Shown here one piece after another: positions 1 through 37,664 of a DNA stretch of 37,664 bases. Source of the stretch: an uncultured Bacilli bacterium (lineage in GTDB: Bacteria > Bacillota_I > Bacilli_A > RF39 > UBA660); assembly GCA_947623935.1 (NCBI GenBank), contig CANQIE010000010.1:1-37664 (forward strand), given 5' to 3'. Positions within the stretch are counted from its first letter, which is position 1. Each line of letters begins with the position of its first letter. The position numbers were made by a program, and so were the translations under genes. Under the pieces are notes generated by a model that searched no databases, was not told the DNA's origin, and saw nothing but the letters and a program-made list of their open reading frames with translations.

Positions 1-2
1 GA

Positions 3-944
3 ATCAATTTTATAAATGGAACAAGTAATCAAGCAAATGATAATTATATGATACATCCAGCCTTTACTTTTGGAGATAAAGAATTAACAGGAATGTGGTA
101 TGGAAAGTTTGAAACAAGTAGTAAAGAAGAATGTATCGCAACAAGTGGTTCAGTAAATACTGAATGTGATATAGAAACGTATACTCCGGAAATAAAACCA
201 AATGTAACTTCATGGAAAGGAATTCGAGTATCAACAGCTTTTGAAGTAAGTAGAAGAATGCAAACGATAAATTATAATATTTACGGATTTTCTAGTAGTC
301 AAACCAGTTATGATACCCATATGAGTAAGAATAGTGAATGGGGTGCAGTTGCCTACTTATCCCAAAGTCAATATGGAAAATATGGAAAAAATGAGCAAGA
401 AGTAACTGGAAATAGTTGCAGTAGTCACATGACAGGGGTTGCAGGATGTGGTGACACATATTCTTCAGAAAATGGACAAAAAACATCTACTACAGGAAAT
501 ATCACAGGGGTCTACGATATGAGCGGAGGAACTAATGAATATGTCATGGGTGTGCTAAATGATGGTACAGGAATGCCTATAAGTGGTAATAGTCCATCAT
601 CTAATTCAGGATTCAATGGAGTATTAAATAGCGGTGTTCCAGTATCTGGCGGAAGGGTGTTACCAGATGCTAAGTATTATGATTTATATACAAGTAGTAA
701 TACTAGTTCTGATATTGGAAGTTTATCTGCCACAGCATGTGAAAAAGGAATATGTTATGGACATGCTTTATCCGAAACCGGAGGATGGTATGGGGACTAT
801 TATCTTCTCGTAAGTTCTTCGAACCCGTGGTTCGTCCGTGGCGGCCAATATGCCGATGATTCGTATACTGGTGTTTTTGCGTCGCACCATAGCTCCGGTT
901 CCGCGGCTAGCATTGGTTCTTTCCGACTTGTCCTTATTCCATAA
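3..944 (+). CDS. 5'-truncated FGE-sulfatase/C-type-lectin-like surface protein; putative DGR target with C-terminal variable region
   Basis: Frame is open from base 3 (INFINGTSNQANDNYMIHPAFTFG...), so the listed ATG at 48 is probably internal. Contains TGNITGVYDMSGGTNEYVMG (FGE-like core) and ends NPWFVRGGQYADDSYTGVFASHHSSGSAASIGSFRLVLIP (RGG...FRLV ending typical of FGE/CLec-fold proteins and DGR variable proteins). Confidence 0.7.
   Translation: MNFINGTSNQANDNYMIHPAFTFGDKELTGMWYGKFETSSKEECIATSGSVNTECDIETYTPEIKPNVTSWKGIRVSTAFEVSRRMQTINYNIYGFSSSQTSYDTHMSKNSEWGAVAYLSQSQYGKYGKNEQEVTGNSCSSHMTGVAGCGDTYSSENGQKTSTTGNITGVYDMSGGTNEYVMGVLNDGTGMPISGNSPSSNSGFNGVLNSGVPVSGGRVLPDAKYYDLYTSSNTSSDIGSLSATACEKGICYGHALSETGGWYGDYYLLVSSSNPWFVRGGQYADDSYTGVFASHHSSGSAASIGSFRLVLIP
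801..943 (+). other. Putative DGR variable region (VR) at 3' end of target gene
   Basis: Hand count over 801-940: 72/140 G+C. Adenine in 821-940 is about 16/120. The preceding part of the gene is A-rich. Encodes the RGG...SFRLVL terminus. No TR copy seen in the window. Confidence 0.55.
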
Positions 945-954
945 AAAGTCATTT

Positions 955-981
955 AAGAAGAAAGAGATTTCTTCTTTTTTT
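955..981 (+). terminator. Hairpin AAGAAGAAA-GAGA-TTTCTTCTT followed by T-run: terminator and/or DGR target-site hairpin
   Basis: 9-bp perfect stem (955-963 / 968-976), tetraloop GAGA, T-tract; 10 nt after the stop codon. Confidence 0.6.
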
Positions 982-1020
982 GAGCAGTTTGTGGTATGAT
1001 AATGAAGAAGAGGTAAATGT

Positions 1021-3573
1021 ATGAAACGTAGTGAAGTAAATAGAAGCGACTTGTCGCCTATGATGCAACAATATATGAAAATAAAGGATCAGTATGAAGA
1101 TGCCATCCTCTTTTTTCGCTTAGGAGATTTTTATGAAATGTTTTTTGATGATGCGATTACGGCAAGTCACGAATTAGAACTTGCTTTAACTGGAAAACAA
1201 GCAGGCTTAAAGGAACGTGTTCCTATGTGTGGGGTACCACATCATGCTTATCAAATGTATTTGGATAAATTAATTGATAAAGGTTATAAAGTAGCAATTG
1301 CCGAACAATTAACGGATCCTAAAGAAACACAAGGAATGGTCGAACGTGATGTTATTCAAGTCGTTACTAAAGGAACTAGACTTGATGCTGTTTTAAATGA
1401 AAAAGATTATAATTTTATTGGAAACATTTATGATTTTGAATACTGTTATGGACTGGCTTATACCGATATTTCAACGGGACAATTTTATACATTATTACTG
1501 GATTGCGATACTTCTAAATTGATTAATGAAATTGTTAATCGTAATATTAAAGAACTAATTGTTAATAGTAAAATAGATCGGGGAATTGTTAAAACTCTAA
1601 GAGATAATTATCAAGTACTAGTTACGATTACGGATGGAGTTTACGAAGAAGAGGGTTACAATTTCTTATGGAAATCCTTAGAAGATGTAAGACTTATTAC
1701 TACCGTACGACATTTGCTTTGTTATTTGATGGAGACCAAAAAAGGAGATCTTACCCATTTACAACCGGTTGAAGAAGTTAATACAAAGAAGTATTTACGT
1801 TTCGATATGCATACGAAGAAGAATCTAGAACTTACAGAAACCATTCGCCTACATGAGCGAACCTATTCTTTATTGTGGCTTCTTGATAAGACCAAAACCG
1901 CCATGGGAAGCAGATATCTTCGTATGAATATTGAAAACCCTTTAGTAGACAAAAAAGAAATTGAACGAAGATATGACATTATTGAAAATTTACTCAACCA
2001 ATTTATATTAAAAGGAGAGTTATCAGAAGAATTATCTTATGTATACGACCTTGAACGCTTATCTTCTCGTATTAGTTATGGAAACTTAAATGCTAGAGAC
2101 TTAATTCAGTTAAAGAATTCACTATTTCATCTACCTAATATTAAACGAATACTAGAAGAATTAAATTATGATAAGCAAATAGAGACTTTAGAAGAACTTT
2201 ATCAATTGTTAGATAAAAGTATTAATGAAGATGCTCCTGTTACCTTAAAAGAAGGTTCATTAATAAAAAAAGGATATAGTGAAGAATTAGATAATATAAG
2301 AAATATTCGAAGTGGAAGTAAAGACTTTATTCTACAAATTGAACAAGATGAAAAAGAAAAGACCGGTATTAAAAACTTAAAAGTAGGGTACAATCGTGTT
2401 TTTGGATACTATATCGAAGTAAGTAAAGGAAGTATCCCACTTATTAAAGAAGAATTTGGTTATGAACGTAAACAAACTTTAGCGAATTGCGAACGTTTTA
2501 TTACGCCTTTGTTAAAAGAAAAAGAAAATATTATTCTAGGAGCAGAAGAAAAGATTATTGAACTCGAATATCAACTCTTTATGGAGATAAGAGATAAAGT
2601 TAAGACGTATATTGGAAAGATTCAACGAATTAGTAAAGTGATTGCCGAAGTCGATATGATGTCTTCCCTTGCAACGGTTGCAGAGGAAAATGCTTTTGTG
2701 CGACCTACGATTACTTCCGATAACGTTATTAAAATCACGGAAGGACGTCATCCCGTTGTAGAAAAAGTAAATCGTGAAAATTATGTGCCAAACGATGTCA
2801 TGATGGGAAAAGATACCAATATCTTATTGATTACGGGTCCTAATATGGCTGGTAAATCTACTTATATGAGACAAGTTGCTATTATAGTGATCTTAGCACA
2901 AATGGGATCTTTTGTTCCATGTAAAAGTTGTACGATTCCGATCTTTGATGCTATTTTTACAAGAATTGGTGCGAGTGACGACTTAGTCAGTGGCGAAAGT
3001 ACCTTCATGGTCGAGATGAAAGAAGCGAATTATGCCTTATCAGAAGCAACCGAACATAGTCTTATTCTTTTTGATGAATTAGGAAGAGGTACGGCAACCT
3101 ATGACGGAATGAGTCTTGCTCAAGCGATTTTGGAATACATTCACGATAAGATTAAAGCGAAGACGTTATTTTCAACGCATTACCATGAGTTAACCATGCT
3201 TGCAAATGATCTACCAAATCTAAGAAATGTTCATGTTTCAGCGATCGAAGAGGATGGAAAAATCACGTTCTTACATAAAATTAAAAATGGTTCGGTCGAT
3301 AAGAGCTATGGTATCCATGTGGCAAGTCTTGCGAAACTTCCTAAAAGCCTAATTGAACGTGCCGAAGAAATACTTGATGTGTACGAACATCAAAACAAAA
3401 AAGAAACAACCTTCATGCAGACTTCACTATTCTCTAATTTCGATACCGAAGAAAAAGAAGAAGTAAATCCGATCGAAGAGAAATTAAAGGAGTTAAAACC
3501 ACTTGAAATGACGCCAATGGAAGCCTTAAATACCTTATATGAATTAGTGAATGAAGTAAATAAGAAAAAATAA
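1021..3573 (+). CDS. mutS: DNA mismatch repair protein MutS
   Basis: MutS N-terminus (SPMMQQYMKIKDQYEDAILFFRLGDFYEMFFDDA), Walker A TGPNMAGKSTYMRQ, FDELGRGTATYDGMSLA, STHYHELT. Confidence 0.97.
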   Translation: MKRSEVNRSDLSPMMQQYMKIKDQYEDAILFFRLGDFYEMFFDDAITASHELELALTGKQAGLKERVPMCGVPHHAYQMYLDKLIDKGYKVAIAEQLTDPKETQGMVERDVIQVVTKGTRLDAVLNEKDYNFIGNIYDFEYCYGLAYTDISTGQFYTLLLDCDTSKLINEIVNRNIKELIVNSKIDRGIVKTLRDNYQVLVTITDGVYEEEGYNFLWKSLEDVRLITTVRHLLCYLMETKKGDLTHLQPVEEVNTKKYLRFDMHTKKNLELTETIRLHERTYSLLWLLDKTKTAMGSRYLRMNIENPLVDKKEIERRYDIIENLLNQFILKGELSEELSYVYDLERLSSRISYGNLNARDLIQLKNSLFHLPNIKRILEELNYDKQIETLEELYQLLDKSINEDAPVTLKEGSLIKKGYSEELDNIRNIRSGSKDFILQIEQDEKEKTGIKNLKVGYNRVFGYYIEVSKGSIPLIKEEFGYERKQTLANCERFITPLLKEKENIILGAEEKIIELEYQLFMEIRDKVKTYIGKIQRISKVIAEVDMMSSLATVAEENAFVRPTITSDNVIKITEGRHPVVEKVNRENYVPNDVMMGKDTNILLITGPNMAGKSTYMRQVAIIVILAQMGSFVPCKSCTIPIFDAIFTRIGASDDLVSGESTFMVEMKEANYALSEATEHSLILFDELGRGTATYDGMSLAQAILEYIHDKIKAKTLFSTHYHELTMLANDLPNLRNVHVSAIEEDGKITFLHKIKNGSVDKSYGIHVASLAKLPKSLIERAEEILDVYEHQNKKETTFMQTSLFSNFDTEEKEEVNPIEEKLKELKPLEMTPMEALNTLYELVNEVNKKK

Positions 3574-3623
3574 ATAAAAAAGTTACAAAGTATGATAAAA
3601 TAAAAAATAGGTTGGTGATAAAG

Positions 3624-4034
3624 ATGAAAAATCGAAGTGAACTAAGAGAAATCATAATGAAAGTAATCTATCAAGTGTATATTTATGAGAAATCAAACTT
3701 AGAATATGATTATCATACCTTGATTAAAGAACTTTTAGAAGTTGATAACGATTTTGTAACTTCTTCCGTGGAAGGAATTATTAAAAATCAAAAAGAGATT
3801 ACCGCTTTAGCTAATAAATATTTAGATGGTTGGAAAATGGATCGACTCAATAAAGTAGATCAAGCGATTATTTCTCTTGGTATCTATGAACTTAAATATA
3901 CGGATACGCCTTCGATTGTAGCCATTAATGAAGCGATTGAGTTATCGAAACGTTACAGTGATGAAAAGGTAACCAAGATGATCAATGCGGTGTTAGATGG
4001 CATTTATCACAGTGAGGAAGAGCATGAAGGATAA
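3624..4034 (+). CDS. nusB: Transcription antitermination factor NusB
   Basis: NusB fold sequence (RSELREIIMKVIYQVY...DRLNKVDQAIISLGIYELKYTDTPSIVAINEAIELSKRYSDEKVTKMINAVLDGI). ATG at 3624 preferred over the listed TTG at 3612. Confidence 0.93.
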   Translation: MKNRSELREIIMKVIYQVYIYEKSNLEYDYHTLIKELLEVDNDFVTSSVEGIIKNQKEITALANKYLDGWKMDRLNKVDQAIISLGIYELKYTDTPSIVAINEAIELSKRYSDEKVTKMINAVLDGIYHSEEEHEG

Positions 4035-5346
4035 ATATATAACCGTCACTCAATTAACGAAATATATCAAGTTTAAAATCGATAATGATGAGAATTTAAA
4101 TGAAATCTTTTTACGAGGTGAAATATCGAATTTTAAAGCCCATACGAGAGGGCATTACTATTTTACTTTGAAAGATGAAAATGCCAGGATTAACGCTGTT
4201 ATGTTTGCCTCTTCCGTAAATAAATGTAAGTTCCTTCCACAAGATGGTATGAAAGTTTTAGTGACCGGAAAAGTAAGTGTCTATGAAGCCAATGGCGGAT
4301 ATCAAATTTATGTTAATAGTATGATTGAAGATGGAGTAGGGAACCTTTATATTGCTTTTGAACAATTAAAAGAAAAACTTGCTAAAGAAGGATTGTTTGA
4401 TCCGGCTAAGAAAAAGCCGATTCCTAAATATCCTGAATTAATTGGTATTATTACCGCTCCCACAGGGGCAGCGATTAGAGATATGTTATCGACTTTAGCA
4501 AGAAGATTTCCCCTTGCTCGAACCATTTTGTTTCCATCCCTTGTACAAGGAGCTGAAGCAGCAGGTGATATTGTTAAACAAATCAAAAAAGCAAGTACAT
4601 ATCCCCTTGATTTATTGATTGTAGGAAGAGGTGGCGGTTCCATCGAAGACATGTGGTGCTTTAATGATGAAAATGTGGCAAGAGCTCTATATGATTGTCC
4701 TATTCCCACCATTAGTGCGGTCGGTCATGAAATCGATTTTACGATTGCTGATTTTGTTGCCGATTTAAGAGCACCAACACCAACGGGTGCTATGGAAATG
4801 GGCGTTCCCAATAAACAAGATGTATTGATTTTAATTAAACAATTAAAAATGCGTTCGGAAAAGAATATGTTACATCAATTAGAAGTGAAAAGAGAACGAC
4901 TCGATCAAATAGCTTCTCGCTATGTTTTAAAAAATCCTTTGAGTATGTACGAAGCCAAAGAAGAGAAGTTCGATAGGCTTTTGGATCAATTGCAATTTTC
5001 GATTTCCGGTTTATTGGAACGAAATCGAAAACGTTTAGAGCAGAGTAGTAAGCATTATTTCTTTTTACATCCTGAAAAAATCTACGATGAAAAACAACGA
5101 CAACTAGAAAATGTGGTGTTAGCTTTAAAAAAACAAGTTACCATTTCGATGCAAAATTATGTGAATCCTTATAACCAGCTTTTATCAAAGTTAGATGCCT
5201 TAAATCCACTACTTACGATGAAGCGAGGTTATGCCATTGTAAGATGTAACGATAAAGTCATCTCTTCTTCTAAAAAATTAAAAGAAAATGATTTATTAAA
5301 GATAACTTTTAATGATGGAATTATTACTTCAAAGGTGGTGAAATAA
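4024..5346 (+). CDS. xseA: Exodeoxyribonuclease VII large subunit
   Basis: ITVTQLTKYIKFKIDNDENLNEIFLRGEISNFKAHTRGHYYFTLKDENARINAVMF; RGGGSIEDMWCFNDE; AVGHEIDFTIADFVADLRAPTPTGA. Start at ATG 4024, overlapping the nusB 3' end. Confidence 0.96.
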   Translation: MKDKYITVTQLTKYIKFKIDNDENLNEIFLRGEISNFKAHTRGHYYFTLKDENARINAVMFASSVNKCKFLPQDGMKVLVTGKVSVYEANGGYQIYVNSMIEDGVGNLYIAFEQLKEKLAKEGLFDPAKKKPIPKYPELIGIITAPTGAAIRDMLSTLARRFPLARTILFPSLVQGAEAAGDIVKQIKKASTYPLDLLIVGRGGGSIEDMWCFNDENVARALYDCPIPTISAVGHEIDFTIADFVADLRAPTPTGAMEMGVPNKQDVLILIKQLKMRSEKNMLHQLEVKRERLDQIASRYVLKNPLSMYEAKEEKFDRLLDQLQFSISGLLERNRKRLEQSSKHYFFLHPEKIYDEKQRQLENVVLALKKQVTISMQNYVNPYNQLLSKLDALNPLLTMKRGYAIVRCNDKVISSSKKLKENDLLKITFNDGIITSKVVK

Positions 5347-5537
5347 TGGCATTATATACAACTAGACCTGGATTATCGGATGAAAATAGTAAACGTTATT
5401 ATGAACTCAACCAAGAAATTATGGAATTACAACAGAAACTTAATCTCTTAAGTGATGATGACAAAGAAATGAAACGTAAAATCCAAGATGAAATACAAAA
5501 AAAGCTGATGGAACAAGTAAGTTTAACCATGAAATAG
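5346..5537 (+). CDS. Small conserved-looking hypothetical protein between xseA and xseB (63 aa)
   Basis: Start codon overlaps the xseA stop codon; co-directional; charged helical sequence MALYTTRPGLSDENSKRYYELNQEIMELQQKLNLL. Confidence 0.65.
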   Translation: MALYTTRPGLSDENSKRYYELNQEIMELQQKLNLLSDDDKEMKRKIQDEIQKKLMEQVSLTMK

Positions 5538-5545
5538 GAGGATAA

Positions 5546-5782
5546 ATGATGAAAGAGAAAGAAAAAGAATTAACTTTTGAAGAAAATCTAGAAAAATTAG
5601 AATCGATTGTAAAAGATTTAGAAAGTGGTAACACGCCTTTAGATGAAGCGATTGATAAGTTTAACGAAGCCATTAAAATTGCTAAACTTTGCGATGACAA
5701 ATTAAAGAAAGCCGAAAAAGCCGTTAGTCAAATCTTAAAAGAAGATGGAACACTTGAAGACTTTAAACCAGAAGTAGAATAA
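5546..5782 (+). CDS. xseB: Exodeoxyribonuclease VII small subunit
   Basis: LTFEENLEKLESIVKDLESGNTPLDEAIDKFNEAIKIAKLCDDKLKKAEKAVSQIL; preceded by AGGAGG; follows xseA. Confidence 0.95.
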   Translation: MMKEKEKELTFEENLEKLESIVKDLESGNTPLDEAIDKFNEAIKIAKLCDDKLKKAEKAVSQILKEDGTLEDFKPEVE

Positions 5783-5788
5783 AAAAAC

Positions 5789-5815
5789 GAGAGACCAAGG
5801 TCTCTCTTTAATTTT
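5789..5815. terminator. Bidirectional terminator between xseB and spoIVB
   Basis: GAGAGAC-CAAG-GTCTCTC stem flanked by A-run and T-run between convergent genes. Confidence 0.75.
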
Positions 5816-6794
5816 CTCCTTCTTCTAGCATGGTCGTAATAAAAATACCATATCCTTTTTTAGCATCATTTACAATAACATGAGTTACGGCTCCAATTAA
5901 TTTTCCATCTTGAATAATAGGACTACCACTCATTCCTTGAATGATACCTCCTGTTTCTTTTAACAAACGTTCATCGGTTATTTCAAATAAGATATTTTTG
6001 GTCTCATTTTCCTTGTCTACTTTTAAGATATTGATTTTAAATTCTTCTACGGTATGGTCATGAATAACCGTACGTATAGTAGCCTCTTTTACTTGAACAT
6101 CGTCGGGGTCACCCACCTCGATCGCGTCATTTTCATCGAACTTACTTCCATACGTACCAAAGATTCCAGAAGATTCGTTTTCTTTGATATTACCATAGAT
6201 TTCATCTTTAAAAAATTGGGCTGTTTTCTCACCAGGTGAACCTCGTTCACTTTTATCGATTCCAACGACTTCGGATTTAAAAATTTTACCATCTTTAATT
6301 TCAATTTTGGTTAACGTATTTTTATCGACGATTTCGTGTCCTAGAGCTCCATAAATTTGAGTTCCAGGATCGATATAAGTAAGCGTTCCCACACCAGTAA
6401 TTTGATCTTTTACAAAAAGACCTGTTTTATAGACGTCATTTTGGTCTTTCACTAAGGTAAGTTCCGTTTGTTTTTCCTCGTTATCTCTTAGGAAAGTAAG
6501 GACTACTTTATTATTTTGAACTTCCTTATTAATCGCTTCGACCATTTGATTGATGGTATTTACTTCCGTACTATTAATTTTGGTAATTCGGTCTCCTAAT
6601 TGAAGTCCTGAATTACTTCCGATATATTCATTATTTACTTTGTAAAAACCTACCACTAAAACGCCTTTTGAATTTAATTCAATACCGATGTTTTCGCCTC
6701 CTGGAATAATTTTATTAGAGTAGGCAAAGATGGTTGAAGGATAAAGTAAGACCGCTAGGGTAATGAGAAAATGTAGTATGTGATGTTTTTTCAT
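5808..6794 (-). CDS. spoIVB: SpoIVB peptidase (S55 family), PDZ-containing stage IV sporulation protein
   Basis: Signal/TM N-terminus, PDZ (GLQLGDRITKINSTEVNTINQMVEAI), catalytic GGIIQGMSGSPIIQDGKLIGAVTHV. Start revised to 6794, with AAGGAG upstream (the listed ORF start at 6947 is too long). Confidence 0.9.
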   Translation of the reverse strand: MKKHHILHFLITLAVLLYPSTIFAYSNKIIPGGENIGIELNSKGVLVVGFYKVNNEYIGSNSGLQLGDRITKINSTEVNTINQMVEAINKEVQNNKVVLTFLRDNEEKQTELTLVKDQNDVYKTGLFVKDQITGVGTLTYIDPGTQIYGALGHEIVDKNTLTKIEIKDGKIFKSEVVGIDKSERGSPGEKTAQFFKDEIYGNIKENESSGIFGTYGSKFDENDAIEVGDPDDVQVKEATIRTVIHDHTVEEFKINILKVDKENETKNILFEITDERLLKETGGIIQGMSGSPIIQDGKLIGAVTHVIVNDAKKGYGIFITTMLEEGEN

Positions 6795-6823
6795 CAATCT
6801 CAACTCCTTACAGACTACATTAT

Positions 6824-6830
6824 TAGTATG
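6824..6830 (-). promoter_or_regulatory. CATACTA -10-like element upstream of spoIVB, resembling sigma-F/G -10
   Basis: Minus strand CATACTA about 30 nt upstream of the spoIVB start; no convincing -35 recognised. Confidence 0.3.
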
Positions 6831-7015
6831 TTTTAATTTTTTTAAATCACTAGTATTAATGTTTTCCAGTATTGGAAATTTTAGGAAAAATAGTATAATT
6901 TTTTTTAATTTGGAAATACTAAAGATGTCTATCTTTATTTTTTTCATTTTTTAAAAAGATATTCTAGGTTTTTTTTAAAAAATATGGTATCCTTATAATA
7001 AGGAGTGAATGTAAA

Positions 7016-7621
7016 ATGAATGAATTTGATTCAAATGGGATGAATCCGAATCCAACAAATAGTATGGAACCTGTGATGATTCCTGATAATGAAGTAGAAG
7101 TAAATCAAGAACTAGGTATGGAAGATGTTGCTCCTACTGTAAATCCTACACCTATTAATCCAGAACCGGTTGCATCCGTTGCTCCAGCATCTAGTATTGC
7201 TCAACCTCAACCTGAACCAGCACCTGCACCCGTTCAAATGGAAAATACCTATCAACCGGAAGTAGTACCTGTTATGGCACCAGTGGAAGCGTTAAAAGAA
7301 GATATGATGCAACCACAAAGTCAAAATGCATATTTTGATGAGAATACGGAACAACCTAGACGAAAAAGACATGTTTTTAGAACTATTTTTAATATCGTGT
7401 TTACCTTAGTTGTTTTAACCATTCTTGCCAATGCTATCCTTGCTGTTGTAAACTTTAACCAATTAGTCAATGAAAAAGCACCATATCTCTTCACAACGAG
7501 CGAAGTTAAGACAGAAGATGGTAATACTTATCACACTTATCCTCAAGCTTTATTTAAAATTGTTCATACTACTACAGAAATGAATGAAACTTGGTCATTG
7601 AAACCGTTTTTTATGAATTAG
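7016..7621 (+). CDS. Hypothetical single-pass membrane protein with Pro/Glu-rich N-terminal region
   Basis: RBS AAGGAG at about -12; low-complexity P/E/V-rich N-terminus (PNPTNSMEPVMIPDNEVEV...PEPAPAPVQ), one hydrophobic helix TIFNIVFTLVVLTILANAILAVV, short C-terminal domain. Confidence 0.75.
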   Translation: MNEFDSNGMNPNPTNSMEPVMIPDNEVEVNQELGMEDVAPTVNPTPINPEPVASVAPASSIAQPQPEPAPAPVQMENTYQPEVVPVMAPVEALKEDMMQPQSQNAYFDENTEQPRRKRHVFRTIFNIVFTLVVLTILANAILAVVNFNQLVNEKAPYLFTTSEVKTEDGNTYHTYPQALFKIVHTTTEMNETWSLKPFFMN

Positions 7622-7631
7622 GAGTTAGATT

Positions 7632-8051
7632 ATGTTAAAAGAATTTAAAGATTTTATATCACGTGGAAACGTCATAGATTTAGCTGTCGGTGTCATTGTT
7701 GGAGGAGCCTTTAGTAAAATTGTTACTTCGATTGTAAATGATATTTTGATGCCTATCTTAGGAATTATTTTAGGAGGAATCGATTTTACTTCTTTAACTA
7801 TCAATATTGGCGATACAAGGATCATGTATGGAAACTTTATTCAAAATGTAGTTGATTTCTTAATCGTTGCTTTCTGCATCTTCATCTTTGTTAAAATGAC
7901 CAATCGTCTTTTCCATCATAAAAAGGAAGAAGCTAAAGAAGAAGTAGTTAAAAGTGATGAAGTGATACTTCTAGAAGAAATAAGAGATCTTTTAAAAGAA
8001 GATAAAAAAACAGTAAAAAGACAAACAAAAAGAGTTAATGCGAAAAATTAA
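7632..8051 (+). CDS. mscL: Large-conductance mechanosensitive channel MscL
   Basis: MLKEFKDFISRGNVIDLAVGVIVGGAFSKIVTSIVNDILMPILGIILGGIDFTSL...GNFIQNVVDFLIVAFCIFIFVKMTNR. Confidence 0.95.
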   Translation: MLKEFKDFISRGNVIDLAVGVIVGGAFSKIVTSIVNDILMPILGIILGGIDFTSLTINIGDTRIMYGNFIQNVVDFLIVAFCIFIFVKMTNRLFHHKKEEAKEEVVKSDEVILLEEIRDLLKEDKKTVKRQTKRVNAKN

Positions 8052-8063
8052 CTCTTTTTTTTA
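8027..8063. terminator. Bidirectional terminator overlapping the mscL 3' end
   Basis: AAAAAGAGTTAAT-GCGAAAA-ATTAACTCTTTTT, 13-bp stem, T-tract. Confidence 0.8.
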
Positions 8064-8153
8064 TAGGAAATAAGCAACAACCATTGCTAGGAAAGAAAAT
8101 ATCATAGCAACAGCCAATACTATGGATACAATCTTAATTGTTTTTTTATTCAT
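8061..8153 (-). CDS. 30-aa single-TM small protein (not in the supplied ORF track)
   Basis: Manual translation: MNKKTIKIVSIVLAVAMIFSFLAMVVAYFL*; AGAGGTG upstream of the ATG; ends at the shared mscL terminator. Confidence 0.6.
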   Translation of the reverse strand: MNKKTIKIVSIVLAVAMIFSFLAMVVAYFL

Positions 8154-8260
8154 GTTTACACCTCTATTCAATTATATAAAAGATTTTACTAAAAGTAAAA
8201 TAAAACTTGTACATAAATTTCTTTTTTTCATCATACGCTTTAATGGGTGAAAAATAGTAC

Positions 8261-8890
8261 ATGAACGAAACAAAAATTGTAAAAAGAGATAACGTCCAAA
8301 AGCAGAAAAAAATCTATCTTTTCCTAGGTATTTTATTAATCGTTGGTATCATCCTTGGAATTAGTTATGTATTTGTCTTAAATGAAGTAGACACAGTTTT
8401 ACTAACCGATGAAATTACCCGCTTTTTCACACAAATGAAATCGATGGAGCATTTCTCCTATGGAAGTAGTTTCATAAATAGTATTTTATCAAATGTGCTT
8501 TATGTTTTTACCGTCTGGTTATTAGGAATATCTGTAATAGGGTTACCTATTATTTTGTTTTTATTGATGATGAAGGGCTTTATATTTGGCTTTTCGATAT
8601 CTTCCATCATCAAAGTTTATCATTTTAAAGGTATACTAGGATCCCTTAGTTATATTTTCCCGCATCAACTTTTATTTTTAATCATTTCGTTATTACTTGT
8701 TTATTATGCTACTTCGTTTTCAACCAAATTATTTTCTTATCTCTTCTTAAAGAAGAATATTAAGTTAAAAGAAGCTATGCATAAATATATCAAGATTTTA
8801 CTTATTGGTGTATTAGGTTCTTTTGTAGCCTCATGTTTTGAAGTGTTCCTAAGCCCTTTTTTGATACAACTTTTTACGAAAATGATTTAA
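8261..8890 (+). CDS. spoIIM: Stage II sporulation protein M-like membrane protein
   Basis: Multi-TM protein with SpoIIM-like organisation (IGLPIILFLLMMKGFIFGFSISSI...FPHQLLFLIISLLLVYYATSFS...FEVFLSPFL). Confidence 0.8.
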   Translation: MNETKIVKRDNVQKQKKIYLFLGILLIVGIILGISYVFVLNEVDTVLLTDEITRFFTQMKSMEHFSYGSSFINSILSNVLYVFTVWLLGISVIGLPIILFLLMMKGFIFGFSISSIIKVYHFKGILGSLSYIFPHQLLFLIISLLLVYYATSFSTKLFSYLFLKKNIKLKEAMHKYIKILLIGVLGSFVASCFEVFLSPFLIQLFTKMI

Positions 8891-8905
8891 TCTGTAGTTC
8901 TAATA

Positions 8906-8936
8906 AGAAAAGGAAAGCCTTTTCTTTATTTTTGGG
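8906..8936 (+). terminator. Rho-independent terminator after spoIIM
   Basis: AGAAAAGG-AAAG-CCTTTTCT then TTATTTTT. Confidence 0.7.
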
Positions 8937-8972
8937 AAAAAATAAGTTATAATGGAGGGTAGGTGATGTGCT

Positions 8973-10079
8973 TTGAAAAAAGTCGTAATTGGAATGAGTG
9001 GTGGAGTCGATTCTTCGGTTGCTGCCATTCTTTTAAAGAAGCAAGGATACGAAGTAATCGGTTTATTTATGCGAAACTGGGATACCTCTGTCAATGGTGA
9101 TATTTTAGGAAATCCTAATTTGGGAGATTCCATCTGCCCTCAAGAACAAGATTATAACGATGCCTTGGAAGTATGCAAGAAGTTAGATATTCCGCTTCAT
9201 AGAGTCGATTTTGTGAAGGAGTATTGGGATTTTGTCTTTACCTATTTCTTAGATGAATTAAAGAAGGGAAGAACGCCTAATCCGGATATCATGTGTAACA
9301 AATATATTAAGTTTGATTACTTTATCAAAGAAGCTAAAAAATTAGGAGCCGATTATATTGCTACTGGACATTATGCGAAGATGGAAAACGGTTATTTATG
9401 TCGTGCTAAAGATTTAAATAAGGATCAAACTTATTTCCTATCACAATTATCGAAAGAACAATTAGAAAATGTTTTGTTTCCCATTGGTAATTTAGAAAAA
9501 AGTGAAGTTCGTAAAATTGCCGAAGAATACGATTTAGTGACCGCTAAAAAGAAAGACTCCACCGGTATTTGCTTTATTGGGGAACGGAATTTTAAACAAT
9601 TTTTAAAGAATTATTTGCCGAATATGCCGGGTTCTATTATTAATATCGAAACCAAAGAAGAATTAGGAAAGCATATCGGATTAATGTACTATACCATAGG
9701 ACAGAGAAGGGGACTTGATGTAGGTGGTACTGAAGATAAACTCTTTGTGGTAGGAAAGGATTTAAATCAGAATATTCTCTATGTTATGGAAGGAGAAAAT
9801 AATCCTTATCTTTATTCCGATAGTTGTCTTATTGAAGATGTTAATTTCAATTGTGAGTTACGTCCTACTTCATGTACAGCTAAATTTCGGTATCGGCAAC
9901 AAGATTATCCGGTTACTTTAGAATACTTAGATAACAATGAAATTTTAGTGCGATATGATCCTGTAAAAGCGGTAACTCCTGGACAAGCCTGCGTTTTATA
10001 TTTAGAGGATAAATGTCTTGGAGGAGGATTCATCAAAGAAGTTCGTAAAGATGACAAGAAACTTTGGTATTTATTGTAA
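8973..10079 (+). CDS. mnmA: tRNA 2-thiouridine(34) synthase MnmA
   Basis: [92 protein letters not shown] start. Confidence 0.97.
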
Positions 10080-10087
10080 AGTGAAAT

Positions 10088-10128
10088 GTAAAGTTTACTC
10101 TTGCAAAAAAATGTAGAAATGGTACAAT
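10088..10128 (+). promoter_or_regulatory. Putative promoter TTGCAA-N16-TACAAT with adjacent 11-bp palindrome GTAAAGTTTAC
   Basis: -35 at 10101-10106, -10 at 10123-10128, palindrome 10088-10098. Confidence 0.4.
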
Positions 10129-10150
10129 GATATTAGGAGGGTCGATAGAC

Positions 10151-10921
10151 GTGGATAGTTTAAATAAATTATTAGGAGAATTAGGCATATCAAAAGTGCG
10201 TCTTGCTAAATATCTAGGTGTGTCAAGACAAATGTTATATAATTATTTAGGTCAAGAAAGTTTATCGGATTGGCCAAAAGAAAAGGCTATGAAATTATTA
10301 TGCCTTTTAGATATAAAAGATATTAAGGATATTGAAAAAATTAAAGTAGATGGCAATTATATCATCGATGTAGAAGGTAGATTATCTGAAGGTGTAAAAG
10401 ATACTTCTAATAGAGAAATGATGACGGATTTGAGAGGGTTCAATAAAAAAGAACAAGAACTACTTGCTAATCTTTTTAACCTTTTAAAAGATAAGCTTGC
10501 AGATGATAAATCTAAAGAGACGTATTATGCATTCCGCTATTTATATTATTACTTACAATCGATGGATTCTACTAAAGAATTAAAATATATTTTAGGTTAT
10601 ATCGTTAAATCACTAGGATTTGTAGATCCAAAAGAATATGCTTTTAATGAACCTCAACAATTTATTTTTGAAAGTATCATGTATTCTGCTATGTCACTCT
10701 ACGGGGGTGGAAGTGCTTCTAAATCGAAAATTGCCGATACCCATAAACGTTTTGTTGAAGAAATAGAGCGTAAGAAAGAAGAAAAATTAAGTCGTACCCA
10801 AGAACTTAATACGGCTCGTATTCAAGCTCTAAAAGAGTTAGGATATACCGCTATTACGGAAGAAAATGCTAAGGAAGTATTGGATAAGATTGCCGAGATT
10901 CAATCTCGAAAAGTAAGCTAA
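10151..10921 (+). CDS. Helix-turn-helix (XRE-like) DNA-binding protein with unknown C-terminal domain
   Basis: GTG start at 10151 preceded by AGGAGGG; LLGELGISKVRLAKYLGVSRQMLYNYLGQ is an HTH. Confidence 0.8.
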   Translation: MDSLNKLLGELGISKVRLAKYLGVSRQMLYNYLGQESLSDWPKEKAMKLLCLLDIKDIKDIEKIKVDGNYIIDVEGRLSEGVKDTSNREMMTDLRGFNKKEQELLANLFNLLKDKLADDKSKETYYAFRYLYYYLQSMDSTKELKYILGYIVKSLGFVDPKEYAFNEPQQFIFESIMYSAMSLYGGGSASKSKIADTHKRFVEEIERKKEEKLSRTQELNTARIQALKELGYTAITEENAKEVLDKIAEIQSRKVS

Positions 10922-10928
10922 ATAATAG

Positions 10929-10952
10929 AGTAGGGGGACCTACTTTTTTTTA
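10929..10952 (+). terminator. Rho-independent terminator after HTH gene
   Basis: AGTAGG-GGGA-CCTACT followed by T8. Confidence 0.8.
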
Positions 10953-11595
10953 ATAGTCAATCATAATATATTATCGCTTATTTATAAATAATGTTATTTG
11001 AATCTTATATTAAATTTCATATTTGAATTATTTACATTGAATAGCTCTATACAAAGTATGTCATCTAATAAATTATTATCTAAAAAAATAGGTTCAACTC
11101 CCCTACTTATTATTTGTTTTTCTAAAAGGGGAGGAAGAGAGTACGAGTTAATATTTTCATTTGAGATGAACAATTCATCATCTCATTTTATCTCGATTCG
11201 TTTTAGAGTATTCTAAAATTATATTTGAAAAAGAATTTATATATAATAATTAATTTAAAAATATCTATTTTATAAAATTAACTATTTTAATAATCTATAA
11301 AGTATATGATAAAATATAAATATAGATAATAACAATCTCTTATTTGAGTAAGACAATTAATCATCTTTTTAATCAATTTTCATTTATTCGCATAATATAT
11401 ATTATGTTAACTTCTTATTTGTGAAAAAATTATAATTTTTTTATTATACTTCTATAATATATACTAATTATTTAATATATTAATCATTTATATTTTTTAA
11501 TAATTAATTACTCTATTTAATGATATTGATTCTTGTTTCTTTCTATTTATTATAATTAAATATTTATAATAATAATGTTATAAAAAAATAAGAAT
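10953..11595. other. Long extremely AT-rich intergenic region
   Basis: About 640 bp without convincing genes in an otherwise tightly packed window; strings of A/T across 11220-11590. Confidence 0.7.
10994..11182 (-). pseudogene. Possible gene remnant (62 codons, no good start)
   Basis: Manual minus-strand translation: DDELFISNENINSYSLPPLLEKQIISRGVEPIFLDNNLLDDILCIELFNVNNSNMKFNIRFK*. Protein-like, but preceded in frame by TGA and lacking RBS/start. Confidence 0.25.
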
Positions 11596-11601
11596 TAAAA
11601 A

Positions 11602-11617
11602 AGGGGACTCCTCCCCT
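11602..11617 (-). terminator. Terminator downstream of the lipoprotein gene
   Basis: Minus strand AGGGG...CCCCT hairpin followed by TTTTTT. Confidence 0.65.
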
Positions 11618-11619
11618 CT

Positions 11620-12066
11620 TTATTTTGTAATAAATTTTATATTATTATCGACAATACCAGAATAGAATAAAATTTCATAGTGATCCATTTCATTAACATC
11701 ATAGATTAGTTGATACATTATAGATTCTTGAGGTGCAATTTCTGTATCTTTATTGTGATTCAAATCAGGATAGAGCGTATTATCTATTTTTAACTGAAAA
11801 CTTTTTTGCACATCAATGGTTTGAGTTTCTGAAGAAATATTAGTAATTTTAAATTCCAATACAAGGTAATGATCGTTTTCTGGTTCTACATCTTGAAAAT
11901 GATCTTGACTCAATATATCATTTAAAGAAATTTTATAGATATTATCCATAGTAGCTTCTTCATTTAGATAATATTCCGTTTTACTAGGCATTTGTTTAAC
12001 TGAAAAACAGCCCACAAAAGGAAGCATTATAGTACAAAGAAGAAATACTTTTAAAAATTTTTTCAT
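11620..12066 (-). CDS. Lipoprotein, DUF4352-like
   Basis: Lipobox-like LPFVGC after a KK-hydrophobic signal; beta-rich domain (YLVLEFKITNISSETQTID...FQLKIDNTLYPD...IAPQESIMYQLIYDV). Confidence 0.75.
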   Translation of the reverse strand: MKKFLKVFLLCTIMLPFVGCFSVKQMPSKTEYYLNEEATMDNIYKISLNDILSQDHFQDVEPENDHYLVLEFKITNISSETQTIDVQKSFQLKIDNTLYPDLNHNKDTEIAPQESIMYQLIYDVNEMDHYEILFYSGIVDNNIKFITK

Positions 12067-12179
12067 ATCGTTTACTCCTACTCTATTCTCATTATATCAT
12101 TTTTTTAAGAAATACAAAATGATTCTATTAAAAATGTATAAAATATAAACTTAGGATCAAAATATAAATGGAGGTTAAA

Positions 12180-12479
12180 ATGAAAAAGAATAAAGTGAGT
12201 CACGATAATGAAAAAGATAGTTTTGCTAAAAGACATGATCAGAAAATCAAATGTGATGTAGAAAATTGTACTTATAATGATGGCGAAACGAATTGTTGTG
12301 AACTTCCTGAAATCAAAGTCAGTAGTGAAGATGATCCAACCATGGAGAAAGACACGACCATTTGTGATAGTTTTGAATGCAAAGAAGATTGCTCTAGTGA
12401 TTGCAATGATGATTATGATGAAGATGATACTGATGATGAAGAGGAAGACGATGAAGAAGAAAAAGAAGATGAGGAATAA
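12180..12479 (+). CDS. DUF1540-like Cys-rich small protein with long acidic tail
   Basis: IKCDVENCTYNDGETNCCELPEIKV...TTICDSFEC Cys pattern, then DDYDEDDTDDEEEDDEEEKEDEE. RBS GGAGG before ATG 12180. Confidence 0.75.
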   Translation: MKKNKVSHDNEKDSFAKRHDQKIKCDVENCTYNDGETNCCELPEIKVSSEDDPTMEKDTTICDSFECKEDCSSDCNDDYDEDDTDDEEEDDEEEKEDEE

Positions 12480-12496
12480 TTCATCTTCTTTTTTGT
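12463..12496. terminator. Bidirectional terminator between DUF1540 gene and folD
   Basis: AAGAAGATGA-GGAATAAT-TCATCTTCTT then T-run. Confidence 0.7.
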
Positions 12497-13317
12497 CTTT
12501 GTTCTGTTTTTTCTACATGATTTTTATATGCTTCTAAAGTTTGTTCTAATAAAGTAGCAATGGTTACCGGTCCTACTCCACCTGGAACCGGAGAATAATA
12601 ACTTGCTTTTTCATTTAATCCTTTTGGATCAACATCGCCTATATTTCCTTCATTGTAGCCTACATCGATTACTACTACATTCTCTTTTAACCATTCACTT
12701 TTAATAAAATGAGGCTTCCCTATAGCCGCTACTACAATATCGGCTTTTTTTAAATAGTCTTTGATGTTTTTGGTTTTAGAATGACAAATCGTTACTGTAG
12801 CATTTCGTTCTAATAGTAAATTGGCAGTAGGTTTTCCAACAATGGTACTTCTTCCTACGACTACAGCGTTTTTTCCTTCAACATCAATACCATAATAGTC
12901 AAGCATGTTCATCATAGCGTTGGCTGTTGCACTTTTAAAACTAGATCGTTCTGATAAACCATCAATATCTTTATCGGGAGCTATGGCACGAAAACAAGTA
13001 GCTTCATCGATTCCTTCTGGAAGAGGATGCTGTATTAATATACCATCGATTTCTTCTGTTTTGTTCCATCGATTTATCAAAGAAATAATCTCCTCTTCAG
13101 AAATGGTTTCATAGGCAAATATCTGATTTAAAATACCTGCTTCTTCACATGCTTTCTTTTTCATTTGAACATACATCAAGCTGGCTGGCTCATTTCCTAC
13201 TAATAACGTTACCAGTAAAGGAGGTCTCCCATATTCTAATAAATAACGATCAGTTTCAATGGAAAGATGTTCTTTTAATTCTTTGCTAATTCTTTTCCCA
13301 TCCATTTGAATAGCCAT
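12481..13317 (-). CDS. folD: Bifunctional methylenetetrahydrofolate dehydrogenase/cyclohydrolase FolD
   Basis: SLMYVQMKKKACEEAGI; DGILIQHPLPEGID; VVVGRSTIVGKPTANLLLERNATVTICHSKT; DVGYN; PVPGGVGPVTIATLLEQTLEA. Confidence 0.96.
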   Translation of the reverse strand: MAIQMDGKRISKELKEHLSIETDRYLLEYGRPPLLVTLLVGNEPASLMYVQMKKKACEEAGILNQIFAYETISEEEIISLINRWNKTEEIDGILIQHPLPEGIDEATCFRAIAPDKDIDGLSERSSFKSATANAMMNMLDYYGIDVEGKNAVVVGRSTIVGKPTANLLLERNATVTICHSKTKNIKDYLKKADIVVAAIGKPHFIKSEWLKENVVVIDVGYNEGNIGDVDPKGLNEKASYYSPVPGGVGPVTIATLLEQTLEAYKNHVEKTEQRQKRR

Positions 13318-13335
13318 AGGTATTTTTCCCCTTCT

Positions 13336-14502
13336 CTATTTTAGTTCTTCAAGAAAACTCGTTCCAATCTCTGGTTTTTCTACTTCGAAGTTTTCTGCAA
13401 TCGTTGCCGCAATATCAGCCATACTATTTAAGATTTCTAAACGTTTTGGTTCTTTGAAGTCTCTTCCAAAAAGAATAACTGGAACATTTTCTCTTGTATG
13501 TGAATTTCCTTTAAAGGTAGGATCATTTCCGTGATCGGCTGTAATAATCAATAAATCGTCGTTATTGAGTTTATTTAGAATCATAGGAATTTCTACATCT
13601 AGGTCTTCAATCGCATTGGCATAGCCTTCTAAATCACGTTTATGACCATATAGCGAATCAAAGTCTGCCATATTAGCCATACAAATACCGGTAAAGTTCT
13701 TTTCCATGACATCGGTTAGTTTGTTAATGACATCCATGTTAGTCGTTGCCTTCATGGTTTTGGTTATTCCTTCTCCATCAAAAATATCGCTTATTTTTCC
13801 TATTCCAATGACACTATAGGAATGGTCCTTTAAAAAGTCTAAAACCGTTTTTTTAGGTGGTTTTACGGCATAATCTCTTCGTTCATTGGTAAACTTATAT
13901 TTACCATTCTTGCCGGTAAACGGTCTTGCAATAACACGCCCTACTCTCCACTCCTCACGCATGGTAAGTTTTCTTATTTTTTCTGCGTATTGATAAAGTT
14001 TCGATAAAGGAACGACATCTTCGTGTGCTGCAATTTGAATGTTGGCGTCATTCGACATAAAGACAATCAAAGATCCATACTGCATATGACGATCCCCTAG
14101 TTCTTTTAAGATAACTTCAGGGTCCATACATTTATTACCAATGACTCTTCTACCCGTAATCATTTCAATTTGATCGATGAGTTCTCTAGGAAATCCCGTT
14201 TCGGTAAAGTTAGAAAATGGTACCGAATTTTTAATGCCTACTAACTCATAATGACCAGATAGGCTGTCTTTTCCTAAATTAGTAGGTTTAGCAATAGTAT
14301 AATAGGCTTCCACATCGTTATTTTCATCCATTTGTAAGGTATTTAAGAAACCTAATTTTTGCAAATTAGGAATAAATAAGTTATAATTTTCTTTAATATG
14401 TCCTAAGGTATTACACCCTTCATCTTCGTACTTATTGGCATCTATTGCCTCCCCTACTCCGAGAGAATCTAAAACCAATAAAAATATTCGTTTGAATTTC
14501 AT
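13336..14502 (-). CDS. deoB: Phosphopentomutase DeoB
   Basis: FKRIFLLVLDSLGVGEAIDANKYEDEGCNTLGHI; KDSLSGHYELVG; RVIARPFTGK; IITADHGNDPTFKGNSHTRENVPVILFG. Confidence 0.96.
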   Translation of the reverse strand: MKFKRIFLLVLDSLGVGEAIDANKYEDEGCNTLGHIKENYNLFIPNLQKLGFLNTLQMDENNDVEAYYTIAKPTNLGKDSLSGHYELVGIKNSVPFSNFTETGFPRELIDQIEMITGRRVIGNKCMDPEVILKELGDRHMQYGSLIVFMSNDANIQIAAHEDVVPLSKLYQYAEKIRKLTMREEWRVGRVIARPFTGKNGKYKFTNERRDYAVKPPKKTVLDFLKDHSYSVIGIGKISDIFDGEGITKTMKATTNMDVINKLTDVMEKNFTGICMANMADFDSLYGHKRDLEGYANAIEDLDVEIPMILNKLNNDDLLIITADHGNDPTFKGNSHTRENVPVILFGRDFKEPKRLEILNSMADIAATIAENFEVEKPEIGTSFLEELK

Positions 14503-14517
14503 TCTAAAACTCCTTTA

Positions 14518-15177
14518 CTACTTCTTTATATATTGTTTTGCTTTAGCAAGTTCTTGGTTTGCATCCTTGCTTTCTTGATCAATTTGGACATCTTTTAAAC
14601 TGGGAACTGAAAGTGTTTCAATAGCATACAATCTTCCCACTTCTAAGTGATTGAGATAAGCATCTTGCCATTCTTTAAGTACTTCTTGTTTTTTTGATGA
14701 GACAAAATTAATTTGGGAAGTAATTTCTTTTTCTTTATTCGTAAGTAGGCAGATTTTGGCATCGAGTGTAGTTAATGTTTTGACAAGGGAAGTTTTACTT
14801 TCCATAAGTGGGGCTAATCTTCTCTCAATTTCTTCACTTGCTTTTTTCATTGCTTCTTTATATTGCGTATAATGATATAACATATTGCCAGCAAAGAGAA
14901 TCGATAAAGCATTTAATCCAAAACTAGCAAGTGTACCCTTTTGCGAAAGACTGATGGTACCTAAAAGGGTAATAGATAAAAGATTCGTAAACAGGTCTTT
15001 TTGTAATTGAGTAGAAAGTTCTTCTTTTTTGGTTACTAGAGCTTCTATTTCTTTATCTACTTCTTCATACATCGATAGGACATTAAAACGAAGTATGGAA
15101 AGTTCTTTTTTATTTTTTCTGTTTTGTTCGCTTATTTCGGTTAATTCCTTTATTTTATTGTCAAATGCATTCGACAT
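14518..15177 (-). CDS. Hypothetical coiled-coil protein with short hydrophobic segment
   Basis: Co-directional between xerD and deoB; heptad-rich sequence flanking LLSITLLGTISLSQKGTLASFGLNALSILFAGNMLY. Confidence 0.7.
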   Translation of the reverse strand: MSNAFDNKIKELTEISEQNRKNKKELSILRFNVLSMYEEVDKEIEALVTKKEELSTQLQKDLFTNLLSITLLGTISLSQKGTLASFGLNALSILFAGNMLYHYTQYKEAMKKASEEIERRLAPLMESKTSLVKTLTTLDAKICLLTNKEKEITSQINFVSSKKQEVLKEWQDAYLNHLEVGRLYAIETLSVPSLKDVQIDQESKDANQELAKAKQYIKK

Positions 15178-15188
15178 AGTATCCTCCT

Positions 15189-16091
15189 TTAATGATCGCT
15201 TCTAGGATGATATTTTTGATAATCTTCTTCTACTTTCTTATTTGTAATATGTGTATATATTTTAGTGGTTGAAATATCGGCGTGACCTAAAAGTTCTTGA
15301 ATCGATCTAAGATCTGCTCCTCCTTCTAATAAGTGGGTAGCGAAACTGTGTCTTAAGGTATGAGGACTAATATCTCCTTTTATTCCTTTTTCTTGGAGCA
15401 TTTTCTTTAACATTTTGAAACATCCTTGTCTAGTAATAGGTTTTCCATGATTGTTTAAAAAAAGATAATCATTTGAACCGTGTTTTAAAAGATGAGGTCG
15501 TACTTCCACATACTTTTGAATCGCTTCAATGGCGTAATCACCTAGTGGAACAATACGTTCTTTTCGCCCTTTTCCATAGATTCGAATAACACTATTCAGT
15601 AAATCGATATCTTGAAATGTTAAATTAGTAAGCTCACTAATTCTAAGACCTGACCCATAAAGAAGCTCTAAAATGGCTTTATTACGATAATCATAGACGG
15701 TATTTAACGGCATATCTAAAAGTTTTTCCGTTTCTTCTTTAGAAATGGTCTTAGGAAGGCGTTTCGTAAGTTTAGGACGTGTTACCAAAAGACTCACATC
15801 TTTACTCACTTTTTCATTTTTTAATAAATACTTATGAAAGTTTTTTATAACTGTTAAATGATGAGCAACCGAAGATGATTTTTCGTTCTTTTTAGCAAGG
15901 TCTTGTAAATAAGCTTCAATATTCTTTTGGGTAATTTCTTTCTCGGAAGTAATACCTCGTTTTTCAAGAAAAAGAGCATATTGGTCTAAATCATTTTGAT
16001 AGCTCATTTTCGTATTCTTTGTAAGTTGTTGCTCGTATAGTACACTATCTAAATAGGATTGAATCTCTTTTTTTAAAGATGTTTCCTTCAT
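15189..16091 (-). CDS. xerD: Tyrosine recombinase, XerD-like
   Basis: LLYGSGLRISELTNLTFQDID (R), HTLRHSFATHLLEGGADLRSIQELLGHADISTTKIYTH (HxxR...H/Y). Start revised to 16091 with AGAGGATG upstream. Next to deoB, as ripX/xerD is next to drm in Bacillus. Confidence 0.92.
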   Translation of the reverse strand: MKETSLKKEIQSYLDSVLYEQQLTKNTKMSYQNDLDQYALFLEKRGITSEKEITQKNIEAYLQDLAKKNEKSSSVAHHLTVIKNFHKYLLKNEKVSKDVSLLVTRPKLTKRLPKTISKEETEKLLDMPLNTVYDYRNKAILELLYGSGLRISELTNLTFQDIDLLNSVIRIYGKGRKERIVPLGDYAIEAIQKYVEVRPHLLKHGSNDYLFLNNHGKPITRQGCFKMLKKMLQEKGIKGDISPHTLRHSFATHLLEGGADLRSIQELLGHADISTTKIYTHITNKKVEEDYQKYHPRSDH

Positions 16092-16185
16092 TATTTCATC
16101 CTCTTTCTTAAGGATTAAAATAATTATACCATATTCTTTCAAAAAAGGATAATATTTGATAAAATAAAAGAAGGAGGAAAAGAAC

Positions 16186-17418
16186 ATGGAACAACCTCTA
16201 GCTATTAAATTATGCCCTACTTCGATCGATGAAGTAATAGGACAAGATCACCTTTTAGGAAAAGATAAAGTTTTACGTAATTTAATCAAAAATAAAAAAT
16301 TATTTTCGATGATTTTATATGGAAAACCAGGTATTGGTAAAACGTCGATTGCCAAGGCCATGGTCAATGATTTAGGCGTTCGTTACCGATTCTTAAATGC
16401 GACCAGTAACAATAAACATGATTTTGATGTCGTTGTAGAAGAAGCCAAGATGTACGATGGTATGGTTTTAATCATGGATGAGATTCATAGATTAAATAAA
16501 GATAAACAAGATTTACTACTTCCGAACCTAGAAAGCGGTTTAATTACGTTAATTGGAATGACGACTTCAAACCCCTATCATTCGATTAATCCAGCCATTA
16601 GAAGCAGGTGTCAACTATTTGAACTACATGAACTATCTTATGACGATATTTTAAAAGGCCTCAAAAGAGCCATAAAACACCCCGATTTGAAAGGAATTAA
16701 GATTGGTAATAAAGAACTCGAATATATTGCCAATCTTGCAGGAAATGACCTAAGATACGCTTATAACTTATTGGAAGTTGCTTTCTATTCGACATCGGAT
16801 AAAAAAGTAACGCTTGATCACTTAAAAAGTATCAATAATAAACCATCTTTCTTTCATGATAAAGATGGCGATGGTCATTATGACGTGCTATCGGCTTTTC
16901 AAAAATCCATTCGAGGAAGTGATGTCGATGCTTCTCTTCATTATCTAGCTCGTCTTATTGAAAGCGGCGATTTAGATAGTATATATCGCCGTATGAGTGT
17001 AATTGCCTATGAAGATATAGGACTAGCTAACCCTAGTATTGGACCTAAAGTGATGGCGGCCATTCATGCCTCAGAATTAGTGGGACTTCCAGAAGCCAGA
17101 ATTCCTCTTGGTACCATTGTGATTGAAATGGCCTTGTCGCCTAAATCCAATACGGGAATTAATGGAATAGACGCTGCTTTAGCGGATATTGAAACAGGAC
17201 GTGCTGGACCTATTCCCGATTATTTACGAGGAGGAGGAACTCCTGAATACAAATATCCGCACAACTACAAAGGAAGTTATGTTCCTCAACAATATCTACC
17301 AGATAACCTCAAAAAGAAAAAATATTACCAAGCAAAAACCGAAACCAAGTTTGAAAAAGAATTAGCTACAGTCGATCAAAAAATTACGGAAATCAAAAAG
17401 AAGAACAATGTAGGTTAG
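16186..17418 (+). CDS. rarA: Replication-associated recombination protein A (RarA/MgsA AAA+ ATPase)
   Basis: IGQDHLLG; YGKPGIGKTSIAKAM; LIMDEIHRLNKDKQD; TSNPYHSINPAIRSRCQLFELHEL; YEDIGLANPS; PDYLRGGGTPEYKYPHNYKGSYVPQQYLPD. Confidence 0.96.
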   Translation: MEQPLAIKLCPTSIDEVIGQDHLLGKDKVLRNLIKNKKLFSMILYGKPGIGKTSIAKAMVNDLGVRYRFLNATSNNKHDFDVVVEEAKMYDGMVLIMDEIHRLNKDKQDLLLPNLESGLITLIGMTTSNPYHSINPAIRSRCQLFELHELSYDDILKGLKRAIKHPDLKGIKIGNKELEYIANLAGNDLRYAYNLLEVAFYSTSDKKVTLDHLKSINNKPSFFHDKDGDGHYDVLSAFQKSIRGSDVDASLHYLARLIESGDLDSIYRRMSVIAYEDIGLANPSIGPKVMAAIHASELVGLPEARIPLGTIVIEMALSPKSNTGINGIDAALADIETGRAGPIPDYLRGGGTPEYKYPHNYKGSYVPQQYLPDNLKKKKYYQAKTETKFEKELATVDQKITEIKKKNNVG

Positions 17419-17436
17419 TTCTTCTTTTATTTTTTA
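17396..17436. terminator. Bidirectional terminator between rarA and the 412-aa gene
   Basis: AAAAGAAGAAC-AATGTAGGTTA-GTTCTTCTTTT plus T-tract. Confidence 0.75.
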
Positions 17437-18665
17437 ACGTAGGCCCCTCTTCCCTCTTTAGCACCTAAATCATCTACCTCTAAAGTAGGTGACTTAACAA
17501 GAGCCGTAAGAGCTTCAAAACAAAGTTCATCTTCTTGTTCATCAGTTATGTCTCTTTCACTTTGTTTTTTACTATCAATTTGTGCAAGCGTATCTACTAA
17601 TTCTTGTCCTAATGGATTAGAAATAATATTACTATCTTGTCTAACTTCCCTTGGTTGAGCCATATATCTTTGAGCAATAGAATATAGTTTTTGAATATCT
17701 TGATTACTTCCTTGATAAGGATTTTCCTGTAATCCTAAAATCGTTGTATAAATACTCCGTAATAATACATTAGCTTTATAAGGATTAGAAGTATTTTTTA
17801 ATTGGGTCGAAACTTCTTTATCTAGTTCTTTTTTTGCGTAATCAATTGCTTTTCTTAATTCGCTTCTTTCACCAAAAAGATGAACTATTTGTTTAAGACC
17901 CCAGCCTAATACAAAGTTAGATAAAACGAATGAAACTATTCCTTTTAAAATAGTTAAACCTATAGGAATAGGATAAGTCATTATTAAGGCTATAACAACA
18001 CTAGCATGAATAGTAAAATTAATAAATCCAGCCCATCCCAAAATCTCTGGCATATTGTCTTTTACTTTTTCAAGTCTCTTTTGATATCTTTCTTCTTCTA
18101 GATTGATGATTCTTCCTTTTAATAAAAGAAGTGCTTCCCTATTTTTTCTATTTTCATCTTCTAAAGTAGCATTTTTCTTGGAAATCATTTCTGTTATTTC
18201 TTTTTCTAATTTACTAGAAAGCGGTTTATTTTGGTGAAGTGGAATCATAGAGTTAACAAATAATCTAAATTGTTTCGCGTCGTCTTCGTTTTTATTAGGA
18301 ATATCCTTTTTGGGACGAAAATTTTTAAATAACTCTTCTAGTTCTTCCATTTCTATTTCGTTTAAATCCATTATTATAGGATGATGCGTAACACTTGCTA
18401 TTTTTGCATCATCCATATACTCATCTTCTACCACAGTAATGGTGTGTGCATTAGCGTCATAAGAGATACTTTTTAGAAAATGGTATTTTGTACCAACAAG
18501 TGCATTATTAAATATTGCATCCTCGATGGAATAATTTCCATCTATTGATCTGTTATAGGACGTATAAAAAGTGGTTCTACCGTTCTCTTTCGTTACGACG
18601 ATAGGACAAACCTCTTCGTGATTGCTAAAATGAGCGGTCATAATATCCATAGGCTTTTCTTCCAT
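17427..18665 (-). CDS. Hypothetical membrane protein, paralog of the adjacent 18690-20015 gene
   Basis: N-domain CPIVVTKENGRTTFYTSYN..., coiled coil, hydrophobic pair, C-terminal LLRSIYTTILGLQENPYQGSNQDIQKLYSIAQRYM, ending GAYVKK. Confidence 0.8.
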   Translation of the reverse strand: MEEKPMDIMTAHFSNHEEVCPIVVTKENGRTTFYTSYNRSIDGNYSIEDAIFNNALVGTKYHFLKSISYDANAHTITVVEDEYMDDAKIASVTHHPIIMDLNEIEMEELEELFKNFRPKKDIPNKNEDDAKQFRLFVNSMIPLHQNKPLSSKLEKEITEMISKKNATLEDENRKNREALLLLKGRIINLEEERYQKRLEKVKDNMPEILGWAGFINFTIHASVVIALIMTYPIPIGLTILKGIVSFVLSNFVLGWGLKQIVHLFGERSELRKAIDYAKKELDKEVSTQLKNTSNPYKANVLLRSIYTTILGLQENPYQGSNQDIQKLYSIAQRYMAQPREVRQDSNIISNPLGQELVDTLAQIDSKKQSERDITDEQEDELCFEALTALVKSPTLEVDDLGAKEGRGAYVKK

Positions 18666-18689
18666 AATCGTTTTCTTCCCTTCTATTCT

Positions 18690-20015
18690 TTATTTCTTTT
18701 GGTAAGGGGCCTTTCCCTCTACATTTGTATCTAGTTTCATTTCTTTAAGCATAGTCGTATTTAGATCCTCTATTTTAGAGGTTCCATCAAAGACTGGATC
18801 GGACGCTAACTGGTCGATTTTATCTACGATTTGTTCGTTTGCTTTTACATCCTTATAAGCCCCTCTTTTTAGATCAATATCAGCAGTAATAGAAGCAAGT
18901 CTACTTAACCCATCAAAAGAAGTATCTTCCATGGAAAGGATAATACCTCCACGATTATTTTTATTTTTAGAAAGATTTTCATTTTCAATATACTGATGAG
19001 CTAAATCTCTAAGACGTGTTGCTTCAACACCACATCCAGGATAAGGATTTTTTTCAAGATCACATAATGCATCATAAATATGACGTAGAAGACGATCGGC
19101 ATTATAATTCTTTTCACTTTTATCAACTTCCTCTACTCTTCTCGTTCTTTTTATAATCTTTTTCATATCGGTTTTATTTTGTTTGTTATAAATAAATTCA
19201 ATGATGGGTCCTGTTATATATTTTTCTGTAAACCAGTCAGGAGCCACTTTTTTTAATATAAAACCAACGATAGTACAGGGAATTATTAAAGATGTAGATA
19301 AAATATCTAAAATGTATATTAAAAGAGGAATAGTGTCAAATATTTCTAAGCAAAATATTTCTAAAATAACTACTATCGACCAAAGCAAAATATCTATTTG
19401 AAAAGGCAAAAATGGAAACTCTTTGGTTAATTTCTTTTTTTGCTTTTCCTTTAAATTTTTTTCAAAAATCGAAAATTCTATTTTGTCTTGCTGATCCATT
19501 ACAGATTGTTTTTCTCTTTGTTCATTAATTAAAGCGTTGATTTGTTCAAGAGAAGCATCATCTATTTCACGTCCTTGATCCTGTATATAAAGTTTATCGT
19601 GTAATTCTTTGAAGTTGTCATTCATATCCGATTTATTCTGGTATTTCATTTGATGATAAGTACGTTCGTATGTTCTAAATACGCATCTATCTTCCTCTGT
19701 TTTGATAAAGGCAATAGGATAATGGGTGATATATTTTTTAAAAATGGGCTTTTTACTTCCATAACTATGCTCATTAATAATTAAAGTGTTGGTATCCTCA
19801 TTAAAAGAAATGCCTTTACAATAGGTTCTTAAACTACTATTTGATCGATTTTGAAACAATTTATTTTTATTTTTACCAATTTCATTTTTGTAAATATAAT
19901 CATCTTTTATAAGATACCAGTACCCATTTTCTTCATCAACAAAAATAGGACACGTTTGTTCTATTGTTTTTATATAATTCCGATTTAAAAAATCAAGTAA
20001 TGTCATACTATCCAT
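18690..20015 (-). CDS. Hypothetical membrane protein, paralog of the adjacent 17427-18665 gene
   Basis: N-domain CPIFVDEENGYWYLIKDD..., coiled coil, hydrophobic pair, C-terminal LLRHIYDALCDLEKNPYPGCGVEATRLRDLAHQYI, ending APYQKK. Confidence 0.8.
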   Translation of the reverse strand: MDSMTLLDFLNRNYIKTIEQTCPIFVDEENGYWYLIKDDYIYKNEIGKNKNKLFQNRSNSSLRTYCKGISFNEDTNTLIINEHSYGSKKPIFKKYITHYPIAFIKTEEDRCVFRTYERTYHQMKYQNKSDMNDNFKELHDKLYIQDQGREIDDASLEQINALINEQREKQSVMDQQDKIEFSIFEKNLKEKQKKKLTKEFPFLPFQIDILLWSIVVILEIFCLEIFDTIPLLIYILDILSTSLIIPCTIVGFILKKVAPDWFTEKYITGPIIEFIYNKQNKTDMKKIIKRTRRVEEVDKSEKNYNADRLLRHIYDALCDLEKNPYPGCGVEATRLRDLAHQYIENENLSKNKNNRGGIILSMEDTSFDGLSRLASITADIDLKRGAYKDVKANEQIVDKIDQLASDPVFDGTSKIEDLNTTMLKEMKLDTNVEGKAPYQKK

Positions 20016-20087
20016 CCCTTTTTATAAGTGCTCTATATTATAACACAAAAGGGTCTAAATTGCAATAAAATCTCTTTATAAAAGAAA

Positions 20088-20109
20088 AAATCCTCGTTTT
20101 AAAGGATTT
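20088..20109 (-). terminator. Terminator after dnaJ
   Basis: Minus strand AAATCCT-TTAAAACG-AGGATTT followed by TTTTT. Confidence 0.65.
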
Positions 20110-21229
20110 AATTCTTTTCTACAAATTGATTAAATTTACGAATCATTCCATCTTCTAAATCGGTTTTAGCAAGTTCTTCGATTAATTTCTTTTGATCTTT
20201 CGATAATCTTTGTGGAATGATGACTTTCATGATGATGTACATATCACCTTTATGTCTACTCGACTTATTATCGATTCCTTTGCCCCGTAAACGCTGTTTA
20301 TCACCATTCGAAGTACCAGCTGGAATGTTTACCGTTACATTTCCATACAGCGTTGGAATTTCTTTTTTACAACCTAATATTGCTTCACTTAAAGTAAGTG
20401 GTACTTCCAAATGAATGTCATCGTTATCACGGATATAGAAGGGATGAGTATCGACACTAAACTCGATATAAAGGTCTCCGTTAGGTCCCCCATTACGTCC
20501 AGCGTTTCCTTTACCCGCTAATCTTAACTGATTTCCATTGTCGACGCCTGAGGGCACTTTAACCACTAAGGTTTTGGTCTTTTTAACGATTCCACGGCCT
20601 CGACAAGTAGAACAGGTACGCTCATAGACTTTTCCTTTTCCGTTACAAGTGGTACAAGTAGTCTTGGTTAAGAAGGAACCTAAAATCGTTCGTTGTTCTT
20701 GGGTAATCGTTCCACTTCCGTGACAGTCTGGACACGTTTTTTCACCATGACCCCCTTTACCATCACAGTCTTCGCATTCTTCGGATACATCAATCGTAAT
20801 TTCCTTATCGCATCCAAAGACCGCTTCATCAAAGGATAAATGCATTCTAAGAATGGAGTCGCTTCCTCGTTCTCTTCTTGAAGCGGTATCACGACCAAAT
20901 CCGAAGGATGAACCAAACATACTACCAAAAATATCCCCTAAGTCAACATCATCAAATCCACCAAAACCAGAGAAGCCGCCACCAAAGCCTCCAGTTCCAT
21001 TCATTTGATCGAAGGCAGCATGACCAAATTGATCATACTGTTTCCGTTTGTTTTCATCACTCAAAACCGCATAGGCTTCTTGGACTTCTTTAAACTTCGC
21101 TTCCGCATCAGGTTCTTTGGATATATCAGGATGGTATTTTTTAGCTAATTTACGATAAGCACTTTTTATTTCATCTTGTGTTGCACTTTTAGAAAGTCCT
21201 AAGACTTCATAATAATCTTTTTTATTCAT
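20108..21229 (-). CDS. dnaJ: Chaperone protein DnaJ
   Basis: [32 protein letters not shown]; four CxxCxGxG zinc motifs; [15 protein letters not shown]. Confidence 0.97.
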
Positions 21230-21289
21230 CGCGTCACATCCTCATTAACATAAGGAAGCCCAAGCTCTAAAAGTTTGGACTTTCTTTTA

Positions 21290-23107
21290 TTATTTTTCTT
21301 CGTATTCCGCATCTTTTACATCATTATCGTTATTATTGTTATCATTTGATGTATTAGCTGCTTGTTGTTCTTTTTGAACGTTTTCATATACTTTAGTAGC
21401 AATTGCCATAGCGGTTTCTTGAAGAGCATCTTTCTTCTTACGAATATCTTCAATGTCTTCTTTTTCAAGGGCTTCTTTTAAATCTTTGATTTGGCCTTCT
21501 GCTTTTTCAACTTCACTCTTATCGGCTTTATCACCTAATTCTTTAAGTGATTTTTCAGTTTGGAAGACAAGTTGTTCAGCATCGTTCTTAAGGTCTACTT
21601 CTTCTTTACGTTTCTTATCCGCTTCTTTATTGGCTTCTGCTTCTTTCATCATGCGTTCTACTTCTTCATCTGAAAGGTTCGTGCTCGATGTAATGGTAAT
21701 CGATTGTTCTTTGTTCGTGCCTAAATCTTTAGCCGTTACATGAACGATTCCGTTTGCATCTATATCGAATTTAACTTCGATTTGTGGTACACCTCTAGGA
21801 GCAGCAGGAATTCCGGTTAATTGGAAGTTTCCTAATGTCTTGTTGTCGGCAGCCATCGAACGTTCTCCTTGAAGAACATGGATATCAACAGCTGGTTGAT
21901 TATCAGCAGCGGTTGAGAAGATTTGTGATTTCGATGTTGGAATCGTTGTATTCTTAGGAATTAAGGTAGTCATAACTCCACCCATGGTTTCAATTCCAAG
22001 TGATAATGGTGTAACATCAAGTAAAACGATGTCGTTTACGTCTCCTGTTAATACACCACCTTGAATAGCAGCACCCATGGCTACAACCTCATCTGGGTTT
22101 ACTTCACGCGATGGTTCATGTCCTAATTCTTTCTTAACTAAATCATAAACCATTGGAATACGCGTAGATCCTCCAACCAAGATAACTTTATCCAAATCAC
22201 TTGCTTTGATACCTGCATCTTTTAGTGCTTTACGAACAGGCTCTAACGTAGAATCTACTAAATCGGAGATTAATTCTTCAAATTTAGCTCTTGTTAAGGT
22301 CATATCTAAGTGTAATGGACCATTTTCTCCTTGCGAGATGAATGGTGCTGAAACTTGGGTAGAAGTCATTCCAGATAGGTCTTTCTTAGCTTTTTCGGAA
22401 ATTTCTTTTAAACGTTGCATAGCAAGTTTATCTTTGGTTAAATCAACGCCATTTTCTTTCTTAAATTCAGTTACTAAATAGTCCATGATACGATTATCGA
22501 AATCGTCTCCACCTAATTTATTGTTTCCAGAAGTCGATTTAACTTCAAATACGCCATCACCTAATTCAAGGATGGATACATCGAAGGTACCTCCTCCTAA
22601 GTCGTATACTAAAATCGTTTGATTTTTATCTTGTTTATCAAGTCCATAAGCAAGGGCTGCAGCAGTTGGTTCGTTGATGATACGTTCTACTTCAAGGCCT
22701 GCAATTTTACCTGCATTTTTAGTTGCTTGACGTTGACTATCATTAAAGTATGCAGGAACCGTAATAACGGCTTTGTCTACTTTTTCACCTAAATAACTTT
22801 CTGCATAATCTTTTAAATAAGATAGAATCATAGCAGAAATCTCTTCTGGTGTATATTTTTTGCCATCAATATCGGCTTTATAATCGGTTCCCATTTGACG
22901 TTTGATCGAAGAAACCGTATTTTTATTGGTTAAAGCTTGACGCTTGGCAGCTTCCCCTACTACTCTTTCACCATTTGCTTTAAACGCTACTACAGAAGGA
23001 GTCGTTCTTGCTCCTTCAGGATTTGGAATAACGGTTGCATTACCTGCTTCCAAAACAGCCACACAGCTATTGGTGGTTCCTAAATCAATACCTATAATTT
23101 TACTCAT
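21290..23107 (-). CDS. dnaK: Chaperone protein DnaK
   Basis: [64 protein letters not shown]; start revised to MSK at 23107. Confidence 0.98.
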
Positions 23108-23663
23108 CTTTATCTTCTCCTTTATTTTCATTATTTTCTATTTGATTGACTTTTACGCGACATGGTCTAATGACACGATCCTTTAAACGGTATCCTTTCA
23201 TTAGCACATCGAGTACTGTATTGTTTTCTCTATCTTTATCGCTATCGACCATTAAGGCTTCCATACAAGAGGGATCAAATTCTTTTCCTAACGCTTCAAT
23301 TTCTTCAAGACCATATTTTTGCATGATTTCAACCAGTTGAGCATACATCATTTTGAATCCTGCAAGGAATTTGGATAATTCATCGGTTAGGTCGTTATCA
23401 TCGAGTTTAATAGCACGTTCGAAATTATCCATGATGCCAATTAATTCGAGCATTAAATCTTGATTGGCATACTTTAATAAGCTTGCTGTTTCTTCATCTT
23501 TTCGCTTTCGATAATTTTGCATTTCGGCTTTGACTAACAGGATATCGTTATTTAATTTTTCAATATCTTGTTCAAGGGATGCAATTTTCTCTTGCTCCGG
23601 ATTTTTCTTTTTCTTTTCTTTTTTAACTTCTTCTTGTGTTTGTTCTTTAGATTCTTTCTTCAT
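23100..23663 (-). CDS. grpE: Nucleotide exchange factor GrpE
   Basis: [44 protein letters not shown]...[13 protein letters not shown]...[20 protein letters not shown]. Confidence 0.95.
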
Positions 23664-24662
23664 TTATTCTCCTTCTTTCTTTTCTTCGATGTTTTCTTTA
23701 ATGTATTCAAGCAAAGTTACCACTCGATCGTAGTCCATTCGTTTAGGACCCACAATCGCAATGGTTCCTTCTTCACTTTCGGTCTTATAAGGGGTTTGAA
23801 TAACGGTCACATCATTATCAATTTTATTTTCTTTACCGATATAAATACTGATGTTTTGATTGTCACTTTCAATTTTATCTACTAAATGTTTATCATCGAT
23901 TTTTGAAAATAAATCTTTGACTTTATCAATGCTATTAAATTCCGGTTGCTCTAGAATGTGATCTTTTCCAACGATATTGATATTCTTATTGGTGAAATCC
24001 CGGAAAACGTTATAGAATGTGTTATAGATTAATTCATGTTCTTTGACATAACGGGAAATAATTGGTTTTATTTCAAATTCGAGTTTACTACTTACTTCAT
24101 CGATCGGAGTTCCCACAATCAAATCGTTGATAAGCGAAACCGTTTTTTTAATCTCTTCTTGTGAGATATTGGGAAGTTCTACATCTTTATGCTCCACATG
24201 TCCTTGATCCGTGATCACAATTACAATCATATGACTGTCTTTGATGGGAACTACACTAATTTCTTTTAATTTGTTTTCATGTGATTTCTTTCCTAACACA
24301 ATTGACGTATATGAAGTCATATCGGAAATCAGTTCAAGACTTTGTGTAAGACACTCGGATAATGCTAAGTTTTGGTTTTGGAAAACCGTTTGTAACTTTA
24401 ACATATCTTCGCCCGTTATTTCTTTGGCTTTCATCAAGTGGTCTACATAGTAACGATAACCTTTTTCTGAAGGAATACGTCCTGATGAAGTATGGGTTTT
24501 TTCAAGTAGTCCCATCTCTTCAAGGGTAGCCATTTCACTTCGTACCGTAGCACTAGAGCAATGAATGGTATCACAAATAAGGTTGGAACTTACAGGATGT
24601 GCTAATTTAATATATTCGAGTACAATCAATTTTAAAATTTCATTTTGGCGTTCAGTTAACAT
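23664..24662 (-). CDS. hrcA: Heat-inducible transcription repressor HrcA
   Basis: MLTERQNEILKLIVLEYIKLAHPVSSNLI...SSATVRSEMATLEEMGLLEKTHTSSGRIPSEKGYRYYVDHLM. Start revised to 24662 with AGGAGGTG upstream. Confidence 0.97.
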   Translation of the reverse strand: MLTERQNEILKLIVLEYIKLAHPVSSNLICDTIHCSSATVRSEMATLEEMGLLEKTHTSSGRIPSEKGYRYYVDHLMKAKEITGEDMLKLQTVFQNQNLALSECLTQSLELISDMTSYTSIVLGKKSHENKLKEISVVPIKDSHMIVIVITDQGHVEHKDVELPNISQEEIKKTVSLINDLIVGTPIDEVSSKLEFEIKPIISRYVKEHELIYNTFYNVFRDFTNKNINIVGKDHILEQPEFNSIDKVKDLFSKIDDKHLVDKIESDNQNISIYIGKENKIDNDVTVIQTPYKTESEEGTIAIVGPKRMDYDRVVTLLEYIKENIEEKKEGE

Positions 24663-24673
24663 TTCAGCACCTC

Positions 24674-24700
24674 CTAGCACTACTCTTTTTCAAGTGCTAA
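24674..24700 (-). promoter_or_regulatory. CIRCE-like operator 2, CTAGCACTA-N9-AAGTGCTAA (plus-strand reading), adjoining hrcA RBS
   Basis: Near-consensus inverted repeat with the canonical 9-nt spacer. Confidence 0.75.
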
Positions 24701-24704
24701 CTTC

Positions 24705-24733
24705 ATTATAATAGTATGCTTAGCACTTGTCAA
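24705..24733 (-). promoter_or_regulatory. Consensus sigma-A promoter for hrcA operon, TTGACA-N17-TATAAT
   Basis: Minus strand -35 TTGACA (24733-24728), 17-nt spacer, -10 TATAAT (24710-24705). Confidence 0.85.
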
Positions 24734-24747
24734 TATATGAGTGCTAA
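24720..24747 (-). promoter_or_regulatory. CIRCE-like operator 1, TTAGCACTT-N10-GAGTGCTAA (plus-strand reading)
   Basis: Near-consensus half-sites; spacer counts as 10 nt rather than 9; overlaps the -35 box. Confidence 0.85.
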
Positions 24748-24773
24748 TTTTTTGCTTTTTTTCGTCAAAAAAA

Positions 24774-24791
24774 CATCTTTATAAAAAGATG
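24774..24791 (-). terminator. Terminator of the 24794-26263 gene
   Basis: CATCTTT-ATAA-AAAGATG, T-run on minus strand. Confidence 0.7.
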
Positions 24792-24793
24792 CT

Positions 24794-26263
24794 TTAATAG
24801 GAATTAAAACGCATTCCTGTAGGTGTTTCAATTTCACTTTGATTTATAATTACGTAAGTCCAATCGTTTTTGTTATTTGATACACCTAAGGTATGACTAT
24901 TATAGTATGGATTATTGCTATAATCATGCCATACTGCGATTTCATCTAAATTATAGGCGCTTCCTAAATCAACGGTAATACATTGAGTACCAGTTGCATT
25001 TGTTCTGACAATTTCGTTGACATTAGTATCAATAATACCATTTGTAATGAGTTGCAAATTCATATTCGCATTAAAGGAAGCGGATACCGTTTTATGCAAG
25101 GCAACATTTTTCCCTTCTGAAATAGCTTCTAATTCAATCCATTTATTTTCGGTACTGAGGCTGGAACCATTAATACAATCTTGGATATAACGGACATTTT
25201 CTAAATAGTTGTTCCTTTTATCATAAGAGGTACCTTTATAGCTAAGAACAGCTTTCCCATTTCCTATATTAATTCCTCCTAGCATAATACCATTTATAAA
25301 GTATTTATTGGAATAGTGGAGTGTGTTGTTGGATGGTGTAATCGTACGACTAGCAGTGATAGCGTTTACTCCCGCATAACCTGAAATAAAAGATGAACCT
25401 CCTCCACTTAATCCTTGGATCACACAAGTGTTTCCGTTGCTTGGATTTAGTGAAGGGTTACCACTCACACCTCCACCGCCACCATAGTAGCCACCACCTG
25501 CACCATAAGCTTGATTGCAATTTACTAAGTTACTATTTTTTACAAATCCATCGCCACCAACACCAAAAGATCCTGCGTTTTGACCGCTTGTTCCGCCACT
25601 TGTCTGACTTCCACCGCCTCCAGCAATAGCGCCTCCTGTTTTATCGTTTCCTTTTTCTCCGATCAAAGTACCTCCGTTACTACCTTGACTATTTTCGCCC
25701 ACGCCTCCACCGGCTGCAACCATGATGCGGCTTTGAAGAGACTCTAAATTGTTCCATGCACCTGAGACAAGACGTACATCTGTGGCACCTCCACCTCCGG
25801 CATAGCGAAGGGAGCTAGGACCTGTATGATAGCCTCCAATTCCTCCTCCATTATAAGCTCCTACGGAACATGTTATATAATTGTTACATCCTGTTTTACC
25901 ACTTTCTCCTACGTAAAAATAAAGTTTTTCGCCAGCATGTAAGTAAATGATACCTGAAGTATAGGCACCTAATCCCATGGTGTCATTATTACTAAATGCT
26001 CCACTTGCACCCCATAATTCAATTTGATAAAACCCCTCTTTTACTACTTCGTATTCTTGAGGAGAACCTGTATATTCAAAAGTAACTGCTTTCTCTTGAT
26101 AGGCGGCATTGTTTAAATCATCTTTGATATTATCAATTAAATTGGAATTGTTCTTTTTTAAACCAGACATAGTCGATAAAATAAGCATCATAATCATCGC
26201 AACTAATCCTAAAATAGAGTAAAGCATGATGCTAAAAGCAAACCCCTTATTATTTATTCGCAT
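24794..26263 (-). CDS. Prepilin-like-anchored Gly-rich (ALK-type) plus F5/8 discoidin-like surface protein
   Basis: N-terminus MRINNKGFAFSIMLYSILGLVAMIMMLILS; GGGGATDVRLV...GGGGGVSG...GGGSSFISGYAGV Gly-rich core; C-terminus GKNVALHKTVSAS...VDLGSAYNLDEIAVWHDYS...SHTLGVSNNKNDW. Confidence 0.75.
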   Translation of the reverse strand: MRINNKGFAFSIMLYSILGLVAMIMMLILSTMSGLKKNNSNLIDNIKDDLNNAAYQEKAVTFEYTGSPQEYEVVKEGFYQIELWGASGAFSNNDTMGLGAYTSGIIYLHAGEKLYFYVGESGKTGCNNYITCSVGAYNGGGIGGYHTGPSSLRYAGGGGATDVRLVSGAWNNLESLQSRIMVAAGGGVGENSQGSNGGTLIGEKGNDKTGGAIAGGGGSQTSGGTSGQNAGSFGVGGDGFVKNSNLVNCNQAYGAGGGYYGGGGGVSGNPSLNPSNGNTCVIQGLSGGGSSFISGYAGVNAITASRTITPSNNTLHYSNKYFINGIMLGGINIGNGKAVLSYKGTSYDKRNNYLENVRYIQDCINGSSLSTENKWIELEAISEGKNVALHKTVSASFNANMNLQLITNGIIDTNVNEIVRTNATGTQCITVDLGSAYNLDEIAVWHDYSNNPYYNSHTLGVSNNKNDWTYVIINQSEIETPTGMRFNSY

Positions 26264-26317
26264 TTAATATCACCCTATTATCATTATAACGAATCTAGCC
26301 ACAAAATGCAAAAAAAA

Positions 26318-26331
26318 TAGACCTTAGTCTA
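26318..26331 (-). terminator. Terminator overlapping the rsmD stop codon
   Basis: TAGAC-TAAG-GTCTA then T8 on minus strand. Confidence 0.65.
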
Positions 26332-26875
26332 CTTGATAAATATTTACTTGTTTTGCTCCATAAGTTCTACTCTTTATTAGTGTAAGTCCTTCGACTGTAC
26401 TTTCATGAATCGTATTTTCTTCCATTTCGACAATAACTAGTGCTTTTTCTTTTAAAAGGTGAAAGGATACTAAAGTTTCTAGTAAAGATAAAAGAATTTT
26501 TTCATGATAAGGAGGATCTAAAAACACTATATCAAAGGTAATATTATTTTCTCTAAAGTAAGAAAGTGCCTTTTGATAGTCCATTAAAAGAATTTCTACT
26601 TGTTCTGAAATCGTAAAATTTTTACAATTTTCTTCAATCGTTTTAATGGCTTTCTTTTGATGATCTACAAAATAGCATTTTTGTGCTCCATTACTGATGG
26701 CTTCAATTCCTAAATTCCCTGTTCCAGCAAAAAGGTCTAAAACGATTGCTTCTCTTATATGATTTTGAATCATGCCAAAAATAGATTCTTTTACTCTATC
26801 CATGGTAGGACGAGTTCCCTCAAGCTGATACCCTAAAATATTTCTTCCTTTTAGCGAACCACTAATTACTTTCAT
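26324..26875 (-). CDS. rsmD: 16S rRNA (guanine(966)-N(2))-methyltransferase RsmD
   Basis: MKVISGSLKGRNI...RPTMDRVKESIFGMI...VLDLFAGTGNLGIEAISNGA...DIVFLDPPY. Confidence 0.95.
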   Translation of the reverse strand: MKVISGSLKGRNILGYQLEGTRPTMDRVKESIFGMIQNHIREAIVLDLFAGTGNLGIEAISNGAQKCYFVDHQKKAIKTIEENCKNFTISEQVEILLMDYQKALSYFRENNITFDIVFLDPPYHEKILLSLLETLVSFHLLKEKALVIVEMEENTIHESTVEGLTLIKSRTYGAKQVNIYQVD

Positions 26876-27192
26876 TGACAATCTTTCCTTTCTGTTGTAA
26901 GTTCTTTTAAAAGTTGATTTAACTCCATTACAAAATACGTTAAGTCATTTTCCAAAAAAATGTATTCATGTATTTTTTCATCGGCAAAAAGTTTCTTTCT
27001 TAACTCTTGATATTCTTTAGAATAAGGATCGGTAAAGTTTTCTTTTAATTGTTTCAATTCTTCTTTTAATACAAGATCCTTCTTAATTTCTTCTTTTAAA
27101 GTTACCATTCGCTTTAAGTCAATGCTTTTATTTAATAAAGTAATGATTTCATCTAATTGCGGGACTATTTTATTGTATAAAGTAAAATTCAT
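26872..27192 (-). CDS. ylbF: YlbF family regulator
   Basis: Helical protein with YlbF-like layout; synteny with ylbD/ylbE/rsmD. Confidence 0.7.
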   Translation of the reverse strand: MNFTLYNKIVPQLDEIITLLNKSIDLKRMVTLKEEIKKDLVLKEELKQLKENFTDPYSKEYQELRKKLFADEKIHEYIFLENDLTYFVMELNQLLKELTTERKDCQ

Positions 27193-27233
27193 AGTTATCT
27201 TTCCTTTTCTTTATTATAACACAAAAAAAGGAT

Positions 27234-27455
27234 CTACTCTATCATATCCATGAAGGTTCGGATAAGATTTAATTGATCCATTAATTTATTTATTTTATCA
27301 CTAGGTCTTAACTGGTAACGTTCTCTCATTTCTTCTTCCATATATTTAAGATTATTAGGATTTCGATTTAAGGCCTTATACCAATAGGAATTTTCTCTTA
27401 AATATCGGTACAAATTGGGATTGTTTTTGATTTGAAACTGTAGCGGAAGTATCAT
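27234..27455 (-). CDS. ylbE: YlbE-like protein
   Basis: QFQIKNNPNLYRYLRENSYWYKALNRNPNNLKYMEEEMRERYQLRPSDKINKLMDQLNLIRTFMDMI; conserved order. Confidence 0.75.
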   Translation of the reverse strand: MILPLQFQIKNNPNLYRYLRENSYWYKALNRNPNNLKYMEEEMRERYQLRPSDKINKLMDQLNLIRTFMDMIE

Positions 27456-27457
27456 TT

Positions 27458-27835
27458 TTAATCCTCGAAATAACGGTATAGAGGTCTTGGCTCATAGGTA
27501 CTAGCAGCACTTGGCGTCTTGGTTGTAAATTCTTGTAATAGTCCAACTGCCTTTTGCATACCATCGATTCCTTTTTGAACCGTAGCCATATCCATTCCTT
27601 TAAACATCTGAATCATATCTTTAAAAGTTCCTTTTGAAGATGATTTATTTACTACGGTTTCTTCTTTCTTCTTTAGAGGTAATTGATACGGATCCCATAC
27701 AACACTATTTTCACCGTAGAGTTCATACATTTCATAAAACCTTTGCCAAGTCATACCTCCCTCATGAACATAACCAATTAAATTCGGATGGTTTCTTACA
27801 AATTGTTTAAACGCAGCTTTTCCCATGACACTCAC
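27458..27835 (-). CDS. ylbD: YlbD-like putative spore coat protein
   Basis: FKQFVRNHPNLIGYVHEGGMTWQRFYEMYELYGENSVVWDPY; adjacent to ylbE/ylbF. Confidence 0.75.
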   Translation of the reverse strand: MSVMGKAAFKQFVRNHPNLIGYVHEGGMTWQRFYEMYELYGENSVVWDPYQLPLKKKEETVVNKSSSKGTFKDMIQMFKGMDMATVQKGIDGMQKAVGLLQEFTTKTPSAASTYEPRPLYRYFED

Positions 27836-27889
27836 CTAATTTAATGTATGCATTTCTTTGAAAAGATTGACTAAAAAGGAAAAAGACGA

Positions 27890-30142
27890 TTAGAATCGTC
27901 CTCCTCCACCTCCACCTCCGCCGAAGCCACCGCCTCCAACGGATCCGCCTCCAAATCCTCCTGAGGAAGAGGTATATGAAGAGTCTGAAAGAGTTTGATA
28001 ATGCGCATTTTGAACAGCATGATTGACCGTTGATGCCATTACGGTTGAAAAATGAGTATCAAGTAAATTATGAAGCATTTGAATACGTACCATATCACCA
28101 TAAAGTGATGTAGTAGACATATCTTCACTTACTTGCAACTGCATAGCCTCTAGATGAATTTGCATCGCTTTTTGAACTTTATCAGCACATCCTAATACAG
28201 TTGCCGTTACTAAATATTGCTCCCATAAGTGTACTTCTGGTAATTCTTTTTCACTAAACCTACCAAAGTCTAATAGAAAACGTTTATGAGCCTTCCATTT
28301 ATCATAATGCTCTTTTCCTGTTTTTGTTCGATACTTCTTCACGATAACATAAATTATATTTCCAATGATAGTTAGGATAGCGAAAAGAAGTACCCAATAA
28401 GAATCATATATAATAGCTAACGGAAGAAAAATATTAAATCCTAAAATTGAAATTATAATGGATGTAATCTTTGGCAAAAGACCTAAAGTAAAATATTTTT
28501 CACTATCTGCTCTATCTTTAATAATAGTTCCGATTTTACCATATTCTTCTAGGAAAAATTTAGCTTCATCTTCAGTCTTACCAAAATCCTTAATTTGTTT
28601 CATCGTAACCTGATGATCGTTTCCAATTCCATGAAATAATAAGGATTTTAAAACAATTTCTTCTTTTGATAAAAAAACATGTTTTTCTCTGCTTTTAAAA
28701 AGATAATCTTTTTTTCCTTTGGAATCTGTAATTTCCTCCATAGTAATAACATCTTTTCGAATAAAATCTAAAATCATTGCTGAAAAGGTCTTTGCGGTAA
28801 TTTTTTTCTTCATGATATATTCAATCATTCCAGGTCCATAGTCATAAGGGAAATCTCGGTAATATTTTTCATGAAAGGTGGTATTCTTTTTATCATAATA
28901 ATAGAAAGCCACCGCATGAATTAAGACAATAATACCTAAATAGATAAGAAAATAGAAGAAGATATTGCGTTGCATCATACGATAATGATTTTCTACCTCT
29001 ATCTTAAGTGCATCGTACTTTTCTTTATATCCTTGTTTTATAGTTCCAGGCTGTAAAAGCGAAATGGTCTCCGAAAGCGCTTGTAGATCCGTTTTGGATT
29101 TACTTTGCTCTACTAAAGCAATTTTTTCTTCCACTTCTTCTTGTAGACGAATTTCAATTTTACCGCGAATGATCGTTAACTCATCTAAAAGAGGACCCTT
29201 ATCTTCTTCTTTTAAGGAATTTACTAAATTTAAAGCTGTATTATAATAATCAAGATCTAAATATTTTTCTGCCCATTCCATATATTGTTTCGCATTATTG
29301 ACTAAATCGTCATATTGTTTTTCTCGCTCTAAATTAGCTTGATCGGCATATTTTTTTTCAATTTCAAGAATCGCATTTCTTCCATCGATATTTGATTTTT
29401 TAGTGGCTAAAGGGACCAAACTTTTATTAAACATGAGTCTCACAGATATACTCTCATAGGCATCAAGATTCGAGAACGTAGCTTTAGCTGATCTACTATC
29501 AACGTGCTCTATTTTGCCATATAAAGGGCCATGTAACCAAGTTCTAAAATCACTATCTTCCCCAGGTAAATGTACCACTGCCTGAAAATCAGTAATATTT
29601 TCTTCGTAAGAGTCTCCCAAGAGATTCCAATAAAGTTCTGCTACATCGTTATGAAGCACTACAGCATTTTTTACCCGATATTCCATATAGAATGCTGTAT
29701 TGGAACTGGATGGATTATAGATCATTAAATCGATTCCGTTTGTAGTTTTTTCCATCGTGTAGACCCCATAATCTCCCTTATTGGCGCGATTTACTAATGT
29801 ATATTCTTTGTTTAAATGCTGGAAAGATTCCATAGTAATAGAATAGCTGTTAAGAATATCAAAAATCTTTAAATCAGTAATGGCTTCCCCGTTATAAATG
29901 CTGCTTCCTTCGAAATCACTTGCTTTTCCTGTAAAAGCAGTTAAGCGATCATTACGATAAGTAATATCTCGTAATCTTCCGTTGTAACTACCACTTAAAA
30001 CAGCAATTTCTTTGATAAAAATGTCCCCATTTTCTTCAATGGTTATATCCTGATAAAGTTTGTTTGTAGTATTAACCGCTTTTACTGAAAATGGCAATAA
30101 AAGTAAAAGAAATAATAATGCTCCTATTTTTATTTTTTTCAT
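27890..30142 (-). CDS. DUF2207 domain-containing membrane protein with Gly-rich C-terminus
   Basis: Signal peptide, N-terminal DUF2207-like beta domain, TM helices, terminal GGFGGGSVGGGGFGGGGGGGGRF. Start revised to 30142. Confidence 0.85.
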   Translation of the reverse strand: MKKIKIGALLFLLLLLPFSVKAVNTTNKLYQDITIEENGDIFIKEIAVLSGSYNGRLRDITYRNDRLTAFTGKASDFEGSSIYNGEAITDLKIFDILNSYSITMESFQHLNKEYTLVNRANKGDYGVYTMEKTTNGIDLMIYNPSSSNTAFYMEYRVKNAVVLHNDVAELYWNLLGDSYEENITDFQAVVHLPGEDSDFRTWLHGPLYGKIEHVDSRSAKATFSNLDAYESISVRLMFNKSLVPLATKKSNIDGRNAILEIEKKYADQANLEREKQYDDLVNNAKQYMEWAEKYLDLDYYNTALNLVNSLKEEDKGPLLDELTIIRGKIEIRLQEEVEEKIALVEQSKSKTDLQALSETISLLQPGTIKQGYKEKYDALKIEVENHYRMMQRNIFFYFLIYLGIIVLIHAVAFYYYDKKNTTFHEKYYRDFPYDYGPGMIEYIMKKKITAKTFSAMILDFIRKDVITMEEITDSKGKKDYLFKSREKHVFLSKEEIVLKSLLFHGIGNDHQVTMKQIKDFGKTEDEAKFFLEEYGKIGTIIKDRADSEKYFTLGLLPKITSIIISILGFNIFLPLAIIYDSYWVLLFAILTIIGNIIYVIVKKYRTKTGKEHYDKWKAHKRFLLDFGRFSEKELPEVHLWEQYLVTATVLGCADKVQKAMQIHLEAMQLQVSEDMSTTSLYGDMVRIQMLHNLLDTHFSTVMASTVNHAVQNAHYQTLSDSSYTSSSGGFGGGSVGGGGFGGGGGGGGRF

Positions 30143-30157
30143 GTCATCCTCCAAAAA

Positions 30158-30180
30158 AAGCCTTTTCTAAAGAAAGGCTT
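30158..30180 (-). terminator. Hairpin between lemA and DUF2207 genes
   Basis: AAGCCTTT-loop-AAAGGCTT with T-run on minus strand. Confidence 0.6.
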
Positions 30181-30734
30181 TAAAATGCTACTTTTGGTGC
30201 TTCTTTATCGGCTTCAGCTACTTCAAAGAAAGGTGCTTTGGTAAAGTGGAACATCGAAGCAACCAAGTTTGATGGGAACATTTCTACTTTGTTGTTATAA
30301 GTAAGAACACTATCATTATAGAATTGTCTTGCATAACTGATTTTGTCTTCGGTATCTTTTAAATCAGCTTGAAGACCTAAAAAGTTTTGATTGGCTTTTA
30401 AATCGGGATAACTTTCTGCAAGAGCAAATAATTTAGAAACGGCCTTTTCGATTTCTCCTGATGCTTTCATTTCATCTTCTGGTGTCTTTGCTGAAACAAA
30501 GGCGTTACGTGCTTTAATCACTTCTTCTAGGGTACCTGATTCGTGTTTAGCATAACCTTTAACGGTTTCTACTAAATTTGGAATCAAATCAGCTCTTCTT
30601 TTTAATTGAACATCGATTTGAGCCCATTGATCATCCTTTCTGTTTCTTAATTGAATGAGTCCATTGTATGTTGTTGCAATAAAAATTAAAAGTAAAACCA
30701 CAATTACAAGAACTACGATTAACCATATTGGCAT
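30180..30734 (-). CDS. lemA: LemA family protein
   Basis: TYNGLIQLRNRKDDQWAQIDVQLKRRADLIPNLVETVKGYAKHE...ANQNFLGLQADLKDTEDKISYARQFYNDSVLTYNNKVEMFPSNLVA. Confidence 0.95.
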   Translation of the reverse strand: MPIWLIVVLVIVVLLLIFIATTYNGLIQLRNRKDDQWAQIDVQLKRRADLIPNLVETVKGYAKHESGTLEEVIKARNAFVSAKTPEDEMKASGEIEKAVSKLFALAESYPDLKANQNFLGLQADLKDTEDKISYARQFYNDSVLTYNNKVEMFPSNLVASMFHFTKAPFFEVAEADKEAPKVAF

Positions 30735-30848
30735 AATTTTTCATCTCCTCTTTATTTTAAGTATACACAAAAAATTTAGTTTTTAAAATAGAAATTGTAT
30801 AAATTCTTAAAAAGAAAGACAAAATACTAAAAGAAAGGATGATAAAAA

Positions 30849-31070
30849 ATGGATATCAATATTAGACAACATATTATCAATAACTTTGAAGGAGATAGTA
30901 AAGAAACTTTACGTAAAGCGATTGATGAAAGTATTCAAGAAAACGATGAAATTACGTTACCTGGAATGGGTGTATTTTTTGAACTTATCTGGCAAGATGC
31001 TTCGGATAATTTAAAAAATGAGTTACTTGAACTATTAGAAAAAAGAGTCGCAAAAAAAGAAAGCAACTAG
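30849..31070 (+). CDS. sspI: Small acid-soluble spore protein, SspI family
   Basis: MDINIRQHIINNFEGDSKETLRKAIDESIQENDEITLPGMGVFFELIWQDASDNLKNELLELLEK aligns by eye with B. subtilis SspI (LPGLGVLFEVIWQ core). Confidence 0.85.
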   Translation: MDINIRQHIINNFEGDSKETLRKAIDESIQENDEITLPGMGVFFELIWQDASDNLKNELLELLEKRVAKKESN

Positions 31071-31082
31071 TCTTTCTTTTTT
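31053..31082. terminator. Bidirectional terminator between sspI and pheT
   Basis: AAAAAAGAAAG-CAACTAGT-CTTTCTTTTTT. Confidence 0.7.
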
Positions 31083-33471
31083 ATTTATCTCTTAAAATAC
31101 CACTATGGACTTCTTCTACTTTCTTTATAATTTTATTGAAGATTTCCATAACTTCATCTTCAGTTAAAGTACGAGTTGGATCCATGAACGTAAGATTGAA
31201 AGCAATCGATTTCTTATCTTTTTCGATGTTTTCTCCTTGATATACATCAAAAATGCTAATTTCGGTAAGAAGTCTACCTCCTGCCTTTTGAATGGTATTT
31301 AGAATTTCTTTTGCAGAAGTATCTAAATCAAAGGCAAAGGCAACGTCCTTCTTAATACTTGGATATTTGGAGATTTCCCTATCTTTAATCGAACGAATAG
31401 AATAAGCAAATACTTTTGATAAATTGATTTCAAAAACATAGATTGGCGTCTTTGAAATGCTTGGATGAATCATCCCCATAGAACCAATTTGCTCTTGATC
31501 AATTTTGATAATAGCACTTTGATATGGATGATACTCTTTAGCAACCTCCCCTACTTCGATATGAAAACGATTTTGGAAGCCTAAATAAGTAAGTACATCT
31601 TCGATAATTCCTTTAACGTAGTAAAAGTCTACTTTAGTTCCTTGATGGAGCCATAAATTGGTATTTACTTCTCCTGTAAGAAGTCCTGCAAGAACTTTCT
31701 TTTCTTTAACTTCACCATCTTCTAAATAATAGATATTACTTATTTCTTGAATCCTGATATCCTCTACTTTTCTTGAAAGATTGTACTCAGCCACTTGATA
31801 AAGAGATGGAATTAGGCTATAACGAAGATATTTTTTATCTTCTAGCATCGGATCTAATAATTCAATCGATGTAAAATCATCTTTGGTAAATTCGTGTAAA
31901 TGCTCCTTACTTGTCAAAGAATAAGTCCAAACTTGACTTAGTCCATGAGCCATCAAGCGATTCCTTATGGCTTTTTCTTTTAAGTAGTTCTTCTCATATT
32001 TTCCAGGTAATCCAGTTCCAATAGGAAGAGTCCCTTGAACATTATCTATACCATGAATTCTTCCTACTTCTTCAATTAAATCTTCTGGAATATGGATGTC
32101 GATTCTTCTGGATGGGACGGTTACTTTTAAGGCATTTCCTTCTTCTTCCGTAGTAAAGTCTAGGCGATTAAAAACATCTACAATTTCTTCTTTGGAAAGA
32201 TTCATTCCTAAAACTTTATTAATCTTATCGACGGTAATCGTAATCACTTCGTCTTTAATTTTCGTTTCATCGTGAATAGCACATCCAGCGATAACTTTAC
32301 CATCTGCAAGTTCTTCTAGTAATTTACAAGCACGGTCTACGGCAAAATACGTACGGCGTGGATCAAGCCCTTTTTCAAAACGATTACTTGCTTCACTTCT
32401 TAAAATACGTTTGGAAGTAAGTCTTATATGAACGGGACTAAAGATAGCACTTTCAATCACAATATCTTTGGTATCATTTTCTACTTCTGAGTTTAAGCCT
32501 CCCATAACACCGGCAAGAGCAACCGCATGATCTTGGTTTGCAATCACGATATCTTTATCGGATAAGGTTCTTTCTTGATTATCAAGCGTGGTAAGTTTTT
32601 CCCCTTCGTCTGCCATACGAACAATAATCTTGTTACCAAGTGTTCTATAGTCGAAAAAATGAAGTGGTTGACCGGTTTCTAACATAACATAGTTGGAAAT
32701 ATCGACCACGTTATTGATAGGACGAATACCGCTTGCCATAAGACGTGCTTTTAACCATCTAGGACTTTCTTTAATGGTCACGTTCTTAACCATACGAGCT
32801 AAATACAAAGGACAGTTTTCAGTTTCCACATCGACTGTTACATAGTCTTTAATATTTTCCGTTTCTTTGGTAATAGCAATACTTGGTTCTTTTACTTTTT
32901 CATTAAGAATAGCTCCTACTTCATAAGCCATACCCATAACACTTAATAAGTCTCCACGGTTACTGGTAAGTTCAAAATCAATGGAAGTATCGTCAAAACC
33001 TAAATAAGCAAGTGGTTCTTCTCCTATTTCGGCATCTTCTGGTAAAATGTGAATTCCTTTTTTATCTTCTTCACTTTGATATTTGCTTTCGATTCCAAGT
33101 TCTCCTAAAGAACAAATCATACCATTGGATTCTTGTCCACGAATCACACTTTTCTTAATTTCAATACCGCCTGGTAAAATAGCACCTGGAAGCGAAACAA
33201 TGACTTTTTGTCCCTCCGCGACATTGGGAGCACCACATACGATTTGGGTAACTTCTCCCTTTTTAATTTCAACTTCACAAACATGTAAGTGGTCTGAATC
33301 GGGATGGGGAATGCAACTCTTAACATAACCAATGGTAAGGTTCGTAGCACTCGATAAGGGATCAATACTTGCGTATTCGTTTCCGACTGAAGTCATTTTT
33401 TCGGCTAATTCTTCATTCGATAATTTATGGGTGTTAACGTATTCCTCTAAAAATTTTCTACTGAGTTTCAT
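31081..33471 (-). CDS. pheT: Phenylalanine--tRNA ligase beta subunit
   Basis: [75 protein letters not shown]-terminal FDX-ACB domain. Confidence 0.97.
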   Translation of the reverse strand: MKLSRKFLEEYVNTHKLSNEELAEKMTSVGNEYASIDPLSSATNLTIGYVKSCIPHPDSDHLHVCEVEIKKGEVTQIVCGAPNVAEGQKVIVSLPGAILPGGIEIKKSVIRGQESNGMICSLGELGIESKYQSEEDKKGIHILPEDAEIGEEPLAYLGFDDTSIDFELTSNRGDLLSVMGMAYEVGAILNEKVKEPSIAITKETENIKDYVTVDVETENCPLYLARMVKNVTIKESPRWLKARLMASGIRPINNVVDISNYVMLETGQPLHFFDYRTLGNKIIVRMADEGEKLTTLDNQERTLSDKDIVIANQDHAVALAGVMGGLNSEVENDTKDIVIESAIFSPVHIRLTSKRILRSEASNRFEKGLDPRRTYFAVDRACKLLEELADGKVIAGCAIHDETKIKDEVITITVDKINKVLGMNLSKEEIVDVFNRLDFTTEEEGNALKVTVPSRRIDIHIPEDLIEEVGRIHGIDNVQGTLPIGTGLPGKYEKNYLKEKAIRNRLMAHGLSQVWTYSLTSKEHLHEFTKDDFTSIELLDPMLEDKKYLRYSLIPSLYQVAEYNLSRKVEDIRIQEISNIYYLEDGEVKEKKVLAGLLTGEVNTNLWLHQGTKVDFYYVKGIIEDVLTYLGFQNRFHIEVGEVAKEYHPYQSAIIKIDQEQIGSMGMIHPSISKTPIYVFEINLSKVFAYSIRSIKDREISKYPSIKKDVAFAFDLDTSAKEILNTIQKAGGRLLTEISIFDVYQGENIEKDKKSIAFNLTFMDPTRTLTEDEVMEIFNKIIKKVEEVHSGILRDK

Positions 33472-34517
33472 TATTTATCACCTTCCATTCGGTTATAATT
33501 CTTTAAGAAACGTAAATCATTGGTATAAAAATCACGAATATCCGTTATTCCGTAACGTAACATAGCAACACGTTCGATTCCAAGACCAAAGGCAAATCCG
33601 GTGTAGATTTCAGGATCGTAACCACAGTCTCTTAATACATTTGGATGTACCATTCCACTTCCTAAAATTTCAATCCAACCAGTTCCTTTACAGATGTTAC
33701 ATCCTTCTCCACCGCATTTGAAACATGATACATCGACTTCATAACTAGGTTCTGTAAACGGGAAGAAACTAGGACGGAAACGAACCTTTCTATCTTCTCC
33801 AAACATTTTCTTAGCAAATACTTCCAAAGTTCCTTTTAAGTCGGCTAAAGAAATGTTTTCACCTACCACTAATCCTTCGATTTGATTAAATTGATGTGAA
33901 TGTGTTGCATCGTCATCATCTCGTCTATAAACTTTACCAGGACAAATAATTCTAAGTGGTCCTTTATCTTTCATCTTTAACATCGTTCTTGCTTGAACAG
34001 GTGATGTTTGACTACGAAGTAATAATTCATCTGTAATATAGAACGTATCTTGTGCGTCCCTTGCTGGATGATTCTTAGGTACATTTAACAATTGGAAATT
34101 GTGTAAGTCATCTTCTACTTCAGGCCCTGATACGACATCGTAACCCATTGAGATAAATAACTCTTCGACTTCTTCCGTAATCTTGGTTAAAGGATGAACG
34201 CCTCCTACTTTCAAATTCGTTGCGGGTAAAGTCGGATCAATCTTATCTTTCTTAAGACGTTCCTCTAATTCTTTCCTGTCCATTTCGGAAATTAACCCAT
34301 TGATTTTATCGGTTACTTTTCCCTTTAGTTCATTGGCTAGTTTTCCTAATTCTTTTTTTTCATCCACCGATAGGCTTCCCATATCTTTCGTAAGATCCGT
34401 AACAAATCCTTTTTTACCTAAATATTTAACTCTTAAGTCATTGGCTTCATTCTTATTTTTGACTTCTTTTAAATCCTTTTCTAAGGCTTCCTCAATTTTT
34501 TTAATTTCTTCCTTCAT
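33471..34517 (-). CDS. pheS: Phenylalanine--tRNA ligase alpha subunit
   Basis: [87 protein letters not shown]. Start revised to 34517. Confidence 0.97.
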
Positions 34518-34543
34518 ATTTCCTCCTTTTACAAAGAAAAAAA

Positions 34544-34770
34544 CCACGAAAAACATTTCAAGGACGAAATCTTTTCCGCGGTACCACCTTTTCTTTATAG
34601 TAAACTATACACTCATTCTTTTTAACGCAAAGTAACGCTTAAAGTTTTCTCTTTAAGAACTCCGAAGACGAATTCCTTATTCCTATTTCTTATCTTTCTT
34701 ACACCTTTTGAAAGACTCTCTTTAAAGAAGCAAATAAGTACTACTTCTTCATCACTGTTTTTTGATAACA
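34544..34770 (-). ncRNA. T-box riboswitch leader, specifier UUC (Phe), for pheST
   Basis: T-box sequence GGTGGTACCGCGG (minus; 34588-34576). Stem I specifier loop AGUAGUA / GAA-UUC-G flanked by CUUAUU:AAUAAG and GAAGA:UCUUC. Terminator ccgcg-gaaaa-g-atttc/gaaat-g-ttttt-cgtgg plus T7. Confidence 0.92.
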
Positions 34771-34776
34771 GATTGA

Positions 34777-34805
34777 TTGTAACATAGTTTTTGCTTTTTG
34801 TCACT
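34777..34805 (-). promoter_or_regulatory. Promoter for T-box/pheST, GTGACA-N17-TACAAT
   Basis: -35 at 34805-34800, -10 at 34782-34777, 17-nt spacer. Confidence 0.65.
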
Positions 34806-34814
34806 TGTTTTTCG

Positions 34815-35732
34815 TTATTTTAAAACTTTTTGTTTCATCTTCTCCATACGTTCTTGAATAGGTGCAATTTGAGATGCAAACTCAGGATTTCCCATCCGAA
34901 GCAAATTAAGTCGTTCGCTTAAATACGTAAAATCATCCTCAATCGTAGGTTCGCACTTTTTCTTCCCTTCTTTTTCTAGACGAGCAAAATCGGTGTTCTG
35001 AAATAAATCTCTTTTCATACAGAAACAAAGAAAGTTATGGATAGACGATTTAGAATAAGGCACATACTTATCATAATTAAAATAAGGAATATCTACAAGA
35101 AGTCCCCTTTTAGAAAGTAAAATCTCATCTTTTAAGTTAACATACCAAGTAACGGGAGCAACTTTAAACCACTTTCCATACTTATGCTTATCAATATAAC
35201 TATTTGCTATCACATAATGTAGGCTACTATATTCATAGGCCCTTAAAAAATCAGGTGAAAATGAAAGTCTTGAAGTAATAGATGCATGTGTGGCGATAGC
35301 ATTATTGATTGTATAATAGAAATAAGAATCTTTTGCTAAGGTATTGCTTTTAAGTAGATATTCCATCGTTAATTTTTCTAATGCGGATACATTTTGTTGA
35401 GGATAATATCCCAACTCGAATTCATAAAGTCCATTTTGATTCAAAGTAGCATTTTTTAAAATCCAGTCAAAGAAAGGGACTTTTAAAACGGGATAGATAA
35501 CTCCTCTTGAACTTATTAAGTCTTTCTTAGTTATCTCCACCATTTTACCCTGTTCTAGTATTCGTGGAACTTTATGTTCTTCATTTCGTAAAAGAATCGT
35601 GTGAAGAGAGGAAACATTGGTTGAAATGTGATTAACAAAATCCGTGTTTTCCAAATCCCTATTTAAATCAAGCCCAGGAAAGTTTAATAGTTGTTCTTCT
35701 GTAGGTAAACTTATTTCCATATTTTCTAACAT
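34815..35732 (-). CDS. Hypothetical protein, possibly DUF6273-like beta domain
   Basis: RBS-like AGAAGGGA before start; PVTWYVNLKDEILLSKRGLLVDIPYFNYDKYVPYSKSSIHNFL resembles W-V...LLSK...L patterns of DUF6273-type domains. Confidence 0.7.
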   Translation of the reverse strand: MLENMEISLPTEEQLLNFPGLDLNRDLENTDFVNHISTNVSSLHTILLRNEEHKVPRILEQGKMVEITKKDLISSRGVIYPVLKVPFFDWILKNATLNQNGLYEFELGYYPQQNVSALEKLTMEYLLKSNTLAKDSYFYYTINNAIATHASITSRLSFSPDFLRAYEYSSLHYVIANSYIDKHKYGKWFKVAPVTWYVNLKDEILLSKRGLLVDIPYFNYDKYVPYSKSSIHNFLCFCMKRDLFQNTDFARLEKEGKKKCEPTIEDDFTYLSERLNLLRMGNPEFASQIAPIQERMEKMKQKVLK

Positions 35733-35796
35733 ATAGTTCCCTTCTCTTTTTTATTTTTATAAGGGATAATGGGTTTATAATAAATTTTATTCATAC

Positions 35797-37581
35797 TTAT
35801 TTACCCTTTCTTACTTTTCTTTCGGTAAGAACTTTACACATCTTTTTACCATCTAACATCGTATCTTCTGTAATCTCCTCTTCTTCACAAGAAGATAGAT
35901 AGTTTAAAAGATCTTTAGGTGGTAATTCTCTTTCTTGAATATAATCTACAAGTGCAGTTTTTTCATTTAATGCACGATATACGGAATAATATGTACCCAT
36001 TCCTTGCTCCGTACAAGAAGCTATTTTTTCAAGTGTTTCTTTCCAAATAGCTGAGTTCTTTCGAATCACATCACAATCCGTTGCAAAGATGTATGGAAAA
36101 GCAGTATCTTTATCAATAATATAGCTTGCTTTATTTAAAAAATAATCATAAGCTTTAGGTTCACTCAAAAAAGATTCTTTAGTAAGAAGGTTGCTAAGAT
36201 AGATATCTTTTTCATTCTTTTCTGGTATTACTTTCAATATAAGGGAAAGTGCTTTTTTATATCTTTTTACATCTTCTAATAAAGTTTTATTGGTGATAAC
36301 AGATAAAGCGTTGGTTACAGAAACATTACCCAGTTTTTTAACTTCTTCTAAAACATAACTTTGTAATGTTGGTTTTTCTTGAAGATCTTCATCTATAATT
36401 AAATCAGCAATAGTAAGAAGGTTGGGATTTTGTTCATTTATAGAAAGTATGGTATCGATTCCCTTGCTCCATCTTTCTTCATCTAACCTTAAAGTATTAT
36501 TGGTAGCTACTTTATAGAAAGCAACGCTTTTTTCATCTTTCATTGAAAAATCATATTTTTGAATAATAGTTGTTGCTTCTGTTTTAGAAAGTGGCATCGA
36601 AAAATCTAATATTTTTAAAAGGAGATTCGTTCTTTCTATATAACCATTTTTAATGCCAAAGGTTAATCTATTACAAAGGGTTTGATACAAAGCTTCATCT
36701 TTGTAATAAAGTGGATTTAGTAGCACCGCTAAAAGATCGTTATAGGCTGGAAAAGTATCAAATGAAGCGGCATTCGTTTTAAAAGTAGTTTCCAATACTT
36801 CACAAGCTTTTTTAAAAGAGGATGCGTCTTTTAACAATTCATGTGCTTGAGAAAGGTAAATAAAAGATTTAAATAACTTTTCTTTTTCTACTTTATAACG
36901 TGGATTATTTCCTTTTTCATTTTCTTTAAGTACTTGATACGATGTTGTAAACGCTTTTAAAAAGGTGTCAAAATTTTCTTCCTTTTCGAATAGACTTTCG
37001 GAAGTAATACGTTCTGCAAGTCCATCAAACAAAATAGCATCGTTCGTTTTGTTTTCTTGAAAAATATTTACCAAAGAAGAAGTATAATCATCGTATTTAA
37101 GTAAGTGTTCATTGGTAAAAAGTTTGATTACAAAAGGACTTATACTAGACCCAAATAAGATTTTATGTAATTTGGACCAAACACTTTTATTTTTCTTATT
37201 TAATAAATTTTTATTGGTAAATAAGCGAATATAACTTTCTTCCGGTGCGTGAAAAAAGCCGTTTAATAGTTTGATTAGAGTAGCGCTTCCTGCATCTATA
37301 ACAGGACTTGAAAATAATTTTTTCTTGGCTTGCTCCCCTACTTCATTTAAGCTTCTTAATTTTCCTATAAATTGATAAAGAGCAGCACGATCTATTTCCC
37401 TACACTCTCTCATCATTTTTAAAAAAGAACTTATATCTTTAGTACGAACTAGGGAAAGAGCATATTTTAGTAAGTCTTCTTCTTCCTTCGTTAAAGATAC
37501 TAGATAATGATATAAATCCATATCTAATTTTTTGTTTTCTTTTTCTGCATTTAGTATTTGCATTAATAATTCTTTTTTCAT
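35797..37581 (-). CDS. Hypothetical alpha-helical repeat (solenoid-like) protein
   Basis: RBS GAGGAAG before MKKELLMQIL. Recurrent motif: LFTNKNLLNKKN, LFTNEHLLKYDD, ITNKTLLEDVK, LLTKESFLSEPK. Confidence 0.75.
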   Translation of the reverse strand: MKKELLMQILNAEKENKKLDMDLYHYLVSLTKEEEDLLKYALSLVRTKDISSFLKMMRECREIDRAALYQFIGKLRSLNEVGEQAKKKLFSSPVIDAGSATLIKLLNGFFHAPEESYIRLFTNKNLLNKKNKSVWSKLHKILFGSSISPFVIKLFTNEHLLKYDDYTSSLVNIFQENKTNDAILFDGLAERITSESLFEKEENFDTFLKAFTTSYQVLKENEKGNNPRYKVEKEKLFKSFIYLSQAHELLKDASSFKKACEVLETTFKTNAASFDTFPAYNDLLAVLLNPLYYKDEALYQTLCNRLTFGIKNGYIERTNLLLKILDFSMPLSKTEATTIIQKYDFSMKDEKSVAFYKVATNNTLRLDEERWSKGIDTILSINEQNPNLLTIADLIIDEDLQEKPTLQSYVLEEVKKLGNVSVTNALSVITNKTLLEDVKRYKKALSLILKVIPEKNEKDIYLSNLLTKESFLSEPKAYDYFLNKASYIIDKDTAFPYIFATDCDVIRKNSAIWKETLEKIASCTEQGMGTYYSVYRALNEKTALVDYIQERELPPKDLLNYLSSCEEEEITEDTMLDGKKMCKVLTERKVRKGK

Positions 37582-37600
37582 TCTTGGCACTTCCTCGTAT

Positions 37601-37650
37601 AATAGTTTTTGTAAGAAAAAATACATAAATTATTTCTTACAAAAACTATT
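37601..37650. repeat. 18-bp perfect inverted repeat, AATAGTTTTTGTAAGAAA-N14-TTTCTTACAAAAACTATT
   Basis: Arms 37601-37618 and 37633-37650 read directly from sequence. Confidence 0.85.
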
Positions 37651-37664
37651 TTATTTTTTATTCT

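Follow-up and report, generated by a model that had tools for sequence, protein, structure and literature searches.

Our analysis indicates that the 3' end of the first gene in the DNA examined here (37,664 nucleotides, hereafter the window) almost certainly originated from a diversity-generating retroelement (DGR), namely over positions 815-941, and that this gene is one member of a family of 42 dispersed target loci in the same genome. Considering all lines of evidence together, the explanation that we find the most convincing, and hold to be probable, is that the variable repeat (VR) was written by a DGR, that the reverse transcriptase (RT) operon was lost afterwards, and that the VR persists today as legacy sequence with no further rewriting. 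The initial annotation, which described the gene as a DGR target with RT and template outside the window, was thus right about the origin; the gene is not a single target, and its diversification may have ceased.

The features on which the argument rests are the following:
3-944, plus strand: 3' part of the DGR target gene (putative surface protein with an FGE/CLec-like C-terminal domain), truncated by the contig start
798-814, plus strand: hypervariable residues 266-268 and 271, recognised by residue entropy among the paralogs, upstream of the template homology
815-941, plus strand: VR of 127 bases, ungapped to the template repeat (TR) at C2:59000-58874 (minus strand)
834-917, plus strand: mutated VR core, beginning with the adenine-rich codon that comes first after PWF and ending with the codon just before SFRLVL
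918-941, plus strand: conserved VR 3' end (SFRLVLIP), an IMH-like candidate with shared third-position differences between VRs and TR

Contig C37 ends with the same 77 bases with which the window begins (C37:9878-9954), an overlap that probably marks a join of the two contigs in the assembly graph, within the target gene. The 5' part of the gene lies on C37, and joining the two pieces gives a putative open reading frame of about 655 aa that starts with a membrane anchor at the N-terminus. The target proteins would probably be displayed at the cell surface. Several further contigs of the genome start or stop within target genes. After the target gene follows a gene at 1021-3570 that we take, from its sequence, to be mutS.

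Within the target gene the base composition changes abruptly at ~806-815, and this change coincides with the onset of homology to the template. A recount reproduced the earlier figures exactly: 72 of the 140 bases in 801-940 are G or C, and 821-940 contains 16 adenines; the share of adenine in 3-800 is 37%. Just 0.4% of all 140-base intervals in the 37.7 kb reach the G+C level of 801-940, the remaining ones being near 25.6-25.7 kb and 27.9 kb. The G+C-rich patch at 25569-25713 lies inside the gene of a glycine-rich protein (24794-26263, minus strand) and is unrelated to the VR. The interval originally proposed, 775-944, includes the 3' variable segment and begins about 40 bases before the template homology, which starts at 815. 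The residues encoded by 798-806 are hypervariable in the paralogs and yet lie outside the homology to the sole TR found in the genome; the TR of a genome from another genus (G025) reaches over the residues equivalent to those at 798-814.

Searches of the window gene in Pfam gave only an FGE-sulfatase match below the cut-off, and PADLOC gave no match for it. An AlphaFold2 model of the domain, built from 35 relatives, reached a mean pLDDT of 72 (moderate confidence), and the best match of this model in Foldseek was the DGR variable protein TaqVP of Thermus aquaticus (PDB 5vf4; probability 0.98), at a low TM-score of 0.3-0.4 and 16% identity, with Mtd and TvpA among the next, weak matches. TaqVP also came first in a profile search of PDB sequences (E = 0.096). 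The predicted structure therefore supports a CLec/FGE reading of the domain, the details of which are unproven.

The source genome, from the class Bacilli, is a 1.15 Mb assembly in 50 contigs that is 93% complete. Relatives of the window protein were found at 47 places in it, which come down to 42 target loci once the 5' piece of the window gene and the TR are set aside and three genes that were each listed as two parts are counted once. All 42 loci end in a common frame (PW, RGG, G-VF, SFR-VL) with variable filling, and all 42 VRs are open reading frames. Taking ~2 kb per locus, we estimate that approximately 7% of the genome is given to dispersed VR-bearing genes. The bodies of the paralogs are mutually 50-70% identical; the G+C content of their last 120 bases is 41-62% (36% in one case) versus 33-38% in the body, so that most of them display the same switch in composition. 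Among 41 aligned paralogs the mean residue entropy is 2.1 bits at the C-terminus versus 1.2 bits in the body, and most of the hypervariable positions hold 13-17 residue types with near-invariant residues between them. The initial annotation had read QYADDSY, ASHHSS and ASI as variable residues set in an invariant frame; all three fall on hypervariable columns, and the four frame elements are conserved across the alignment.

The genome contains a single free-standing, adenine-rich copy of the repeat, at C2:59011-58874 on the minus strand. No full target gene ends in this TR, which is placed after the end of one target, reads NPWFKRGGNYNDGTNAGVFNFNNNNGNANSNNSFRLVLAPRL and is rich in AAC and AAT codons. 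In the ungapped alignment the window VR is changed at 23 of 34 template adenines and at 28 of 93 other bases. Because template adenines lie almost exclusively at codon positions 1 and 2, the comparison was restricted to these positions, where 22 of 33 adenines versus 5 of 51 other bases are changed (Fisher p = 6e-8); within the core at 834-917 the corresponding counts are 21 of 30 and 3 of 26. Tested individually against the same TR, 40 of the 42 VRs gave p < 0.01. For the 33 VRs that align with few insertions, variation at codon positions 1 and 2 is 0.61 in adenine columns versus 0.16 in other columns (p = 1e-12), and the bases that replace template adenines are mixed (G 271, T 231, C 165). 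When each VR in turn was used as the template, the ratio of adenine to non-adenine changes dropped from 3.1 for the TR to a mean of 1.45, and the non-adenine mismatch was at least 0.38 with any VR versus 0.20 with the TR. The VR family centres on the adenine-rich C2 TR, whose adenines coincide with the variable sites.

A near-identical template with mismatches at its adenines had been predicted. The mismatches do gather at TR adenines; the 28 non-adenine differences rule out the C2 TR as the direct parent of the window VR and imply, at 30%, that this VR is old or was written from another template. At template columns 114, 117 and 123 most VRs read T/G/T. This 3' signature is absent from the C2 TR and is carried by a second locus, C18 (L039:1-440, minus strand), in which a target VR is fused directly to a 3' flank and spacer of the TR type. 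The signature would be explained by a second TR, of the C18 type, from which most of the VRs were written and which was then lost. Part of it may instead reflect a difference of the IMH/IMH* type, as in Treponema denticola (PMC4891356), and it is by analogy with T. denticola and phage BPP-1 (PMC4891356) that we regard 918-941 as a candidate IMH. Third-position differences shared by the VR 3' ends, in the source genome and in the congener G002, could also mark a second TR. In the predicted fold of the conserved spacer downstream of the TR, compared among four sequences, double changes occur in 3 of 44 pairs, too few for a claim about structure.

Complete systems are present in relatives. On contig C130 of G002 (the same sequence as CANRHM01, a MAG with the labels "uncultured Bacilli" and Lapin), the order is target VR end, hairpin-like stretch, TR, conserved spacer of ~200 bases, a MutS-domain-I-like gene, bAvd and RT, with E-values of 4.7e-8 (Pfam), 3.6e-20 and 1.1e-17 for the three genes and the motifs IGNYTSQ and YMDD in the RT. 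The G002 TR is 94% identical to the C2 TR, and the freshest VR pairs of this genome differ at 59-69% of adenines versus 1-4% of non-adenines. Two operons of this kind are present in another congener, G001. In G025 the cassette VR differs from its own TR at 9 of 34 adenines and at 0 of 109 other bases, and the dispersed VRs follow the adenine rule with more drift. In these relatives the machinery is a DGR acting on many dispersed targets. MutS-like accessory genes occur in DGRs, and were reportedly described there by Wu and colleagues in 2018. The accessory of G002 (L103:532-945) aligns with the N-terminus of the window MutS (29% over 103 aa, E = 3e-6).

We also surveyed 59 genomes of the family, the source genome included, each from a different genus. 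The target family is present in 29 of the 59, with at least 34 copies in G008 and at least 38 in G025. A match to RVT_1 occurs in 29 of 59 sampled genomes, the source genome again included. Most of the matching RTs within the family carry IGxxxSQ with YMDD or a near variant; others are of the QGxxxSP type. The adenine rule was left unscored for G008, where local VR matches on the RT-bearing contig fell on a neighbouring target and gave no clear TR. G027, G033 and G035 lack an RVT_1 match despite 8-15 targets; their assemblies are incomplete, and repertoires separated from an RT may recur in these genera.

The initial annotation had placed both RT and TR outside the window. The TR is indeed in the same genome, on C2; neither a DGR-type RT nor Avd was found in this genome. 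No match to RVT_1 (PF00078) is present in the 93%-complete assembly, and the full set of MutS-I-like, bAvd and RT queries detected nothing in it beyond a MutS-I-like remnant of ~20-22 codons. Neither of the two recognisable cassettes retains the operon. At C2, where TR and spacer have been kept, small yqfC- and yqfD-like genes follow directly in place of the MutS-I-like gene, avd and RT, and no RT lies within 10 kb downstream. At C18 the spacer is followed by ~20 codons of the MutS-I-like gene that end at a stop, an arrangement that looks like a VR/TR recombination that removed the cassette. A clean internal deletion at C18 was considered by comparing the contig end with the G002 sequence after the RT; this match is suggestive only, being reached in 13 of 2000 shuffles. 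The VRs of the source genome are more drifted than those of G002: every VR differs from the TR at 13% or more of non-adenine sites, and the closest VR pairs are 10-17% apart at such sites. Because the operon is missing at both recognisable cassettes and the VRs have drifted further than those of G002, we suggest that, given a DGR origin, the RT operon has probably been lost from this genome rather than having fallen into an assembly gap. One observation is unexpected if the remaining elements have long been useless: the C2 TR and spacer are still ~94% identical to those of the congener.

Alternatively, the DGR is intact and active, and the RT cassette together with the true parent template is merely unassembled. 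We regard this as unlikely but as deserving real weight, given that the MAG is not complete and has contig breaks within target genes, such that an RT cassette could be absent from the assembly, that a congener has two RT operons, that the 3' signature absent from the C2 TR points to a second template, and that every VR has retained an open reading frame. Against it, both recognisable cassette loci are without the operon, and no two VRs are less than 10% apart at non-adenine sites, whereas the RT-bearing genome has pairs at 1-4%. We therefore favor legacy sequence no longer rewritten as the most likely state of the window VR; the repertoire of the genome as a whole is possibly legacy and frozen too.

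Explanations that dispense with a DGR fit the data far less well. The many third-position differences among the VRs (0.42 of cells) and the divergence of the paralog bodies would be compatible with a fast-evolving binding surface shaped by mutation, recombination and selection, the C2 copy then being a gene fragment. This is very improbable, as that fragment is the adenine-rich hub whose adenines mark the variable sites, its homolog in G002 precedes avd and a DGR-type RT, and fresh VRs in G002 and G025 change almost exclusively at template adenines. We find it scarcely credible that the G+C-rich 3' end is a foreign segment recently acquired by horizontal transfer or gene conversion: the sharpness of the change in composition is what such an event would leave, but the switch occurs at the equivalent place in most of the 42 paralogs, the composition of the template accounts for it, and no better donor than the TR for 815-941 at non-adenine sites was found in the source genome. 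A phage origin of the target was also considered, and no match was present among 50,697 phage records. The adenine-biased mismatches, the complete DGRs of the congeners and the similarity in fold to a DGR variable protein all agree with the first interpretation of the segment as a DGR-type VR of an FGE/CLec-like target.

Combining the data from the source genome with those from its relatives, we suggest a DGR-written repertoire that outlived its operon, in which (i) an RNA with the adenine-rich template would have been copied by the DGR reverse transcriptase with bAvd and probably the MutS-I-like accessory, (ii) random bases would have been placed opposite adenines during copying, and (iii) the cDNA would then have taken the place of the target gene's 3' end. 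At least 42 dispersed paralogous surface-protein genes would have been written in this way, by one or more cassettes, before the MutS-I-like/avd/RT operon was lost from both recognisable cassettes, leaving one template with its spacer. More broadly, reduced-genome gut Bacilli might use DGRs to build very large dispersed surface repertoires (42 loci here, at least 34 and at least 38 in two other genera), with the mutator later deleted in this genome and a frozen inherited library remaining under selection; we put this forward tentatively, as somewhat short of probable. Related genomes with and without RT offer a natural experiment in what becomes of a repertoire made by a DGR after loss of the mutator: it could decay, be kept by selection or be re-armed by a new cassette. 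Surveys anchored on the RT, such as the pipeline that begins at the RT and then seeks surrounding repeats (PMC8144416), would not anchor on an RT-less genome of this kind.

Our literature search, of partial coverage, found no paper on DGRs in the RF39/UBA660 lineage. The closest parallel is T. denticola, in which FGE/CLec-fold surface targets of the TvpA type with a C-terminal VR are dispersed over several loci and isolates without RT or TR retain leftover targets (PMC4891356). T. denticola has 2-7 such targets per isolate versus 42 here, its accessory is HRDC versus bAvd and a MutS-I-like protein in the congeners, and in the source genome, unlike in T. denticola, TR and spacer survive without the RT. 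Cyanobacterial DGRs resemble the system described here in their remote paralogous CLec targets, the position of the VR at the 3' end and a TR identity of at least 50%; 58 of them with 90 target genes are known from 52 genomes, and their targets are tied to signalling (PMC7517822), whereas here a single genome of 1.15 Mb carries one repertoire of surface proteins with membrane anchors. In a large survey single TRs had a dozen to hundreds of VR copies, and an example with 91 pairs showed few A-to-N changes (PMC6642488). Bordetella phage BPP-1 (mtd) shares the adenine rule, the VR at the 3' end and, with the congeners, Avd and RT downstream of the TR, and Mtd is a weak fold match; its DGR is phage-borne with a single target beside the RT, versus chromosomal targets next to housekeeping genes (mutS) in the source genome. 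TaqVP is the closest in fold and differs in its low TM-score and sequence identity. DGR targets of this kind are already known; this case stands out by how many of them one small genome holds and by a template that has survived the apparent loss of the mutator.
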